DNA from: Halorientalis sp. IM1011
GTDB taxonomy: Archaea > Halobacteriota > Halobacteria > Halobacteriales > Haloarculaceae
Length of the DNA stretch: 64,000 nt
Reading direction: 5' to 3'
Assembly: GCF_001989615.1 (NCBI RefSeq)
Contig: NZ_CP019067.1
Coordinates: 2,666,001-2,730,000, forward strand
Shown here: positions 1 through 64,000 of the stretch, piece after piece
Position numbering within the stretch: position 1 is the first letter of the stretch
Layout: each line of letters begins with the position of its first letter
Notes under the pieces: model-generated
Database searches by the model: none
What the model was told of the DNA's origin: nothing
Seen by the model: the letters and a program-made list of their open reading frames with translations, nothing else
Made by a program: the position numbers and the translations under genes

Positions 1-129
1 TTCGGCGTCTTCGACGGCGGTGGCCGTGATGCGCTCGTCTTCCCGTTCGAGGAAGTCGACGGCCACGGCCGCGAGCTCTGGGTCGTCGTCGACGTGCAAG
101 ACCCGGATCGACGACGGGACATCGGCCAT
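1..129 (-). CDS. Response regulator receiver domain protein (partial, runs off the left edge)
   Basis: Only the first 43 codons are inside the window, read leftward from an ATG at 129. The product starts MADVPSSIRVLHVDDDP, the beta-1 strand and acidic triad (Asp 14-16) of a CheY-like receiver domain, which accepts phosphate from a histidine kinase. In haloarchaea this opening often heads a longer protein with PAS and kinase or HTH modules, but the rest is outside the window. A TATA-like stretch (gatattttc, minus strand) lies about 26 bp upstream of the ATG, so the transcript is probably leaderless. It diverges from cdc48. Confidence 0.75.
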   Translation of the reverse strand, partial: MADVPSSIRVLHVDDDPELAAVAVDFLEREDERITATAVEDAE

Positions 130-294
130 GTCTCATAGATATCTCAAAAACAGAAAATATCTTCCGGTTGGACGCTGGCGTGGGCTCCGCTCGAACTGCT
201 CGCGTAACCGACCGGCAACGAACCGACGAGTGGACCACCGGTAGCAAAAAGCATATCTCCCGGGGTACCCGAGTGTGCTACATCCCCACAGAGT
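130..294. promoter_or_regulatory. Divergent promoter region, response regulator / cdc48
   Basis: This 165-bp spacer holds an A/T-rich block on the left that suits the minus-strand gene. On the right, aaaaagcatatctc at about 246-259 could be the TATA box of cdc48. The sequence cggggtacccg just before the cdc48 start is nearly palindromic. No coding signal is seen. Confidence 0.4.
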
Positions 295-2523
295 ATGAAC
301 GAAGTTCAACTAGAGGTGGCGAAGGCGTACCCGAACGACTCGGGACGCGGTATCGCCCGCCTCGACCCCGACACGCTGTTGCATCTCAAGCTCTCGCCGG
401 GTGACATCATTGAGATCGAAGGGAGCGACACCACCGCGGCGAAGGTCTGGCGCGCCGACCGACAGGACTGGAACACCGACACCGTCCGCATCGACGGGTT
501 CACGCGCCAGAACGCCGACGTGGGCATCGGCGAGCGCGTCACCATCCGCAAAGCCGAGGCCGAGAAGGCAGACGAACTGGTGCTGGCTCCGCCCGAGGAG
601 GCATCCGTACAGTTCGGCTCGGACGCCGCCGGCATGGTCAAACGCCAGATCCTCAAGCGGCCGGTCGTCGAACGGGACATCGTGCCCGTCATGTCGAGCA
701 CGAACCACCCGTTCATGCGCTCGCCGGGCCAGGCCATCCCGCTGATCGCCGTCGAGACCGACCCCGAGGGCGTCGTCCTCATCACCGAGGACACCGACGT
801 GGAACTCCGCGAGGAGCCCATCTCCGGCTTCGAGAAGACCGGCGGCGGCATCACCTACGAGGACATCGGCGGCCTGCAAAACGAGATTCAGCGGGTCCGC
901 GAGATGGTCGAACTCCCGATGAAACACCCCCAGATATTCAAGAAACTGGGGATCGAGCCCCCGCAGGGGGTGTTGCTCCACGGGCCGCCCGGGACCGGGA
1001 AGACGCTGCTCGCCAAAGCGGTGGCCAACGAGACCTCCGCGAGTTTCTTCTCCATCGCCGGCCCGGAGATCATCTCGAAGTACTACGGCGAATCGGAGCA
1101 ACAGCTCAGGGAGATCTTCGAGGACGCGAGCGAGGAGGCGCCCTCGATCATCTTCATCGACGAACTGGACTCCATCGCGCCCAAGCGCGAGGACGTGACC
1201 GGCGAGGTCGAGCGCCGGGTCGTGGCCCAGCTGCTGACGATGATGGACGGCCTCGAATCCCGGGGCCAGGTCATCGTCATCGCGGCGACCAACCGCGTCG
1301 ATTCTGTCGATCCCGCACTGCGTCGGCCGGGCCGGTTCGACCGCGAGATCGAGATCGGCGTCCCGGACGAGGTGGGACGCGAGGAGATCCTCCAGATCCA
1401 CACCCGTGGGATGCCCCTCAGCGACGACGTGAACCTCTCGAAACTCGCCGAGGAGACCCACGGGTTCGTCGGCGCGGACATCGAGAGCCTCACGAAGGAG
1501 TCGGCGATGAAGGCCCTGCGGCGGTACCTCCCCGAGATCGACTTAGACGAGGAGGACATCCCGCCGAGCCTGATCGACCGGATGATCATCAAGCGCGACG
1601 ACTTCAAGGGTGCGCTCAACGAGGTCTCCCCGTCGGCGATGCGGGAGGTCCTCGTGGAACTCCCCAAGATAAACTGGGATCACGTCGGCGGGCTCAACGA
1701 CGCCAAAGAGCAGGTTCAGGAGGCCGTCGAGTGGCCGATGAACTCCCCCGAGAAGTTCGAGCGCATGGGCGTGACGCCCCCGTCGGGCGTCCTGCTGTAC
1801 GGCCCGCCGGGTACCGGCAAGACGCTGATGGCCAAGGCCGTCGCCAACGAGACGGACGCCAACTTCATCAGCGTGCGCGGGCCCCAGTTGCTTAGCAAGT
1901 GGGTCGGTGAATCGGAGAAGGCGATCCGGCAGACCTTCCGGAAGGCCCGGCAGGTCGCGCCGACGATCATCTTCTTCGACGAACTCGACTCGCTGGCCCC
2001 CGGTCGGGGTGGCGACGTCGGCTCGAACGTCTCCGAGCGCGTCGTCAACCAGTTGCTCACGGAACTCGACGGACTGGAGGAGATGGAGGACGTGATGGTC
2101 ATCGGCGCGACCAACCGGCCGGACATGATCGATCCGGCACTGATCCGGTCGGGGCGGTTCGACCGGCTGACCTACATCGGCGAACCCGACGTGGAGGGTC
2201 GCGAACAGATCCTCCGCATCCACACGCAGGACACGCCGCTGTCGGCGGACGTGAGCCTGCGCGAACTCGCCGAGATCTCCGAGGGCTACGTCGGCTCCGA
2301 TCTGGAGAGCATCTGCCGCGAGGCGGCCATCGAGGCGTTGCGCGAGGACGACGACGCCGAAGTCGTCGAGATGCGCCACTTCCGACAGGCGATGGAGGGC
2401 GTCCGGCCGACCGTCGACGAGGACATCCGCGACTACTTCCAGCAGATGGAAGACGAGTTCAAGGGCGGGGCCAAGCCCCAGCGCAAAGGCGGTCGCGGCG
2501 GCGGCCGCATCGGCTTCCAGTAA
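295..2523 (+). CDS. cdc48: AAA+ ATPase Cdc48 (VCP/p97 homologue)
   Basis: This 742-residue protein is an archaeal Cdc48, a hexameric unfoldase that extracts and unfolds proteins, often for proteasomal degradation. Residues 1-190 form the Cdc48 N-domain (double-psi barrel plus second subdomain). Two AAA modules follow. D1 has a Walker A GPPGTGKT at 230-237 and Walker [11 protein letters not shown]2 has a second GPPGTGKT near residue 503 and IIFFDELDS. Arginine-finger segments (RRPGRFDRE and RSGRFDR) are present in both. The C-terminus ends in a Gly/Arg-rich tail ([11 protein letters not shown]) and does not show a hydrophobic-Tyr-X proteasome-docking end, so direct docking on the 20S particle by that motif is not evident. 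Length is normal for the family. A T-run follows the stop codon. Confidence 0.97.
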
Positions 2524-2537
2524 CGACCGACGATCCG

Positions 2538-2543
2538 TTTTTT
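2538..2543 (+). terminator. T-run terminator after cdc48
   Basis: Six consecutive T (2538-2543) begin 15 bases after the cdc48 stop codon, in an otherwise GC-rich spacer. Archaeal RNA polymerase stops at such T-tracts without needing a hairpin, so this is a plausible terminator. Confidence 0.45.
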
Positions 2544-2626
2544 CTTCCTGACGCCCGTCCACAGCCGAACCGACTCCCGAGTCACAGCTCCGCCCTCCGT
2601 CCATCGGGACCGAACGTCCGTACACG

Positions 2627-2731
2627 ACGTCAGCGAGTTACGCCCCCTGTCGCAACTGCGAGGAGGGGACGCTGGTATGGGAGGAGGAGGCTGGCGAGTC
2701 GCGCTGTCGGTGCTGTGGCGTAACGGCCTGA
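2627..2731 (+). pseudogene. Possible small zinc-ribbon protein lacking a standard start codon
   Basis: The frame ending at the TGA at 2729-2731 encodes YAPCRNCEEGTLVW followed by GESRCRCCGVTA, two CxxC pairs that would bind one zinc ion. It resembles the very small zinc-finger proteins common in haloarchaea. The frame is open back to 2552, but no ATG, GTG or TTG occurs upstream. The natural start position is ACG at 2627 (the segment reads ACG-Ser-Ala-Ser-Tyr). It is therefore either a decayed gene with a mutated start or a gene using an unusual start. The rest of the 387-bp gap between cdc48 and the next gene shows no coding signal. Confidence 0.4.
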
Positions 2732-2910
2732 CGACCCGGTTCTGACCGTCCGCGAACAGTTGTCGACCGAACCTCGGGCATCCCGGTCGCCTTTCGCGAC
2801 CGTTTCTCGGTGTCGCACGGAGATACGAAGCGATGCGTCCGCGACCGGCCCCGGTTTCGAACTCGGAAACCGGTGGTGGAACTAAAACCCCGGGCTGTTA
2901 CTCAGTTCGC

Positions 2911-3309
2911 ATGGTGCTGGAGGTATACGCCGAGTCCGAGGCGTACACGCTGGGCTGGGACCCGGAACTGGAGGCCGTCGTCCTCGAGTGGCAGACCACG
3001 CCGGACGGCGAGTCGTTCCGAGCGGGTCAGGAGGCGCTCCTCTCGCTCGTCGAGGAGCGAACGGCGACGAAGATTCTCGCGGATTGTCGCGCGTTCGAAT
3101 CCTTTCCGGACGAGACGGAGTGGCTGCGCGAAGACTGGTCGCCCCGGTTCCTGGCGACGAACGTCGAGTACGGTGCGTACATCTATCCGGAAGACCGCGT
3201 CGCGCAGTTCGAACTCGACAGAATGGGCCGGATCGACTCGGACATCCCGCTGGAGCAACTGTTCGCCGAGGACCTGCCGGAAGCGCGGGCCTGGCTCCGT
3301 GCGAAGTGA
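2911..3309 (+). CDS. STAS/SpoIIAA-like domain protein
   Basis: This 132-residue acidic protein starts MVLEVYAESEAYTLGW. The pattern is a short beta-rich start, a helix with a LLSLVEERTATKILAD segment, then FESFPDETEWLREDW and a C-terminal helix. It resembles the SpoIIAA/STAS-like folds found as single-domain proteins in bacteria and haloarchaea, usually of unknown role. The ATG at 2911 was chosen because an earlier in-frame ATG adds an unlikely basic, low-complexity head. Also, an A-rich TATA-like box (actaaaacc) lies about 26 bp upstream of 2911, consistent with a leaderless transcript. No catalytic residues are evident, and the partner is unknown. Confidence 0.7.
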   Translation: MVLEVYAESEAYTLGWDPELEAVVLEWQTTPDGESFRAGQEALLSLVEERTATKILADCRAFESFPDETEWLREDWSPRFLATNVEYGAYIYPEDRVAQFELDRMGRIDSDIPLEQLFAEDLPEARAWLRAK

Positions 3310-3447
3310 CCTCGGTAACTTCTCCGGCCGAGCGGCCGCTAAGGGACGACCGACGGATCGAGGAAAACCCGACGCGACCGGGTGTGAGCACTACCGATAG
3401 CGACGAGGGTCGGATGCGGTAAACGAGCTGCCACGGCGAACGCTGGC

Positions 3448-4590
3448 CTACAGCTCGCCGAGTTTCCGGAGGAGCTGCCCGCGGTACTCCTCGTCGGCCC
3501 GCACGTCTTTCAGTTCGAGGACGTTGCGTTCGAGTTTGTCCAGTGCGACGTTGAACGACTGTTCCGCGCCGTAGCCCTCGCCGGAGCCGGCGATCTGGCC
3601 CTCGGTGGTGCGCAGGCGGATCTGACACTGGAGCAGCGGCGTGCCCCGCAGTTTCTCCTTGTGTTCGTGGAAGCGGACGTGGGCGTGCCGGACCTGCATG
3701 TCGCTGTACTTGTCGACGACGGCCTCGATGTCCTCGCGGACGGTGTCCCGGGAGAGCGCCTCGAGGAGCTTGATGTTCGTGATCTGAACGTCCATGTGCT
3801 CCTCCTCGGTGTAGGTCAGCGCCCGCAAGACGTCGGTCTTGGTGAGGATGCCGACCACCTGGCTGTCGTCGTCTTCGGGGGTGACGACCAGGCCGTTGTA
3901 GTCGTTTTCGATCATCCGGGTGACGGCCGACCGGACCGACTCGGCGGTCTCGGTCGTGGACACGGGGCTAGACATCACGTCGTACACCGGGATGTCGAGG
4001 ATGCGGTCGTTGCCCCCGGCGCGCTCGCCGCGAGTGGTCTTGTCCATGTCCCGGACGACCACGTCGACGATGTCGTGGGTGGTGAGCATCCCCGAGAGCA
4101 GGCCGTCCTCGTCGAGGACGGGTACCCGCGAGATGCCGTGCTCGCGCAGGAGGTTGATCGCCTGCCCGATGCGGGTGTCCTCGCCCACCGTGACGACGTT
4201 CTCGGTGTAGATGTCGCCGACGGTCAGCGCGTCGAGGTGTTCGAGGACGGCTTCGAGGATCGAGTTGGTCGTGACGATTCCCCACAGCCGGCCGGCCTCG
4301 AAGACGGGGGCGATCTTCGTGCCCCCTTCGACGAGGACGCGCGCGACCTCGCGCACGTCGTCGGTCCGTTCGACCTTCGGGGCCGACACCACGAGGGACT
4401 CGGCTTTGGCGTCGTCCTGCACGTGGGACTGGAGGAGCTGTTTCCGGCCGATCACACCCTCGTAGTCCCCGTCGTCGGTGACGATGATGCCCCGCGGGTT
4501 CTTGCGCTCGAAGATGGAGCGGACCTTCGCCAGCCGCTCGGTAGCGTCGACTTCGATATAATCGCTGGTCGCGATATCAGCAATATCCAT
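3448..4590 (-). CDS. Four-CBS-domain protein with C-terminal HPF-like ribosome-hibernation domain
   Basis: The protein has 380 residues. Residues 1-265 hold four CBS repeats, seen as recurring units such as SDYIEVDATERLAKVRSIF, NVVTVGEDTRIGQAINLL and MSSPVSTTETAESVRSAV, each ending in a GIVT or GILTKTD-type strand. CBS pairs bind adenine nucleotides. Residues from about 266 to 380 (starting MDVQITNIKLLEALSRDTV) have the beta-alpha-beta-beta-beta-alpha layout of the S30AE/HPF family, which sits in the small-subunit decoding centre and keeps ribosomes inactive. The combination suggests that ribosome inactivation is gated by cellular AMP/ATP or a related nucleotide. It is a single gene on the minus strand; gattatac lies immediately before the ATG. 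The CBS assignment is secure; the HPF-like fold is inferred from pattern. Confidence 0.88.
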   Translation of the reverse strand: MDIADIATSDYIEVDATERLAKVRSIFERKNPRGIIVTDDGDYEGVIGRKQLLQSHVQDDAKAESLVVSAPKVERTDDVREVARVLVEGGTKIAPVFEAGRLWGIVTTNSILEAVLEHLDALTVGDIYTENVVTVGEDTRIGQAINLLREHGISRVPVLDEDGLLSGMLTTHDIVDVVVRDMDKTTRGERAGGNDRILDIPVYDVMSSPVSTTETAESVRSAVTRMIENDYNGLVVTPEDDDSQVVGILTKTDVLRALTYTEEEHMDVQITNIKLLEALSRDTVREDIEAVVDKYSDMQVRHAHVRFHEHKEKLRGTPLLQCQIRLRTTEGQIAGSGEGYGAEQSFNVALDKLERNVLELKDVRADEEYRGQLLRKLGEL

Positions 4591-4881
4591 CGTATAATCC
4601 CGTGTTTGCTTGACTGCCTGGGGTAATCAAACTTAGCGGTGGTTCCCCCCGACTGGCGACCGGCGACAGTGATATGCGTGTCGCACCTGTCGGCCCGGTT
4701 GCGGTCTCTACTGACCCGGTATCGACACGTTCACGTACGCCCCCGACACCACACCGAACGTCCCCGCTCCGCAGGGTCGTGTGTCTCTATATCAGTATAA
4801 GGCGTCCAATGTGGTATTATATCGATTAGAGGAACGCTTTAGGAGCGCGATTCACGATTTTTCGGTGGGAGGGGACCCACC
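4591..4881. promoter_or_regulatory. Divergent intergenic promoter region with TATA-like boxes
   Basis: The spacer is 291 bp. For the rightward gene, ctatatcagtataagg at about 4787-4802 and ggtattatatcg at 4811-4822 are strong TATA-like stretches in a GC-rich background. The last 18 bases form a hairpin abutting the start codon, listed separately. No small gene is supported here. Confidence 0.45.
4864..4881 (+). promoter_or_regulatory. Hairpin with the ribosome-binding site in its loop
   Basis: GGTGGG (4864-4869) pairs perfectly with CCCACC (4876-4881), leaving AGGGGA as a six-base loop. The ATG starts at the very next base (4882). The purine-rich loop is the only Shine-Dalgarno-like sequence. 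In the RNA the site would be displayed in, or hidden by, a small stem touching the start codon. Confidence 0.5.
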
Positions 4882-5367
4882 ATGAACAACGAAATACGAC
4901 TCGAACTCTACGTGCGGACGCTCTCTCCACCGGGTGCACGCACGCGACAGGAGCAGGTGATCGAGCGCCTCCAGCGCCTCGAAGACGAGGGACACATCGC
5001 CGATTTCTACGTGAAAGTCTGGGGCCGCCAGATCGATCCGACGACGAAGGCCGCCGACACGGATCAGGGACAGTTCATCCTCAACCGGATCGCCGAGTTC
5101 AAGCAGTGGGCGCTGGCCGACAACACCACCCTCGAATCGTTCTATCAGACCCACGAGCAGTCCTCGTCGATCACCGGACGGGACCACACCACCATCGTCC
5201 TGCCGAAGATGGGCCTGGCCGAGTACCACGGGAGCGAACTCGAACAGGTCACGCCCTGCACCGAGGGAGACGACGTGATCAGCGTCGTCAACCACCTCGA
5301 CGACCTCGAACGCCGACTGGCCGACCAGCCGACGGCCAGCGCGGCCGCACCGGTCGCCGAGGAGTAA
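4882..5367 (+). CDS. Conserved haloarchaeal protein, function unknown (161 aa)
   Basis: The product starts MNNEIRLELYVRTLSPPGARTRQ and contains IERLQRLEDEGHIADFYVKVWG, then a helical middle and a C-terminal segment with GDDVISVVNHLDDLERRLADQ. It is soluble and acidic, and I recognise the type only as an uncharacterised haloarchaeal family. No catalytic motif is seen. One Cys-containing segment (VTPCTEGDD) is present. The gene stands alone, with TATA-like boxes about 60-95 bp upstream and a hairpin touching its start codon, which hints at control at the level of translation. Confidence 0.75.
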   Translation: MNNEIRLELYVRTLSPPGARTRQEQVIERLQRLEDEGHIADFYVKVWGRQIDPTTKAADTDQGQFILNRIAEFKQWALADNTTLESFYQTHEQSSSITGRDHTTIVLPKMGLAEYHGSELEQVTPCTEGDDVISVVNHLDDLERRLADQPTASAAAPVAEE

Positions 5368-5418
5368 CCGGGTACTTCTCTTTGGCCGCAATCGATCCCA
5401 GCGACAGCGTCGGCCGTC

Positions 5419-6993
5419 CTACCGATCCACCGTCGTCAGGAACTCGAAACGCGCCCCACCGGCAGACTCGCGGTGCTCGTCTGCCGAACCCCCACTCGCT
5501 TCGCTCGCGGGGACGCCGTCGTAGTCGCCGGTGAGTCTCACGTCCCAGCCGTGTGCCGCGGCGATCTGTTCGACGATGGCGAGGCCGACCCCGCTCCCGT
5601 CGGCACCTGAGTGGCCGAACTCGAACACCGAGTCCCGCTCTGCTTCCGGGATGCCCGGTCCGTCGTCGGCGACGACGAAGCCGCCGGGGACGGCCGCGAC
5701 CTGGACCGTCACGTCCGGACCGCCGTGTTCGATCGAATTTCGGAAGAGGTTCTCGAGCAACTGCTGGAGTCGGCTCGGCTCACAGGCCACCACGAGGTCC
5801 TCGTCGACGTCGAGCGACGCGTCGCCGGTCCGAACGTTGTCCCACGCTTCCCGGGCGATCGACGCCATCTCGACCTCCGTCGTCTCCTCGACGGTCTCGC
5901 CGACGCGCGTCATCGTCAACACGTCGTCGATAAGCGTCTCCATGCGCTCGTGGGCCCGTTCGAGCGCGGCCACGTGTTCGTTCTCGCCGGCGAGGTCCCG
6001 TTCGAGGAGTTCGGTTCGCTGGATCGCCACGCCCAGCGGGTTCCGGAGGTCGTGTGAGAGGATCGTCGCGAACTGTTCGAGGCGCTCGTTCTGCCTGAGG
6101 AGTCGTTCCCGGGCGAGTTTCCGCTCCAGCGCCGAGCCGATCCACCGCCCCATGATCTCGACCAGCGTCACCTCCCACTCCGAGAACGGCTCCGTCCGCG
6201 CGTCCGTGTCGTAGAAACAGAAGGTGCCGTACACGTCACCGTCGACCACGACTGGCGTCCCCATGTAACAGCTGATGCCCCACTGCGTGAACCCCTCCTT
6301 CTCGGTCAGCTCCGGGTGGTCCCTGGCGATATCGCCCGCGACGAGTCGCTGCTCGTCCAGCACGACCCGCTCACAGTTCGTCACCTCCAGATCGACCACG
6401 TCGCCCGCTTCGACCGTCCCCTCTGGTGCCCGGACGACCTCGAAGACGTACTCGTCGTCCCGGACCCGCGAGAGCGTCCCCATCTGGATACCGAGCTCCC
6501 GGCACGCGATCTCCAGTAACCCCTCGACGCGATCCTCGAACGACCGGGCCTGATCCGAGATGACCTCGTAGGTCTCCCGGAGCACCGTCTCCCGATTCCG
6601 AAGTTCCTCGCGCTGTCGGTGCCGTTCCGTCACGTCCCGGAAGTACAGCGACAGTCCCGACTCGGAGGGGTAGGCGTGGATGTCGAACCACGCGTCGAGC
6701 GGTTCGTACTCCGCCTCGAACGAGCGCGGCGATTGCGTCGCCATCGCTTCCCGGTAAGTCTCCTCGAACCGCGTCCCCGCGAGGTCCGGAATCGCTTCCC
6801 AGACCACCCGTCCCTGTAGCTCCTCGACCGATGCGTCCTCGTCCATGGCGGTACAGACGATGTCTCTCGCCTGCTCGTTCAGATAGGTGAACCGCCACTC
6901 GTCGTCCAGCCCGATGAACGCGTCCGTCATCCGGTCCAGCAGGTCCCCGACGCTCTCGGCGTTGAACGGCGACGCATCGTCACCCGTGTCCAT
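5419..6993 (-). CDS. PAS-GAF sensor histidine kinase
   Basis: The 524-residue protein has a PAS domain at about residues 10-125 (start SVGDLLDRMTDAFIGLDDEW). A GAF domain follows at about 150-300, with NCERVVLDEQRLVAGDI and CYMGTPVVVDGDVYGTFCFY. The kinase core carries an H-box ILSHDLRNPLGVA with the phosphorylated His, an N-box LFRNSIEHGG and G-boxes DDGPGIPEAER and GSGVGLAIV. No membrane segment is seen, so it senses a cytoplasmic signal. The ATG at 6993 was preferred over one at 7110 because the added 39 residues do not look like part of a PAS protein. No response regulator is adjacent. It is divergent from the HNH nuclease gene. Confidence 0.9.
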   Translation of the reverse strand: MDTGDDASPFNAESVGDLLDRMTDAFIGLDDEWRFTYLNEQARDIVCTAMDEDASVEELQGRVVWEAIPDLAGTRFEETYREAMATQSPRSFEAEYEPLDAWFDIHAYPSESGLSLYFRDVTERHRQREELRNRETVLRETYEVISDQARSFEDRVEGLLEIACRELGIQMGTLSRVRDDEYVFEVVRAPEGTVEAGDVVDLEVTNCERVVLDEQRLVAGDIARDHPELTEKEGFTQWGISCYMGTPVVVDGDVYGTFCFYDTDARTEPFSEWEVTLVEIMGRWIGSALERKLARERLLRQNERLEQFATILSHDLRNPLGVAIQRTELLERDLAGENEHVAALERAHERMETLIDDVLTMTRVGETVEETTEVEMASIAREAWDNVRTGDASLDVDEDLVVACEPSRLQQLLENLFRNSIEHGGPDVTVQVAAVPGGFVVADDGPGIPEAERDSVFEFGHSGADGSGVGLAIVEQIAAAHGWDVRLTGDYDGVPASEASGGSADEHRESAGGARFEFLTTVDR

Positions 6994-7174
6994 TCTCGAC
7001 CGCTCTAGGTCGGGGCCGTCCAAAAGGGTTCGCGCCGCCTCGACTGTCGACAGTTTCACACTCCGAACGTTCAAGTACTGGAACAGGACGATTCCCGACT
7101 CGTGCCTCACCGCTTGCGACCGACCGAGGCGGTCTTCGAACCCGCTGTGTCACGTACATACGCGACCGCGACCG

Positions 7175-7963
7175 ATGTGTAGACCGTATCGTGACGCCGA
7201 ATTCCTCCGGACGCAGTACCCAATGGAGGGAAAGTCGTCGACCGAAATCGCCGACCTGTGCGGTACGTCGCCGAGTACGATCCGCCGGTGGCTGGACCGC
7301 CACGGGATCGACGACGACCGTCGGTATCAGGATCGGGAGTGGCTGTACGAGCAGTACGTCGAGAACCGCCGCGATCAGCAGGCGATCGCTCACGAGTGCG
7401 ACGTTTCTACGACGACCATCTGCCACTGGCTCGCCAGACTCGACATAACGGACGGTGAGTCGCTGGCCACTGGCGAGTGTGCGACCTGCGGTGATTCGTT
7501 CCGCTACTATCCGTCAGTCAGGGACGGGCAGTTCTGTTCGAACACCTGTGCCGGGAAACCGCGACGGCGGCAGGTCGAAATCGAGTGTCCCGGCTGTGGC
7601 GAGACGTTCGAACGGCGGCAGTCGCTGGATACCGAGTACTGTTCGATGGCGTGTTGGGGGGAGGAGAACAACATCGATGTTGGGGGCGGTGTTTCGACGC
7701 ACTATCGAGACGGCTGGTATCGACAACGGCGACGGGCACTCGAACGCGACGACTACCGCTGTACGACCTGTGGGATTACGAACGACGAACACGAAGCGCG
7801 GTTCGGCTTCGGGCTTGACGTTCACCATATCGTCCCGCTACGACTGTTCGTCAAGTGGGAGCAACCCGTACGCGACGCACACTCGCTCAGAAATCTGACA
7901 ACTGTCTGTAGAACACACCATCCTGATGCAGTCGGCAAGACGGTCGATGACGACTGTATCTGA
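7175..7963 (+). CDS. HNH endonuclease with N-terminal HTH units and Cys-rich zinc modules
   Basis: This is a 262-residue protein. Residues 1-90 contain two helix-turn-helix-like units (SSTEIADLCGTSPSTIRRWL and DQQAIAHECDVSTTTICHWL). Residues 95-165 carry two zinc-binding modules (ECATCGDSF...FCSNTC and ECPGCGETF...YCSMAC). The C-terminal third is an HNH nuclease domain: CTTCG, then DVHHIVPLRLF and later CRTHH. It cuts DNA, presumably at sites recognised by the HTH part. The layout is that of homing-type or stand-alone HNH proteins. The ATG at 7175 gives the cleanest domain start; the longer frame would run antisense into the kinase gene. No methylase or intron is next to it. Confidence 0.82.
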   Translation: MCRPYRDAEFLRTQYPMEGKSSTEIADLCGTSPSTIRRWLDRHGIDDDRRYQDREWLYEQYVENRRDQQAIAHECDVSTTTICHWLARLDITDGESLATGECATCGDSFRYYPSVRDGQFCSNTCAGKPRRRQVEIECPGCGETFERRQSLDTEYCSMACWGEENNIDVGGGVSTHYRDGWYRQRRRALERDDYRCTTCGITNDEHEARFGFGLDVHHIVPLRLFVKWEQPVRDAHSLRNLTTVCRTHHPDAVGKTVDDDCI

Positions 7964-8005
7964 CAGTGAAGCCACTCCCGAAACAACTCATGTAAGAATT
8001 TTAAT

Positions 8006-8079
8006 GGGTTCGGACGGATTTGAACCGTCGGCCTCCTCCATGTCAAGGAGGTGTCGTAACCGATCTAGACCACGAACCC
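8006..8079 (-). tRNA. tRNA-Val (anticodon GAC)
   Basis: Read on the minus strand, the 74-nt sequence folds as a complete cloverleaf. The acceptor stem is GGGTTCG paired with CGAACCC, and the D-arm contains GGTTACGAC. The anticodon stem is CCTCC/GGAGG with loop TTGACAT (anticodon GAC). The T-arm is GACGG-TTCAAAT-CCGTC. The anticodon decodes GUC/GUU valine codons. No intron is present and CCA is not encoded. Confidence 0.96.
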
Positions 8080-8217
8080 GTGCTGCCTCCATCACCTCGT
8101 AATCCGCAGTGGTAATTGAAGGTTTCGGATTGGAGAAGGCCGTCCCGTCCGGCATTCGTGCTCGTTTCACACGCGCCGTCGCCGACAGCCGTGGACCCGA
8201 CATGCTTAAGGCGATGA

Positions 8218-8247
8218 ACGTATTTGTACATTGCAACGCGAATACGT
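8218..8247 (+). promoter_or_regulatory. trp operon promoter with inverted repeat
   Basis: ACGTATT (8218-8224) and AATACGT (8241-8247) form a perfect 7-bp inverted repeat with a 16-bp spacer. It overlaps the TATA-like gtatttgta and ends 15 bp before the trpD start codon. The position suits an operator for repression of trpDFEG. The regulator is unknown. Confidence 0.5.
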
Positions 8248-8262
8248 CCATTGGTGTCCACA

Positions 8263-9264
8263 ATGCAGGAGTACATCGAACGAGTGACGGAGGGAGAGGA
8301 TCTGACGGTTAGCCAGGCACGCGAGGCCGCGACGGCGGTCTTCGAGGGGGCCACCGAGGCCCAGATCGGCGCGTTGCTGTCGGCGCTGCGGGCGAAAGGC
8401 GAGACGGAAGACGAGATCGCGGGCTTCGCACAAGGGATGCGCGACGCCGCACGGACGATCTCGCCCGATCGGTCGCCGCTGGTCGACACCTGTGGGACCG
8501 GTGGGGACGATTACAACACGATCAACGTCTCGACGACCAGCGCCATCGTCGCCAGCGGGGCGGGCGTCCCGATCGCCAAGCACGGCAACTACTCGGTCTC
8601 CTCGTCGTCGGGTAGCGCCGACGTGCTGGAGGTCGCGGGGGTCGACGTCGAGGCGGAACCGCCGGCGGTCGAAGGTGCCATCGAGGACGACGGGATCGGG
8701 TTCATGCTCGCACCCGTCTTCCATCCGGCGATGAAGGCCGTCATCGGCCCGCGCAAGGAACTGGGGATGCGGACGATCTTCAACGTCCTCGGGCCGCTGA
8801 CGAACCCCGCCGGTGCCGACGCACAGGTGCTCGGCGTCTACGACCCCGACCTCGTGGAGCTGATCGCCGACTCGCTGACGCACATGCCCGTCGAGCACGC
8901 CATGGTCGTCCACGGTGCCGGACTGGACGAGATCGGCATCCACGACGAGACGGTCGTCGCGGAAGTCCAGGGCGACTCCGTCGAACAGTACCGGCTCACG
9001 CCCGACGATCTCGGCCTCGACCGGGCGGACATCGAGGCGGTGGCGGGCGGCTCGCCCCAGGAGAACGCGGCAGATCTGCGTGGGATCGTCGAGGGCGAGG
9101 TCACGGGCCCCAAGCGGGACATCATCCTCGCGAACGCGGGCGCGGCGGTCTACGTCGCGGGTGAGGCAGACTCCCACCGCGACGGAGTCGAGCGCGCGCG
9201 ACAGGCCATCGAGGAGGGCCGCGCCGCCGAGAAACTCGCCGATCTCTGTGCGGTCGAGCAATGA
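8263..9264 (+). CDS. trpD: Anthranilate phosphoribosyltransferase TrpD
   Basis: TrpD (333 residues) transfers the phosphoribosyl group of PRPP to anthranilate in tryptophan synthesis. The N-terminal helical domain is followed by the PRPP-binding DTCGTGGDDYNTINVST loop near residue 80, the KHGNYSVSS segment and GSADVLEVAG. The TNPAGADAQVLGVY and MVVHGAGLDEI segments complete the family pattern. The ATG at 8263 was chosen because MQEYIERV is the usual family start and it follows the promoter at a short distance. The stop overlaps the trpF start by 4 bp (ATGA). The order trpD-F-E-G, separate from trpCBA, is the known haloarchaeal arrangement. Confidence 0.97.
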   Translation: MQEYIERVTEGEDLTVSQAREAATAVFEGATEAQIGALLSALRAKGETEDEIAGFAQGMRDAARTISPDRSPLVDTCGTGGDDYNTINVSTTSAIVASGAGVPIAKHGNYSVSSSSGSADVLEVAGVDVEAEPPAVEGAIEDDGIGFMLAPVFHPAMKAVIGPRKELGMRTIFNVLGPLTNPAGADAQVLGVYDPDLVELIADSLTHMPVEHAMVVHGAGLDEIGIHDETVVAEVQGDSVEQYRLTPDDLGLDRADIEAVAGGSPQENAADLRGIVEGEVTGPKRDIILANAGAAVYVAGEADSHRDGVERARQAIEEGRAAEKLADLCAVEQ

Positions 9265-9902
9265 CGCGAGCGAAGATCTGTGGCATCACGCGCGAGTCGG
9301 ATCTCGACGCCGTCGTCGCGGCCGGCGCGGACGCGGTGGGCGTCACCGCCGCCGTCACCGTCGACACGCCCCGCGAGGTCTCGGTCGAACAGGCCGCCGA
9401 CTTCGCGGCCGCAGTGCCGCCGTTCGTCACGAGCGTGCTGGTGACGATGCCCGACACCGTCGCACGCGCGGTCCAACTGGTCGAGCGCGTCGAACCGGAC
9501 GCCGTCCAGTTGCACGGGAATCTCGGACCTGACGAAATCGCCGCGGTCGGTGATCGCGTGCCTGTGAAGACTATCGCGGCCGTGGACGTGACCGATCCGG
9601 CCGTCGGCGACTACGCAGACGCGGCCGACGCCCTCCTGGTAGACTCCGTGGACGAACAGGGCGGTGGCGGAACCGGCGAGACCCACGACTGGGAACGCAC
9701 GGCCGAACTGGTCGCAGAACTGAACGCCCCGGTGATCCTCGCAGGCGGGCTCACGCCCGAGAACGTCGCGGAGGCGGTCGACACGGTCGAGCCGTTCGCC
9801 GTGGACGTAGCGAGCGGCGTCGAGCGCCAAGGTGGCGTCAAGGACCACGACGCAGTCAGGCGGTTCGTCGAGCGAACCGGGAGCGCGGTGGTCGACGCAT
9901 GA
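9261..9902 (+). CDS. trpF: Phosphoribosylanthranilate isomerase TrpF
   Basis: TrpF (213 residues) performs the Amadori rearrangement of phosphoribosylanthranilate. It is a TIM barrel that begins RAKICGITRESDLDAVVAAG with the catalytic Cys, contains DAVQLHG, and has the catalytic Asp in LLVDSVDEQGGGGTG. The phosphate-binding end is ILAGGLTPENV and DVASGVE. Its start overlaps the trpD stop and its stop overlaps the trpE start, so the operon is probably translationally coupled. Confidence 0.96.
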   Translation: MTRAKICGITRESDLDAVVAAGADAVGVTAAVTVDTPREVSVEQAADFAAAVPPFVTSVLVTMPDTVARAVQLVERVEPDAVQLHGNLGPDEIAAVGDRVPVKTIAAVDVTDPAVGDYADAADALLVDSVDEQGGGGTGETHDWERTAELVAELNAPVILAGGLTPENVAEAVDTVEPFAVDVASGVERQGGVKDHDAVRRFVERTGSAVVDA

Positions 9903-11650
9903 TGGACACCAGCCGCGAGGAGTTTCTGGAACTTTCCGACACCGATGAACCCGCGGTCGTTCGCGTCGCCGCGGAGTTGCCCGCCGACGTGGAACCACTG
10001 GCCGCCTACGCCGCGCTGACCGGGCGGACGACCGACGCCGAGCCCGCTCCCTACGCCTTCCTCCTGGAGAGCGCCGAGAAGGTGGCCTCCAGCGACCCAG
10101 ATGGGGCGTTCGCGCCGACCAAGGAGGAGCGTCACGCCCGCTACTCCTTCGTCGGCTACGATCCCGAGGCAGTCGTGACCGTCGAGAGCGAGGGGGCGAG
10201 CGTCGAGACGTTCGACGACCGGTACGAGGGACGCGTCTCGGTCGCCGACGGGGACGGGAGCGAAGGGGGCGACCCGGACACGGTCGACCACCTCCGGAGC
10301 GCGCTCCCGGACGCGACCCTGCGGGGGTTCAACGGTGCGGACCGCCAGCACCTCGACGGCGGGCTCGTGGGCTTTCTCTCCTACGACGCCGTCTACGACA
10401 TGTGGCTCGACGAGGTGGGACTCGAGCACCCCGGGGGCCGGTTCCCCGACGCGCAGTTCGTCCTGAACACGAAGACGCTGGTGTTCGACGACAAGGAGGG
10501 GACCGTCTCGCTCGTGTTCACGCCGCTCGTGACGAACGAGGAGGACGCCGGCGAGCGCTACGACGAATTGCGAGCGGAGGCCGAGCGCGTCGCGGCCCTG
10601 CTCGACGACGAGGTGGCCGTCGAGACCGGTGGGTTCACTCTCGCCGACGAGCGGGCCGACCCGCGCGAGGACTACGAGGCGGCGGTCGAACGCGCCAAAG
10701 AGCACGTCCTCGACGGCGACATCTACCAGGGCGTCATCTCCCGGAAACGCGAACTCGACGGCGAGGTCGATCCGCTGGCCTTCTACGAGTCGCTTCGAAC
10801 TGTGAACCCCTCGCCGTACATGTACCTGCTGGGCTACGACGGGCTGACGATCGTCGGCGCGAGCCCGGAGACGCTGATCTCGGTGCAGGACGACCGGATC
10901 GTCTCCAACCCCATCGCGGGGACCTGCGACCGCGGGACCTCGCCGGTCGAGGACCGCCGGTTGGCCGGCGAGATGCTCGCCGACGGGAAGGAACGGGCCG
11001 AGCACACGATGCTTGTCGATCTCGCGCGTAACGACGTGCGCCGGGTCGCCGAACCCGGGAGCGTCCGCGTCGAGGAGTTCATGAACGTGCTGAAGTACAG
11101 CCACGTCCAGCACATCGAGTCGACGGTGACGGGCGACCTCGCCGCCGACGCCGACCAGTTCGACGCGACCCGGGCGGCCTTCCCCGCGGGGACGCTCTCG
11201 GGCGCACCGAAGATCCGCGCCATGGAGATCATCGACGACCTCGAACCCGAACCGCGGGGCCTGTACGGCGGCGGCGTCGGCTACTACTCCTGGACCGGCG
11301 ACACCGACTTCGCCATCGTGATCCGGACTGCGACGGTCGAGCATGGCGAGGCGTGGACTGCCTCGGAGACGCGAGCGGCGAACGAAGAGAGCCGCGAGCA
11401 GGGGAGCGGCCCCTACACCGCCGACCGCGAGGACGACCTGGACCGCATCACCGTCCAGGCCGGCGCGGGCATCGTCGCCGACTCCGATCCGGCGAGTGAG
11501 TACTACGAGACCGAGAAGAAGATGGACGGCGTGTTGACCGCGCTGGACGGGATCGCGGATCAGTCGGTGGAAGCCGACGCCAATCCCGACGAGTCCGGCG
11601 ACACGACCGCCGACGATCCGGCCGCCGACGCCGAGGAGGTGTCCCGATGA
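9899..11650 (+). CDS. trpE: Anthranilate synthase component I TrpE
   Basis: TrpE (583 residues) converts chorismate to anthranilate using ammonia from TrpG. The chorismate-binding domain is clear: GDIYQGVISRKRELDG, NPSPYMYLL, GASPETLISV, PIAGTCDRG, LVDLARNDVRRVA, FPAGTLSGAPKIRAMEII and AGAGIVADSDP. The protein is somewhat longer than usual. About 30 acidic or polar residues are inserted just before DRITVQAGAG, and a 40-residue acidic tail follows the last conserved helix. Both are typical halophilic expansions. There are two adjacent ATG codons at 9899 and 9902; the first overlaps the trpF stop. Confidence 0.96.
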   Translation: MMDTSREEFLELSDTDEPAVVRVAAELPADVEPLAAYAALTGRTTDAEPAPYAFLLESAEKVASSDPDGAFAPTKEERHARYSFVGYDPEAVVTVESEGASVETFDDRYEGRVSVADGDGSEGGDPDTVDHLRSALPDATLRGFNGADRQHLDGGLVGFLSYDAVYDMWLDEVGLEHPGGRFPDAQFVLNTKTLVFDDKEGTVSLVFTPLVTNEEDAGERYDELRAEAERVAALLDDEVAVETGGFTLADERADPREDYEAAVERAKEHVLDGDIYQGVISRKRELDGEVDPLAFYESLRTVNPSPYMYLLGYDGLTIVGASPETLISVQDDRIVSNPIAGTCDRGTSPVEDRRLAGEMLADGKERAEHTMLVDLARNDVRRVAEPGSVRVEEFMNVLKYSHVQHIESTVTGDLAADADQFDATRAAFPAGTLSGAPKIRAMEIIDDLEPEPRGLYGGGVGYYSWTGDTDFAIVIRTATVEHGEAWTASETRAANEESREQGSGPYTADREDDLDRITVQAGAGIVADSDPASEYYETEKKMDGVLTALDGIADQSVEADANPDESGDTTADDPAADAEEVSR

Positions 11651-12273
11651 GTCCCGCCGCTGACGACACCGCGGCCGACGGGGAGCGCCAGCGGGTCCTC
11701 TTCGTGGACAACTTCGACTCGTTCACCTACAACCTCGTGGAGTACGTCAGCGAACACGCCGAGACGGAGGTACTGCGCAACACGGTCTCGCTCGCGGACG
11801 TGCGCGCAGTCGACCCCGACGCCATCGTGATCAGCCCGGGTCCGGGCCACCCCGCGAACGAACGGGACGTGGGCGTGACCACCGAGGTGTTGCGCGAGCT
11901 GAGCCCCGAGGTGCCGACGCTGGGCGTCTGTCTCGGCCTCGAAGCCGCGGCCCACGTCTACGGCGGGACGGTCGGGCGCGCGCCCGAGCCGATCCACGGG
12001 AAGGCGTTCGCCATCGACCACGACGGGACGGGCGTGTTCGACGGCCTGGAGCAGGGGTTTCAGGGGGGCCGTTATCACTCGCTGGTCGCGACCGAGATTC
12101 CGGACTGCTTCGACGTGACCGCGACCTGCGAGAACGACGGCGAGGAGCTCGTGATGGGGATTCGCCATCGCGAGCACCCCATCGAGTGCGTCCAGTTCCA
12201 TCCGGAGTCGGTCCTGACCGCCGTCGGTCACGACGTGATCCGGAACTTCCTCGAGTGGGCCGCCGATCAGTAG
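11647..12273 (+). CDS. trpG: Anthranilate synthase component II (glutamine amidotransferase) TrpG
   Basis: TrpG (208 residues) hydrolyses glutamine and passes ammonia to TrpE. Family marks are VDNFDSFTYNLVEYV, ISPGPGHP, the nucleophile Cys95 in LGVCLGLEAA, and the His185/Glu187 pair in VQFHPES. The residues after the nucleophile read CLGLEA, where the usual class I sequence is CLGHQA. This affects residues lining the glutamine site; see findings. The start overlaps the trpE stop by 4 bp. The stop overlaps the end of the convergent small membrane gene. Confidence 0.95.
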   Translation: MSPAADDTAADGERQRVLFVDNFDSFTYNLVEYVSEHAETEVLRNTVSLADVRAVDPDAIVISPGPGHPANERDVGVTTEVLRELSPEVPTLGVCLGLEAAAHVYGGTVGRAPEPIHGKAFAIDHDGTGVFDGLEQGFQGGRYHSLVATEIPDCFDVTATCENDGEELVMGIRHREHPIECVQFHPESVLTAVGHDVIRNFLEWAADQ

Positions 12274-12470
12274 GGCGCGGCGACCAGCACGTCGCCGAGA
12301 CTGATCGCGCCCACGAGCCAGAGGACGGTCACGGCGACGGCCGCGATCAAGACGAGCCGCCAGGCCAGACTCAACAGGATGCGGCCGACGAACAACACTA
12401 CCGCCAGCGCCACGAGTCCGAACAACAGCGTGGGCGGCGAACCGAGCGGACCGAGTTGAACGGGTAACAC
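12267..12470 (-). CDS. Small two-helix membrane protein (67 aa)
   Basis: A GTG at 12470 gives MLPVQLGPLGSPPTLLFG, then two hydrophobic stretches (LVALAVVLFVGRILLSLAW and VLIAAVAVTVLWLVGAI), ending VLVAAPY. Similar short proteins with an N-terminal LPxQLGP segment are, as far as I recall, common in haloarchaea and of unknown role. Upstream extension was rejected because the added residues are basic and unlike haloarchaeal protein. The gene is convergent with trpG and the coding ends overlap by 7 bp. Confidence 0.7.
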   Translation of the reverse strand: MLPVQLGPLGSPPTLLFGLVALAVVLFVGRILLSLAWRLVLIAAVAVTVLWLVGAISLGDVLVAAPY

Positions 12471-12988
12471 GTCCGACAGTACAGCACCGCGACAATAAAA
12501 CGTACCGGCCGGTCCCCGCCTTTCGTGTCGAGATTGGCGCGCGCGCACCGCTCGCACCGCACTCGAATCTCGGACGGTACATCCTGCCGCTGTCTGTTGA
12601 TTATCCCCTCTCTCGTCGGGCTGAATCACGGATCGAAGCCACTCCGAACGCGTCGCGACACCACGTACCCGAACCCCCTCCGATTTCCACTGGAAACCAC
12701 TCCCCCGTCTATCGGTTCTCGAAGTTTCGATTTCACTTTCACTCCGGTCTGGCCAGCCTTAAGAGTGGTCGGTTCCTCGCAAACGAACGTAGCAAACACG
12801 CCCGCGAAGCTGTGCTTGCGGGCACGGAATGACAAGCAAGTTACATCTGTATCGCCGCGAAAAAGCCCCAACGACAAGGGTTATTTGCCACCCACGTTAA
12901 CACGAGTTCCGTTACAAATGACAGGTCAGAGGCCCAGGATCGAGTCGCGAATCGTACGCCAGACAGCGCCGGAGAGGGGGGAGCGTCC
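12471..12988. other. Long leader region upstream of nrdJ
   Basis: These 518 bp contain no convincing full-size gene. The left part is the promoter of the small membrane gene (cgttttattg on its strand). The right part leads to nrdJ and contains a hairpin at 12800-12823 and a 24-codon reading frame at 12918-12992, both listed separately. I looked for a cobalamin riboswitch because nrdJ is B12-dependent, but saw no B12-box. Confidence 0.5.
12800..12823 (+). promoter_or_regulatory. Hairpin in the nrdJ leader region
   Basis: GCCCGC-g-AAG (12800-12809) pairs with CTTGCGGGC (12815-12823), a 9-bp stem with one bulged G and a five-base loop. It lies about 95 bp before the short upstream reading frame. 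It may be a terminator for a transcript from the left or part of a regulatory leader. Confidence 0.35.
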
Positions 12989-12992
12989 GTGA
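12918..12992 (+). CDS. Upstream short reading frame overlapping the nrdJ start (24 aa)
   Basis: An ATG at 12918 opens a 24-codon frame (MTGQRPRIESRIVRQTAPER and four more residues) that ends with TGA at 12990-12992. The nrdJ start GTG is at 12989-12991, so the two share GTGA. A TATA-like ggttatttg lies about 35 bp upstream of the ATG. The frame is probably at the 5' end of the nrdJ mRNA and may couple translation to nrdJ. The peptide is basic, unlike normal haloarchaeal proteins, so the act of translation may matter more than the product. Confidence 0.4.
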   Translation: MTGQRPRIESRIVRQTAPERGERP

Positions 12993-15900
12993 GCCGGCGC
13001 GATCTCTCGACCGACGAGGTGACGCTGCCGATCAAGCGCACCGAGGGGGAGACCCTCGAGGAGCGGCTGACCGGCAACGCCTATGGGAACATTCTACCCG
13101 CGCGGTATCTGCGGAAGGACGCCGACGGCGAACTGATCGAACAGCAGGAGGATCTCTTCGACCGGGTCGGGAAGAACATCGCGCTGGCCGAGGCGGTCTT
13201 CGAGGCCGGCAAGCGGGACGTGACGATCACCGTCACGCCCGACCAGCTCAAGCCCGACCACCCGCGACGGGACGAACTCGCCGCCGAGGTCTTCGGTGCG
13301 GGCGTCACCGCCGATTCCGACGCCGAGACGACGCTCTCTATCTACAACGTCAACAAGTTCGCCTACGAGACGCTGGTCCCCGAACTCCCCGACGGAATCC
13401 GAGAGCACGTCGAGGAGACGGCCGCGGAGTTCCAGGACCTGATGGAGCGACTCGCCTTCATGCCCAATTCGCCGACACTCATGAACGCGGGCGACGAACT
13501 CCAGCAGCTCTCCGCCTGTTTCGTCGACTCGCCGAAAGACGACATCGACGACATCCACGAGACCGCCAAGGAGGCCGCGCAGGTCTTCCAGTCCGGCGGT
13601 GGCATGGGCTACGCCTTCTGGCGACTCCGCCCCTACGGCGACGCCGTTGGCTCGACCGGTGGAATCGCCTCCGGGCCCATCACGTTCATGCGCACGTACG
13701 ACCAGATGTGCGAGACCATCGCCCAGGGCGGTGCCCGCCGGGGTGCCCAGATGGGCGTCATGCGCGTCTCCCATCCGGACGTGATCCAGTTCATCCACGC
13801 CAAGAACAAGGACGTGAGCCTCGCGGAGACCCTGCGCCTGAACGACCCCGACGACTTCACGCACAACTCCTTCGCCGACGCGCTGGAGGAGGCCCGCGAA
13901 CTCATCGACGACGACGGCAAAGTGCCGGAGCACCTCCGCAACGCCGTCGAGGGCCACCTGTCGAACTTCAACATCTCCGTCGGGATCACCGACGACTTCA
14001 TGGAGGCCGTCAAGGCGGGCGAGGAGTTCACCTTCACCAACCCGCGCACCGGCGAACCCCACGTCGCTACGCCCGAGACCAAGGAACTGTACGATATGTT
14101 CGGGCTCGGCGACCACGTCGAAGTCGGCGAAGTCCTCTCGGTCCCCGCCGAGAAGGTCTGGGACCACATCGTCCAGGGCGCACACGAGAACGGCGAACCC
14201 GGCGTGATCTACCTCGAACGCGTCAACAAGGAACACTCCTTCGACGTGGAGGAACACCCCGACCACCGCATTCTCGCGACCAACCCCTGCGGCGAACAGC
14301 CCCTCGAGGAGTACGAGGCCTGTAACCTCGGCCACATCAACCTCTCGACGCTGGCCGCCGAGGACGCGCCGGACTGGCGGGTCTGGTCCGAACAGCACCG
14401 CGACGAGTACGACAGTCTGGAGGACGCCGTCGACGCGTTCCTCGACGAGGCACTCGACATCGACGAGTTCGACCACCGCATCGAGATGGGGACGCGCTTC
14501 CTGGAGAACGTGGTCACCATGTCCGATTTCCCGGTCGAGAAGATCGAAGAGAAGGTCCGGGAGATGCGCAAGATCGGGCTGGGCGTGATGGGGCTGGCCC
14601 AGCTGTACGTCCAGCTCGGTATGAAGTACGGCGACGAGGCCTCCAACGAGGTCGCGCGCCAGATCATGCGCCACATCAACCACGGTTCGAAATGGGCCTC
14701 CCACGAACTCGCCGAGGACCGCGGCGCGTTCGACGAGTGGGACAACTCGAAGTACGCCGACCCCACCGAGTACCGCGAGTGGTTCGAGAAACAGACCGGC
14801 CTCGACGCCGACGAGTGGGAAGACGGGTTCACCATCCGCAACCACAACACGACGACCATCGCGCCGACGGGCACGACGAGCATGGTCGGCAACACCACCG
14901 GCGGCTGTGAGCCCATCTACAACGTCGCCTACTACAAGAACGTCTCCGACGACGTGCAGGGCGACGAGATGCTGGTGGAGTTCGACGACTACTTCCTCCG
15001 CGTGCTGGAGGAGAACGGCATCGACGTGGACGCCGTGAAGGAGGAGGCTCAGGAGCAGATGGCGACGAACGAGTTCGATGGCATCGACGGCCTCGACACC
15101 GTGCCGGACGCCATCGGCGAGCTGTTCGTCACCACGCAGGACCTGACGGCCAAACAGCACGCGGCGATCCAGACGGCCTGTCAGGAGGGCGTCGACTCGG
15201 CCATCTCGAAGACGGTCAACGCGCCCAACGACTCGACCGTCGAGGACGCCAAGGACGTGTTCGAGTACATCTACGAACACGGCGGGAAGGGCGTCACCTA
15301 CTACCGCGACGGCACCCGCAGCAAGCAGGTGCTGACCACGCGGGCGGACAACGCGGAATTCGCAGAGATGGACGAAGACGAGGCCGCCGAGGTCCTCAGC
15401 GAACAGATCGAGGACATCTTCGGTAGCTTCGAGGCCTTCATCGATCACGAGGACGTGCAGGCCGAACTGGACGTGTCCGCCGAGGACCTGTTCGATCTGG
15501 ACGCGAGCAAGTACGCCGACAAACGCTCCCGGCCCGACGCGCTCCGGGGCGTCTCCCAGCGCATCGACACCGGCTACGGGAAGGTGTACGTGACCATCAA
15601 CGAGGACCCACAGACGGGCGAACCGTTCGAGCTGTTCGCCAACATCGGGCATTCGGGTGGGTTCACCAACTCCTTCACCGAGGCGCTGGCGAAGGTAATC
15701 TCGACCGCCCTGCGCAGCGGCGTCGATCCGGACGAGATCGTCGACGAACTCCAGGGTACCCGGTCGCCGAAGGTCGCCTGGGACAAGGGCGAGCAGATCC
15801 AGTCCATCCCGGACGCTATCGGCACGGCCCTGCGTCGCTACCTCGACGACGAGATCGACAAGGGCTACCCCGAGCAGAAGACCCTCGAAGAGACGGCGAG

Positions 15901-16123
15901 CGACACCGAGACCGCCGAGGACCCCAACGCCGAGGCCGTCGCCGACACCGGTGCTGGCGCGCCCGAACCGGACGGCGGTGCCAAGGCCAAGTCCGGCGAG
16001 GACGCGACGCAGGAACTCATCTCTAGCGGCGAGAGTCCGGAGTGTCCCGACTGCGGCGCGATGACGCTGTACTACTCGGAGGGTTGCAAGACCTGCGAGT
16101 CCTGTGGCTGGTCCGAGTGCTGA
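12989..16123 (+). CDS. nrdJ: Adenosylcobalamin-dependent (class II) ribonucleoside-diphosphate reductase
   Basis: The protein has 1044 residues and makes deoxyribonucleotides using a B12-derived thiyl radical, without oxygen. It starts with VTLPIKRTEGETLEERLTG and has the core reductase barrel: FMPNSPTLMNAG, LSACFVDSP, GGGMGYAFWRLRP, GGARRGAQMGV, TNPCGEQPLEEYEACNLGHI (site Cys) and APTGTTSMVGNTTGGCEP. Near the end CPDCGAMTLYY and CKTCESCGWSEC form a zinc ribbon plus the redox Cys pair that re-reduces the active site. No intein interrupts it. The GTG at 12989 gives the expected family start. Residues 800-1000 include a low-complexity acidic linker. Confidence 0.96.
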   Translation: MSRRDLSTDEVTLPIKRTEGETLEERLTGNAYGNILPARYLRKDADGELIEQQEDLFDRVGKNIALAEAVFEAGKRDVTITVTPDQLKPDHPRRDELAAEVFGAGVTADSDAETTLSIYNVNKFAYETLVPELPDGIREHVEETAAEFQDLMERLAFMPNSPTLMNAGDELQQLSACFVDSPKDDIDDIHETAKEAAQVFQSGGGMGYAFWRLRPYGDAVGSTGGIASGPITFMRTYDQMCETIAQGGARRGAQMGVMRVSHPDVIQFIHAKNKDVSLAETLRLNDPDDFTHNSFADALEEARELIDDDGKVPEHLRNAVEGHLSNFNISVGITDDFMEAVKAGEEFTFTNPRTGEPHVATPETKELYDMFGLGDHVEVGEVLSVPAEKVWDHIVQGAHENGEPGVIYLERVNKEHSFDVEEHPDHRILATNPCGEQPLEEYEACNLGHINLSTLAAEDAPDWRVWSEQHRDEYDSLEDAVDAFLDEALDIDEFDHRIEMGTRFLENVVTMSDFPVEKIEEKVREMRKIGLGVMGLAQLYVQLGMKYGDEASNEVARQIMRHINHGSKWASHELAEDRGAFDEWDNSKYADPTEYREWFEKQTGLDADEWEDGFTIRNHNTTTIAPTGTTSMVGNTTGGCEPIYNVAYYKNVSDDVQGDEMLVEFDDYFLRVLEENGIDVDAVKEEAQEQMATNEFDGIDGLDTVPDAIGELFVTTQDLTAKQHAAIQTACQEGVDSAISKTVNAPNDSTVEDAKDVFEYIYEHGGKGVTYYRDGTRSKQVLTTRADNAEFAEMDEDEAAEVLSEQIEDIFGSFEAFIDHEDVQAELDVSAEDLFDLDASKYADKRSRPDALRGVSQRIDTGYGKVYVTINEDPQTGEPFELFANIGHSGGFTNSFTEALAKVISTALRSGVDPDEIVDELQGTRSPKVAWDKGEQIQSIPDAIGTALRRYLDDEIDKGYPEQKTLEETASDTETAEDPNAEAVADTGAGAPEPDGGAKAKSGEDATQELISSGESPECPDCGAMTLYYSEGCKTCESCGWSEC

Positions 16124-16277
16124 CTGGCCGCTAACCTCCCCCGTTTACATCTGGAGCGTGTGACACTGGGGAGCGATCGAACGCGAGTCGCGCGATTCGT
16201 TTTTCGCCGACGATTCAGGATACGCCGACTACCCTATGGTCGGGAAGAGTTAAGCCAGCGCTGGCCCACCCGAGGGT

Positions 16278-16454
16278 ATGGACGAGGACAGCGCCGGGGC
16301 TGGTACGGACGAGGCTTCCAACTCGGCGACCGGGACCGACGACTCCGCGGGTCGCCCCTGTCCACTCTGTGATCGGCCGATGTACAGCCGTCACTGCAAG
16401 TACGTCTGTCCGGAACACGGCGTCGTCTACGACTGTGCGGACACCTTCTACTGA
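16278..16454 (+). CDS. Small zinc-finger protein (58 aa)
   Basis: An ATG at 16278 gives an acidic 25-residue head followed by RPCPLCDRPMYSRHCKYVCP and EHGVVYDCADTFY. CPLC, HCKYVC and a later Cys make a likely single zinc site. Small proteins of this kind are abundant in haloarchaea and mostly uncharacterised. The gene follows nrdJ by 154 bp and may have its own promoter (gaagagttaagcc, about 16242-16255). Its end overlaps the convergent membrane gene by 7 bp. Confidence 0.75.
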   Translation: MDEDSAGAGTDEASNSATGTDDSAGRPCPLCDRPMYSRHCKYVCPEHGVVYDCADTFY

Positions 16455-17116
16455 GTGTCGGCGGTGCCCGGGCGTCGCTTCTCCCCCAGATGTCGGTAGG
16501 CCGGGCCGACGAGCAACAGGGCCGCGAGCGCCAGCAGGCCGACGATCACGTCGAGTCCGATCGTCGCCCCCGACGCGGTGAGTTCGTGCATCGACCGCCC
16601 GGCGAGGACGGCGGCGATCACCCACGGGATCTCGCCGGCGGTCGAACCGAGCACGTAGTACCGCACCGGGATCCGCGTGAGTCCGGCGGCGTAGGAGACG
16701 GCGTCGGAGGGCAGCGGCAGGAGTCGGGCCACGAGGACGCTCCGGAACGCGCCGGTCGCGGCGACGAACTGCCCTGCGTGGCTCTCGAACCGGGACGCCA
16801 GCGACCCACCGAAGTCCGTGTAGCGGGCCAGCAGGTAGACGGGCAGGTTGGTTACGGCCGCACCCGCAAGCGCGATGGGGATCCCGACGAGACCGTACAC
16901 GTAGCCGACGAGGACGGAACACACGGCGACCGGGAGCAGCGCGAGCGGGCGAAACAGGTAGATCCCGGCCAGCACGACGGCGAACAGCGCGGGCTGGCCG
17001 GCGAGGCTCTCGGCCCACCGGAGGACGGCCGTCGGCGACCGACCGACGACCGCGACGGCCGCCACGGCGGCCAGAATCGAACCGACGACCAGCCGCTGAC
17101 GCGTCACGCCTCGCAT
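16448..17116 (-). CDS. TVP38/TMEM64 (DedA-like) membrane protein
   Basis: This 222-residue protein has about six hydrophobic segments. The central signature is FRPLALLPVAVCSVLVGYVY followed by GAAVTNLPVYLLARY and LVARLLPLPSDAVSYAAGL with RIPVRYYVLGSTAGEIPW. This is the SNARE-associated/VTT domain of TVP38 and DedA proteins, thought to move lipids or ions across the membrane. The start MRGVTRQRLVVG places a basic end before the first helix, as expected. It is transcribed away from the DUF5830-type gene. Confidence 0.88.
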   Translation of the reverse strand: MRGVTRQRLVVGSILAAVAAVAVVGRSPTAVLRWAESLAGQPALFAVVLAGIYLFRPLALLPVAVCSVLVGYVYGLVGIPIALAGAAVTNLPVYLLARYTDFGGSLASRFESHAGQFVAATGAFRSVLVARLLPLPSDAVSYAAGLTRIPVRYYVLGSTAGEIPWVIAAVLAGRSMHELTASGATIGLDVIVGLLALAALLLVGPAYRHLGEKRRPGTADTQ

Positions 17117-17190
17117 CTACCCACAACCCGATTCCCCGGCGATATACCTCTTGTGGTGGGCTCACAACCCTTAATTCGGTCGCCGTCACA

Positions 17191-17562
17191 GTGTCCGACG
17201 TGCAGGACGCCGACCCGGTGGAACTCGGGCTGGAACTCCTCGCCAGCCTCGAACACGACTCGCTGTCCGTCGCCGCGGCGCTCGACCGGATCGAGACCGT
17301 CACCACGGATCCGTCGATTCAGCGCGAGATCCTCGACACCGCCGTCGCGCGTGGCATCGTCGAGCGCGAGGACGGCACGGTCCGCCCGACCAGTCACGAC
17401 TACGTGAGTTTCGAGACGGACGTAATCACGAAAGACGGCGAGTTCTCCTGTCGACGGTGCGGTGCCGGGCTCTCGACCGGCTACTTCATCACGTTCGACG
17501 CCGGGGAACACGGCCCCTTCGGATCCTCCTGTATCCGAAAAGTCACCGGTCGGGAGGACTAG
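17191..17562 (+). CDS. DUF5830-type haloarchaeal protein (zinc-binding C-terminus)
   Basis: The 123-residue protein has a helical N-terminal half (VELGLELLASLEHDSLSVAA, AALDRIETVTTDPSIQREIL). The C-terminal part contains FSCRRCGAGLSTGYFITFDA and GPFGSSCIRKVTGR, three or four Cys that probably bind zinc. This pattern matches a family conserved across haloarchaea that I recall as DUF5830; the function is unknown. The GTG at 17191 fits a leaderless start, with ttaattcgg about 20 bp upstream. Its TAG stop lies inside a CTAG shared with the convergent gene. Confidence 0.75.
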   Translation: MSDVQDADPVELGLELLASLEHDSLSVAAALDRIETVTTDPSIQREILDTAVARGIVEREDGTVRPTSHDYVSFETDVITKDGEFSCRRCGAGLSTGYFITFDAGEHGPFGSSCIRKVTGRED

Positions 17563-18638
17563 CGTCCCTCGCGCAACTCCTCGATGAGCTTGTTTATCGT
17601 CCGCTGCTGTTTTTCGAGTAACTCGTTGTGGCGGTTCACCGCCGTCGTCAACTCGGCGAGCTGGGCCTCCACGGCGTCGAGGTCCTGCTGACTCGCCACG
17701 TCGCCCTGGCTCGTCGCGGTCGAGGACACGTCGGACTGGCCGCCGTTCGACTGGCTCTCCTCGCCGGGCCACTCCCGCGCACCGGCCGACTCCGACGCAG
17801 AACTGGCGTCCGTTCCGGTCTCGGCCTGCGACCTGGACTCGACCTGCGCGCTCGTCTCGGACGAATCGGTCGCCGTGGGCCCGTCGATGCTCGCGCTCGC
17901 TCGCTCCTCGTCGTCCGAGACCAGCGGGTCGATGCCGCCGCCGATGTCGATGTCGCTGCCGCCGTCGCTGTCGTCGCGCTCCGTTTCGTCCGCGTCGTCG
18001 TCGATGCCGATGCTGGCGTTCAGTTCCTCCAGACTGCCCACGCCGTAGAAGTCGAAGACGGCGTCCTCGACGACCTGCTGGACCTTGCGCGCCTGATCGT
18101 TCGGGGTCTTGATCCGCTTCGGGCGGCCGTCGACTTCGAGGACGACTTCGGTCGCGACGTTGCCCTCCTCGAAGCCGAGGCCGGTGAGGTCCGCGAAGGG
18201 GTACTCCTCGAAGTCCTCGGTCCAGACCGCCGAGCCGATGTGGCGGACGACGCGCTGTTCGGTGACGATCATCACGAGTTCGCTGAACCGGAAGGCACCG
18301 ACGACGGACTCGTCGGGGTCGGTCACGCCGTCGGCCCGGAGGATGCCGGTCAGGAGTAGTTCGAGCACCGCTCCATCCCTGTTGCTCGGGACGCCGAACG
18401 ACCGCGTGCCCTCGACGTATTCGAGGACGAACTTCGTCTTCCGGCGCCCCTCCTTGACGTCCAGCCACTCCACGTCGTGAGGGAACTCCTGGACTTTCTC
18501 GTCGCTCAGCAGTCCTTCGGCCCGGTACAGCAGTGTCCGGGTCGGCGTGAGACAGACGACGTCTTCGTCACCGAGGTTGACGCCCAGCTCGACGTCCTCG
18601 CCCCCGAGCGCGTCCCGGACGAGGTCAGGAATCTCCAT
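17559..18638 (-). CDS. Conserved haloarchaeal protein with PH-like N-terminal region and coiled-coil end
   Basis: The 359-residue protein starts MEIPDLVRDALGGEDVELG. Residues 1-190 are beta-rich and look like two successive PH-like or GRAM-like units (LTPTRTLLYRAEGLLSDEK and LVMIVTEQRVVRHIGSAVW), ending with a helix. Residues 200-310 are a Ser/Asp/Glu-rich disordered linker. The last 45 residues (DLDAVEAQLAELTTAVNRHN on) form a coiled coil. The role is unknown; the fold suggests a scaffold or membrane-surface protein. The ATG at 18638 was chosen because upstream codons add a basic head. Confidence 0.72.
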   Translation of the reverse strand: MEIPDLVRDALGGEDVELGVNLGDEDVVCLTPTRTLLYRAEGLLSDEKVQEFPHDVEWLDVKEGRRKTKFVLEYVEGTRSFGVPSNRDGAVLELLLTGILRADGVTDPDESVVGAFRFSELVMIVTEQRVVRHIGSAVWTEDFEEYPFADLTGLGFEEGNVATEVVLEVDGRPKRIKTPNDQARKVQQVVEDAVFDFYGVGSLEELNASIGIDDDADETERDDSDGGSDIDIGGGIDPLVSDDEERASASIDGPTATDSSETSAQVESRSQAETGTDASSASESAGAREWPGEESQSNGGQSDVSSTATSQGDVASQQDLDAVEAQLAELTTAVNRHNELLEKQQRTINKLIEELREGR

Positions 18639-18800
18639 GGTCGTTGTGTGCTTGCCGGGTGGCTTAAATCCGCGGGTGGTGTGCCCCCGTCTCACTCCGG
18701 GTTCGGTATCACCAGCTTACCCGTCTCCGGACCGGATAAGCCCGGCTTGTCGGCCGATACCCCCCGCGTAACAATTCCGCCCGCCCTCGACCTGCTGGCC

Positions 18801-20645
18801 GTGTCCCGCCCCGTCTCGCTCCTCATCGCCGCCCTGGCAGCCCTCGCACTGCTCTCCCTCGGCGTCTCCACGGCCGTCGCTGCTCCCTCCGTGGTCGATT
18901 CGCCGGCCAACCCGATCGTCCAGGAGAACGGCTCCGACCCGACGCCCGAACCGGACGCCGACGAACCCGGAGCCGACGATGATGAGGAATCCGACGATGA
19001 CGACGAAGCTGACGAATCCGAAGGCGGCGAGGACGAGGCGGGCGAATCCGACGGTGATCCGGATTCGCCCGAGTCCGACGACTCCCCGTCCAACGGGAAC
19101 GGCGAACCTGCCGAACCGAACGGGCCAGGTGGCCCCGACTCCGAGCCCGGTGACGAATCGGAGAACGACGAGCCGGCTATCGACACCGACGAGGCCGATG
19201 AAGACGAGGCGGGGGATGACGACGATGTTGACGATGCCGACGAAGACGACGATGCTGACGACGGAGACGACGATGCTGACGACGGAGACGACGATGCTGA
19301 CGACGGAGACGACGATGCTGACGACGGAGACGACGATGCTGACGAAGACGACGATGCTGACGACGGAGACGACGATAGCGACGCCGACGAAGATGGCGAG
19401 AACGAACCGGATCGATCACCGGACGAGTCGGATGATGAGAGCGAGGCGGAAAACGGCGACGCGTCCTCGGGAGAATCGGAGGACGACGAGGACGAAGAGG
19501 ACGAAGAGGACGAAGAGGACGACGGGTCGGAAGACGATGGGGAGGGCGAAGAGTCCGATGAGGACGAACCGGGGAACAACGAGGGAGACGACGGGCCGGA
19601 AGACGACGAGAGGGGCGAGGAGTCAGAAGATGACGAGGGAGAGGACGGCTTCTTCGATCAGATCGGAGACATATTCGACGACGACGAGGGGACCGATGCC
19701 GACGACGATTCGACCGACGAGGAAACGCCAGAGCCCGATCAGTCCACCCCTGACCGGTCTACGCCCGACTCGACGCCGGCACCTGCGACCGATACGCCCG
19801 ACAGTGACACGCCGGCCGAGTCGACACCCGACGGTGGGACGCCCACCCCGGTAGAGCAGGAGCCAACCGACGACCCGTCGACACCGGCCGATCCGGATAC
19901 GCCCGAACCCGAGACGCCCGCCGAAACTGGGACCGCGGATACGCCTGCGCAGCCGGACATGCCTGCCGCGCCCGAGACGCCAACCGAGCCGGATACGCCA
20001 TCACAGACGGCCACGCCCGCGGAACCGGAGACGCCGACCCCACAGCCGACGGACCCAGATCCCGGGACGCCCGAACCGACCGACGCGCCTGAAACCGACA
20101 CTCCAGAACCGACGGCTACAGATACTCCAGAACCGACGTCCACTGACACTCCAGAACCGACGGCTACCGACACCCCTGAGCCGGCGACCACACAGCGACC
20201 GGTCGACGAGGACGAGGCGGACGACGGTGGTGACTCGAACGATGGAGCGGAGTCGGACGACGGTGGCGACGCCGAGAGCGGCGGGGGTGGTGAACCCGTG
20301 GACGCGTCCGGGGACGACGATGGCGGTGATGTCGACATCAACGTGGACGACGTCTCGGGACTGGGTCCGGTAACCCCACAGCCGGTGACGACGGAGCGGC
20401 CGCCGGAGACCGTCACGCCGTCAGATACGACGACGGAACGGGCGCAGGTGGAGACGGTGACGCCGGAGACGGCGGCGAACGCGGCCGCGGCGGCGCGGAC
20501 GGAGACCGAGCCGGTGGCGACGCCGAACGGGACCGTCGTCGGGCCTCACGTCACGGAGGCCGACGGGGCCGGGTTCGGGATGGTCGCTGGGTTCGTTGCG
20601 CTGGCGCTTCTCGTGTGTGGGATTCGCTGGCAGCGACGGGGATAG
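18801..20645 (+). CDS. Secreted Asp/Glu- and Thr/Pro-repeat surface protein with C-terminal membrane anchor
   Basis: A GTG at 18801 gives 614 residues that begin with a signal sequence (SRPVSLLIAALAALALLSLG to AVAAP). Residues 35-310 are almost all Asp, Glu, Ser and Gly, including about six copies of DDADDGD encoded by a 21-bp tandem repeat. Residues 310-475 are Thr/Pro/Glu-rich with recurring TPEP and TDTPEPT units, a likely O-glycosylated stalk. The last 25 residues are a hydrophobic helix (GMVAGFVALALLVCGI) and a basic end. The PGF sorting motif is absent, so it is probably held by the helix. No enzymatic domain is visible. An S-layer-associated or cell-surface spacer role is inferred. An upstream ATG was rejected because it precedes the signal by 108 odd residues. 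Confidence 0.75.
   Translation: MSRPVSLLIAALAALALLSLGVSTAVAAPSVVDSPANPIVQENGSDPTPEPDADEPGADDDEESDDDDEADESEGGEDEAGESDGDPDSPESDDSPSNGNGEPAEPNGPGGPDSEPGDESENDEPAIDTDEADEDEAGDDDDVDDADEDDDADDGDDDADDGDDDADDGDDDADDGDDDADEDDDADDGDDDSDADEDGENEPDRSPDESDDESEAENGDASSGESEDDEDEEDEEDEEDDGSEDDGEGEESDEDEPGNNEGDDGPEDDERGEESEDDEGEDGFFDQIGDIFDDDEGTDADDDSTDEETPEPDQSTPDRSTPDSTPAPATDTPDSDTPAESTPDGGTPTPVEQEPTDDPSTPADPDTPEPETPAETGTADTPAQPDMPAAPETPTEPDTPSQTATPAEPETPTPQPTDPDPGTPEPTDAPETDTPEPTATDTPEPTSTDTPEPTATDTPEPATTQRPVDEDEADDGGDSNDGAESDDGGDAESGGGGEPVDASGDDDGGDVDINVDDVSGLGPVTPQPVTTERPPETVTPSDTTTERAQVETVTPETAANAAAAARTETEPVATPNGTVVGPHVTEADGAGFGMVAGFVALALLVCGIRWQRRG
19247..19374 (+). repeat. 21-bp tandem repeat encoding Asp-rich heptads
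   Basis: The unit gacgatgctgacgacggaga plus one base is repeated about six times, nearly perfectly at DNA level, and is translated as repeats of DDADDGD. Exact DNA identity, including third positions, points to recent expansion by slippage or unequal crossing-over and not only to selection for acidic residues. Confidence 0.8.
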
Positions 20646-20702
20646 CCGCCCGAGATGGGAAGGTTAAAGACGACCACTCGTTTAGCACCGGGTGCACACT
20701 GA

Positions 20703-20843
20703 GCCCGGGTGGCTTAGCTGGACATAGCGCCGCACTCATAGGGTTTTCGAGACTCTGCGCGGCGTCGCTCCCGGTCCCGTGAGGCCCGTCAGCCTCGAAC
20801 CTGGGACATGCGGAGATCGAGGGTTCGGAGCCCTCCCCGGGCA
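20703..20843 (+). tRNA. tRNA-Met (CAT), elongator type, with intron
   Basis: Exon 1 is 20703-20740 and exon 2 is 20808-20843, 74 nt when joined. The acceptor stem GCCCGGG pairs with CCCGGGC followed by discriminator A. The anticodon stem CCGCA pairs with TGCGG around a CTCATA-A loop (anticodon CAT at 20737-20739). The T-arm is GAGGG-TTCGGAG-CCCTC. The 67-nt intron sits after position 37, the usual archaeal place. It carries an inner helix (ggtt..cgag with ctcgaacc) suited to a bulge-helix-bulge for the splicing endonuclease. Haloarchaeal elongator tRNA-Met is known to be intron-bearing. A TATA-like ggttaaag lies about 38 bp upstream. Confidence 0.92.
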
Positions 20844-20844
20844 T
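20828..20844 (+). repeat. tRNA-Met 3' end, copy 1 of a 17-bp direct repeat
   Basis: GAGCCCTCCCCGGGCAT, the last 16 bases of the tRNA-Met gene plus one, recurs exactly at 20982-20998, 154 bp downstream. Duplicated tRNA 3' ends are what integration of a mobile element by a tyrosine recombinase leaves behind. Confidence 0.7.
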
Positions 20845-21186
20845 TTCCTTCCGTCGCGAACCTCGTGTGAGCGACTGCTCCGAAATGCCCGGCGGTGGGC
20901 GGAGAACCCGGGAGGTTGCACGCGAACGCCAGTGAGCGTGCAAGAGGCGAGACGCGCACCGCGCGTCTCGACGTAGTTCGCGAGCCCTCCCCGGGCATCC
21001 TCTCGAACGCCACGAGCCAACTGCCAGTGGCAATGCCGTGCGAATGCCCGGCCGACTTCGAACCGTAGGGTCCCGCCGAGCGGAGCGAGACGGGAGCAGG
21101 AAAATCTCCGGTTTTCCGTGGTTCGGAGCCCCTTTCCGAGGGTTCGATCGTGACTGCTAGCCGGGCCAGCCGGTCGAAAAAGCGGC
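20844..21186. other. Structured non-coding tract after tRNA-Met
   Basis: These 343 bp hold no supported gene. They are full of short symmetries: TTGCACGC/GCGTGCAA (20916-20943), a perfect 10-bp stem CGAGACGCGC/GCGCGTCTCG with a 3-base loop (20948-20970) and GGAAAA/TTTTCC (21099-21117). There are also direct and inverted copies of the tRNA end. CCGGGCATTT (20838-20847) is mirrored by AAATGCCCGG (20883-20892), and AATGCCCGG appears again at 21043-21051. Confidence 0.6.
20982..20998 (+). repeat. tRNA-Met 3' end, copy 2 of the 17-bp direct repeat
   Basis: This is an exact second copy of the tRNA-Met 3' end, with no cloverleaf around it. A third partial copy, GGTTCGGAGCCC, is at 21120-21131 and matches the T-arm of the gene at 20822-20833. 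Confidence 0.7.
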
Positions 21187-21363
21187 CTATCGCGGGACGT
21201 CGCTGACGCAATCGGTCGCGATCCAGGCGTCGGTGTTGCCCGTCTCGGTGAACACGGTCCGGTCCGCTGCCCCCTGGATCGTCGTTACGACTGGCTGTCC
21301 CCGCGTCTCGATTTCGGAATCACGAGCCCCCGCGTCCCCATCTGTCCTGTCAACGCTACCCAT
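21187..21363 (-). CDS. Haloarchaeal microprotein (58 aa)
   Basis: An ATG at 21363 gives MGSVDRTDGDAGARDSEIET, a polar middle, and the C-terminal segment RTVFTETGNTDAWIATDCVS. The end (aromatic, then a Glu/Asn turn, then AWI and an acidic tail) resembles short haloarchaeal proteins with a common ENPxAWI-type end, of unknown function. Amino-acid composition is acidic and natural for a halophile. It diverges from the folate enzyme gene, and tttaag-type TATA sequence lies between them. Confidence 0.6.
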   Translation of the reverse strand: MGSVDRTDGDAGARDSEIETRGQPVVTTIQGAADRTVFTETGNTDAWIATDCVSDVPR

Positions 21364-21469
21364 ACTGTTGCGTTGGGAGATGTGGGTGTAGCCGTTGTGC
21401 GAACATATTGCGGCCGTTTAAGCTTCGACGTTCCTGAAGGCTGATATCACTGGCACCGCTGGATCGAGT

Positions 21470-22174
21470 ATGAACAAGGAACGACTCCGCGAGCGCGTCT
21501 GGGACGACCTCGACGAGAGCGGGGAGGCGCGGTTCCCGTTCCCGCCACACGGGCGCATCCCCAACTTCGCGGGCGCGGACGAGGCCGCAAAGCGACTGAC
21601 CGACACCGACGCGTGGGCCCAGGCCGACGTGATCAAGGCCAATCCCGACGCGCCCCAGCTGCCGGTCCGGCGCGCGGCGCTCCGGCAGGGGAAGACGGTG
21701 TACATGGCCGTGCCGCGATTGCGCGACGAGAAGTGTTTCCTGCGGCTGGATCCCGCCGAGATCGAGGACATCGATCACGCGACGACGGTCGGCGGCTCAG
21801 CCGAGGTCGGAGTGCAGGTCGGCCCGGACGAGATGGACGATATCGGGCTGATCGTCTCGGGGAGCGTCGCCGTCACCGCCGACGGCGCACGGGTCGGCAA
21901 GGGCGAGGGGTACAGCGACCTGGAGTTCGCGGTCTTGCGGGAACTCGGGCTGGTCGACGACGCGACGCCGGTCGCGACGACCGTCCACGAGCGACAGGTG
22001 GTCGACACGGCCGTGCCGACGGGGGATCACGACGTGCCGCTGGATCTGGTGGTGACGCCAGAGCGGACGATTCGAACGGGGGGCGGTGAGAAGCCGGCGG
22101 GGATCGACTGGGGGTTGCTCTCGGCCGAGCGCCGGACGGAGATTCCGGTGCTCGATCGGTTCGCTCCGGAGTGA
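21470..22174 (+). CDS. 5-formyltetrahydrofolate cyclo-ligase family protein
   Basis: The 234-residue protein has the family pattern. The start is MNKERLRERVWDDLDESGEA and the middle has IKANPDAPQLPVRRAALRQGKTVYMAVP. The nucleotide and substrate region is VGKGEGYSDLEFAVLRELGLV. The glycine-rich GKGxGYxD motif is the ATP/phosphate site. The enzyme converts 5-formyl-tetrahydrofolate to methenyl-tetrahydrofolate, and some archaeal members may have related roles. The ATG at 21470 gives the normal length. It is a single gene followed by a Bat-like regulator. Confidence 0.88.
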   Translation: MNKERLRERVWDDLDESGEARFPFPPHGRIPNFAGADEAAKRLTDTDAWAQADVIKANPDAPQLPVRRAALRQGKTVYMAVPRLRDEKCFLRLDPAEIEDIDHATTVGGSAEVGVQVGPDEMDDIGLIVSGSVAVTADGARVGKGEGYSDLEFAVLRELGLVDDATPVATTVHERQVVDTAVPTGDHDVPLDLVVTPERTIRTGGGEKPAGIDWGLLSAERRTEIPVLDRFAPE

Positions 22175-22268
22175 CGGGGCCTGCCGATACTCGACCGCGG
22201 GCTGTCACTGAACTGGTGTCGGCCGACCGGGGAGATTTTTATACCTCTGGGGTCCCGAAAGCGACTGA

Positions 22269-23885
22269 ATGGAAGTCACCGAGTCGGTGGCCAGGGCGGC
22301 CCTCGATACGCTGTCGAGTCAGGTCGCCGTGCTGGACGAGGAGGGACACATCCTGTTCACCAACAGTTCGTGGGGGACCGTCGGTGACGGGACTGCCGGG
22401 ACGGACGTCGAGGCGGAGGGGGTCAACTACTTCGATTCGGTCGATCCGGCCGCAGACGACTACGCCGTCGAGGCGGTCCGGGGGATTCGGCGGGTTCTCG
22501 ACGGCGAGTGCGAGGAGTTCACCTTCGAATATCCCTGCCACACGCCCGAGCAACAGCGCTGGTTCCTGATGCGCGCGACGCCGTTTTCCATCGGCGACGG
22601 CAACTTCGCGACAGTCGCACACATCGACATCACGGACCGCCGGCTCGCCGAACTGGCGGCCCAGGAGAACGCCGAGCAGGCCGAACAGGAACGGCGCAAC
22701 CTGGAACACCTCGTCGACCGCATCAACGGACTCGTCCAGGACATCACCCGGTTGCTCGTCGAGTCGGTCTCCAGAGAGGAGATCGAACGCGGCGTCTGTG
22801 AGCGTCTCACTGACACCGACCCCTACGTGTTCGCCTGGATCGGGAGCGCCGACATCCCCGCGGAACGGCTCCGTGTGCGGGCAGCGGACGGGTCAGCGGA
22901 CGTGAACCTCGACGCGGAGACAGTCGCGCTGGCGGCCGACGCACCGACGCCGAGCGCTCGGGCGTTCGCGACCGGGGAGTCCCACATCGTCTCGACGGTC
23001 GACGGTGGCTCGGCCGTCGGACGACGCTACGGAGACGCGGGGGTCGAGGCGCTCATCTCCGTCCCGATCGGCAACCGGGAGAGCGAGTACGGTGTCCTCA
23101 CCGTCTGTGCCGATCACCCCGACGCCTTCGACGAGCGCGAACAGGTCGTGCTGGAAGCGCTCGGTCGGGCCATCGCCAACGCCATCGACGCTCTGGAGAG
23201 CAAGCGGACGCTCACCGCCGACCGGATCGTCGAACTGGAGTTCACCGTCGGGGATCGGACGCTGCTGCTCAACGCCGCCTCGGCCGAACTCGGCTGTCGA
23301 TTCTCCCACTCCGGATCGGTCTACGGCTCGGACGGGACGCTCCGGGAGTTCTACACCGTCGAGGGCTGTGATCCCGAGACGGTCCGGGAGTTCGCGACCG
23401 ACCACGACGCCGTGGTCGACGTGACGATGCTCGCGGCGCACGACGACGGCTGTCTCCTCCAACTGGCGCTCGACGGCTCGCTCGTGGAACGACTCGTCGA
23501 CCGGAGCGCGGTCACGAAGGCGGTGACCAGCGAGGACGGTGTGACGACCTTCACCGTCGAACTCTCCCGCGAGGCCGACGCCCGGGCGCTGTTCGAGGAG
23601 GTCGCCGACCGGTACGACGGGACCGAACTCGCCGGCTACCACGAGCACGAGCGGCCGGTCCAGACCCGCCAGGAGTTCCGTGCGGGCCTCGAAGACCGGC
23701 TCACCGACCGCCAGCTCACCGCGCTCCGGACGGCCTACCACAGCGGCTTCTTCGACTGGCCCCGCGCCGTCGACGGCGACGAACTCGCCGCGATGATGGA
23801 CATCTCCCGGTCTACCTTCCACCAGCACCTCCGCGTCGCCGAGCGAAAAGTGCTCGACTCCTTCTTCGAGCGCGACAGGCAGTGA
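22269..23885 (+). CDS. Bat-like transcriptional regulator (PAS, GAF, bacterio-opsin-activator, HTH-10)
   Basis: The 538-residue protein has a PAS domain (about 10-125, ending FATVAHIDITDRRLAEL) and a GAF domain (about 150-310, with ALISVPIGNRESEYGVLTV). A bacterio-opsin-activator module follows (about 315-470, starting IVELEFTVGDRTLLL). The C-terminal HTH-10 domain has the usual signature LTDRQLTALRTAYHSGFFDW and MDISRSTFHQHLRVAERKV. Such proteins sense oxygen, redox or light-linked cues in haloarchaea and switch target genes. No opsin gene is in the window, so its target is unknown. Confidence 0.9.
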   Translation: MEVTESVARAALDTLSSQVAVLDEEGHILFTNSSWGTVGDGTAGTDVEAEGVNYFDSVDPAADDYAVEAVRGIRRVLDGECEEFTFEYPCHTPEQQRWFLMRATPFSIGDGNFATVAHIDITDRRLAELAAQENAEQAEQERRNLEHLVDRINGLVQDITRLLVESVSREEIERGVCERLTDTDPYVFAWIGSADIPAERLRVRAADGSADVNLDAETVALAADAPTPSARAFATGESHIVSTVDGGSAVGRRYGDAGVEALISVPIGNRESEYGVLTVCADHPDAFDEREQVVLEALGRAIANAIDALESKRTLTADRIVELEFTVGDRTLLLNAASAELGCRFSHSGSVYGSDGTLREFYTVEGCDPETVREFATDHDAVVDVTMLAAHDDGCLLQLALDGSLVERLVDRSAVTKAVTSEDGVTTFTVELSREADARALFEEVADRYDGTELAGYHEHERPVQTRQEFRAGLEDRLTDRQLTALRTAYHSGFFDWPRAVDGDELAAMMDISRSTFHQHLRVAERKVLDSFFERDRQ

Positions 23886-23972
23886 AATCGACCGGCCGAT
23901 CCCACCTGAGTTATCAGTTTTGACAGCCGGAGGGGCACCGTTTTGTCGCGAGTTCCCGTTCGATAGGTATCA

Positions 23973-24941
23973 ATGTCACGTGAGAGCGGTCTCGACGCCG
24001 GTATCGGGGACGATATCGAAGACGACGTGGAACAGGACATCGACCGCGACGCGGGGTACGACCACGACGCGGCCAGTGAGATTCAGACCTCGATCGCCGA
24101 ACTGGAGGACTCGTCGGTCGAGATCGCCGGTCGGACCCGGGAGATCTCGGACCTGGCCCGCGAGCAACACCAGGGGATGTCCGAGGTGGCCAACGAGGTC
24201 TCGACGCTGTCGGCGTCGGTCGAGGAGATCGCCTCCTCCGCGGAGGAGGTCGCGGCCGCCAGCAAGGAAGCGCGGGACCTCGCGGACGACGGACAGGAGT
24301 CGGCCGAAGAGGTCGTCGAGGCGATGGAGGAGATCCAGTCGGCGGCCGACAGCGTCGCCGAGGACGTCCGAACGATCCAGTCGAGCGTTCAGGAGATCGA
24401 CGAGATCGTCGAGATCATCAACGACATCGCCGACCAGACGAACATCCTCGCGCTGAACGCGTCCATCGAGGCCGCACGCGCCGGCCAGGCCGGCGAAGGG
24501 TTCGCCGTCGTCGCCGACGAGATCAAAGACCTGGCGGGCGAGTCACAGGCACAGGCGGGCGAGATCGAGGGCATGATCGACGAGATTCAGGAGAACACCG
24601 AGCAGGCCGTCGGTAGTCTCGAACGGAACAACGAGCGAATCGAAGGCGGTATCGAGTCGGTCGACGACGCCATGGACAACCTCGAGGAGATCAGCGAAAC
24701 CGTCCGCGAGGTCAACAACGGGATCGAGGAGGTCGCGACCGCGACCGACCAGCAGGCCGCCTCGACGGAGGAGGTCGCCAGCATGATCGACCAGTCGACC
24801 GACAACGCCGCCGACATCGTCGACGCCGTCGACGATATCACCGACGAACTCGACGATCAGACCGACGAAGTCGCCGATATCAACCGATCCGTCGACGACC
24901 TGATCGCGGACGTGCAGGGGCAAAGCGCCGCCGGCGACTGA
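23973..24941 (+). CDS. Soluble methyl-accepting chemotaxis-type transducer without sensor domain
   Basis: The protein has 322 residues, mostly one long coiled coil. The highly conserved hairpin tip is ADQTNILALNASIEAARAGQ followed by GEGFAVVADEIKDLAGES, which docks CheA and CheW. Methylation helices with Glu/Gln pairs lie on either side. There is no membrane segment and no PAS, GAF or other sensory domain. The 45-residue head is just acidic. It may act as an accessory signalling bundle or sense through a partner protein. No che gene is adjacent in the window. Confidence 0.88.
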   Translation: MSRESGLDAGIGDDIEDDVEQDIDRDAGYDHDAASEIQTSIAELEDSSVEIAGRTREISDLAREQHQGMSEVANEVSTLSASVEEIASSAEEVAAASKEARDLADDGQESAEEVVEAMEEIQSAADSVAEDVRTIQSSVQEIDEIVEIINDIADQTNILALNASIEAARAGQAGEGFAVVADEIKDLAGESQAQAGEIEGMIDEIQENTEQAVGSLERNNERIEGGIESVDDAMDNLEEISETVREVNNGIEEVATATDQQAASTEEVASMIDQSTDNAADIVDAVDDITDELDDQTDEVADINRSVDDLIADVQGQSAAGD

Positions 24942-24984
24942 CTGCGACGGGAACCCTCAAGACTGTGGGCCGCTATCCGCCTCT

Positions 24985-25416
24985 ATGACCGGGTCATCCG
25001 ACCCGACGGTGATCCGCTCGATCGCGGTCGACGCCGAGGACGTGGTCACCGCACTGGAGGCTGGTCGGCGGAGCGGACGGGATCCCGTCCTGCGCGTGAC
25101 GCCGCCGTTCAGCGGGCGCATGCGCGCCCGGATCCACCGCGGCGGCGCGACCGACTACGACGACGAACCCGCGCCGATCCACGTCGACCCCGACGACCTC
25201 GTGGCCGACGCCGCACCGTCCTATCCGACCCCCGCCGAAACCGAGGACGCGCTCCGGGACGACGCGTCCGTCGAGTACACCCGGGAACGCCACCGCGAAC
25301 GCCACGCGGCGGCTGTGGCGGACTGGCGCGAGGCCGTCGCCGACCACGTCGTCGATACCGTCACACTCGAGACGCCGACCGGTCCTCACGAGGTCGGTGT
25401 CACCGTGCTCGGGTGA
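24985..25416 (+). CDS. Conserved haloarchaeal protein, function unknown (143 aa)
   Basis: The product starts MTGSSDPTVIRSIAVDAEDV and contains RRSGRDPVLRVTPPFSGRMR and ARIHRGGATDYDDEPAPIHV, then a helical region with YTRERHRERHAAAVADWREA. The mixed beta/helical pattern and conserved-looking Arg and Gly residues suggest a real family specific to haloarchaea. I cannot assign a function. It is 38 bp from the short HTH gene downstream, on the same strand, with a T-run between (25425-25429). Confidence 0.7.
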   Translation: MTGSSDPTVIRSIAVDAEDVVTALEAGRRSGRDPVLRVTPPFSGRMRARIHRGGATDYDDEPAPIHVDPDDLVADAAPSYPTPAETEDALRDDASVEYTRERHRERHAAAVADWREAVADHVVDTVTLETPTGPHEVGVTVLG

Positions 25417-25453
25417 CGCCACCGTTTTTGGCCGCCCCTGCCGAACCACCGCT

Positions 25454-25720
25454 ATGTCCGACGCCACGCCCGACGCCTCGATCCTGAGCCACGGCGAACG
25501 CGAGATCGCTGCGATGCTCCGGGAGGGTCACTCCGTCGAGGAGATCGCCACTGCACGAGACGAGTCCGTCGACTCCGTCGAGAAAGCGATCGACCGCATC
25601 CGCGAGAAGACCGACCGCGCGCTCGCGACGCTGCTCGCCTCCCCGTTCACCGACTGCGCGGCCGCCGACCTCGACCCGACGAGTCGCGACCGCCTCCGCT
25701 CCGAACTCGATCCGAGCTAG
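25454..25720 (+). CDS. Small HTH protein (LuxR/sigma-4-like helix-turn-helix)
   Basis: The 88-residue protein has the segment LSHGEREIAAMLREGHSVEE, then IATARDESVDSVEKAIDRIR and KTDRALATLL. This matches the four-helix LuxR or sigma-region-4-type HTH, where the second helix pair reads DNA. A short acidic tail follows. The ATG at 25454 was chosen; a longer frame would overlap the upstream gene. It may regulate neighbours or itself, but no operator is visible. Confidence 0.72.
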   Translation: MSDATPDASILSHGEREIAAMLREGHSVEEIATARDESVDSVEKAIDRIREKTDRALATLLASPFTDCAAADLDPTSRDRLRSELDPS

Positions 25721-25791
25721 TTGTTGGCGTGAGTGTGTTAACCAATGTCTTACAACGCGCAGTCACCACCACTCGTTCCGGACGGATGGCT

Positions 25792-25819
25792 GTGGAATAA
25801 TGCCTGGCTATAATTCCAC
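25792..25819. promoter_or_regulatory. Inverted repeat in intergenic region
   Basis: GTGGAAT (25792-25798) and ATTCCAC (25813-25819) are perfect inverted copies separated by 14 bases. The spacing suits a hairpin in RNA or a two-half-site operator. It precedes a strong TATA-like box. Confidence 0.35.
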
Positions 25820-25838
25820 GTCACGGATCTAGATCGGA

Positions 25839-25850
25839 GTATAAAATTTA
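25839..25850 (+). promoter_or_regulatory. Strong TATA-like box without an obvious gene
   Basis: gtataaaattta is the most A/T-rich TATA-like sequence in the local region. It sits about 130 bp before the next start codon, too far for a usual leaderless start. A second TATA-like ggttataagg at 25935-25944 suits that gene better. The first could start a small RNA. Confidence 0.35.
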
Positions 25851-25978
25851 TCGGGCGATCTGCGGCCGTCGTGAAAGGTCCGTATGCTGTCGGTATCCAA
25901 ATGAAATGAACCGAAACGGATCGAAGGCTCGACCGGTTATAAGGGGGTAGCTGTCCAAAGAACGAGTAGAACGATACG

Positions 25979-26239
25979 ATGTCCTCGTCGAGTCCCTCCA
26001 GCAACGAACGGCAACGGTTCCCGCCAGTGAGTGACGTCCGGCCTACGCTGGCGCAGTACGGGACGGGTCTGAAAACCGGTGTGACCGGTCTCGCCTTCTG
26101 GTCTGCAGTCGTCCTGCCTTTCCTCTACCTCCCGCTTCTGGCATACGGTTTCCGGAGCAGTTCGATCGTCGGTGCCTTCGTCGGTCTGCTCGCCCTGAAC
26201 GTGGTCGCGGCGGTCATCGGTCACCGATACCACGACTGA
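25979..26239 (+). CDS. Small two-helix membrane protein (86 aa)
   Basis: A polar head (MSSSSPSSNERQRFPPVSDV) is followed by two hydrophobic segments (GVTGLAFWSAVVLPFLYLPL and SSIVGAFVGLLALNVVAAVI) and the end GHRYHD. TATA-like ggttataagg lies about 40 bp upstream. I do not recognise a family. It is convergent with the CBS gene with a 14-bp gap. Confidence 0.65.
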   Translation: MSSSSPSSNERQRFPPVSDVRPTLAQYGTGLKTGVTGLAFWSAVVLPFLYLPLLAYGFRSSSIVGAFVGLLALNVVAAVIGHRYHD

Positions 26240-26253
26240 CACTGCTGCCCGCC

Positions 26254-26799
26254 TTACCCCGCATTCTCCAGCCGCTCGTCCCGTAGCGCCCGGAGCACGT
26301 CTTCCCGGGCGATGATGCCGACGACGCGACCGTCGCCGGACTGCGTCCGGCTGCCAGAGGCGCTTCGCGCCTCGCTGTCTTCGACGACCGGCAAGCGGTT
26401 GATGTCCCGCTCGCGGTCGGCCAGCAGGTCGAGCACGCGGTCGATGTCGTCGTCGGGTGTGACCGTCACCACGTCGGCCGTCATCACGTCGCTGATCGAC
26501 TTTCCGGAGTTGCGCACCATGTCCAGTCCCACGTCGAGGTTGTCCCACGAGAGGTCGATCCCGTAGGTGAGGCTCTCCAGGAACGGGGGGAAGCCGACGG
26601 GGATCCACAGCGTCCGGTCGGAGGGCTGGAACAGGTCGACCAGATCGCCCTGTGTGACGATGCCGACGAGTTCGTCGCCGTCGGTGACGGGGTAGCCGTT
26701 GAACTTCGCGCGGGCCAGTTTCGTGAGCACCTCGGCCACGTCGTCGTCGGGGGCGACCGTCTCCACGTCGGTCGTCATGATGTCGCGAGCGGTGGGCAT
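26254..26799 (-). CDS. CBS-domain pair protein (181 aa)
   Basis: Starting at the ATG at 26799 (MPTARDIMTTDVETVAPDDD), the protein has two CBS motifs. The first includes VLTKLARAKFNGYPVTDGDE and GIVTQGDLVDLF. The second includes ISDVMTADVVTVTPDDD and VVGIIAREDVLRALRDERL. Between them is a 35-residue linker with LWIPVGFPPFLESLTYGIDL, seen in some archaeal CBS pairs. A Ser/Arg-rich loop (EARSASGSRTQSGDGR) interrupts the second CBS unit. It probably binds an adenine nucleotide; the partner protein is unknown. Confidence 0.85.
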   Translation of the reverse strand: MPTARDIMTTDVETVAPDDDVAEVLTKLARAKFNGYPVTDGDELVGIVTQGDLVDLFQPSDRTLWIPVGFPPFLESLTYGIDLSWDNLDVGLDMVRNSGKSISDVMTADVVTVTPDDDIDRVLDLLADRERDINRLPVVEDSEARSASGSRTQSGDGRVVGIIAREDVLRALRDERLENAG

Positions 26800-26885
26800 G
26801 CGGAGGAGGACGGCCGGCCCGGCCGTAGGCGTTCCGGTCGCCGAACCCACCTACGGGCACCCGGTCATCTGCCAGATCGGGCCAT

Positions 26886-26918
26886 ATATTTAAATTGTCC
26901 CACGTCTAAAGAGGAGGT
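26886..26918 (+). promoter_or_regulatory. Promoter and Shine-Dalgarno sequence of the RNase HI gene
   Basis: atatttaaat (26886-26895) is a near-ideal haloarchaeal TATA box. gaggaggt (26911-26918) directly abuts the ATG and would be a perfect Shine-Dalgarno match, but at zero spacing. With a start site about 26 bp after the TATA centre, most of the purine stretch may not even be transcribed. Confidence 0.55.
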
Positions 26919-27560
26919 ATGGCCGCTTACGGCCGGCCGTCCCTTCGGGACCTGTTCGACGAGTCGCCGACGCCACACATTGCACACCCCCCTCGCACCC
27001 ACCACCGGGACTTCTATCTCGCCACAGACGGCTCCTACAGGGGCCGACGTGGCGCGGTCGGGGGCGAGGACGACCCCGACGGCGGTCTCGGCGTGGTCAT
27101 CGAGACACGCGACGGGGAACGTGTGGCCCGGCTCTCGGTCGCGGACAGCGCCCCCGACAACAACGTCGCCGAGTACCGCGCACTCCATCTGGGGCTGGAC
27201 GTCCTCGCGGCACGAGCGCCCGCCGACGCCCGCGTCGGCGTCCTGATCGACCACGACGACCTGGCGGGCAACGTCAACCAGGCCGTCATCGACGCCCGCG
27301 GGGCCGACTGGAACCCCGCCGTCTCCGTCCCCGCGGCCACGACCCACCACTGGCGGGGGATCCGCGCCCGGATCAACGGCTTCGACGAGATCCGGGCCGC
27401 CCGCATCTCCAGTGACGTGAACCCGGCCCACCCGCTCGCGAACGCGCCGGACCAGTACGCCCACGTCAATCACGAACCCGACCGGTGTGTCATCCCACAG
27501 GACCAGTCCGAGAAGCAGGTACCCCCGCCGTCGCGGTCGGACCGCGGTGCGAGCGACTGA
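26919..27560 (+). CDS. rnhA: RNase HI-family protein
   Basis: The 213-residue protein degrades RNA in RNA-DNA hybrids. The RNase H fold is seen from residue 32: FYLATDGSYRGRRGAVGG (Asp37), DSAPDNNVAEYRALHLGLDV (Glu85), VGVLIDHDDLAGNVNQ (Asp111 or 113), and near the end NPAHPLANAPDQYAHV (Asp178). These give the four-carboxylate active site. The first 30 residues and the polar tail are extra. The gene symbol is the general RNase HI name; haloarchaea often have several RNase H-like proteins, so the exact cellular role is open. Confidence 0.78.
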   Translation: MAAYGRPSLRDLFDESPTPHIAHPPRTHHRDFYLATDGSYRGRRGAVGGEDDPDGGLGVVIETRDGERVARLSVADSAPDNNVAEYRALHLGLDVLAARAPADARVGVLIDHDDLAGNVNQAVIDARGADWNPAVSVPAATTHHWRGIRARINGFDEIRAARISSDVNPAHPLANAPDQYAHVNHEPDRCVIPQDQSEKQVPPPSRSDRGASD

Positions 27561-27601
27561 GGCGGGAGATTTAACTCACTGGCCGTTGCCACGATGTGTC
27601 A

Positions 27602-27994
27602 ATGGGGGGCGATGGGGGGTTCTGGGAGCCAGTGGCGTCGGTCGCACAGGCTGGCGTGCTGACCCTCGCGCTGACCATCTACGTCGTCGTCGAACTGTGG
27701 GGCGGTGTCCCCGATGGCTCGATAGCGTTCGCGCTAGTGGCCCTCGTCGTCGGCGTCGGCGGCGGCGTTGGCTTCGCCTACATCGACGTGATCCGGCTGG
27801 ACGTGGACCCGCTCGACGAGTACGTCTTCCTCGTGACGCTACTGGCCGTCGGGCTGGTGCTGGCCGAAATCGGGTCACCGGTCGGCGTCCCGACCGCGGT
27901 GACCGTCGCCGTCCTCGCCTTCCTCTGGACCGGTGTGATCGCCCAGTTTTACTTCGCGACGGAGTCGCGGCTGACGGCCGTGCGTCCGGAGTGA
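27602..27994 (+). CDS. Four-helix membrane protein, function unknown (130 aa)
   Basis: The product begins MGGDGGFWEPVASVAQAGVL and contains four hydrophobic segments, among them LTLALTIYVVVELWG, ALVALVVGVGGGVGFAYIDV and AVTVAVLAFLWTGVIAQFYF. The ATG at 27602 is preferred over GTG at 27596 because a TATA-like gatttaactc lies about 28 bp upstream. I recognise no family. It runs convergently toward the malic enzyme gene, with repeat element copy A between them. Confidence 0.65.
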   Translation: MGGDGGFWEPVASVAQAGVLTLALTIYVVVELWGGVPDGSIAFALVALVVGVGGGVGFAYIDVIRLDVDPLDEYVFLVTLLAVGLVLAEIGSPVGVPTAVTVAVLAFLWTGVIAQFYFATESRLTAVRPE

Positions 27995-28017
27995 GGGCGG
28001 TCGAGAATCGCACGCGT

Positions 28018-28146
28018 CCAGCATCCGCGCGCCGGAGGCGCGCGGTTCACTCCGAGCGAGCGCACGCGCTCGCTCGGAGCAGTTTTTCCCCATGTTTTTG
28101 CGATGGGGGGTGCGCGGAGCGCACCCCCCGACGTAAAAAGTGGTGG
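28018..28146. repeat. Three-hairpin intergenic repeat element, copy A
   Basis: Order: CCAGCATCCG (28018-28027); hairpin 1 CCGCGCGCC/GGCGCGCGG with GGA loop (28025-28045); TTCA; hairpin 2, 13-bp stem with CACG loop (28050-28079); TTTTT (28083-28087); CCCCATG; TTTTTG (28095-28100); hairpin 3 GGGGGGTGCGC/GCGCACCCCCC with GGA loop (28105-28129); AAAAAG (28135-28140); TGGTGG. The second T-run can pair with the A-run, lengthening hairpin 3. The element ends exactly at the malic enzyme stop codon. Copies B and C share the boxes, but their stems differ in sequence. Confidence 0.85.
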
Positions 28147-30411
<2,265 letters not shown>

Positions 30412-30544
30412 AGGGGACCTTGCCAGCGTAAAAAGGTAACCGAAAATAATGTTCGACGGTCGTCGAACTCCCTGCTTCTGGGGCGCTCTCGGGTCGCGGG
30501 AACGAAAGGCCGAACCTAAGTAGGCGCGAACCCGAACGTCGGCT

Positions 30545-31054
30545 ATGCGACTTGGCTTTCGCCACCTCGTTGCGACGACCACGGGGATGACGTTCGTGCT
30601 CATCCTGCTGGGCGTCTACACCGGTGCTATCGGTGCGGGACTGTCCTGTGGGGCACGCTGGCCGCTCTGTAACGGAGCCGTGTTCGGTCTGTTTCCGGCA
30701 GACTGGCCGAGCTTCGTCGAGTGGTTCCACCGGTTCGTCGCGATGGTCACCGGCTTCATGATCCTCGGGACGACCTACGCCGCCTGGAAGCGCCAGCCCC
30801 GAACCGACATCCGGTGGGCCTCGACCGTCGCGCTCGCCGTCCTGCCCGTGCAGGTCCTGCTCGGCGCGAACACCATCTGGTTCTACGGGCCCGTCGCGCA
30901 GGTCCTCCACCACACCGCCGCGCTCACAATCTTCGCCGCGCTGACTGCGGCGACCGCCTGGGCGTTCCAGGGAACCACGTCCACGGCCGACACTGCGACC
31001 GACGCGGACGCCGACACCAGCGCCGAGGGATCGTCGGACCCCGTCCGGCTCTGA
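30545..31054 (+). CDS. ctaA: Half-size CtaA/Cox15 heme A synthase family protein
   Basis: At 169 residues with four membrane helices, this is half the size of the usual eight-helix CtaA. It resembles the short archaeal type known from Aeropyrum. Haem-ligand His residues are in EWFHRFVAMVTG (His62) and VLHHTAALTIF (His122/123). Cys35 and Cys42 in LSCGARWPLCNG form the conserved outer-loop Cys pair. CtaA oxidises heme O to heme A for cytochrome oxidase; the short form may work as a dimer. The last 25 residues are an acidic Thr/Ala tail. Confidence 0.88.
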   Translation: MRLGFRHLVATTTGMTFVLILLGVYTGAIGAGLSCGARWPLCNGAVFGLFPADWPSFVEWFHRFVAMVTGFMILGTTYAAWKRQPRTDIRWASTVALAVLPVQVLLGANTIWFYGPVAQVLHHTAALTIFAALTAATAWAFQGTTSTADTATDADADTSAEGSSDPVRL

Positions 31055-31069
31055 TCTCGGCTGTCCACT

Positions 31070-32563
31070 CTAGACGAAGTCGCCGAGTCCCGACTGCTGA
31101 TCTCCCGCGTTCGCGTCGTCCTCGGCCGATTCGCCCTCTCCGGCCTCGTCCGCCGACTCCTCGGACGCCGCGCTCGCGAGCGTTGCCTGTCCGTCGCTCT
31201 CCTCGTCGCCGTCTCCGGTATTCTCGTTCTCGCCGTCGTCCGTCGCTCCCGCGGCGTGGCCGCCCTCGAAGGCCCCGCCGGAGTGTTCGACGGCGGCTTC
31301 CTCCCGGAGCTGTCGGGCGTCTTCGACGATGTCCTGGACCTTGTTGGTGTCCTTCCCGGAGCCGGTGACGAAGGCGACGTGTTCTGTGTCCAGATCGTAC
31401 CGGGCAGCCATCGCGACGGTGAGTTCCCGATTCTTGCAGTGGTGGGTCATCGCCGCCAGGTGCGGGATGACCTCCCGGCGGGCGGTGGCCATGCTGACCC
31501 CCAGACTCTCGGCGATCTCACGGGCGACGTAGTCGCGTTTCTCCCTGGTGCCCCGCGAGCGGCCGAGTTTCGACCAGTAGCTCGGCGGTCCGTAGCGGGT
31601 CCAGCCGCCCTTCTCGCCGTCCCGGGCCGCGGCGACGCCGGCGGTCATGTTGTCGCCGGCGTAGCGCCAGTAGGAGTAGTTCTGTGTCGCCCGCACGCGC
31701 CCGAGCCAGCGGTCGGCGTCGGCGAGGAAGTCGTAGGCCCGCGCCAACTCGGGGCCCTCGTAGTCCTTGGGCATGTTGTCCTCGATCCAGTTGATCAGGT
31801 CGTCGGGCGTCTCGTCCACGTCGTAAGAGGCCTTCAGCGCCTCCTCCGCGCCGGCTTTCTTGATGACGGTGTCGAGGTAGTCGAAGACACCGTTCGTGCG
31901 GTCGCGCTCGCCGGTGACCACGTCTTCGGCCCTGAGTTCCGTGCGGCCCTGTGCGAGCGCCTGCAGGTCGTTGATCGCGCCCCGGAGGTCGCCGCTGTTG
32001 GACTCGGCGATGGCCGATAGCGCTTCGTCCTCGAACTCGATTCCCTCCTGGCGGCACACGTCCCGGAGGACGGGGACGATGGAGCGTGCGGAGATGTCGC
32101 GGAACTCGATCTCGCGGCAGTTGTTCCGGAGCGTGTTGGACATCTCGTAGAAGTCGTTGGCGATGAGGACGACGGGCTGGCCGGCGTCCTTGACGATGGA
32201 GGTGACCGCTCGCGAGCCGCCGCGGTCGACGTTGCCGTGGAAGTTGTCGGCCTCGTCGACGATGATGAGCTGTTTCCCGGAGCCGCCAAGCGTCGTGTTC
32301 TTGGCGGCGCGGCCGGCGAGGCGCTCGATGTCGTCTTTGGTCCGGGAGTCGCTGGCGTTGAGTTCGACGGTGTCCCAGCCCATATCGTTGGCCAGCGCGT
32401 GGGCCGCCGAGGTCTTCCCGATCCCGGGACTGCCGTGGCAGATGGCCGCCTCGCCGTGCTCGTCCCAGGTCTCGCCCCACTGCTGCAGGGCGTCGCGGGC
32501 CTTGTCGTTGCCCCGGACCTCCGAGAGCGTCGACGGGCGGTATTTCTCGGTCCAGTCACTCAT
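31070..32563 (-). CDS. rfcL: Replication factor C large subunit
   Basis: RfcL (497 residues) is the large subunit of the clamp loader that places PCNA on DNA. It begins MSDWTEKYRPSTLSEVRGND, has Walker A GSPGIGKT (44-51), Walker B IIVDEADNF and sensor LIANDFYEMS, then the collar domain with YWRYAGDNMTAGVAAA. An acidic, disordered tail (390-490) ends in QQSGLGDFV, a PCNA-interacting (PIP) sequence. The ATG at 32563 gives the canonical start. Copy B of the intergenic repeat lies upstream of it. Confidence 0.97.
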   Translation of the reverse strand: MSDWTEKYRPSTLSEVRGNDKARDALQQWGETWDEHGEAAICHGSPGIGKTSAAHALANDMGWDTVELNASDSRTKDDIERLAGRAAKNTTLGGSGKQLIIVDEADNFHGNVDRGGSRAVTSIVKDAGQPVVLIANDFYEMSNTLRNNCREIEFRDISARSIVPVLRDVCRQEGIEFEDEALSAIAESNSGDLRGAINDLQALAQGRTELRAEDVVTGERDRTNGVFDYLDTVIKKAGAEEALKASYDVDETPDDLINWIEDNMPKDYEGPELARAYDFLADADRWLGRVRATQNYSYWRYAGDNMTAGVAAARDGEKGGWTRYGPPSYWSKLGRSRGTREKRDYVAREIAESLGVSMATARREVIPHLAAMTHHCKNRELTVAMAARYDLDTEHVAFVTGSGKDTNKVQDIVEDARQLREEAAVEHSGGAFEGGHAAGATDDGENENTGDGDEESDGQATLASAASEESADEAGEGESAEDDANAGDQQSGLGDFV

Positions 32564-32637
32564 TACCGGTGGGACGAACGGACCGCGTTTAGGGATTGCG
32601 GAGCGGGGGCTGAAGCTGTAGCCTCGCCGTCGGAGAG

Positions 32638-32757
32638 CCAGCATCCGGCGAGCAAAGCGAGCCGGTTCCCGGGACTCGCGCTCTGCGCGAGTCCCGCTTT
32701 TTTCGCCCACGTTTTTGGCGAGGGGGTCACTCAGCGACCCCCTCGCGAAAAAGGTGG
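32638..32757. repeat. Three-hairpin intergenic repeat element, copy B
   Basis: CCAGCATCCG (32638-32647); hairpin 1 CCGGC/GCCGG (32645-32665); TTCC; hairpin 2 GGGACTCGCGC/GCGCGAGTCCC with TCT loop (32671-32695); TTTTTT (32698-32703); CGCCCACG; TTTTTG (32712-32717); hairpin 3 GCGAGGGGGTC/GACCCCCTCGC (32718-32746); AAAAA (32748-32752); GGTGG (32753-32757). CCAC and GTGG on the outside also pair. Unlike copies A and C, it sits between two divergent genes and abuts no stop codon. Confidence 0.85.
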
Positions 32758-32797
32758 AGCCACAAGGTACTTTCCCGTGACACGCGAGGAGAAAGAT

Positions 32798-33373
32798 ATG
32801 AGCACTGATCGGTTCGGTGGGTTACCGCTCGGAACAGGCGCGATAGCTGGCGCGGGTGCGTACGTGCTAGGATACGTCTTCACGTATCTGCTGGTCGGGA
32901 ACGAGATACGCGAATCGGCCGCGAATCAGATCGTTCAGGCTGTCGGGGGACAAGACATGACGTATCAGGCCGTCGGATGGGTGTTCTACAATGCTCACTT
33001 CGTCTCGACGGTGGTAGACGTGGACGTGCCCTTCTTCGGTGGCTCCGGGGCGATGAACCTCATCGCGGAGGCCGAAGCGTTCTCCCCCATCCTGTACCTG
33101 ATCCCGATCCTCCTGCTGCTCGGTGCAGGCCTCGCCGTCGGCCGCCGGACGCCCGGTGAACAGGACTACGGCGACGCGGCCGCTGCCGGCGTGACCGTCG
33201 TCGCCGGGTATCTGCCCCTCGCAGTGATCGGGGCGTTCCTGGTCCAGGTCCAGTCAGGCGGTTCCTCCGCGGGCCCGGACCTCCTCCTCGGTGCCGTTCT
33301 GGCGGGCGTCGTCTACCCCGCCGTCCTCGGTGCAGTGGGGAGCGTCGTCGCCTTCGCGACTCAGTCCCGGTAG
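32798..33373 (+). CDS. Haloarchaeal multi-helix membrane protein (191 aa)
   Basis: The product starts MSTDRFGGLPLGTGAIAGAG and has four to five hydrophobic segments, including AYVLGYVFTYLLVGNEI, AFSPILYLIPILLLLGAGLA and VVAGYLPLAVIGAFLVQVQ. A segment AVGWVFYNAHFVSTVVDVDV lies between helices 1 and 2. The pattern matches a haloarchaeal family of unknown function that I recall as DUF7978. The ATG at 32798 is preceded by gcgaggagaaag, a Shine-Dalgarno-like stretch. It is convergent with the next gene and the coding ends overlap by 13 bp. Confidence 0.72.
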   Translation: MSTDRFGGLPLGTGAIAGAGAYVLGYVFTYLLVGNEIRESAANQIVQAVGGQDMTYQAVGWVFYNAHFVSTVVDVDVPFFGGSGAMNLIAEAEAFSPILYLIPILLLLGAGLAVGRRTPGEQDYGDAAAAGVTVVAGYLPLAVIGAFLVQVQSGGSSAGPDLLLGAVLAGVVYPAVLGAVGSVVAFATQSR

Positions 33374-33987
33374 CGTGCCCACAGGACGACCGGACTCGTA
33401 AGCACGAGCAGGAGTTGCCAGCCCGACTGGGCGACGGGGAACACGCGGTCGACGTTCTCCGCTTCGGCCCCGCGGGTCGGGTCGACGCCGCTGTTGACGT
33501 GGTAGCTGTCGGTCGTCCCCAGTTGCTGGGGTCCCGGATCGGGACCCCCGATCTCGACGAACGTCTGGACCAGCCCCCGCTGTGTCGAGTACTCCAGCGT
33601 TCCGCCGACGGAGTAGAACTGATCGACCAGCGGGTAGAACGGATTCGCACCCCAGCTGGTGAACAGGTCCAGTCCGACCGCGGCGAAGACGAACGCGGCG
33701 ACGGCGGTCCAGGCCACGCGTGGCGCGTGCTCGCCGAAGCGCGCCCGGAGCCACGACGTCTCGCGTCGGGCATCGTACGCAAGGGCGAGTACGGCGACTG
33801 CCGGGAGCAAGAGCGTGTGAAAGGCCGCGCGATGCGTTCCCGGGACGAGGAGGCTCACGAACACGTCCAGATCGGCGAAGATCACGGCGGTGAACACCAC
33901 GGCTACGCTCCGGGGCGAGAAGGCGGCACCGAGCAACGCAGCGGCGAGGATCCCGGCGAAGGCGAGATGTACCACCGTCGATGGCAT
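33361..33987 (-). CDS. Membrane-bound metal-dependent hydrolase (YdjM/DUF457-like)
   Basis: This 208-residue protein starts MPSTVVHLAFAGILAAALLG. His7, an Asp in FADLDVFVSLLVPGTHRAAF (Asp39 region with a His further on) and HTLLLP make the metal-site pattern of the YdjM-type membrane hydrolases. Four or more hydrophobic helices are visible. After helix 4 comes a 60-residue outside loop (YPLVDQFYSVGGTLEYSTQR) before a last helix. The substrate is unknown; family members are linked to membrane or lipid processes. Confidence 0.8.
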   Translation of the reverse strand: MPSTVVHLAFAGILAAALLGAAFSPRSVAVVFTAVIFADLDVFVSLLVPGTHRAAFHTLLLPAVAVLALAYDARRETSWLRARFGEHAPRVAWTAVAAFVFAAVGLDLFTSWGANPFYPLVDQFYSVGGTLEYSTQRGLVQTFVEIGGPDPGPQQLGTTDSYHVNSGVDPTRGAEAENVDRVFPVAQSGWQLLLVLTSPVVLWARYRD

Positions 33988-34080
33988 ACGACTGATATGG
34001 GAGCGACGAGTGAAAACCCCTTCCGGTGGTCTCGGTGCCGTGTCGGTACGTTTTAGTCGTCGAACGTGTCCACAGAGGAC

Positions 34081-34788
34081 ATGGGACGTGGGCCACGGCG
34101 TGAACTCGCCGAGAAGATCGCCGGCGAGATCACGCTGAGCGACGACCCGGGCGCGACCCTCCGGAAGTGGCGGACCGACTTCGACGTGTCCCAGACCGAA
34201 CTGGCCGACACGCTAGAGGTCTCCTCCTCCGTGATCTCCGACTACGAGAGCGGCCGCCGGCAGAGTCCGGGCATCGGCGTCATCGAGCGCATCGTCGGAG
34301 CCCTGCTGGACATCGACGAGGAACGCGGCGGTGGGCGGATCCGCCAGCACGCGCGGGTCCTCTCGGCCGGGTTCGACAGCGAGATCGTCCACGACCTCCG
34401 GGAGTATCCGGCGACGATCCCGATGGACCGATACTACGACGCCATCGACGCGACCGAGGTCGTCGAGGGGGCGCAAGCGACCGTCGCGGGCCACACCGTC
34501 ATCGACAGCATCGAGGCGATCACCCGACTCTCCAGCGAGGAGTTCTACCGGCTCTACGGCCAGTCGACCAACCGTGCGCTGGTGTTCACGAACGTCACGC
34601 GCGGTGAGTCGCCGCTTGTCGCGATGCGTGTCGTCACCCCGACGCCCAACGCCATCGTCCTCCACGGACTGGACGAGGACAGCCTCTGGGAGCACGCGCC
34701 GCGACTGGCCCAGATCGACGGCTTCTCGCTGGCCGTGACGACGACGGATCTGCCGACGATGCTCGACGGACTGGACGAGTTGCCCTGA
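34081..34788 (+). CDS. XRE-family HTH transcriptional regulator
   Basis: The 235-residue protein has an HTH in residues 25-75: LRKWRTDFDVSQTELADTLE and SSSVISDYESGRRQSPGIGV, typical of Cro/CI-type binding. The C-terminal 150 residues (IPMDRYYDAIDATEVVEGAQ, EEFYRLYGQSTNRALVFTN) form an archaeal domain of unknown ligand, found with this HTH in many euryarchaea. The ATG at 34081 is preferred to a GTG at 34066 because a TATA-like gttttagtc lies only 16-18 bp before the GTG. Confidence 0.85.
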   Translation: MGRGPRRELAEKIAGEITLSDDPGATLRKWRTDFDVSQTELADTLEVSSSVISDYESGRRQSPGIGVIERIVGALLDIDEERGGGRIRQHARVLSAGFDSEIVHDLREYPATIPMDRYYDAIDATEVVEGAQATVAGHTVIDSIEAITRLSSEEFYRLYGQSTNRALVFTNVTRGESPLVAMRVVTPTPNAIVLHGLDEDSLWEHAPRLAQIDGFSLAVTTTDLPTMLDGLDELP

Positions 34789-34889
34789 GAGATCTCCTAT
34801 ACCAGGTCACACATTCATTCCCGGGTAGTCGAGAACGGAGCAACCGTTCAGTGGCTCTGCGTATTCACCCATTCAGTTTGATGTCCAGG

Positions 34890-35324
34890 TCACTCCGAAC
34901 AGTCCTGAGATGGTGCTGTACTTGCATATATTACGTCGGATTTTCGATAAAAGACGCCGTAGTATGAGCCGTCGTAGACGAGGTACTGGTTTTGAGCAGA
35001 CCGATTTATGAGATCGTCTTGTAGCGATGGCTCACCCGTGACACACCCTTTGTCTTCGATCGCGAATACTGCCTTTCTCCGAACTTGATCCGGAAGCTCG
35101 GATACGTTGATCGGGTTTTCTGGTGGTACGTCGGGTGTCACACGCTCGACAGCGAATACTTCGCCGCTCGGGTTGTCCCGTTCCAGAGTAGTTGTGGGTA
35201 TGTCTGTCCGGTCTCGTTCGCTTTCGGAGTCTGGTGAGTCAGTTGTGTTGCACCCGGCCGCACCGACTGCGGCCAGTAAACAGAGGACCATAATTGCAAT
35301 CCGATACGGCGTCAATTCGCCCAT
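34890..35324 (-). CDS. Haloarchaeal lipoprotein, function unknown (144 aa)
   Basis: A signal sequence (YRIAIMVLCLLAAVGAAGC) ends in a lipobox AAGC with the modified Cys at 25. The mature part is polar (NTTDSPDSESERDRTDIPTT) and then folded, with FAVERVTPDVPPENPINVSE and QYLVYDGSYYGVFYRKSDV. Four Cys (including one near the end, SQDCSE) may form disulfides outside the cell. The gene's base composition is lower in G+C than its neighbours, which may mean recent acquisition. The function is not known. Confidence 0.72.
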   Translation of the reverse strand: MGELTPYRIAIMVLCLLAAVGAAGCNTTDSPDSESERDRTDIPTTTLERDNPSGEVFAVERVTPDVPPENPINVSELPDQVRRKAVFAIEDKGCVTGEPSLQDDLINRSAQNQYLVYDGSYYGVFYRKSDVIYASTAPSQDCSE

Positions 35325-35373
35325 GTGTCCAAATCCCTGCTGTCGTCGGTAAATATTTTGTCTGAATTGAGCA

Positions 35374-35619
35374 CCAGCATCCGGCGGCGAAGCCGCCGGT
35401 TCACCGCGCCCGAACGCAGTGAGGGCGCGCCCTTTTTCGCCACCGGAAGACTCGCTTCGATCGGCTTCCGAGCTCTCGTTCGTTCCCTGTGGTCACTCAC
35501 GAGAACCACGTTTTTGCCGCGAGTAGTGCGGGGGCGTAGCTCCTGCATACCATGCGAACGGGCGCAAAGCACCCGTGAGCAGATGGTGGCCGCAGGCCAC
35601 CCGAGCAGGAAAAAGGTGG
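35374..35619. repeat. Three-hairpin intergenic repeat element, copy C (expanded)
   Basis: CCAGCATCCG (35374-35383); hairpin 1 CCGGCGGC/GCCGCCGG with GAA loop (35381-35399); TTCA; hairpin 2 CGCGCCC/GGGCGCG (35405-35429); TTTTT (35433-35437); CGCCAC; a 65-bp insertion; CCACG and TTTTTG (35506-35516); an enlarged third region with GGTGGCC/GGCCACC (GCA loop) and ACGGG/CCCGT stems; AAAAA (35610-35614); GGTGG (35615-35619). One base separates it from the stop codon of the protease gene. Confidence 0.82.
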
Positions 35620-35620
35620 T

Positions 35621-36865
35621 CTAGCAGAGCTTCTCCTGGTAGTACCCCGACCCGGCCAGTCCCCCGTTCAGTTCGCTGGCGGCCGCATCCGAGAGGAAGG
35701 CGTCGTCGGGGGTGGCGGAGGGGGCGAGCCAGCCTTCGCTCGTGTGCGTCGAGCCGTCGACCTCGCCGACGACGTTGTGGAGGAGTTCGTGGGTGATGAC
35801 GTGGACGCGCGAGGAGACCTGTCGGGGATCGTCACTGCTCCGGGCCTGCTGGTAGGCGTCGTTTTGCTTCGACTGGACGTAGCCCGCGAAGCCGGGCGCA
35901 CTCGCCCGTCCGGCGAGCGTCGGGTGGTCGACCTGTCCGACGACGATCTGGTGGTACCGACAGCGGCGGTCACCGAGGTGGCCCGCGGTGTAGAACCGCG
36001 TGGTCTCGTCGTCACCGGTGCCGTCGTAGACCGCCTCGGACCCCAGCGCCCCGCCGTACGGCCCCTCGTCGTCGATGTGGAGCGTGATCCCCGTCGAGCC
36101 GTCGGGGTTCTCGACCGGCATCTCCGCGAAGACTCGCTTCAGTTGTGCGATTTCTTGCTGGGAGAGCGGCCGCGTGTACGTGGCGTAGTTGATCTGGAGG
36201 TAGATGTCCATCCGATCCGGGTCGGCGTTCGGGAGTTCGACGCCGGCGGGGGTCTCACCTGCTCGTTCCCAGCTGTCCTTCAGGCGGTCGCCGTCGCCGT
36301 CCGGTCTGGGCCGGTCGTACTCCCGTTCGGCGGTGCGAGCGCCGTCGGCTCCGTCACCGTGGGTCGCGGCGTCACCGTCGAGTACGTCGTCGAGGCGCTC
36401 GTTCGCGTCCTCGAGCGCTTCCTGTGGGTTGCTGGAGTTCGAGAGGTCGCTCGAGTCGCTGATCGGGCTGTTCGCGCCGATGTCGCCGATCACGTACGGG
36501 AGCGCCCAGACCGAGCCGATGAGAAAGAGGATCGTGAAACAGAACGCGAAGGCCGCCTTGCCGATGGGTGTGTTCGGCGTGACGAATCCGACGACGCGTC
36601 TCGTCCGGGGACCGGCCCGCCGGACCGCGGCGTACCCCACTCTGGCGAACTCGTAGGCGACGAACACCGTGACGATCATCGTCCCGAGAAACACTGTCAG
36701 GATGAACGCCCAGTAGGGAAACGACTCGCTGGCCCAGCGGAGGCCGTCCACGACGGCACCGCCCGCCGGCGCGAGCAATCGCCCGACTCGCGTGGGGAAC
36801 AGCACCAGCGCCGTGACCAACCCGATGATCGCCCCCACGAACGCGCTCTCCGCTGGATGTGCCAT
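35621..36865 (-). CDS. Membrane-anchored zinc metalloprotease-like protein
   Basis: The 414-residue protein has three N-terminal helices (FVGAIIGLVTALVLFP, WAFILTVFLGTMIVTVFVAY, FAFCFTILFLIGSVWALPYV) and then a soluble part. An acidic linker with GDGDRLKDSWERAGETP recalls calcium-binding thrombospondin-type loops. The zinc site is HVITHELLHNVVG (HELLH at 359-363), with His374 in STHTSEGW as a possible third ligand. Residues 305-335 carry two Cys-rich or His-rich segments (GDRRCRYHQIVVG). The catalytic part is expected outside the cell. The substrate is unknown. Confidence 0.78.
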   Translation of the reverse strand: MAHPAESAFVGAIIGLVTALVLFPTRVGRLLAPAGGAVVDGLRWASESFPYWAFILTVFLGTMIVTVFVAYEFARVGYAAVRRAGPRTRRVVGFVTPNTPIGKAAFAFCFTILFLIGSVWALPYVIGDIGANSPISDSSDLSNSSNPQEALEDANERLDDVLDGDAATHGDGADGARTAEREYDRPRPDGDGDRLKDSWERAGETPAGVELPNADPDRMDIYLQINYATYTRPLSQQEIAQLKRVFAEMPVENPDGSTGITLHIDDEGPYGGALGSEAVYDGTGDDETTRFYTAGHLGDRRCRYHQIVVGQVDHPTLAGRASAPGFAGYVQSKQNDAYQQARSSDDPRQVSSRVHVITHELLHNVVGEVDGSTHTSEGWLAPSATPDDAFLSDAAASELNGGLAGSGYYQEKLC

Positions 36866-37023
36866 ACCCCGAGTTGTCCCGCACCTGATTTGAATCCCTC
36901 GTTAATTTTATCGTTATCAATAGTTTCGGCTGGCTGGATGACAGTTGAACGATTCGTGCTCTCGGCGACGCTGGCAGCAAAATCGACGTATCAACTTCGA
37001 AAACGGCCGGGTGTAACGGGGGA

Positions 37024-38367
37024 TTACTCCACGTAGCGGTATTTGCGCTCGCCCATCCGGCCCCACCCGTCGAAGACGAACTCTTCGTCGGGGGTGGTGA
37101 ACTCCTCGGCGTCGGCCTGCGTGTCCGTGTCGTGGTTGTGGACGTCGTGGATGTGTTCGTACTCCTCGAAGGAGATGGAGTACCGCGATTCGAGCTGTTC
37201 GTCGACGTTCAGCCCGGCGATTTCGTCCTCCCAGCCGGGCTGGACGGTCTCGGCGTGGATCTCGGCCTGTGCGCCGCTCCCGTAGGAGCCGACGAGCAGG
37301 CGCTCGCCGGTCAGGTCCTCGCCGTTTTCGAGTGCCGTTTTGAGGCCGCTGACCCGGGCGACGTGGACGGAGCCCGTGTACCAGTTGCCGACCTCGCGGG
37401 AGATGGTCAGCGTCGGCTCGATCACGTCGTCGTACCACTCCGCGTAGGTCTCGGTCTCTTTGAGTTTGTCCGTGTACTCGCTGATGGCGTCGCGGTACGC
37501 CTCCTCGTCGTCGAACGCCTCCGGCCGGGGCTGGCGACCGATATCCTCGGCCAACTCGTCTTCGATGTGGGTGTTTCGAGTCATGTGCCGGAAGCCAAGC
37601 AGCGCGGCCTTCCGGACCATCCCCGGGAACGGCGTGTGGAAGGGCACCAGCGAGAAGTCCTCTGGTTCTACCTCGCCCCACACGGACTCGAAGTCCTCGA
37701 CTGCCTCGCGCATCCGCGCGAGGTACACCTGCACCGACCGCTTCCCGTCGACCGACGGGAACTGCTGGTTGGGCTTGAGGAAGTCCGTCTCGTCGGCGCT
37801 CCCGAAGCCCTGTTCGGGCGACAGTTCGACCAGGTCGGGGTCTTCGCTGATGAGCAGTGCCACCGCGCCTGCGCCCTGGGTCGCCTCGCCCGGGTCGCCG
37901 CGGGCGTACAGCGCCGTGTCCGTCGCGACGACGATGGCCTTCCGCCCGCGGTTGCGCCCCGCGCGGATCCAGTTGTACGCGTCGTCGATGCTCTGGGTGC
38001 CCGCCACGCACGCGAACTTCCGCTCGCCCTTGTTCGCGTGGTGGAAGTCCCCGTCGTACACCTGTTCGAGACAGCCGGCGATGTACGTCGAGACGGGCTT
38101 TGAGTTGTCGAACGCGCTCTCGGTCGCCACGTCGATCCGACCGATGTCGTCGGGCTCCAGCCCCTTCCGTTCCATCAGCCGGTGGGCCGCGTTGGCACCC
38201 ATCGTCACGATGTCCTCGTAGGCGTCCGGGAACGAACTGGAGTGCAGGCCCAGTCCCTTCGTGTACTTCTCCGGCGACTCGCCCTTCGCGGGCGCGAAGG
38301 TCTCCGCCAGGTCCAGTTCCAGCTTTCCCGTCCTGATCTCCACGGCGTCGATGCCGACCGCTGTCAT
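37024..38367 (-). CDS. hmgB: Hydroxymethylglutaryl-CoA synthase
   Basis: The 447-residue enzyme condenses acetyl-CoA with acetoacetyl-CoA to HMG-CoA, the entry to the mevalonate pathway for archaeal lipids. Catalytic residues are Glu83 (DVATESAFDNSKP), Cys120 (GERKFACVAGTQSIDDA) and His244 (LVPFHTPFPGM). The start MTAVGIDAVEIRTGKLEL is canonical for haloarchaea, where the enzyme is brine-tolerant. A strong TATA box (tagtataatatatt, 38387-38400) is 20-33 bp upstream of the ATG, so the transcript is leaderless. The last 75 residues are acidic. Confidence 0.96.
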   Translation of the reverse strand: MTAVGIDAVEIRTGKLELDLAETFAPAKGESPEKYTKGLGLHSSSFPDAYEDIVTMGANAAHRLMERKGLEPDDIGRIDVATESAFDNSKPVSTYIAGCLEQVYDGDFHHANKGERKFACVAGTQSIDDAYNWIRAGRNRGRKAIVVATDTALYARGDPGEATQGAGAVALLISEDPDLVELSPEQGFGSADETDFLKPNQQFPSVDGKRSVQVYLARMREAVEDFESVWGEVEPEDFSLVPFHTPFPGMVRKAALLGFRHMTRNTHIEDELAEDIGRQPRPEAFDDEEAYRDAISEYTDKLKETETYAEWYDDVIEPTLTISREVGNWYTGSVHVARVSGLKTALENGEDLTGERLLVGSYGSGAQAEIHAETVQPGWEDEIAGLNVDEQLESRYSISFEEYEHIHDVHNHDTDTQADAEEFTTPDEEFVFDGWGRMGERKYRYVE

Positions 38368-38386
38368 ACCAGCAACTGCGGGAACG

Positions 38387-38400
38387 TAGTATAATATATT
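38387..38400 (-). promoter_or_regulatory. TATA box of the HMG-CoA synthase gene
   Basis: tagtataatatatt, read on the minus strand, is an A/T-only block in a GC-rich setting. It ends 19 bp before the ATG at 38367, the right spacing for a leaderless transcript. Confidence 0.65.
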
Positions 38401-38467
38401 GTCGACTAAACTATCGACAGATGTCGAATCGAGCGTCCCCGGACCCGTCGATTCGTTCGAGCCACGA

Positions 38468-40453
38468 TTACGGCGAGACCGTGAACGTCTCGCTGCCCGC
38501 GGTCCCGTCGGCCAGCCGATACTGGACGGTCACCTCCACTGTCGACGACGACATGTCCGCCTGAGCGCCGTTCGTCCCAAAGAACTGGTACAGGTGGACG
38601 GTCGCGGTTCCCGACGCAGAGGTGACCGACTCGGCGGTCTGGTATCCGTCTGCGCTCAGATCGATCGTCAGCCCGCTGTTCGGTATCGTCTCGCCGCCGG
38701 CGTAATCGACGTATCCCGACTGCAGGTCGGTATCGACGTGGAGTTCGTCCTCCCACGGGCCGATGCCGAAGTCCACCACGTCGAGTTCTTCGATGCTGTT
38801 CTGCCTCGGGTCGATGGACAGGTCGGTGATCCGGAGGGACTGCTGGTAGTTGTTCGTGACGCTGAACCGGAGGCCGGCGGGGACGCCGGACCCGTCCACG
38901 TCGACGCCCGCGCCGTCGCCGTTGTAGACGAGTCCCTCCGGATTCTCCCGGGCGATTCGCAGGGTGAACTCGTCACCGCCGGCGTCCGTCGTCGCCCGGA
39001 GTGTGACGTCTCCGACCGCCTCGACGCTCGCGTCCGTCGTAGCCACGCCGCTGGGGCCAGTCTCGCTCGTCGAGGGTTGTAGGTCGCTGATCCGGTTCGT
39101 ATCGTTCACCGAGAAATCGACCGACGCGAAACTTACAGTCGGCGTCGTTTCGGCGGTCAGCGGCAACGTCCCGTCGTCCGCGTCCACGTTGTAGATACAG
39201 GTCCGGTTGTCCTGGAAGCAGGAACGCACGCCGGCCTCGCTTTCGATCTCGGAGAAGAGCCAGTCGATCCCGTAGGACCCCGACTCGGCCGCGCCAGCGA
39301 CGTCTATCTCGAAACTCGCTCGCTGGCTCTCCGAGGGCGAAGGCGAGAAACTGGTTTCGACTCGTGCGGTCGTCGCCCCGCTCGGCGCGTCGTATCGAAA
39401 CGCGACTCGCCCGTCCTCGTCGGTCACGTTGTCGATCGGCTCGATGCTTCCTGATCCGTCGACCACTGACGCGTTCACCTCCTGGCCGGACACGGGATTG
39501 TTGAAATCGTCCCTGATCTCGGCGACGAGTCGCTGGCTCTGGCCCGTGTTCAGGCTCTCGCCGTTCCCGCTGACGGCTGTCAGGTACTTCCCATCGGTTC
39601 CCTCGGTCCCGGTCCCGACGCCCACCTTCGCCATCCGGAGATCGTAGGTCGTGTCCGAAGCCAGATCGAGTCGTAACAGTCCCCACTCGCCGTCGAGAGC
39701 CCCTTCGGAAACTTCTACGCCCTCCACGTTATCTTCGCCATCGGTGAGGTTCTCCCACCGATCCTCCGAGAGGCGTGTCGGAACTTCGAGCGTGAGGTTG
39801 TGAGAGTCGTTTCGGACCGAGACGGTTCGCGTCGACGTGCTGAGTGCCTGTAGATCCGCCGAGATGGGTCCGGATCGCGTCGAACTGAGCGACCCGTTCA
39901 GCGTCACCAACGTAATTTGATCACCTTCGATCAGTTGCTGGCCAGTGATCGGGACCGATCGATCGCGACCCTGGTTGACCAGTACCGAGTTCTCGTAGAC
40001 GGTCTGGGGGGCCTGATCGTAGCGGTTGTAACCCGGCGCGTAGACGAGTCCGCCGGTGTTGTACACGTGGGTCGATCCGTTCCAGAAGTCGCCGACCTCA
40101 CCCGTCGCCGTCGCGTTCGCGATCGTCAGGTTGTATCGTTCGTCGGTCGTCCCAGATGTCCTGAGTGTCCCAGTAGCTGGTCCGGGATTGAGGGCTACGA
40201 GCCGACTCGGATACTCGACACCGAGATCGACGGTCACCGAACGTCCGGTGTTTCCACCTGGCACCGAGACGATGGCGTTCCGGACCTCCTGTAGCTGCCC
40301 CTGCACATCCTGATTGTGATTGAACTCGACCTGTCGGTTCTGATTCGGGACGACGAACGCCTGGTAGGACGAGAAGGCGATGATCAATGCCGCGAACAGA
40401 AGCACGGCTCCGACCTGGATTGCCTGCCCGCGCTCGTCGTCCCGAAAGCTCAC
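38468..40453 (-). CDS. Large pilin-like surface protein with Ig-like domain
   Basis: The 661-residue protein begins MSFRDDERGQAIQVGAVLLF with one long hydrophobic helix to residue 34. This resembles the type IV pilin-like N-terminus found in haloarchaeal surface proteins. The rest is beta-rich and extracellular, with many Asn-X-Ser/Thr sites. Around residues 310-390, RLVAEIRDDFNNPVSGQEVN and ASVVDGSGSIEPI with DEDGRVAFRYDAPSGA match a bacterial Ig-like (Big-1/invasin-type) domain. A Cys pair in VRSCFQDNRTCIYNVDAD may be disulfide-bonded. It is probably an adhesin or pilus-associated tip protein. A second pilin gene lies upstream on the same strand. Confidence 0.75.
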   Translation of the reverse strand: MSFRDDERGQAIQVGAVLLFAALIIAFSSYQAFVVPNQNRQVEFNHNQDVQGQLQEVRNAIVSVPGGNTGRSVTVDLGVEYPSRLVALNPGPATGTLRTSGTTDERYNLTIANATATGEVGDFWNGSTHVYNTGGLVYAPGYNRYDQAPQTVYENSVLVNQGRDRSVPITGQQLIEGDQITLVTLNGSLSSTRSGPISADLQALSTSTRTVSVRNDSHNLTLEVPTRLSEDRWENLTDGEDNVEGVEVSEGALDGEWGLLRLDLASDTTYDLRMAKVGVGTGTEGTDGKYLTAVSGNGESLNTGQSQRLVAEIRDDFNNPVSGQEVNASVVDGSGSIEPIDNVTDEDGRVAFRYDAPSGATTARVETSFSPSPSESQRASFEIDVAGAAESGSYGIDWLFSEIESEAGVRSCFQDNRTCIYNVDADDGTLPLTAETTPTVSFASVDFSVNDTNRISDLQPSTSETGPSGVATTDASVEAVGDVTLRATTDAGGDEFTLRIARENPEGLVYNGDGAGVDVDGSGVPAGLRFSVTNNYQQSLRITDLSIDPRQNSIEELDVVDFGIGPWEDELHVDTDLQSGYVDYAGGETIPNSGLTIDLSADGYQTAESVTSASGTATVHLYQFFGTNGAQADMSSSTVEVTVQYRLADGTAGSETFTVSP

Positions 40454-40527
40454 GTTCCCGACCCTTTCGGCTCCGTGAGTAAAACTCGTGTGGCTATTCC
40501 AGGGGCCGTAACGTTCGCGGCAGCTCG

Positions 40528-40944
40528 CTATCCACCACTCCCGAAACGAACGTGCTCCTCGGCGAGAATCTCGTTCGTCGGCCGGTGGACAATGAGAATC
40601 CGTGCGTCGTCTCCCACGTGGCCGTGCTCGCGAACCAGCGATTCACCGAACTGGAACCGGCCGTTGCCATCGTCCGTCAGGTTCGCCGCGTCGACTGCGA
40701 CCCGGGTGGTCCGGTCCGACCCCCGTACCACGACTACCAGGTCGTCAACTGGAATTTCGTCGCCACCCTGGTGTGTGACGGTCAGATGCGTGTCGTCGGC
40801 TTCCACGCGGAGGTCCGCGACGGGAGTCTGCTCCGTGGCGACGTTCGAGAGCACGACGACGCTCACGAGCCCGACCAGCGTGACGACGACGCCGACCAGA
40901 ATAACGACGCCGACGACCTCCGACTGGGCACGATCACGGGACAT
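40528..40944 (-). CDS. Archaeal type IV pilin (138 aa)
   Basis: Starting from the ATG at 40944, MSRDRAQSEVVGVVILVGVV is a class III prepilin signal: a basic head followed by AQSEVVG and a hydrophobic helix, which haloarchaeal prepilin peptidase PibD cuts before the Gln. The outside part is short and beta-rich (DLRVEADDTHLTVTHQGGDE) and ends with HVRFGSGG. It lies 74 bp upstream of the larger surface protein; the two may be co-transcribed. An upstream start would add an Arg-rich stretch and was not used. Confidence 0.85.
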   Translation of the reverse strand: MSRDRAQSEVVGVVILVGVVVTLVGLVSVVVLSNVATEQTPVADLRVEADDTHLTVTHQGGDEIPVDDLVVVVRGSDRTTRVAVDAANLTDDGNGRFQFGESLVREHGHVGDDARILIVHRPTNEILAEEHVRFGSGG

Positions 40945-41039
40945 CCGGGATACGGGCTCTCGTCGCCCGACGCGCAATAGTATTGGGGCCGTATCGGCCC
41001 CTCGACCCCCGTGGCGACCGCGTCAGCGCCCAGTCGCTC

Positions 41040-41627
41040 TCAGTCCTCGTCCTCTTCGACGACTTCGGGGTCGCTCATCGCCGTCTGCAGGCTGTCGAGG
41101 CCGTTGACCCACTCCGCCACCAGCCCGAACTCCAGGTCTTCGGCCAGTTCCATCGACAGCTCCTCGCCGTCGATGATGCGGGTACCGGCCTGTGCGCAGT
41201 ACCCCAGCGCCGCGTCGGGGTCCTCTTCGGCCTCGGCGTCGGCGGCCGCGCGGACGTACTCCTCGATGGTGCCGTCCTCGGCGACGCCGCCGGCGACGTA
41301 CTCCTCGGCCGCGTAGAAGACACAGACGAGCGAGGTCTGGACGCCGTCGACCAGCATCAGCTTCTCCTCGTCGTCGAGCTGGACCTCAGAGAGGACGATC
41401 TCGCGGATGTCCGCGAGTTTCTCGCGGGCCTCCTCGTCCTCGATGTGGCCGTCCTCGTAGGCCGTGATGATCTTCGCGACTGCGATAGCCGTGTCGTCCT
41501 GCAGGTTGAGCAGGAGCCGCGCGGAGTCCTCGTCTTCGGGATCGATATCCTCCTCGTCGATGCGCTCGATCCAGTTTTGCCACCGCTCCTCGGTGTAGAA
41601 CGTCCCCGGCGGATCGCTTTCGCTCAT
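41040..41627 (-). CDS. DUF2150 family protein
   Basis: The 195-residue, very acidic protein starts MSESDPPGTFYTEERWQNWI and is mostly helical, with LLLNLQDDTAIAVAKIITAY, ADIREIVLSEVQLDDEEKLM and DGVQTSLVCVFYAAEEYVAG. This corresponds to a family of haloarchaeal proteins that I recall as DUF2150, of unknown function. A TATA-like tctttaacc lies about 27 bp upstream of the ATG. There is no obvious enzymatic site. Confidence 0.8.
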   Translation of the reverse strand: MSESDPPGTFYTEERWQNWIERIDEEDIDPEDEDSARLLLNLQDDTAIAVAKIITAYEDGHIEDEEAREKLADIREIVLSEVQLDDEEKLMLVDGVQTSLVCVFYAAEEYVAGGVAEDGTIEEYVRAAADAEAEEDPDAALGYCAQAGTRIIDGEELSMELAEDLEFGLVAEWVNGLDSLQTAMSDPEVVEEDED

Positions 41628-41822
41628 ACCTGCCCCTATGTACGGCCGGGGTTAAAGACTTCGAGGTACACACACCCACGGCGGCCCCACGAATTCCGAG
41701 TATTCGGACGATAGCGAGGCCGAGAGGCAGCTTTCCGAGGATACTGTCGAGCGGAAGAGGTCAGGATAACTCGGGTGGACTCGCTCGACCGTGTCCGCGA
41801 CACGACTCCGTGATCCCCCCGC

Positions 41823-42026
41823 TCACTCCTCGATCGCCGCGTAGAACCGGAGCAGGCCACACTCCGGGCACATCAGCGTCTCGACCTCCTCGCGCTCGTT
41901 TATTCCGAGTTTGCCGAGCAGTCCCGACTTCTTCTCGCCGGTCTTCACGTAGGGCTGCCAGGCGTCGCTCATCCCGAACTCGACGGTTTCCATCGTCACG
42001 CTACAGTCCGGACAGCGGCCCGTCAT
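41823..42026 (-). CDS. Small zinc-ribbon protein (67 aa)
   Basis: MTGRCPDCSVTMETVEF opens with a CxxC, and ETLMCPECGLLRFYAAIEE ends with a second CxxC; together they bind one zinc. The middle KSGLLGKLGINEREEVE is a flexible loop. The start overlaps the stop of the upstream TatD-like gene by 4 bp, so the two are translated together. Function unknown; it may be a partner of the hydrolase. Confidence 0.82.
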   Translation of the reverse strand: MTGRCPDCSVTMETVEFGMSDAWQPYVKTGEKKSGLLGKLGINEREEVETLMCPECGLLRFYAAIEE

Positions 42027-42880
42027 TCTTCAACCTCGGCCTCCAGCGTCGCCTCGGTGTCGATACCGTACACCCGTGCGGGGGTCTCGACGTGCGCGTT
42101 GCGGACCGCCTCGTCGTGGCCCGCCTCCAGTAGCCAGCGCACGCGCCGGGGGACCGTCTTCGGTCCCAGCACCGCCCCGGGGCGATCCGGGTCGTCGATG
42201 TAATCGGTCTCCATCATGAACGGCTCGCCCTGCTCGATTGCGATTTCGAGTTCCTCCTTGTCCGCGAGGACACTGGGGACGGGGCCTTCCATTCGACCGC
42301 CAGAGTAGTGCTTCACTACGCGCTCGCGCGGAAGCCCGCGGTCTTCGGCCCACTCGGCAACCTCGGTGAAGTCCTCGCCGCCCTCCGTGTGCAACTGGAC
42401 GGCACAGCCGACCTCGCCGCCCAGCTCGAAGGCGTGTTTCATCACGTCGTTGGAGGCCGCCCATACGTCCTCGTCCACGTCGTAGTGGGGCCGACCGGAT
42501 TTGATAGCCAGCGCCGGCCCCTCGGCGACGTACTCGGCGGCCACGTCCAGTCCCGCCTGCATCAGGTCGCGAGCCTCCTCGGGTTCGTAGCCCCGGTCGA
42601 GCAACTGCGAGATCAGCGCCGGGTGGACCCCGAGGACGGGCCAGGCCCGTCCGTCGAGTACTTCCGTGGCGTCCTCGACCGCCTCGACGGTCATGTCGAA
42701 CACCTCCCGGAAGTCCTCGGCGGCCTCGACCTCGACGCCCAGTCCCCAGGAGGGCTTGTTGAGCACGAGCAGGTGGGTGCCGCCGTGGTCGGCGAACTCC
42801 TCGACGGCTTCCGTGTTGCGTCCGTTTACCGGGTCCAGATGGAGGTGATCGTCCAGTACCGGCGTGTCGAGGTCGTCCAT
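42023..42880 (-). CDS. TatD-related metal-dependent hydrolase
   Basis: Starting at the ATG at 42880, the 285-residue protein has the amidohydrolase pattern. The first metal site is VLDDHLHLDPVNGRN (His-X-His), a His sits in VLGVHPALI, the Glu/Lys region is GPALAIKSGRPHYD, a further His is in CAVQLHTEGGEDF, KHYSGG follows, and the last Asp is in MMETDYIDDPDRP. The metal ligands point to a TatD-like nuclease or another phosphoesterase. An archaeal subfamily with this spacing exists, of unknown substrate. The upstream extension was rejected as basic and poorly coding. Confidence 0.85.
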   Translation of the reverse strand: MDDLDTPVLDDHLHLDPVNGRNTEAVEEFADHGGTHLLVLNKPSWGLGVEVEAAEDFREVFDMTVEAVEDATEVLDGRAWPVLGVHPALISQLLDRGYEPEEARDLMQAGLDVAAEYVAEGPALAIKSGRPHYDVDEDVWAASNDVMKHAFELGGEVGCAVQLHTEGGEDFTEVAEWAEDRGLPRERVVKHYSGGRMEGPVPSVLADKEELEIAIEQGEPFMMETDYIDDPDRPGAVLGPKTVPRRVRWLLEAGHDEAVRNAHVETPARVYGIDTEATLEAEVEE

Positions 42881-42997
42881 ACCCGACGTGGTCACGCCCG
42901 GCGCAAAAACCGTTCGTCTCGTCGCGCCTCGGGACGTGACAGTCCGGGTAGCGGCCCTCCGGAACCACTTTCCGTTCGCTGGCTGATACCCCACTCG

Positions 42998-44038
42998 ATG
43001 AGCACGGGCGGCGTTTCACTCGTCGACATCGGGATCATCCTCGTCGCCACGGGCGGCATCTGGATCGGAAGTGGCTGGCTCGAAGACGCCAGCGAGGAAC
43101 TCTCGACGTACTACGGCCTCCCCCAGGTCGTTCAGGGCGCCATCGTCACCGCCGTCGGGTCGAGTTTCCCGGAACTCGCGTCCGTCGTCTTCGCCGCGAT
43201 TCTGACCGGGTCCATCGAACTCGGGGTGGGGGCCATCGTGGGCTCGGCGATCTTCAACATCCTCGTGATCCCGGCGCTGTCGGGCATCGCGGTCGAGGAC
43301 GACATCGAGGCCAACCGGACCCTGGTCTACAAGGAAGCGCAGTTCTACATGCTCGCCGTCTCGGTACTGGTGATCACCTTCGCGCTGGCGGTGATCTACT
43401 ACCCCGACAATTCGGCGGGGGCACCCGACCTCGCCGGGTTCGTGACTCGGCCGCTGGCCCTCATTCCGATCGGCCTCTACGGCCTCTACATCTTCATTCA
43501 GGCCCAGGACACCGGCGACTACGAGGCCGACACCGACGGGATCGAGGCCATCGACGTGCGCCGGGAGTGGGGCTATCTCGCGGCGGGTCTCGTGGTGATC
43601 CTGATCGCCGTCGAGCGACTCGTCCACTCCGTCGACGTGATCGGGGCGACGCTGGGCGTCCCGGAGTTCATCATGGGCGTGACGATCATCGCCGCCGCGA
43701 CGAGCCTCCCCGACGCACTGGTGAGCGTCCGGGCGGCACAGGAGGACCGCGGCGTCGCCTCGCTCGCGAACGTGCTGGGGTCGAACACCTTCGACCTGCT
43801 CGTGGCGATTCCGGTCGGCGTCCTCATCGTCGGGTCGGCCTCGATCGACTTCGCGATGGCCGTCCCGATGTTCGCCGTCCTCACGCTGGCGACCATCCAC
43901 CTCTTCACCGTTCTCCGGACCGACCTCTCGCTGACCGATCTGGAAGCCTACAGCCTGCTCCTGGCCTACCTCGTCTTCGTCGTGTGGGTCGTCCTCGAAT
44001 CCGCCGGCGTCATCGACGGGATTCTGCCGGCGGGCTAG
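42998..44038 (+). CDS. Sodium/calcium exchanger (CaCA) family membrane protein
   Basis: The 346-residue protein has about ten helices. Both alpha-repeats that form the ion site are present: AVGSSFPELASVVFAAILTG with VGSAIFNILVIP, and AAATSLPDALVSVRAAQ with NVLGSNTFDLLVAIP. The first repeat has Glu and the second Asp at the key place, as in related cation/Ca2+ or Na+/Ca2+ exchangers. The central loop (QDTGDYEADTDGIEAIDVRR) is acidic and on the inside. The gene is divergent from the TatD-like gene. Confidence 0.9.
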   Translation: MSTGGVSLVDIGIILVATGGIWIGSGWLEDASEELSTYYGLPQVVQGAIVTAVGSSFPELASVVFAAILTGSIELGVGAIVGSAIFNILVIPALSGIAVEDDIEANRTLVYKEAQFYMLAVSVLVITFALAVIYYPDNSAGAPDLAGFVTRPLALIPIGLYGLYIFIQAQDTGDYEADTDGIEAIDVRREWGYLAAGLVVILIAVERLVHSVDVIGATLGVPEFIMGVTIIAAATSLPDALVSVRAAQEDRGVASLANVLGSNTFDLLVAIPVGVLIVGSASIDFAMAVPMFAVLTLATIHLFTVLRTDLSLTDLEAYSLLLAYLVFVVWVVLESAGVIDGILPAG

Positions 44039-44050
44039 CGAGCCACCTGC

Positions 44051-44494
44051 TCACTCCAGCGTGACAGCGTCGTGAGCGGCGGTCCGGAGCGCGTCCGAGC
44101 GGCCGTACTCGCCCGGCGCGATGGCGAACGTCTCGATGCCCCGGCGCGCGGCGGCCTCGACGACGGGCTTGAAGTCGGTATCCCGGGAGGCGATGGCGAG
44201 CAGGTCGATCTCGCCGTCGGCGACTGCGGCGGTCGCGTCGACGGCGAGTTTCACGTCAACGTCGCCGCTGGTCGTCACGACCTCGAAGCCGTTGGCCTCG
44301 GCGGCCTGAATCAGTCCGGCCGTCGCGTTCTCGTCGAGGTAGAGCCGTGTGATGGCGAGTCGTCCCCGCTCGTCGGCGACGGCGCGTACGTCCGCGAGGT
44401 CGACGTCGAACTCCGAGCGCAGAACGTTCGGCCCGTCGACGAACAGGCCGACACGGGTCGCCCCGCCGCCGGAGAGCCGATCCAGCAGTCCCAT
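44051..44494 (-). CDS. NYN (PIN-like) domain protein
   Basis: The 147-residue protein has the NYN nuclease core: RVGLFVDGPNVLRSEFDVDL (Asp20), GDVDVKLAVDATAAVADGEI with catalytic Asp, and LLAIASRDTDFKPVVEAAAR with another Asp. These acidic residues coordinate Mg2+ or Mn2+ for RNA cleavage. Archaeal members of this family, known as TIGR00288, are single-domain. The ATG at 44494 starts MGLLDRLSGG, a typical haloarchaeal opening. It is convergent with the CaCA gene. Confidence 0.88.
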   Translation of the reverse strand: MGLLDRLSGGGATRVGLFVDGPNVLRSEFDVDLADVRAVADERGRLAITRLYLDENATAGLIQAAEANGFEVVTTSGDVDVKLAVDATAAVADGEIDLLAIASRDTDFKPVVEAAARRGIETFAIAPGEYGRSDALRTAAHDAVTLE

Positions 44495-44535
44495 ACCCCT
44501 CCGAGGGCGGGCAGGCGTTAAATGACTGTTCGTCC

Positions 44536-44823
44536 TCACTCCGCGGACGGGTCGACCAGAATGGTGCCGTCGCTGTCGACCGTCACGTCCTGTCCGTCCA
44601 GCGTGAACGTCACCGTGACCGTGCCGGTTCCCGACGCCAGCACGCGCGCGAGCGCGTCCGGGTCGAGTACGTCGTTGAGCAGTTCGGAGAGCTCCATCCC
44701 CTCGACGCCCCGCGCCTCCGCGACGGTATTGACGACGGCCCCCGTCAGCGAGTCCGGATCGTCCGGATCCCACGTCGTCCGGATCGGTCCCCCGTCATCC
44801 TCGTCGGTCCCATCAGACCCCAT
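44536..44823 (-). CDS. HalOD1 output-domain-like protein (95 aa)
   Basis: MGSDGTDEDDGGPIRTTWDP is followed by SLTGAVVNTVAEARGVEGME, ELLNDVLDPDALARVLASG and VTVTFTLDGQDVTVDSDGTI. This is the two-helix plus beta-hairpin pattern of the HalOD1 domain, which occurs alone or with receiver domains in haloarchaea. Its target is unknown. The gene is 41 bp from the NYN gene on the same strand. Confidence 0.78.
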   Translation of the reverse strand: MGSDGTDEDDGGPIRTTWDPDDPDSLTGAVVNTVAEARGVEGMELSELLNDVLDPDALARVLASGTGTVTVTFTLDGQDVTVDSDGTILVDPSAE

Positions 44824-44951
44824 GCACCCGGCTACAGCCACCGGGTAATCAAAGGTTGTGCTTCCGTGCAGAACACAGTCACCACCGACAGTTCCTGCCG
44901 ACGGAGCCGTCGCTTCCCGTCTAGCGACGACCGAGAACGATTCCCCGGCGA

Positions 44952-45104
44952 TCAGGTCAGGTCGGGCACCAGCGGCGCGTCCGTCTCCGCCCCACGCGCG
45001 ACGCCCCCGTCCGAGGCTACGCGACTCCCGTCGTCGGTCCGGTCGGTCGCGGCTGCGAGTTCGGGCACCATCGGGTCGATTTCGTTGGATCGAGGCCGGA
45101 TCAT
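44952..45104 (-). CDS. Possible acidic microprotein (50 aa)
   Basis: An ATG at 45104 gives MIRPRSNEIDPMVPELAAAT followed by a 30-residue stretch rich in Asp, Gly and Ala, ending DAPLVPDLT. The acidic make-up fits a haloarchaeal protein, whereas the overlapping longer frame is Arg-rich. Upstream on the minus strand are ggtttatactg and ggaggtggga, TATA-like and Shine-Dalgarno-like, though these would also suit an ATG at 45129 in the other frame. No family is recognised. Confidence 0.4.
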   Translation of the reverse strand: MIRPRSNEIDPMVPELAAATDRTDDGSRVASDGGVARGAETDAPLVPDLT

Positions 45105-45304
45105 AGTAGGTACGTCCGCTTCGTTTCATCGTCCCACCTCCATCAGTATAAACCTTCATGATTTATCCTTATACAGCGTACGGTCAGCGATGGGCGGATG
45201 TCCGTCTACTTTGACCCAATATAACGCGTCGATTCTGCCGTAATGTTCGGTTATTCTGGGCCGGGTAAACGTTCGTCGAAAAATATTGCGGATCCCTTCG
45301 CGCG
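45105..45304. other. AT-rich spacer after the urease operon
   Basis: The 200 bp between the ureF stop and the small gene are relatively A/T-rich. They contain the divergent-looking tataaacc and gatttatcc stretches and the purine box mentioned for the neighbouring minus-strand gene. Nothing else is recognised. It may include the terminator of the ure operon on the left (aaaaatattg). Confidence 0.4.
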
Positions 45305-46009
45305 TCAACTGAGGAAGAGCCGCCGCTCGGCGCGCTCGTGTTCCGCCGACAGAACATCGACCAGCGGAGCGAACGGGCTCAGATCCTCGACGGTCCGGTC
45401 TTCGTTCGCCTCCCACGCCGCGACGACTGTGGGGCGGCTCTCGGTGACGATACGTTGCACGTCGGTGTGACCGATCCGGAGGACGCGCTGGGCCGCCCCG
45501 ACGAGGTCGGTGACGAACGAGTAGCCTAGAACCAGCGCCGCCTGCCGCGCGCTCGTGCCGGTGCGGGCGGCCACCGCGCCGAGGACGGCCGCGTAGTTGC
45601 CCGGCGCGCCCCCCGCCTCGACGGCCTCCTCGTAGGTCGGCAGGAAGGGGTCGTCCTCGGTGTCGGCCACGAGCGAGCACAACTGTCCGCCGGTCCGTGT
45701 CGAACTCTCCCGGAACTCCGCGGGCAACTGCACCGCCGAGCACCGCCGGTCGACCCGCCGGAGTTCCGCGAGGTCGCCGTCGCTCGCCGCGTCGTGGGCC
45801 GCTGCCACGACCACCATGTCGCAGGGCCCGATCTGCCGGTCGAGGTAGGTCGCGACCAGCGCCTGGAGGTCCGCGGCGTCCTCGACGTCGTCGGCCGCCA
45901 CGAACTGCTCGACCCCGTAGGAAGTCGTGAACGACCCGGCCGGAAGGAACGAGTCCGCGAACTGTAGCGCCGCCACCGCCGACTCGTCCGCCGGCGTCCC
46001 GTCGCTCAT
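45305..46009 (-). CDS. ureF: Urease accessory protein UreF
   Basis: UreF (234 residues) checks and gates nickel insertion together with UreD and UreG. It starts with LQFADSFLPAGSFTTSYGVE, the typical helix pair, and contains RRCSAVQLPAEFRESSTRTG and LGYSFVTDLVGAAQRVLRIG. The end RAERRLFLS is normal. It is the last gene of ureBCAGDEF. Its start overlaps the ureE stop by 4 bp (ATGA). Confidence 0.95.
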   Translation of the reverse strand: MSDGTPADESAVAALQFADSFLPAGSFTTSYGVEQFVAADDVEDAADLQALVATYLDRQIGPCDMVVVAAAHDAASDGDLAELRRVDRRCSAVQLPAEFRESSTRTGGQLCSLVADTEDDPFLPTYEEAVEAGGAPGNYAAVLGAVAARTGTSARQAALVLGYSFVTDLVGAAQRVLRIGHTDVQRIVTESRPTVVAAWEANEDRTVEDLSPFAPLVDVLSAEHERAERRLFLS

Positions 46010-46650
46010 CCGCCTCCCTCCTCGTTTAGGACCGACTCGTCCAGCGTCCGGATATCTGATCCGGGTGCGTGGCTGTGGCTCTCCGATCCGTGCACGTGAC
46101 CGTCACCGCCGTGGCCGTGATCGTGGCCATCGTCTCCGTGGCCGTGCTCGTGATCGGCGGTGCCTGCACCGTCGAACCGCGTGGGATCGACGTTCTCGCG
46201 CCGGGTCTCCGCTCCGGCCGGGAGCATCGCGGTGACCTCTTCGATGGTCCGTTCCCCGTCGGCGTCGAGCGCGATCAGTACTTCGTCGCCCCGCACGGCG
46301 AGGTCACGATGTCGGTTGCCGACGGCGTGGCCCAGTTCCGTGGCCCGGGCCATCGCGGCGGCGTCGCCGGCAGCGAACCCCACGACCAGCGCCTCGCGGT
46401 CGGCGAACTCGACGAGAACGACTCGCTCGTCGTCGTCCACCAGCACGTCTCCCGGTCGCAGGCCGCGTTCGTCCTCGACGACTATCCCGATCTCTGTCCC
46501 GGCGTCAGTCGTCGTCCGGATCCGCGAGCGCCGGCGCTCGCGCTCGTCCAGCACGACTCGTTCGACCGCCGAATCGTGGCGCGATTCGACCGACCGCCGC
46601 AGATCGGCGTCGTCGTCGACGTTCCCGAGGATCGACTCGCTGACCAGCAT
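46006..46650 (-). CDS. ureE: Urease nickel metallochaperone UreE
   Basis: UreE (214 residues) binds nickel and passes it to the urease active site. The N-terminal domain (MLVSESILGNVDDDADLRRS) is followed by the nickel-binding domain with ATELGHAVGNRHRDLAVRGD. The C-terminus has a His-rich tail with DHEHGHGDDGHDHGHGG, which can hold several nickel ions. The ATG at 46650 is used; the longer frame adds an Arg-rich head that overlaps ureD. The stop overlaps the ureF start. Confidence 0.95.
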   Translation of the reverse strand: MLVSESILGNVDDDADLRRSVESRHDSAVERVVLDERERRRSRIRTTTDAGTEIGIVVEDERGLRPGDVLVDDDERVVLVEFADREALVVGFAAGDAAAMARATELGHAVGNRHRDLAVRGDEVLIALDADGERTIEEVTAMLPAGAETRRENVDPTRFDGAGTADHEHGHGDDGHDHGHGGDGHVHGSESHSHAPGSDIRTLDESVLNEEGGG

Positions 46651-47537
46651 CAGTCTTTCCTCCGTTCGGGTGCTGGCGCACCGACCAGCAGCCGACGCGC
46701 TTCGTCCCACGCGGCGTCGAGCGCGCCCGAGACGGCCGCCCGCTCGCCCAGCGCGCGGACCATCACACCCGCGTCGTTCGGGAGCGCAGTAGCGCCCGCC
46801 CGGGCGTCCGTCGCGTCCGCGACCCGCTCGTGGAGGGGATCGGCCGCCGCGTCGCCGACGACGTACAGCGTCCCCAGCACGTCGTTGACGCCCATGACAC
46901 CGGGTCGTCGCGGGTCGCGCTCGGCGGGGTGGAGGTCGGTCGTATCCTCGAACAACAGCCCGTCGGCGTCGCGTGCCTGCAGGCGCGTGTACGCGCGCTC
47001 GAACTCGAAGACCTCGTCCCGGGCCAGCCGTCCCGGGACCAGTACCTCGCCGACGACGGCGCTGGCTCCCTCGGCCACCGAGAGTATCGTCTCACCGCGA
47101 AAGCGGGCGTCGGCGTGCAGGATCGTCGGCTCCGGCAGGTACTCAAGATAGCCGTCTTCGGCGACCGAGAGGTCTACGTCGACCCGTCCGAAGTTGCGGT
47201 CCATGCCGTGGACCTTCGTCGCGTTCCCGGTCGAGACGTGAGCCCGCGCGTCCGCGCCGACGGTCACCGAGAGGTCGTGGCGGTCCCCCTGTGCGACCGC
47301 GCCGGTCGGTGACTGGAGGTAGACCGTCGCCAGCCCGGGCAGTTCCTCGTCGTGGTCCAGCGCGCCGGTCAGGTGGAAGGGGACCGTGGCGTAGTCCTGC
47401 ACCAGCCGCGTCTCCCCGTCGACGGCGGCGAACGCCGCCTCGAGCCGGCCCTCCTTCCCGACCGCGCCGTCGGCCGCCGGGGGCAGCCGTTCGTCCGCGT
47501 AGGCCGCGAAGGCCTCGCGTGGGTTCCTCGCCGCCAT
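46650..47537 (-). CDS. ureD: Urease accessory protein UreD (UreH)
   Basis: UreD (295 residues) holds apo-urease and receives nickel from UreG. Family features are DYATVPFHLTGALDHDEELP, YLQSPTGAVAQGDRHDLSVT, HVSTGNATKVHGMDRN and YLEYLPEPTILHADARFRGE, then VVGEVLVPGRLARDEVFEFE. The ureE ATG at 46650 touches its last codon, so the two genes are coupled. The order G-D-E-F is the usual haloarchaeal one. Confidence 0.95.
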   Translation of the reverse strand: MAARNPREAFAAYADERLPPAADGAVGKEGRLEAAFAAVDGETRLVQDYATVPFHLTGALDHDEELPGLATVYLQSPTGAVAQGDRHDLSVTVGADARAHVSTGNATKVHGMDRNFGRVDVDLSVAEDGYLEYLPEPTILHADARFRGETILSVAEGASAVVGEVLVPGRLARDEVFEFERAYTRLQARDADGLLFEDTTDLHPAERDPRRPGVMGVNDVLGTLYVVGDAAADPLHERVADATDARAGATALPNDAGVMVRALGERAAVSGALDAAWDEARRLLVGAPAPERRKD

Positions 47538-47538
47538 C

Positions 47539-48153
47539 TCAGGCGAACAACACCTGGCCCTGGATCTCGTCGGCCACGGCGTCGATCCCGTCTTCGGTCT
47601 TGCAGTTCGTGCATATCACCGGCCCGTCCCGGACCTCGTTCGCGTCCCGCTTCATCAGGTCCAGATCGGCCCCGACGTGGGGTGCCAGATCGGTCTTGTT
47701 GATCACCAGCAGATCGGCCTCGGTGACGCCCGGGCCGCGCTTTCGGGGGATGTCGTCGCCCTCCGCCGTCGAGATGACGTACACGAAGTAGTCGGCCAGT
47801 TCCGGGTTGAACGTGGCCGCGAGGTTGTCCCCGCCGCTCTCCAGGAGGACGAGGTCGAGGTCGGGTTCGATCTCCAGGAACCGGTCGATCTGTTCTAAGT
47901 TCATCGACGGGTCCTCCCGGATGCCGGTGTGGGGACAGGCCCCGGTCTCGACGCCGGCGACCAGTTCCGGCGGGATCTGGCCCGCGAAGGACTCCCGGAG
48001 CACGTCCGCGTCCTCCTGTGTCAGGATGTCGTTGGCGATGACGCCGACCTCCAGTCCCTCCTCGCGTAGCCGCGGGACGAGCGCCCGGACCAGCGAGGTC
48101 TTGCCGGAGCCGACCGGGCCGCCGATGCCGACGGTGGCGACCTGCCGGCTCAC
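47539..48153 (-). CDS. ureG: Urease GTPase UreG
   Basis: UreG (204 residues) is a SIMIBI GTPase that delivers nickel. It contains the P-loop [14 protein letters not shown], the metal-binding CPH motif in [39 protein letters not shown] and the guanine specificity sequence [15 protein letters not shown]. The C-terminal [13 protein letters not shown] is normal. Length is standard. It overlaps the ureA stop by 4 bp. Confidence 0.96.
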
Positions 48154-48551
48154 GGCTCCGAACCTCCGTCGTCGTCCGGGGAGTCGGCTTCCGCCGGCCG
48201 ACCGCCGTCGGTCGCCAACCCCATCTCCTCTGCCTGCTCCGGCGTCTCGAACCGGATCGGGTCGTGGATCGTCACGAGTTTCGTCCCGTCGGGGAAGGTC
48301 GGTTCGACCTGCACCGTGTCGATCATCTCGGGCACGCCGTCCATGACGTCTTCCTCGGTGAGCAGGGTCTGGGCCGCCGAGCGGATCTCGGCGACGCCCA
48401 TCCCCTCGCGGGCGCGTTCGCAGGCCCAGTCCGAGATGAGCGCGACCGTCTCGGGGTGGTTCAGCTCGACACCGCGCTCCCGGCGGCGTCGTGCGAGCTC
48501 TGCGGCCATGAAGATCGTCAGCCGTTCGCGTTCTTTGGGTGTGAGTTTCAT
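48150..48551 (-). CDS. ureA: Urease gamma subunit UreA
   Basis: The 133-residue protein starts [20 protein letters not shown] and contains [40 protein letters not shown] and [12 protein letters not shown], all family marks. The normal gamma subunit is about 100 residues. Here a 33-residue acidic extension ([20 protein letters not shown]) follows, typical of haloarchaea. The gene is just after ureC (2 bp) and its stop overlaps the ureG start. Confidence 0.96.
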
Positions 48552-48553
48552 CG

Positions 48554-50257
48554 TTAGAGCATGTACCGCTGTGCGAGCGGGATCTCTTCTGCTGGTTCGC
48601 AACTGATCACGTCGCCATCCACTGTGACCTCGAACGTCTCTGGGTCGACCTCGATGTCGTCCGGGCAGTAGTCGTTGCGTACCATGTCGGACTTCGCGAC
48701 CGTCCGGGCGCCAGAGATCGGGACGACCTCGCTGTCGAGACCGTACGCCTCGCCGACCCCGCGCTCGGCGGCGGCCTCGCTGACGAACGACAGCGAGAGG
48801 GCGTGTTTGGCCTTCCCGACAGCGCCGGCGCGCTCGCGCTGGACGATCGGCTCGCAGGTCATCAGCGACCCGTTGGCCTCGCCCATGCTCGACATGACCG
48901 GGAAGCCGCCCTTGAACACCATCGAGGGCTTGATACCGAAGAATTCGGGCTCCCACAGCGCCACGTCCGCGATCTTGCCGGGTTCGAGCGAGCCGACGTA
49001 GTCGTCGATGCCCGCAGTGATCGCCGGGTTGATCGTGTACTTCGCGATGTATCGGAGGATGCGCTCGTTGTCGTTGTCGGTCCCCTCGTCGCCCGGCAGG
49101 GAGCCGCGCTGGCGTTTCATCTTGTCCGCGGTCTGCCAGGTGCGCGAGATGACCTCGGCCATCCGGCCCATCGCCATCGAGTCGGAGGTCATGATCGAGA
49201 CCGCGCCCTCGTCGTGGAGGACGTCTTCAGCGGCCAGCGTCTCCGGGCGGATGCGCGACTCCGCGAAGGCCACGTCCTCGGGCACGTCGTCGTCGAGGTG
49301 GTGACAGACCATCACCATGTCCAGGTGCTCGTCGACGGTGTTCTCCGTGAACGGCATCGAGGTGTTCGTCGACGAGGGGAGGGCGTTGGGTTCACCGACG
49401 AGTTCGATGATGTCCGGTGCGTGGCCGCCGCCGGCCCCCTCGATGTGGAACATGTGCATCGTCCGGCCGTCGATGGCGTCGAAGGTGTCCTCGACGAACC
49501 CGGACTCGTTGAGGGTGTCCGTGTGGATCGCCGTCTGGACGCCCATCTCCTCGGCGACCGAGAGGCAGGTGTCGATCACGTCGGGCGTCGACCCCCAGTC
49601 CTCGTGCATCTTCAGCCCGCAGACGCCTGCTTCGACCTGTTCGCGGAGCGGTTCGGGATCGCTGGCGTTGCCCTTTCCGTAGAAGCCGACGTTGACCGGC
49701 CACTCGTCGGCCGCCTGCAGGAACCGCTCGATGTTCGCGGGGCCGGTCGTACAGGTGGTCGCGCCGCCGCCGTAGCCGCCCCCGACCATCGTCGTGATTC
49801 CCGACGTGAGGGCGTGCTCGTACAGGTTCTCGCTGTTGAAGTGGATGTGAATGTCCAGCCCGCCGGGCGTGGCGATCATCCCCTCGGCGTTGTACACGTC
49901 GGTCGAGGGGCCGACCACCATGTCGACGCCGTCCATCGTGTCCGGGTTGCCAGCCTTCCCGACGCCCGCGATTTCGCCGTCCTCGATCCCGATATCGGCC
50001 GAGACGATTCCGAGCACGGGGTCGATCACGACCGCGTTCGTCAGCACCCAGTCCAGCGCCCCCTCCGCGGCCGTGACGCCCGAGGCCATCCCCATGCCGT
50101 CCCGGAGCGTCTTCCCGCCGCCGAAGACCGCCTCGTCGCCGGGTGTGCCGAGGTCCTCCTCGACCTCGGCGAAGAGTTCGGTGTCGCCCAGTCGGACCCG
50201 CGATCCCTCCGTCGGGCCGTACAGGTCCGTGTACTGGCGTCTCGAGACGTCTCTCAT
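48554..50257 (-). CDS. ureC: Urease alpha subunit UreC
   Basis: UreC (567 residues) holds the dinuclear nickel centre that hydrolyses urea. All ligands are present: His137 and His139 in GGLDIHIHF, carbamylated Lys216 in [10 protein letters not shown], His245 in [12 protein letters not shown], His271 in [11 protein letters not shown], and Asp359 in [10 protein letters not shown]. The catalytic His is His320 in MVCHHLDDD. The positions match the well-studied bacterial enzymes almost residue for residue. The start overlaps the ureB stop by 4 bp. Confidence 0.98.
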
Positions 50258-50685
50258 TCCGCGTCCTCCGCAGTGTCCGTGGGTTCGGTCGGCTGGTCGT
50301 CTCCACTGCCGGTATCCCCGAACCCGCGTTCCCGAACCCGGGCCAGCGCCGCCCCGACCTCGCCGTCGCTGGTCGCGCCGTCGGTCAGCCCGTTGTGCCC
50401 GGTGACGCGCTGGTTCCCGCCGTAGGCCACGAGGTCGACCTCGCGCTCGTCGCCCGGCTCGAACCGGACTGCGGTGCCCGCCGGCACGTCCAGCCGCATC
50501 CCGAACGCCGTCTCCCGGTCGAAGGCGAGCGCCCGGTTGACCTCGAAGAAGTGGAAGTGCGAGCCGACCTGCACGGGCCGGTCGCCGGTGTTCGCGACCG
50601 ACACCGTGGCCGTCTCCCGACCCTCGTTGATCGTGACAGTCCCCTCGCCAGGGTCGACCTCGCCGGGAATCAGATCACTTCCCAT
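50254..50685 (-). CDS. ureB: Urease beta subunit UreB
   Basis: The 143-residue protein starts [20 protein letters not shown] and has [40 protein letters not shown] and [20 protein letters not shown], the full beta-subunit pattern. A 30-residue acidic tail follows. An in-frame GTG nine bases upstream is possible, but the ATG at 50685 gives the usual start; agaggtga just upstream is Shine-Dalgarno-like. It is the first gene of the seven-gene operon. Confidence 0.96.
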
Positions 50686-50726
50686 CTTCGTCACCTCTCG
50701 CCACTATCTTTTGCCGATTGTCCATG

Positions 50727-50755
50727 TTCACTGGTGAATATCTAGAGCATTCACT
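50727..50755. promoter_or_regulatory. Putative operator between ureB and the UreH-like gene
   Basis: TTCACTGGTGAA (50727-50738) is a TTCAC-NN-GTGAA palindrome, and TTCACT repeats at 50750-50755, 23 bp after the first. The sites lie 42-70 bp upstream of the ureB start. They could bind a regulator of the ure operon, for instance one responding to nitrogen or nickel. This is inferred from position and symmetry only. Confidence 0.4.
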
Positions 50756-51022
50756 AATCATTGCCGGTTGGGGCGAACGAAGCAACTGGAAAGACGGGCA
50801 ATCAGTGGACGAACGACCGAGAATTTCTGAACAGTCGTGTAAAATCGGGGTCTGTCCCGACCACTGTGTGTTCCGGTATGAACGAAATTCTGCCAGTAAC
50901 GCGTTCGATTGTATTCTTTCGGATGGAAACTAGGTGGATTCGTTCGGTTCCTGTCGGTAAAAGCGACGGATATTTTGATCGGATCGGAGGATTAATCACG
51001 ACGGTGGTTCGTGTCGGGACAC
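50756..51022. other. Intergenic region between the ure operon and the UreH-like gene
   Basis: This region has lower G+C than its neighbours. TATA-like sequences are cggatattttg (50967-50977) and ggattaatc (50989-50997), the latter about 30 bp upstream of the UreH-like ATG. A 71-codon plus-strand frame (50718-50933) is open but lacks haloarchaeal composition and a family, so it is not annotated as a gene. Confidence 0.45.
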
Positions 51023-51694
51023 ATGGCAATCACTGCTGCAGCGATCACCGGCGCGGTGGTTGGCCTCCGGCACTCGCTGGAGGCGGACCACCTGGCCGCA
51101 ATTTCGACGCTCGTCGACGACCGGAAGACCGACCGCCCCGGCGTAGTCGGAGCCTCCTGGGGTGTCGGGCACTCGCTCCCGATCATCGCCGTCGGGCTCC
51201 TCTTCGTCTTCCTCAGTGCGTCGCTCCCCGAGACCGTGACGCTGGCCTTCGAGGTACTGGCCGGCCTGATCCTCGTCTATCTCGGTCTCCGGATGCTGCT
51301 GGAGGTCGCGGGGCTACTCACCGTCGAGCGCCACGAACACGACGGCCACGAACACACGCACGTCTCGCTCGGGAGCGTCTCGATCGGCTCCTTCCACACG
51401 CACGTCGACGGCGAGTCGTTCCTCGTCGGCATCGTCCACGGACTGGCCGGGAGCGGTGCCATCGTCGTCGCGCTCGCCGCGAGCGCCTCGACCGTCTCCT
51501 CCTCGTTCTCGCTGTTGCTCTCCTTCTCGGTCATCACGGTGCTGACGATGAGCGTCCTCTCGTACCTGTGGGGCTCGGTGCTGACCACCCGCCTCCAGTC
51601 CGGCCTGAAAGTCGTCGCCGGGAGCGCGAGCTTCGGCATCGGCGGTCTGCTCGTGGCGAACGAACTGCTGGGCATCGGCCCGATCCTGTTCTAA
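51023..51694 (+). CDS. ureH: UreH-like nickel/cobalt transporter
   Basis: This 223-residue protein has about six helices. The first has AVVGLRHSLEADHLAAISTL, matching the HxxxxDH nickel/cobalt signature of the NiCoT/UreH family. A second His site is GVGHSLPIIAVGLLFV. Between helices 3 and 4 is a His-rich loop (RHEHDGHEHTHVSLGSVS, then FHTHVDGESF) likely to gather metal. It faces away from the ure operon and probably brings in the nickel that urease needs. The ATG at 51023 was favoured over a GTG at 51011 because of TATA spacing. Confidence 0.88.
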   Translation: MAITAAAITGAVVGLRHSLEADHLAAISTLVDDRKTDRPGVVGASWGVGHSLPIIAVGLLFVFLSASLPETVTLAFEVLAGLILVYLGLRMLLEVAGLLTVERHEHDGHEHTHVSLGSVSIGSFHTHVDGESFLVGIVHGLAGSGAIVVALAASASTVSSSFSLLLSFSVITVLTMSVLSYLWGSVLTTRLQSGLKVVAGSASFGIGGLLVANELLGIGPILF

Positions 51695-51950
51695 CGCCTC
51701 CGTCGTCGGCGGTTTCCGTCGCCTGTACAGTCGAGCGACAGTTGTCCTGTCAAATCTTCTACATTCACTTTCTCACCATCCGTAATTGGCTGTGCTAATT
51801 TTGACCGAATGTTTGGGTTTCGAGCGAGTCCCGGATTATATTGCTAACGTGTGGGGTCTGTCCTTATACAATACGGCAGAATCTTGGGAGAATTAATACC
51901 TGCTTGGAAACTGTTATAAGTACGTGCCAATCACAGTCTTCCGTCGAAAG
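51695..51950 (+). promoter_or_regulatory. Promoter region of the urt operon
   Basis: This A/T-rich 256 bp contains several TATA-like blocks: attatattgc, ccttatacaatac, gaattaatacc and tgttataagtac (51912-51923). The last is about 37 bp upstream of a short upstream frame. No stand-alone gene is visible. The density of A/T blocks suggests multiple start sites or regulator binding. Confidence 0.45.
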
Positions 51951-52052
51951 ATGGTGGACGTATATTCGGAAAATCACGGAAGTATTGGCTACAACTCGAA
52001 CGTAACTGCGGACTTTGTGGACGGTCGTCCTCGCGGGGGTGTGATGGCGTGA
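51951..52052 (+). CDS. Upstream short reading frame overlapping the urtA start (33 aa)
   Basis: An ATG at 51951 opens a 33-residue frame (MVDVYSENHGSIGYNSNV, then 15 more) with a stop TGA at 52050-52052. The urtA start GTG is at 52049-52051, sharing GTGA with the stop. The TATA box tgttataag about 35 bp upstream would place this ATG very near the 5' end of the urt mRNA. It may couple or control urtA translation. The same arrangement occurs before nrdJ. Confidence 0.45.
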   Translation: MVDVYSENHGSIGYNSNVTADFVDGRPRGGVMA

Positions 52053-53323
52053 CGAAACGCGTCAGTCGCCGCGAGTTGCTCGCCGGGGGAGCCGGCGTCG
52101 CGACGGCCTCGCTGGCCGGGTGCGCGTTGCTCGGCGAGAGTGGGAGCGGGACGATCACGCTGGGGATCCTCGAAGACCAGTCGGGGAACTTCGCGCTCAA
52201 CGGCACGCCCAAACACCACGCGAGCATCCTGGCGATCGAGGAGATCAACGACGACGGGGGGATCGACGGCCAGCAGGTCGAGTACGAGGATCCGGACCCG
52301 CAGTCGGACAACGACCGCTACCTGGAGCTGACCCGGCGGATGATCAACCAGCACCGGGTCGACGCGCTGTGGGCCGGCTACTCCAGTGCCACCCGGGAGA
52401 CGATCCGGCCGACCATCGACCAGAACGATCAGCTGTACTTCTACACGACCCAGTACGAGGGCGGGGTCTGTGACAAGAACGTCTTCGCGGTCGGGCCGAC
52501 CGCCCGCCAGCAGCTCGGTGCCGTCCTCCCGTACCTCGTCGAGGAGTACGGGTCGGAGATCTACACGATCGCAGCCGACTACAACTTCGGCCAGCTCTCG
52601 GCCGACTGGGTGAAGGTGCTGGCCGACGAGAACGACGCGGAGGTGATCGGCGAGGAGTTCATCCCGCTCAGTAACTCCCAGTTCTCCTCGACGATCAATC
52701 GCATCCAGGAGGCCGACCCGGACTTCGTGATGTCGATGCTGGTCGGCTCGAACCACACCTCCTTCTACGAGCAGAAGGCCTCCGCGGGGCTGGACGTCCC
52801 GATCGGGACCTCGACGGCGATGGCCCAGGGGCACGAACACCTGCGGCTCGATCCGCCGGCGATGACCAACATCTACGCCGGCGTCAACTACATGGAGGAG
52901 ATTCCGACGACGCGAAACACCGAGGACGGTGGCTTCGTCGACCGGTACTACGAGCGCTGGCCCGACGCCGCCTACCTCAACGAGGAAGCCGAGAACAACT
53001 ACTTCTCGATCTACATGTACAAGCGGGCCGTCGAACAGGCCGGCACGACCGATCAGGCCGAGGTCAAGGAAGCTCTGGAGTCGGGTATCACCTACCCCGC
53101 GCCGGAGGCCCCGGAGGGTGAGGAGATCGAACTCGTCCCGGAGACCCACCACGTGAACCACCACATGTGGGTCATGCGGGCCGACGACGAGCACAACGTC
53201 GAGGCCGTCGACGACATGGTCATCGACGAGACCTTCCTCAAGGACACGGTCGGCTGTGACCTCACCGCGGAGGACGAGGAGACCCAGTACACGCCCCAGG
53301 ACTACTACGAGGAGGCCGGGTAG
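52049..53323 (+). CDS. urtA: Urea ABC transporter substrate-binding lipoprotein UrtA
   Basis: UrtA (424 residues) binds urea outside the cell. It starts with a Tat signal (RVSRRELLAGGAGVATAS) and lipobox LAGC, so it is exported folded and lipid-anchored. The mature protein has the Leu/amide-binding fold: TLGILEDQSGNFALNGTPKH, VDALWAGYSSATRETIRPTI, FYTTQYEGGVCDKNVFAVGP and MLVGSNHTSFYEQKASAG. The Tyr/Glu-containing FYTTQYEGG is typical of UrtA proteins. The GTG start at 52049 overlaps the short upstream frame. It is the first gene of urtABCDE. Confidence 0.95.
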   Translation: MTKRVSRRELLAGGAGVATASLAGCALLGESGSGTITLGILEDQSGNFALNGTPKHHASILAIEEINDDGGIDGQQVEYEDPDPQSDNDRYLELTRRMINQHRVDALWAGYSSATRETIRPTIDQNDQLYFYTTQYEGGVCDKNVFAVGPTARQQLGAVLPYLVEEYGSEIYTIAADYNFGQLSADWVKVLADENDAEVIGEEFIPLSNSQFSSTINRIQEADPDFVMSMLVGSNHTSFYEQKASAGLDVPIGTSTAMAQGHEHLRLDPPAMTNIYAGVNYMEEIPTTRNTEDGGFVDRYYERWPDAAYLNEEAENNYFSIYMYKRAVEQAGTTDQAEVKEALESGITYPAPEAPEGEEIELVPETHHVNHHMWVMRADDEHNVEAVDDMVIDETFLKDTVGCDLTAEDEETQYTPQDYYEEAG

Positions 53324-53324
53324 G

Positions 53325-54287
53325 ATGGCCGTCGGCATGGATCTGGTCGTCCAGTTTTTCCCGAGTTTCGCCGCCGTCGTGCTGGCGGCGACCGGGCTGG
53401 CGATCATCTTCGGCATCATGGGGGTGATCAACCTCGCCCACGGCGAGTTCATCATGGTCGGGGCGTTCTCGACCACCCTCGCGTACAACGGGGCGCTGCC
53501 GTTCGTGCCGATCCCCCCACTCCCGTTGCCCGCCGCGATGCTGACCGGGGCGCTCGTGACCGCGCTGTTCGGCCTGCTCGTCGAGCGGACGATCGTCTCC
53601 GGAGCGATCCCGAACTGGATCGCCGAGCGGACCCTCGGCCGGCCGATCATCACCCCGCTGTACGACCGGCTGCTCGACTCGATGGTCGCGACCTGGGGGC
53701 TCAGCCTCATCATGGTCCAGACCTTCCGCAACGTCTTCGGGAACTCGCTGGACGGCATCCCGATCCCGTTCGGACAGCTCGACTACGGTGCCGGCCTGTC
53801 GATCGGCACCTACCAGGTCGCGCTGGCCGGGGTCGCCGTCCTCGTACTGATCGGGCTCTACCTGGTGTTCGCCCGGACCGACTACGGGATGCGTGCCCGG
53901 GCGACCATCCAGAACGAGGACATGGCCCAGTCGCTGGGCGTCGACACCGATCGCATGTACGTGCTGACCTTCGCCTTCGGTTCCGGGCTGGCTGGCCTGA
54001 CCGGGGCGCTCTACGCGCCACTCCTGAGCATCGAGCCCGGTCTGGGGTCGCAGTTCCTGGTCGACGCGTTCGTCGCCGTCGTCGTCGGTGGCGCATCCGT
54101 CGTCGTCGGGACGCTGCTGGCCGGCGGCCTCCTCGGGTTCGTCGACGCCGTCTTCTCGAACTGGTTCGGGACCTTCGCCGGGCGGATCGCCCTGCTACTG
54201 GTAGCGATCGTCTCGATCCGGTTCCTGCCCGCCGGCCTGACCGGGCTGGTCGAACGGATCCGCGAGCGCCGCGCGGAGGTGGAGTGA
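53325..54287 (+). CDS. urtB: Urea ABC transporter permease UrtB
   Basis: UrtB (320 residues) is one of the two membrane subunits, of the LivH type, with about eight helices. Family features are TGLAIIFGIMGVINLAHGEF, VERTIVSGAIPNWIAER, WGLSLIMVQTFRNVFGN, ARTDYGMRARATIQNEDMAQ and FAFGSGLAGLTGALYAPLLS. The ATG at 53325 begins 1 base after the urtA stop; an alternative ATG at 53337 would lose only four residues. Confidence 0.94.
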   Translation: MAVGMDLVVQFFPSFAAVVLAATGLAIIFGIMGVINLAHGEFIMVGAFSTTLAYNGALPFVPIPPLPLPAAMLTGALVTALFGLLVERTIVSGAIPNWIAERTLGRPIITPLYDRLLDSMVATWGLSLIMVQTFRNVFGNSLDGIPIPFGQLDYGAGLSIGTYQVALAGVAVLVLIGLYLVFARTDYGMRARATIQNEDMAQSLGVDTDRMYVLTFAFGSGLAGLTGALYAPLLSIEPGLGSQFLVDAFVAVVVGGASVVVGTLLAGGLLGFVDAVFSNWFGTFAGRIALLLVAIVSIRFLPAGLTGLVERIRERRAEVE

Positions 54288-54288
54288 G

Positions 54289-55413
54289 ATGGCCGTCGAC
54301 ACCGCCTCCGACGAACGGACTGGACCGCTCGGTCGACTCGCGGCGGCCCTCAGCGGGCCAAACACGATGGGCGACTCCCGGCGGTTCTGGTACGGGTTCG
54401 TCGTCGCCACGCTGCTCATGTTCGCGTTCCCGCTGTACATGCTCGACACGGCGGTCACGAACATGTCCCAGTACCTCGCGCTCGTGTTGCTCGCGCTGAG
54501 CCTCGCCGTCGTCTGGGGCTACACCGGCGTGTTGAGCTTCGGGCAGGTCGCCTTCTTCGGCGTCGCCGGCTACACCTTCGGTATCGTCGGGATCAACGTC
54601 CCCGGACCGGCCGGGACGATGGCCGGCCTGGTCATCGCCGTCGGTGTTGCCGCGCTGTTCGCGGCGGTGCTGGGCTACTTCATGTTCTACGGCGGCGTCA
54701 GCGACGTGTACGTGACGATCATGACCCTCGTGGTCGTGCTCGTGTTGCAGACCTTCCTCGACCAGACCGCGGGCGACTTCTGGACCATCGGCGACGCAGC
54801 GCTCGGCGGGTTCAACGGGATGCCCGGCATCCCCGACCTCGCCCTCGGGTTCGGCGATTCGGCGCTCGTCCTCGCGGACGACGCGCTGTTCTACGCCGCC
54901 TTGCTCGTGGTACTGGGAACGTACCTCGGGCTCCGGGCGCTCCTCAACAGTGACTTCGGCCGCGTGATGGTCGCGATCCGCGAGGACCCCGACCGGACCG
55001 AGATGCTCGGCTACGACGTCAAGCGGGTGAAACTGCTCGTTTTCACCTTCGGCGGCGCGCTCGCCGGCCTCGGCGGCGTCTTCTACGTCACCTACATGAA
55101 CTACATCAGCCCCACGCAGTTCAGCCTCACCGCGGCCTCCCTGCCGGTCATCTGGGTGGCCGTCGGCGGGCGGAAGACGCTGCTCGGCCCCATCGTCGCG
55201 ACCGTCTTCATCGAGCGACTCGGACTCTTCCTCTCGGTGAACGTCGGCGACTGGGCGTTCGTGATCAACGGGCTCCTGTTGCTCGTCATCGTCCTCCTGC
55301 TGCCAGAGGGGCTGCTTCCGGGACTCCGGGACCTCGTCTCCTGGGTCGGTGACCGCCGCAGCGGTGGCGAGCCCGACGATACGACCGAGCCGACCGGGGA
55401 GGTGGTCGAATGA
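54289..55413 (+). CDS. urtC: Urea ABC transporter permease UrtC
   Basis: UrtC (374 residues) is the second permease, of the LivM type. After a polar head it has eight to nine helices, with SLAVVWGYTGVLSFGQVAFF, GVSDVYVTIMTLVVVLVLQ, ALLNSDFGRVMVAIREDPDR, MLGYDVKRVKLLVFTFGGAL and ASLPVIWVAVGGRKTLLGPI. The Glu-containing AIREDPDR motif contacts the ATPase. The end is acidic. It overlaps the urtD start by 4 bp. Confidence 0.94.
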   Translation: MAVDTASDERTGPLGRLAAALSGPNTMGDSRRFWYGFVVATLLMFAFPLYMLDTAVTNMSQYLALVLLALSLAVVWGYTGVLSFGQVAFFGVAGYTFGIVGINVPGPAGTMAGLVIAVGVAALFAAVLGYFMFYGGVSDVYVTIMTLVVVLVLQTFLDQTAGDFWTIGDAALGGFNGMPGIPDLALGFGDSALVLADDALFYAALLVVLGTYLGLRALLNSDFGRVMVAIREDPDRTEMLGYDVKRVKLLVFTFGGALAGLGGVFYVTYMNYISPTQFSLTAASLPVIWVAVGGRKTLLGPIVATVFIERLGLFLSVNVGDWAFVINGLLLLVIVLLLPEGLLPGLRDLVSWVGDRRSGGEPDDTTEPTGEVVE

Positions 55414-56207
55414 GCGACGCTACCGAGGGGATGGACCCCGCGGTCAAACAGACCAGCGCCGAGCTGGCGACCGGGGTCGACACCGACACCATCCTGCAGA
55501 CCGACGGGCTGACCAAGCGCTTCGGCGGTCTGACCGCCATCGACGACGTGGAATTCGGCGTCGAGGCCGGCGAGTTGCGCTGTCTCATCGGCCCCAACGG
55601 CGCGGGCAAGTCCACCCTCCTGAACCTGATCACGGGGGCACTCACCCCCTCCGAGGGCTCGGTCTACTTTCAGGGCCACGACATCACGGGGATGGACCCC
55701 CACGAGCGCATCCGGCGCGGGCTCTCGATCAAGTTCCAGGTGCCAAGCGTCTACGAGGACCTCTCCGTCCGGGAGAACGTCCGCCTGCCGATCCAGCGGC
55801 TGGCCTCCGGCACCGAGCGCGAGGAGCGGATCGCCGACGCGCTGGCGGCGTCCGGGCTCGCCGACAAGGCCGACATCGACGCCTCGGCGCTGTCCCACGG
55901 GGAACAGCAGCAACTGGAGATCGGCATGGCTGCCTCGCTGGAACCGGAACTCCTCCTGCTCGACGAACCCGTCGCCGGCCTCTCGGTCGACGAGCGCGAC
56001 GGGATCGCCGAGCGGATCACCCGCCTCAACGAGGAGCGATCGATTGCGTTCGTCGTGATCGAACACGACACGGAGTTCGTCGCCGAGATCGCCGACCACG
56101 TCACCGTCCTCCACCAGGGCGAGACCTTCCGGGAGGGGCCGATCGAGGAGATCGAGGCCGATCCCGAGGTCCAGCGGATCTACCTCGGAGGTGAGGCCGA
56201 TGCTTGA
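55410..56207 (+). CDS. urtD: Urea ABC transporter ATP-binding protein UrtD
   Basis: UrtD (265 residues) is an LivG-type ATPase. After a 30-residue head it has FGGLTAIDDVEFGVEAGELR, Walker A GPNGAGKSTLLN, the Q-loop IKFQVPSVYEDLSVREN, the signature ALSHGEQQQLEIGMAAS, Walker B LLLLDEPVAGL and a switch His in FVVIEHDTEFVAEIAD. It ends YLGGEADA. UrtD overlaps both neighbours and works as a heterodimer with UrtE. Confidence 0.95.
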   Translation: MSDATEGMDPAVKQTSAELATGVDTDTILQTDGLTKRFGGLTAIDDVEFGVEAGELRCLIGPNGAGKSTLLNLITGALTPSEGSVYFQGHDITGMDPHERIRRGLSIKFQVPSVYEDLSVRENVRLPIQRLASGTEREERIADALAASGLADKADIDASALSHGEQQQLEIGMAASLEPELLLLDEPVAGLSVDERDGIAERITRLNEERSIAFVVIEHDTEFVAEIADHVTVLHQGETFREGPIEEIEADPEVQRIYLGGEADA

Positions 56208-56898
56208 ACTCGAGGGGGTACGGGCCGGCTACGACTCGACGCCGATCCTCCGGAACGTGGACCTGACGGTAGAAAAAGGCGAGATCGTCGGCGTGATGGG
56301 CAAAAACGGCGTCGGGAAGTCGACGCTCGTGAAGACCGTCGTGGGCCTCGTCGAACCCGACGAGGGGATCGTCCGGTTCGACGGCCGCGACGTGACCGAC
56401 GACCCGCCGCACGAGCGGGCCCGGCAAGGGATGGGCTACATCCCGCAGGGTCGGGAGATCTTCCCCGACCTCACCGTCGAACAGAACCTCCGGATGGGCG
56501 AGTCCATAAACGCGGGCGAGTCCGAACTCCTCTACGAGGACGTGTTCGACTACTTCCCGATCCTCGACGAGCGCCGCGACCAGAAGGGCGGAACGATGAG
56601 CGGCGGCCAACAGCAGATGCTCGCCATCGCGCGGGCGCTGGTCGCCAACCCCGACCTCCTCCTGCTGGACGAACCCAGCGAGGGCATCCAGCCCTCCATC
56701 GTCGCCCAGATCAGCGAGGACATGCGCGCGATCAACGAGGACCTCGGCACGACCATCCTCTTCGTCGAGCAGAACCTCTCGGTGATCCGGGACATGGCCG
56801 ACCGCTGCTACGCCATGGAACGGGGGACCATCGTCGACGAACTCGGAGAAACGGCCCTCGAAGACGAGGAGACCATCGCCTCGTACCTCGCGGTCTGA
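56200..56898 (+). CDS. urtE: Urea ABC transporter ATP-binding protein UrtE
   Basis: UrtE (232 residues) is the LivF-type ATPase. It has Walker A GKNGVGKSTLVKTVVG, the Q-loop GYIPQGREIFPDLTVEQNLR, the signature MSGGQQQMLAIARAL, Walker B LLLLDEPSEGIQPSIV and LFVEQNLSVIRDMADR. The ATG at 56200 overlaps the urtD stop by 8 bp; a GTG at 56191 could add three residues. It is the last gene of the urt operon, and no terminator hairpin is obvious after the stop. Confidence 0.94.
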   Translation: MLELEGVRAGYDSTPILRNVDLTVEKGEIVGVMGKNGVGKSTLVKTVVGLVEPDEGIVRFDGRDVTDDPPHERARQGMGYIPQGREIFPDLTVEQNLRMGESINAGESELLYEDVFDYFPILDERRDQKGGTMSGGQQQMLAIARALVANPDLLLLDEPSEGIQPSIVAQISEDMRAINEDLGTTILFVEQNLSVIRDMADRCYAMERGTIVDELGETALEDEETIASYLAV

Positions 56899-56951
56899 CT
56901 ACCCCCTTCTTTCCGCCCGACTCGACTACGGGACCCCCGCCGAGCCAAGGC

Positions 56952-56978
56952 TTATTACCTAGTAATATTATCTAGTGG
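56952..56978 (+). promoter_or_regulatory. thiC promoter and putative operator
   Basis: TTACCTAGTAA (56955-56965) is a palindrome with a 3-bp centre. A related TTATCTAGTGG (56968-56978) follows with 13-bp spacing. They overlap the TATA-like cttatta (56951-56957) and end just before the leaderless ATG at 56982. Haloarchaeal thiamine genes are known to be controlled by the ThiR repressor; these repeats are candidates for its site. Confidence 0.5.
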
Positions 56979-56981
56979 TGG

Positions 56982-58442
56982 ATGCCATCGACACAGCTGG
57001 CCCGCGCCAGAGAGGGGGAGATCACCCCCGAAATGACGCGGGTCGCAGACCGGGAGAACAGGGATCCGGAGTACGTCCGCGAGCAGGTCGCCGAGGGGCA
57101 AGCGGTGATCCCCGCCAACTACGGCCACGAGTCGCTCGACCCGATGGTGATCGGCCGGGAGTTCGCGACGAAGGTCAACGCCAACATCGGCAACAGCGAG
57201 ACGACGAGCGATCTCGAAGGGGAACTCGAAAAACTCCACGCCGCTGTCCACTACGGCGCGGACACGGTGATGGACCTCTCGACTGGCTCGAACCTCGACG
57301 AGATCCGGGAGGCCAACGTCGCTCACTCTCCGGTGCCCGTCGGGACGGTGCCGATCTACGAGGCCGTCACGCAGGTCGACGACGTGGCCGATCTCACCGC
57401 CGATCTCTTGCTCTCCGTGATCGAAAAGCAGGCCGAGCAGGGCGTCGACTACATGACGATCCACGCCGGCGTCCTCGCCGAACACCTCTCGCTGACCGAC
57501 GGCCGCAAGACCGGGATCGTCTCGCGGGGTGGCTCGATCCTCGCGCAGTGGATGGAGGAGAACAGCGACCAGAACCCCCTCTACACCCACTTCGAGGACA
57601 TCTGTGAGATATTCGCCGAGCACGACGTGACCTTCAGCCTCGGCGACGGCCTCCGACCGGGCTCTTTGGCCGACGCGAGCGACGAGGCGCAGTTCGCGGA
57701 ACTGGAGACGCTGGGCGAACTGACCCGCGTCGCGTGGGATCACGACGTGCAGGTGATGGTCGAGGGGCCGGGCCACGTTCCGCTCGACGAGGTGGCCGAC
57801 AACGTACAGCGCCAGCAGGCGGTCTGTGATGGCGCACCCTTCTACCTGCTCGGTCCACTGGTGACGGACGTGGCACCCGGATACGACCACATCACGAGCG
57901 CCATCGGTGCGACCGAGGCCGCCCGCGCCGGCGCGGCGATGCTGTGTTACGTCACGCCCAAGGAACACCTCGGCCTGCCAGCGGCCGAGGACGTGCGGGA
58001 CGGGCTGGCAGCCTACCGGATCGCCGCCCACGCCGGCGACGTGGCCGCGGACAAGCCCGGTGCGCGCGACTGGGACGACGCGCTCTCGGAAGCCCGCTAC
58101 GACTTCGACTGGCGGCGGCAGTTCGATCTGGCGCTGGACCCCGAACGCGCCCGCGAGTTCCACGACCAGACGCTCCCCGGCGACAACTACAAGGAGGCCC
58201 GCTTCTGCTCGATGTGCGGCGTGGAGTTCTGTTCGATGCGGATCGATCAGGACGCCCGCGACGCCGATGGCGAGATGGAGGCCATCTCGGACGAGACGGA
58301 CCTGAGCGAGTCCGCAGCGGCCGAGGTGAACTTGCCGCCGACGGGGAGCCACGACACGAGCCAGGTGCCGGACCTGCCCGACGGGGTGGAGCCAGTCCAC
58401 GGCGATGGGGCCGACGGCGAGGACGCGACTGGTGACGACTAA
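56982..58442 (+). CDS. thiC: Phosphomethylpyrimidine synthase ThiC
   Basis: ThiC (486 residues) is a radical-SAM enzyme making the thiamine pyrimidine from aminoimidazole ribotide. It has [70 protein letters not shown] and [20 protein letters not shown]. The [4Fe-4S] cluster ligands CSMCGVEFC are Cys409, Cys412 and Cys417. About 70 acidic residues follow, a halophile extension. The ATG fits a leaderless start after the promoter. Confidence 0.97.
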
Positions 58443-58487
58443 CGCGGAGGGGGAAGAGTTAGGTCGCTGGGCGGGGCCGATACAGGT

Positions 58488-59591
58488 ATGACGGGACGCA
58501 CACCGCCCCTGCAGGCCGTCCACGAGGACGCGGGGGCGTCGTTCACGGACTTCGGTGGGTGGGAGATGCCGGTGGAGTTCGACTCCATCCGCACGGAACA
58601 CGCGGCCGTCCGCGAGTCGGTCGGGATCTTCGACGTGTCCCACATGGGCGAGATCGAAGTGACCGGCCCGGACGCCCGGGAGCTGATGCAGCGGCTGACG
58701 ACGAACGACGTGCCCGCGCTCGATTCCGGCGAGGCACAGTACGCGATGATCACCGACGAGGACGGAATCATCCTCGACGACACGGTGGTGTACAACCTCC
58801 CGCCGGAACACGACGCCGACTACCTCTTCATCCCCAACGCCGGCCACGACGGTCAGATGTACGACCGCTGGGTCGACCACCGCGACGAGTGGGGCCTCGA
58901 CGCTGAGGTGTCCAACCGGACCGACGACTACGCCATGTTCGCGCTCCAGGGGCCCGACGCGGAGGAGCGCCTGCTCGACGCCGTCGCCGAGGACCAGCGG
59001 ACGACGATCTGTGGACTCAACCGGTTCGGCGTCGTCCCGGCGACCGTCGGTGGCGTCGACTGCCTGGTCGCCCGGACCGGCTACACCGGCGAGGATGGCT
59101 TCGAGTTGATCGCCCCGGCCGACGAGGCCGACACAGTGTGGGAGCAGTTCGACTGCCAGCCCTGCGGGCTGGGCGCTCGCGACACCCTCCGCATCGAGAT
59201 GGGCTTTCTCCTCTCGGGCCAGGACTTCGATCCCGAGGACGATCCCCGGAATCCCTACGAGGCCGGGGTCGGATTCACGGTCAAACTCGACACGGAGTTC
59301 GTCGGCCGGGACGCGCTGGAGCGGGTCGACGCCGAGGGCGTCGCGGAGCGACTGACCGGCTTCCGACTGGTGGACCGGGGGGTTCCCCGACAGGGCTACA
59401 CCGTCCGGGACCTCGACGGCGAGGCCATCGGGACCGTCACGAGCGGGACGATGAGCCCGACGCTCGAGAAGCCGATCGGGCTGGCCTACCTCCCCGTCGA
59501 GTATCGGAGTCCGGGCGTCAACGTGCAGGTGATGGTCCGGGGCGAGCCGAAAAAGGCACAAACACAGGCGTTGCCATTTCTGGATAGATGA
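58488..59591 (+). CDS. gcvT: Aminomethyltransferase (glycine cleavage T protein)
   Basis: GcvT (367 residues) takes the aminomethyl group from lipoylated GcvH onto tetrahydrofolate, releasing ammonia. It has [40 protein letters not shown] (conserved Asp), [36 protein letters not shown] and [19 protein letters not shown]. The end [19 protein letters not shown] is typical. It overlaps gcvH by 4 bp. A TATA-like agagttagg lies about 32 bp upstream of the ATG. Confidence 0.97.
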
Positions 59592-59971
59592 GCTTCGAGA
59601 TTCCCGAGGACTGCCGGTTTCTGGACTCCCACGAGTGGGCACGCCGCGAGGATGGTACCGTCCGGGTCGGCATCTCAGATTTCGCACAGGACGAACTCGG
59701 CGACGTGGTGTTCGTCGAACTCCCCGCCGAGGGCGACCAGGTGACCCAGGGCGAGGAGTTCGGCGTCGTCGAGAGCATCAAGGCAGTGTCCGACCTCTAC
59801 TCCCCCGTCTCGGGCACCGTCGTCGCGGTCAACGACGACCTCGTCGACGCTCCGGAACTGGTCAACGAGGACCCCTACGGCGACGGCTGGATGCTCGACG
59901 TCGAGATCGACGACGAGAGCGAACTGGACGACCTGCTCTCGCCCGAGGCGTACGACGACCAGATCGCCTGA
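59588..59971 (+). CDS. gcvH: Glycine cleavage H protein
   Basis: GcvH (127 residues) carries the lipoyl group of the glycine cleavage system. It has [40 protein letters not shown] and the lipoylation site [17 protein letters not shown] (Lys65), and ends with [19 protein letters not shown]. The start overlaps the gcvT stop. The P-protein gene gcvPA is about 3 kb downstream, with three unrelated items in between. Confidence 0.97.
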
Positions 59972-60109
59972 GCGGCTACCGCGACGGACCGATCACCGCC
60001 GAACGGCCGGTCACCTTCGTGCGTCGGGTCGGAATCCAGTCGAAGATACGACGGTGTCCCGCTGGTGTTCGCCACAAACGGATTAGGGCTGCCTCGTGTA
60101 GGTCGACGT

Positions 60110-60523
60110 ATGGAATCCGTCAGTGTCACCCGGACGTTCGACGCCGACCCCGAGACAGTCCGCGACGCGATGGCCGACGTCCAACCGTTCATGGCGGCAG
60201 CGGGCTTCGACGAGACCCGCGTCGACGGCGACGACCTGACCATCGTCAACGGCTTCGGCCTCGCCGCCATCGAACTGTCGCTCACCATCGTCGACCGTGA
60301 CGACGTCGAACTGGCTTACGAACAGGACGAGGGCATCTTCGAGGAGATGTGGACGACCTACGAGGTGGCGGCCGAGGACGGCGGAACCCGGGTGACGGCG
60401 ACGACCGAGTTCCAGCTAGACGTGGCGGTGGTCGGTGCCGTCCTCGACGCGACGGTGATCAAACGCCAGCGGCGGCGCGAACTCACGAAACAGTTCGACT
60501 GGCTCGAATCGAACCTGACCTGA
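60110..60523 (+). CDS. SRPBCC-fold protein (137 aa)
   Basis: The product starts MESVSVTRTFDADPETVRDA and has a helix (MADVQPFMAAAGFDET), a beta-sheet (FGLAAIELSLTIVDRDDVEL) and a C-terminal helix (DATVIKRQRRRELTKQFDWL). This is the START/SRPBCC pattern (polyketide cyclase-like), a hydrophobic pocket that binds small lipids or other ligands. The ATG at 60110 gives the natural start of the fold. The role is unknown. It stands between gcvH and a decayed gene. Confidence 0.82.
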   Translation: MESVSVTRTFDADPETVRDAMADVQPFMAAAGFDETRVDGDDLTIVNGFGLAAIELSLTIVDRDDVELAYEQDEGIFEEMWTTYEVAAEDGGTRVTATTEFQLDVAVVGAVLDATVIKRQRRRELTKQFDWLESNLT

Positions 60524-60640
60524 CGCCGGTGGGTCCCGGTCCCGCTCCGATTCAGACGGCCGCTTCCGTGTTCTCGCCGGCACTGTCGACCGACCTGGCC
60601 GAACCGGTTCATCGTTTTCCGACCGGAACCTGGAACTCAC

Positions 60641-60674
60641 CGGGTTCTGCTGGTGGATCCCCCAGCAGAACCCG
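60641..60674. terminator. Strong 13-bp hairpin
   Basis: CGGGTTCTGCTGG (60641-60653) is perfectly complementary to CCAGCAGAACCCG (60662-60674), with an 8-base loop. On the minus strand it falls where the decayed gene reads WGIHQQNP, so it may lie within, or have been inserted at, the end of that gene. It could act as a terminator or be the trace of a small insertion. Confidence 0.5.
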
Positions 60675-60873
60675 GGCCGATATCTGCCTCGAACAGCTTT
60701 CTCCACGGCCTGGGGGTCGTAGTCGTCGACGAGCACGAAATACTCTTTGCCGTCGAGGCCGTCGTCGGCCCGGACGCTCTCCTCGTGCGCTGTGCCGACG
60801 GGATATCGCCTCCGTCAAGCTCGTCGGTCCAGTCCAGCGACTCGGCCGCTCCACCAATTTGATATAGCGATAT
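60641..60873 (-). pseudogene. Decayed haloarchaeal gene (frameshift and missing ATG)
   Basis: On the minus strand, one frame reads SLYQIGGAAESLDWTDELDG then GDIPSA, and the next frame continues as TAHEESVRADDGLDGKEYFV, VLVDDYDPQAVEKAV and RYRPGFCWGIHQQNP. Both halves have normal haloarchaeal composition, whereas the continuation of each original frame is Arg/Ser-rich. A 1-base frameshift near 60790-60800 joins them. The expected first codon (before Ser-Leu-Tyr) is ATA at 60871-60873, not ATG. It therefore looks like a dead gene. The family is not recognised. Confidence 0.6.
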
Positions 60874-60970
60874 GTAATTTATTGCCGAACGGCACGGCTG
60901 GCTGAACCGTCCTGAACCGAACGAACGGAACACTTTCGACGCTCGCGTACTGGATTTCCGATACGCATAC

Positions 60971-62833
60971 GTGTCAGCGTCGACCGAACTCATCGCGCTC
61001 GTCGTCACCGTCGTCGGCGTCGGCGTCGCCGCTCAGCTGTTCTCGGACTGGCTGAGCGTCCCGAGCGTCCTGTTCTGGCTCGCGGCCGGTGTCGCGGTCG
61101 GTCCCGAAGGACTGGGCATCATCACGCCGACGGCCATCGACGGCGGGTCGCTGTCGGCCATCGTCGGTCTCTCGGTCGCCGTCATCGTCTTCGAGGGGGC
61201 GTTCGCGCTCAAAATCGACCGATTGCGGGAAGCGCCCCGGGAGACGTTGCGACTGGTGACGCTGGGGGCGATAATCTCCCACCTCGGGACGGCCCTCGTC
61301 GTGCGCTTCGCGCTGGGCACCTCCTGGGAACTCGCCCTGTTGATCGGGTCGCTACTGATCGCGACCGGGCCGACGGTCATCACCCCGATCCTGGAGGTCG
61401 TCCCCGTTCGCGAGCGTGTGGCGACGACGCTGGAGACCGAAGGCGTCGTCAACGACGTGACGGCCGCGATCCTCGCCATCGTGATGTTCGAGTATCTGCT
61501 GCTGGAGGGCGAGGGCCTGCCGACGCTGATCGGGCAGTTCACCTACCGGCTCGGGGCGGGGGTCCTCGTAGGCGTGGCCGTCGCCGGCGTCGTCTGGCTG
61601 TTGCTCGCCCGGGTCGAACTACCCACCGAGAACGCGCCACGGAACGCACGGCTCGTGGTTCTGGCGTCGGCGCTGGTCGCGTACGGCGTGGCCGAGGCCG
61701 GGCTGGGCGTCGCCGAATCGGGCATCGCCGCCGTCGCGAGCGCTGGCTTCCTCCTGGGCAACGTCGACTTGCCCTATCGCGAACAGATCGAGCAGTTCAA
61801 AGGCGACGTGACGCTCGTGGTGTTGACCTTCGTGTTCGTCGTCCTGGCCTCCCTGCTCTCGCTGTCGGACCTGCGGTCGCTCGGGATCGGCGGGATCGCT
61901 GTCGTCCTCGTGGTCGCGCTGGTGGTCCGCCCGCTGCTGGTCTTTCTCTCGACGATCGGTGGCCGGTTCACGTTCCGTGAGCGACTGTTCGTCAGCGCCA
62001 TCGGGCCACGGGGGATCATCCCGGCCAGCGTCGTGACGCTGTTCGCTCTCCAGCTCGGCGAGAGCCAGCCCGAAGCGGCGACGACGCTGGTCGGTACCGT
62101 CTTTCTCGTGATCTTCGCGACCGTGGCCTTTCAAGGGGGACTGGCCCGTCACATCGCGCAGGCGCTTGACGTGATTCCGATGCGCACCATCGTCGTCGGC
62201 GGCGGTCGAATCGGCCGGGCGCTGGCGGACCGGCTGGAAGACCGCGGCGAGGAGGTCACGATCGTCGAACAGGACTCCGAGACCGTCGAGTCCCTCCGCG
62301 AGGCGGGCTACCGGGTCACGCACGGGGACGGAACTGACCGGGACGTACTGCTGTCGGCGGGGGCCGACAACGCGAAGGTAGTCGCGGCCGCGACCCCCGA
62401 TGACGACGTGAACTTGCTGGTCGGCCAGCTTGCCCGCAACACATTCGACGTGGAGACGGTCGTCGCCCGCGTCAACCAGCCAGACAACGAGGACGCCTTT
62501 CAGGACCTCGACATCGAGGCGATCTCGACCGGGATGTCGGTCGCGTGGTCGATGGACAACGTCATCGAACGGCCGGCCATCGCCCGCTGGATGACCGAAC
62601 TCGACCGGACTGGCGACGTTCAGGAGATCGAGGTGACGGCAGCGGCCGCGGCGGGCCGGACGGTCGCCGACCTGGCGGACGACCTCCCCGAGGACTGTTA
62701 CATCGGCCTGATCGGTCGGGACGACGAGAACCGCATTCCCCACGCCGACGACCGGATCGAACGCGACGATCACGTCACGATCATCGGCCGGACGGAAGCC
62801 GTCCGCGAGGCTATCGACTACTTCACCGCGTAA
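60971..62833 (+). CDS. CPA-family Na+/H+ antiporter with TrkA-type regulatory domains
   Basis: The 620-residue protein has about 12 helices (residues 1-395), with AAGVAVGPEGLGIITPTAID, LIGSLLIATGPTVITPILE, TLETEGVVNDVTAAILAI (the ion-binding acidic and Asn residues) and SAIGPRGIIPASVVTLFA. The inside part has a TrkA-N/RCK domain (MRTIVVGGGRIGRALADRLE with the GxGxxG loop) and a TrkA-C domain at the end (EITVTAAAAA-like strand, then DRIERDDHVTIIGR). NAD(H) or another nucleotide probably controls it. It helps remove sodium or handles K+/H+ balance. The start is GTG at 60971. Confidence 0.9.
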   Translation: MSASTELIALVVTVVGVGVAAQLFSDWLSVPSVLFWLAAGVAVGPEGLGIITPTAIDGGSLSAIVGLSVAVIVFEGAFALKIDRLREAPRETLRLVTLGAIISHLGTALVVRFALGTSWELALLIGSLLIATGPTVITPILEVVPVRERVATTLETEGVVNDVTAAILAIVMFEYLLLEGEGLPTLIGQFTYRLGAGVLVGVAVAGVVWLLLARVELPTENAPRNARLVVLASALVAYGVAEAGLGVAESGIAAVASAGFLLGNVDLPYREQIEQFKGDVTLVVLTFVFVVLASLLSLSDLRSLGIGGIAVVLVVALVVRPLLVFLSTIGGRFTFRERLFVSAIGPRGIIPASVVTLFALQLGESQPEAATTLVGTVFLVIFATVAFQGGLARHIAQALDVIPMRTIVVGGGRIGRALADRLEDRGEEVTIVEQDSETVESLREAGYRVTHGDGTDRDVLLSAGADNAKVVAAATPDDDVNLLVGQLARNTFDVETVVARVNQPDNEDAFQDLDIEAISTGMSVAWSMDNVIERPAIARWMTELDRTGDVQEIEVTAAAAAGRTVADLADDLPEDCYIGLIGRDDENRIPHADDRIERDDHVTIIGRTEAVREAIDYFTA

Positions 62834-62848
62834 CCAACCGGGACACTC

Positions 62849-62853
62849 TTTTT
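62849..62853 (+). terminator. T-run after the antiporter gene
   Basis: Five T begin 15 bases after the antiporter stop codon, in a GC-rich setting. It fits an archaeal terminator and lies before the gcvPA promoter area. Confidence 0.4.
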
Positions 62854-62914
62854 GGCCCGGACGTAACACTCTCTCAGACTCACAGGACGGCCGCGCCGTC
62901 CTGCGGTACCTACC

Positions 62915-64000
62915 ATGACCGACAACGACACACGTGGGAGCCCCTACGCACCCCACACCGAGGCGGAGACGGCGGCCATGCTCGACGCCGTCGGCGTCGA
63001 CAGCGAGGAAGCACTGTTCGACATCCCAGCGGCCGTCCGCTTTACCGACGAGTTCGGTATCGACCCCGGGAGCGAGCGCGAGGTCCGTCGCGACGTCGAG
63101 CGCACGCTGTCGCGCAACGACGACCTGACCGAACTGCTCGGCCGCGGCCACTACGACCACTACGTCCCGTCGCTCGTCGACCACCTGGCCGACCGCTCGG
63201 AGTTTCTCACCTCCTACACGCAGTACCAGCCCGAGGTCGCGCAGGGCTTCCTGCAGGCGCTCTTCGAGTACCAGTCGATGCTCGTCGAGTTCACTGGGTT
63301 AGACGTGGCCAACTGCTCGATGTACGACGCCGCCACGGCGCTCGGCGAGGCCGCCACGCTCGCCCAGCGCGTCCGCTCTGTCTCGGGCGACCGCGTGCTC
63401 GTCCCCGCCCACATCGCACCCGGCCGGCGCGAGGTCCTCGAAAACTACGCCGAGGGCGTGGGCGTCACCGTCGAGTCCTATCCGATGGACGACGGGGCCG
63501 TCGACACAGATGCCCTCGAAGGCACGATTGGAGATGACGTGGCGATGGTCTACGCCGAGACGCCGACGGTGCGGGGCGTGATCGAGGAGTCGCTGTCGGC
63601 AGTCGGCGACCTCGCCGCGGCCCACGACGCGCTGTTCTGTCTCGGCTCGGATCCGGTGGCGCTCGCGCTGCTGGAGGAACCAGCGAGCGTCGGCGCGGAC
63701 GTGGTGATCGGCGACGCAAGCACCCTCGGTCTGGGCCGTAGCTACGGGATGGGGCTGGGGATGTTCGCGACACGGGAGGAGTACCTCCGGCAGGTCCCCG
63801 GTCGACTGGTCGGGGCGGCCGAGGACGACGGCGGTCGGCGGGCTTACACCCTGACCCTGCAGACCCGCGAACAGCACATCCGGAAGGAACGAGCCACCTC
63901 CAACATCTGTACGAACCAGGCGTGGGTGGCGCTGCGGACGGCGATCCACGCGGCGTGGCTCGGCCCGGACGGACTGGTCGATCTGGCCGAGGATTGCGTG
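62915..64000 (+). CDS. gcvPA: Glycine dehydrogenase (decarboxylating) subunit 1, GcvPA (partial, runs off the right edge)
   Basis: An ATG at 62915 opens 362 codons to the window end with no stop. The product has [80 protein letters not shown], and [20 protein letters not shown]. This is the N-terminal half of the two-subunit P protein found in archaea and some bacteria. With GcvPB it decarboxylates glycine and passes the aminomethyl group to GcvH. gcvPB is expected just to the right. The antiporter gene separates it from gcvTH. Confidence 0.93.

Follow-up and report, generated by a model that had tools for sequence, protein, structure and literature searches.

An open reading frame in the 64,000-nucleotide stretch of Halorientalis sp. 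IM1011 DNA analysed here (the window) raised the question of whether a haloarchaeal protein in which four CBS domains precede a domain resembling HPF is a ribosome hibernation factor, and whether its action is controlled by adenine nucleotides. A factor of this kind, HibA, was described in April 2026 by Madru et al. (PMC13324472; PDB 9SR9-9SRF, 9T7H) from Pyrococcus abyssi (Q9UYR4/Pab0961) and occurs in 47% of archaeal genomes. HibA consists of a CBS module, residues 1-269, followed by an HPF/RaiA-like C-terminal domain that occupies the mRNA/tRNA channel of the 30S subunit, and the CBS module was found in three positions on the 50S subunit, at the PTC, at uL5 or in the region of the L1 stalk (PMC13324472). 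Ribosome binding, inhibition and protection were shown for the P. abyssi and Thermococcus barophilus proteins, and deletion of the gene in T. barophilus lowered the 70S pools and delayed regrowth (PMC13324472). The same study presented the CBS-HPF arrangement as archaeal; its main text is silent on haloarchaeal copies. In Haloferax volcanii, a protein with tandem CBS domains and a C-terminal hibernation-factor-like domain, HVO_2384, was noted in 2025 (PMC12607858, PMC3820547).

The gene and the domains of its product

The open reading frame runs from an ATG at 4590 to a stop codon at 3450-3448 and comprises 380 codons (Table 1). The preliminary description had located it correctly and had omitted the strand. 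Residues 1-380 were conserved in dozens of haloarchaeal genomes at approximately 62-94% identity, so the frame is a real gene rather than a chance one. The position of a candidate TATA-like element suggests that the hibA leader is very short or absent.

Table 1. Positions of hibA, its encoded domains and neighbouring features in the window
Feature	Positions	Strand	Basis
hibA-type gene, core (short-loop) class, 380 aa	3448..4590	minus	Pfam, phmmer, tree
TATA-like TTTGATTA	4624..4631	minus	about 37 bases upstream of ATG, picked by eye
CBS1, residues ~1-57, without T-x-x-D adenylate motif	4420..4590	minus	Pfam and motif alignment
CBS2, residues ~62-119, canonical Asp position mostly lost among orthologues	4234..4407	minus	Pfam and alignment
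CBS3, residues 124-179, T170-x-x-D173	4054..4221	minus	Pfam and alignment
CBS3-CBS4 loop, residues 180-200	3991..4053	minus	counterpart, in the alignment, of the PTC loop of P. abyssi HibA
CBS4, residues ~201-258, T250-K-T-D253	3817..3990	minus	Pfam and alignment
C-terminal domain, HPF/RaiA-type	3454..3792	minus	Pfam, profile, fold model
Cdc48/p97 AAA ATPase, neighbour of hibA at 25 of 53 related loci	295..2523	plus	context

Four CBS stretches were identified by Pfam (PF00571, 3.7e-39), bearing out the earlier assignment of the first 265 residues to four CBS repeats. A model of the full-length protein (pLDDT 79.7, pTM 0.64) contained the expected CBS and HPF elements, with a modest pTM that left the orientation of the CBS half relative to the HPF half unfixed. 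In a Foldseek search with this model, the CBS part matched ribosome-bound archaeal CBS chains of Sri (9znf, 9zng, 9zni) and Dri (9e6q, 9e7f). The loop connecting CBS3 and CBS4 has 21 residues in both the window protein and P. abyssi HibA according to the alignment; the model confidence fell below 50 at residues 183-192 and this loop is probably flexible, as judged from the model.

No HPF or HibA entry was present among the best 50 Foldseek matches of the full-length model in a structure library ending 8 April 2026, where CBS and AMPK-gamma chains dominated. Since these chains swamped the search, the C-terminal domain was given its own model and its own search. The isolated domain was predicted with a pLDDT of 84 and a pTM of 0.72, and its 24 matches in the PDB at E<=0.001, which were also its best 24, were all bacterial or chloroplast chains of HPF, RaiA, YfiA, pY or RafH. 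Thus, the structure prediction that the preliminary description had proposed as a check returned an HPF-like fold, in agreement with its statement that the C-terminal 115 residues resemble HPF/S30AE. The corresponding family, PF02482 (Ribosomal_S30AE), was matched with 23.9 bits when these 115 residues were scanned alone, a borderline score relative to the cut-off of 23.7 bits.

The resemblance could in principle be spurious, with the C-terminal domain being an unrelated ligand-binding or dimerisation domain, since the PF02482 score on the whole protein (21.4 bits) lies under the gathering cut-off and weak matches to DUF1508/UPF0339-like proteins were obtained as well. However, 31 of 36 orthologous C-terminal domains matched the same family at E<=0.01, the best at 2.9e-6, so that the borderline score is not a chance result. 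The domain alone was also related to the C-terminal domain of ribosome-bound HibA, at 4.8e-8 by sequence and 2.2e-13 as a profile. A spurious match was rejected on this profile evidence and on that of the fold, where all of the best matches belong to the HPF family, and we consider its probability to be close to nil.

Relationship to HibA and other ribosome-associated proteins

Two chains of known structure were end-to-end relatives of the window protein. One, 9sr9_H, is identified as P. abyssi HibA by the data statement of PMC13324472; the other, of 406 residues, is found in 9l96, 9l98, 9l9c and 9l9v. Residues 3-377 aligned with residues 6-388 of 9sr9_H with a phmmer E value of 8e-51. The two proteins share the architecture of HibA, four tandem CBS domains and then one HPF/RaiA-like domain in a single chain, as well as full-length homology, the length of the PTC-loop segment and the adenylate motifs of CBS3 and CBS4. 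They differ in that identity is only about 31% and in that the window protein, known here from its sequence, is acidic (pI 4.7).

Other ribosome-associated proteins were less similar. Dri of Pyrobaculum calidifontis and Sri of Methanosarcina acetivorans are ribosome-bound archaeal CBS modules resembling the CBS part of the window protein, but Dri has two CBS modules (~650 aa) and no HPF domain, and the matched Sri chains, at 257-281 residues, are too short to hold both a CBS module and an HPF domain. A Dri identity was rejected for a 380-residue protein with one CBS module and an HPF domain, and the presence of the latter likewise disposed of a stand-alone CBS module. The bacterial proteins HPF/RaiA/YfiA and long HPF share the fold of the C-terminal domain, although at low identity (12-22%), and lack a CBS module. 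Moreover, the HPF domain is placed differently: in bacterial HPF and long HPF, the HPF domain is N-terminal and stands alone or is followed by a dimerisation domain, whereas in the window protein it is C-terminal, behind the CBS domains, so assignment to either bacterial type was rejected. Pfam found no dimerisation domain in the window protein. HVO_2384 has a comparable size (42.5 vs 42.3 kDa) and is likened to the window protein by its description, which suggests that the two are orthologous.

Taken together, these comparisons make it very probable that the window encodes the core HibA orthologue of haloarchaea and that this protein acts as follows. Under starvation or stress, the HPF/RaiA-like domain would bind the mRNA/tRNA channel of the 30S subunit near the decoding site, the four-CBS module would swing over the vacant tRNA sites of the 50S subunit, and the loop between CBS3 and CBS4 would be able to reach the peptidyl-transferase centre. 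Translation would be stopped, the 70S particle held together and the ribosome protected until growth resumes, and the single putative adenylate-binding site kept by the CBS3/CBS4 pair may tune the availability or release of the factor. For the window orthologue we infer ribosome binding, inhibition and protection by analogy with its relatives in P. abyssi and T. barophilus. The CBS-HPF fusion was already known, because HibA with the same fusion was published in April 2026; the fusion itself is not new, and with the window protein a published kind gains a haloarchaeal member. The suggestion that the fusion is an archaeal solution to starvation control was right, the same arrangement having been reported independently as HibA (PMC13324472), while a physical role of the CBS module on the 50S subunit had been unforeseen.

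Two loop classes in the Halobacteriales

A HibA-type gene is near-universal in the order, being present in 112 of the 117 sampled Halobacteriales genomes and in all 97 of those of good quality, and approximately 40 of the 117, as read from the table of copies, have more than one. In the frame used, a stop codon breaks up the copy of Halarchaeum acidiphilum, which reflects either a sequencing error or a broken gene. The genome of strain IM1011 has three copies, the window gene, a divergent short-loop copy of 384 residues (C1:1012949-1014100) that is 44% identical to the window protein, and a copy that is about 38% identical with a Gly/Ser-rich loop of 46 residues (C1:3328006-3329154).

Of the haloarchaeal homologues, 87 (including one or two incomplete sequences) had 21-22 residues in the segment aligned to the PTC loop; in the other 33, this segment had 32-46 residues and was Gly/Ser-rich. 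Long and short loops were separated by one branch of the tree, supported at 96/93 even without the loop columns and at 85/93 with them. At the threshold used, a long-loop copy was apparently the sole copy in some genomes (G009, G011 and G025). The long-loop class is often megaplasmid-borne; full-length relatives of the long-loop copy occurred on 40 haloarchaeal plasmid records, and the loops were 38-46 residues long in each of the seven plasmid copies inspected. Universal stress protein genes were located near three of these seven (H. mediterranei pHME505, Salinirubellus sp. SYNS196 and Natrialba magadii pNMAG01).

Haloferax mediterranei has two plasmid copies, on pHME505 and pHME132. Across the 192 residues compared, the pHME505 protein, WP_004060604, does not differ from the chain of 9l96, 9l98, 9l9c and 9l9v; these four belong to eight PDB entries containing haloarchaeal uL2. 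Because this chain and uL2 share four entries, ribosome structures evidently include a long-loop haloarchaeal HibA, the probable hibernation factor encoded on pHME505, the nature of the entries being deduced from the chains that they hold. WP_004060604 has the same domain architecture as the window protein but is plasmid-borne, 39% identical and of the long-loop class (46-residue Gly/Ser-rich loop vs 21 residues).

The two-class pattern is the only part of these results for which no published description was found, our search having returned none of a long-loop HibA class in the Halobacteriales. One reading, to which we give slightly less than an even chance, is that a near-universal short-loop housekeeping factor, here the window protein, is accompanied in many genomes, frequently on megaplasmids, by condition-specific long-loop paralogues, which would spread with replicons and whose loop would engage the PTC or another 50S site differently.

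Adenine nucleotides and a possible second role

The alignment of 120 distinct haloarchaeal homologues and P. abyssi HibA, the sequence of the latter being taken from the phmmer alignment, showed that the T/S-x-x-D adenylate motif was confined to CBS3 (D173) and CBS4 (D253), most sequences having no motif in CBS1 and CBS2. Neither aspartate varied among the 120 aligned sequences, which include P. abyssi HibA; in one plasmid copy from outside this set, Asn replaces the aspartate of CBS3. This pattern agrees with the single site of HibA, where AMP or ATP is bound at the CBS3/CBS4 interface (PMC13324472). AMP (Kd 12 uM), ADP and ATP are all ligands of the P. abyssi CBS module in isolation, AMP being preferred, and neither AMP nor ATP clearly altered the binding or the conformations of P. 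abyssi HibA on the ribosome (PMC13324472).

The preliminary description had gone further in proposing that adenine nucleotides directly control ribosome silencing. The intact CBS3 and CBS4 motifs and the AMP binding of the P. abyssi module favour the part of this proposal that concerns sensing, and from its sequence it is plausible that the window protein senses nucleotides. Direct switching is unproven, ribosome binding by the P. abyssi protein not being clearly affected, and any regulatory role of nucleotides in the window orthologue is one that we infer. If the CBS module were a genuine sensor of energy state, so that ribosome binding would be favoured by AMP or countered by ATP, the retention of the motif in CBS3 and CBS4 only, the invariance of its two aspartates and the preference of the P. 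abyssi module for AMP over ADP and ATP would be accounted for. However, AMP left the classes of reconstituted P. abyssi complexes unchanged, ATP added only one minor state, and native P. abyssi complexes showed no nucleotide, so that gating of hibernation by adenylates is rather doubtful. A further possibility is an additional function in DNA repair or signalling, in which the protein would also bind RadA/RadB or protein-modifying enzymes, these partners sequestering it or being regulated by it. HVO_2384 was reported to bind RadA/RadB (PMC3820547, personal communication) and was reported with Pat2 Y154A (PMC12607858), the P. abyssi homologue was pulled down with RadB and GINS, and radB lies about 14 kb from the window hibA in this genome. 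Abundant ribosome-bound proteins commonly contaminate pull-downs, however, and both the conserved HPF fold and the cryo-EM structures of relatives indicate ribosomes. We regard such an activity as improbable, and as a possible second role of the HibA orthologue rather than its main one.

The immediate neighbourhood gave little guidance. Among the 53 related loci, trpD lay close to hibA in 25, as did the gene of the Cdc48/p97 ATPase in 25; the case for a functional link from this was weak, the neighbours being on other strands or kilobases away, and we do not propose an operon. A gene for an HTH_63 family protein (4882-5367, plus strand) lies divergently upstream of hibA and was near it in 17 of the 53 loci. 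A conserved 158-residue open reading frame with no Pfam match at E<=0.01 (2833-3309, plus strand) adjoins hibA and was found in only four of them. The genome also encodes SBDS, a protein found together with HibA on part of the idle P. abyssi ribosomes.

A fusion of CBS and HPF domains that was read from raw sequence is thus a real, widely conserved gene, and the results add evidence from homology and fold for HibA in a genetically tractable group of archaea. Two questions are testable in Haloferax: whether hibernation is regulated through the one putative adenylate site that is conserved, and what leads many haloarchaea to retain extra long-loop copies, often on megaplasmids.

Follow-up and report, generated by a model that had tools for sequence, protein, structure and literature searches.

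Overlapping gene pairs have been studied for translational coupling in Haloferax volcanii and E. coli, and 13 of 14 tested pairs (nine from Haloferax volcanii and five from E. coli) were strictly coupled (Huber et al. 2019, PMC6728339). Shine-Dalgarno (SD) motifs are described there as aiding reinitiation at the Haloferax volcanii pairs. On the monocistronic sod mRNA, the SD motif is reported to be non-functional for initiation (PMC7531240, citing Kramer et al. 2014). Translation of the uPPE2 upstream open reading frame (uORF) of Mycobacterium tuberculosis was shown experimentally to be required for the downstream gene, mostly through termination-reinitiation (PMC11260477). In Haloferax volcanii, uORFs of 15-31 amino acids were reported in long 5'-UTRs, with 16 such frames in 97 transcripts (Babski et al. 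2016, PMC4983044). Finally, a review on translational coupling put forward the idea of 'ribosome-delivering' short ORFs (PMC12548453).

The locus analyzed here is a short frame directly before urtA in Halorientalis sp. IM1011; the window is the whole analyzed stretch of 64,000 nucleotides (contig NZ_CP019067.1, positions 2,666,001 to 2,730,000). The frame resembles the Haloferax volcanii pairs of Huber et al. in the stop/start overlap (ATGA or TGATG), in the SD motif within the upstream frame and in the haloarchaeal host. In the pairs described there, however, an ordinary protein gene stands upstream, whereas urtA is preceded by a short peptide-free frame behind a promoter. The uPPE2 uORF shares the overlap (AUGA) but is bacterial, carries its own SD motif and follows a B12 riboswitch, while no riboswitch was found in Rfam searches at urtA or nrdJ. 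The uORFs of Babski et al. are likewise haloarchaeal leader frames, theirs with mapped transcript starts. In contrast to urtA, their leaders measure 150-250 nt and overlap coupling is not described in the uORF section of that paper; its uORF table names neither urtA nor nrdJ. The short ORF of the coupling review serves only to drive translation of the gene behind it, as is argued below for urtA; it is a proposal, whereas the urtA case adds evolutionary evidence in archaea. In passages of PMC12542753, nrdJ is mentioned only as an expressed gene, and a search of the open-access literature returned no leader frame of urtA, nrdJ or ureB in haloarchaea. The class of mechanism is already known; what appears to be new, as judged from the open-access literature, is a uORF that lies close to the promoter, is peptide-free and is conserved in haloarchaea at urtA, nrdJ and ureB.

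The short frame and its promoter

The preliminary description had placed a 33-codon frame about 35 bp after a TATA box, with its TGA overlapping the GTG start of urtA, and this arrangement was confirmed (Table 1). The frame comprises 33 sense codons (MVDVYSENHGSIGYNSNVTADFVDGRPRGGVMA), and its ATG lies 37 nt from the first and 32 nt from the last base of the TATA box. An alternative in-frame GTG at 51924 would extend it to 42 codons, but this codon is probably too near the TATA box to be transcribed. The similar layout described for nrdJ was found as well, with the short frame starting 37 nt after a TATA-like box. The identity of urtA is given by a match to TIGR03669 (urea_ABC_arch, 637 bits vs a cut-off of 495), and the next frames 3' of it are urtB and urtC. 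Its closest named relatives are the UrtA proteins of Halorientalis regularis, pallida and persicus (87-88% identity). A urease-like operon is located upstream on the opposite strand; Haloarcula hispanica and H. marismortui have urease beta and alpha annotated as the divergent neighbors of urtA, and matching frames are found in the window.

Table 1 Features of the urtA, ureB and nrdJ short frames, in window coordinates
Feature	Position	Strand	Remark
24-codon short frame overlapping the nrdJ GTG (12989)	12918..12992	+	TATA-like TTATTT at 12881-12886
16-codon short frame overlapping the ureB start ATG (50685) by 11 nt	50675..50725	-	relatives compared
TATA box TTATAA	51914..51919	+	predicted transcript start near 51943
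Short upstream frame (uORF), ATG (51951), 33 codons, TGA (52050-52052)	51951..52052	+	frame conserved, peptide apparently near-neutral
SD-like GGGGGTG ahead of urtA, in the last part of the short frame	52035..52041	+	match to GGAGGTGATC
GTGA overlap, urtA start (GTG at 52049) and short-frame stop	52049..52052	+	NTGA at 65/68 urtA loci
urtA, urea ABC transporter substrate-binding lipoprotein	52049..53323	+	TIGR03669 equivalog

The 68 urtA loci have in common that AT content peaks some 40 nt ahead of the short frame and not ahead of urtA itself. From the first base of a TATA-like box to the start of the short frame, the distance is mostly 38-42 nt. With the TATA-to-start spacing that we take to apply, the predicted transcript start falls about 8 nt before the short-frame ATG in the window, and a 5' leader of only about 7-14 nt would be expected at urtA. 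In several loci (among L009, L011, L018-L028, L042, L046 and L050), an in-frame GTG is present 12 nt before the uORF ATG. It could coincide with the expected transcript start and allow fully leaderless initiation of a frame of 36-37 codons. Many urtA promoters further share CCTTATAC ... GTATAAG-like half sites before the TATA box (51855-51900 in the window and the same region in L009-L073), which are possibly a nitrogen-regulator site.

Conservation of frame and overlap in haloarchaea

To compare the urtA upstream region, 108 loci with 82 distinct upstream regions were gathered from the family, the order and named contigs. Among the 80 loci with >45% UrtA identity, 68 carry an ATG frame of 15-45 codons that ends in NTGA on the urtA start, with a length of 32-34 codons in 54 of these 68. 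The remaining 12 were inspected by eye. The same frame with a GTG start is found in L012 and L029, and the overlap measures 8 nt in L085, L087 and L136, 1 nt in L123 and 14 nt in L130. The frame is doubtful in L031 and L129, no coupled short frame was seen before urtA in L140, and L035 was dropped as a divergent match. At L086, the upstream ATG, located ahead of the UrtA signal peptide, runs in frame into urtA without a stop; this may be a natural fusion in which the leader frame has turned into an N-terminal extension. Natrialbales-type leaders (L030, L033, L133 and L134) seemingly contain two tandem short frames, each overlapping the next.

Some starts in this gathering had been accepted for having the overlap. 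Instead, one fixed script was used that picks the predicted start nearest to the alignment start and drops 13 loci with late alignment starts, 25 duplicates and 2 loci without a start. A coupled ATG frame of 15-45 codons was found at 65/68 urtA loci, which are related and thus not independent counts (42 clusters at <60% upstream identity). Over the 75 nt that precede urtA, 64/68 loci keep the coupled frame open, compared to 7 and 27 loci for the other two frames; the number of stops in this stretch over the 68 loci is 7 in the coupled frame vs 153 and 63 in the others. In the gene tables for Haloarcula hispanica, where urtA is located on a plasmid, and for H. marismortui, urtA is annotated from the overlap codon onward; these tables, which describe themselves as incomplete, have no entry for the short frame. 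ATG is the start codon of urtA and nrdJ in most relatives, so GTG starts are not essential and the part assigned to them in the preliminary description is not supported.

The same architecture is present at nrdJ and ureB. With the fixed script, 48/49 nrdJ loci were coupled, mostly with frames of 24-25 codons; these loci comprise the 30 most similar ones and a second batch of 20 hand-picked from the same list across genera, one of which was too short. The overlap type varies among relatives (-4 in 30, -1 in 13 and -8 in 5 loci): the peptide changes and the coupling stays. A search of Rfam at nrdJ returned only RF01902 at 20.8 bits, far under the gathering score of 90, and this sub-threshold hit was taken as chance. 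The comparison of ureB, the first gene of the divergent urease operon, was designed as a negative control and came out positive, with 20/26 loci coupled; it is counted as a third case and not as a control. In the ureB leaders of L004-L064, the coupled short frames have 14-22 codons. The first bases of the ureB short frame resemble those of the urtA frame (TGGACAAACAGTC vs TGGACGAACGTTCGG).

Peptide, leader signals and chance

A functional microprotein that is cotranscribed and coupled with urtA by happenstance would fit the retention of frame, start and length and the greater likeness of the first residues. The peptide, however, appears to evolve almost freely. Beyond codon 7, the pN/pS of the short frame is 0.82 (0.65-1.09, codon bootstrap), i.e. 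near neutral and with no sign of purifying selection on the amino acids, compared to 0.07 (0.05-0.08) for urtA in the same strains, as calculated from aligned sequences. In 14 Haloarcula-type short-frame sequences of the same length, differences are spread evenly over the codon positions (859/748/895). Peptides from different genera look unrelated, a family search with the urtA short-frame peptide gave no match, and a microprotein is considered improbable. The mean GC content of the short frames is 49% vs 64% for urtA. Because the frame is conserved while codon positions are even and pN/pS is 0.82, the sequences indicate that frame and overlap are under selection and that the peptide is nearly free.

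The first codons of the urtA short frame are more alike than the rest, with D, E/D and R being commonest at positions 2-4, and a DNA or RNA element may therefore also be conserved there. Many urtA loci have a TGGACGAAC-like stretch whose distance to the TATA box is fixed (41-44 nt). In L031 this stretch has another register relative to the ATG, and the TGGACAAACAGTC stretch at the ureB short frame is similar to that of urtA. Such a stretch may be a regulator site or a preference of the initiation region. These observations would be expected if a conserved DNA operator or RNA element 3' of the promoter set the spacing and the open frame were a by-product. Yet the stretch spans only about the first 10-20 nt, and an element of this kind leaves unexplained why one frame is open over 75-100 nt with its stop kept at the gene start. 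Searches of Rfam gave no match at the urtA leader, and the folds of five urtA leaders are ordinary (z -1.2 to 1.6), as opposed to those of a riboswitch or structured leader. An operator or RNA element as the whole explanation thus seems unlikely. Sitting in the leader of a gene for nutrient uptake, the short frame would also suit attenuation, with ribosome stalling on its peptide as a sensor of an amino acid or metabolite, but neither a conserved codon run or residue block nor an unusual structure was found. An amino-acid-sensing leader peptide was rejected for lack of a conserved codon run, and attenuation as such is very unlikely.

To estimate how often the layout occurs in this genome, a sample of 464 kb (the window and 20 stretches of 20 kb) was searched, in which a simple gene caller defined 163 leading genes. 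An overlapping ATG frame of 15-50 codons near a possible start is present at 16 of them, so a single case in one genome would be weak evidence. A TATA-like box in addition to the overlapping frame is found at 5/163, two of them strong, and a 6/6 TATA match at promoter distance (37 nt) together with an overlapping frame only at urtA and nrdJ. The general mechanism suggested in the preliminary description is, in the sense of a genome-wide one, not borne out by these numbers; the layout marks certain genes (urtA, nrdJ and ureB), not the whole genome.

As controls, four leading genes were taken from 8 listed by a random draw on the sample, and their loci were fetched from the same family; the gene names are readings of the translations and not results of family searches. 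The fixed script found coupling at 7/29 loci of a phosphate permease-like gene, at 2/27 of a glutamate synthase-like gene and at 0/15 and 1/24 of the other two, i.e. at 10/95 loci together. Two further genes, kept out of these 95 loci, had been picked for a chance short frame in this genome. Since the carboxyltransferase gave 3/29 and the ferredoxin-like gene 7/9 coupled loci, the latter with unequal lengths, the coupling criterion is not free of false positives. At urtA (65/68) and nrdJ (48/49), coupling is well beyond the random controls, and to this extent the earlier claim of coupling beyond chance is upheld. A chance frame in a GC-rich genome that is never translated would account for the 16 sampled genes but hardly for conservation in 65 of 68 relatives vs 10 of 95 loci, and chance appears to be excluded by conservation in relatives, not by this genome alone.

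Proposed ribosome delivery by termination-reinitiation

The most plausible explanation, to which we assign a high though not overwhelming probability, is that the conserved promoter-proximal uORF serves by being translated and not by a useful peptide, and that ribosomes reinitiate on urtA. Transcription would start about 8 nt before the short-frame ATG, and ribosomes would initiate at the short frame in the near-leaderless way that is usual in haloarchaea. A ribosome would then translate about 33 codons and halt at the TGA overlapping the urtA start, where the same ribosome or its small subunit could reinitiate on urtA, assisted by the SD-like stretch in the end of the short frame. Two features of coupled gene pairs are found: the stop/start overlap, present as GTGA in the window and conserved in the relatives, and an SD motif within the last part of the upstream frame, which is frequent but not essential in such pairs. 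In 62/68 loci, the interval from -17 to -4 before urtA matches GGAGGTGATC over at least 4 nt, compared to 20% of windows inside the short frames.

Haloarchaea mostly begin translation near the 5' end. As the SD motif is reported to be non-functional for initiation on the monocistronic sod mRNA and overlapping pairs of Haloferax volcanii are coupled, a gene starting about 100 nt from the transcript start, as predicted for urtA, would benefit if a preceding frame supplied it with ribosomes. The urtA short frame may also have a regulatory use. A more far-reaching idea, rather speculative and on balance doubtful, is that in Halobacteriales the urt, ure and nrdJ operons are gated at translation by ancient uORFs that are peptide-free, and that a shared TGGAC-R-AAC-like element at the starts of the urea uORFs places initiation at this gate under a nitrogen regulator, whose control would reach transporter and urease via obligatory reinitiation.

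Prokaryotic uORFs may be noise, genes of microproteins or devices that deliver ribosomes, a question to which the urtA, nrdJ and ureB families speak. Similar short frames have probably been overlooked elsewhere, because these frames have no entries in the Haloarcula hispanica and H. marismortui gene tables. Haloarchaea are a natural place to test ribosome delivery, as translation in them mostly starts near the 5' end. The retention of frame, length and overlap together with a near-neutral peptide points to selection for translation itself.
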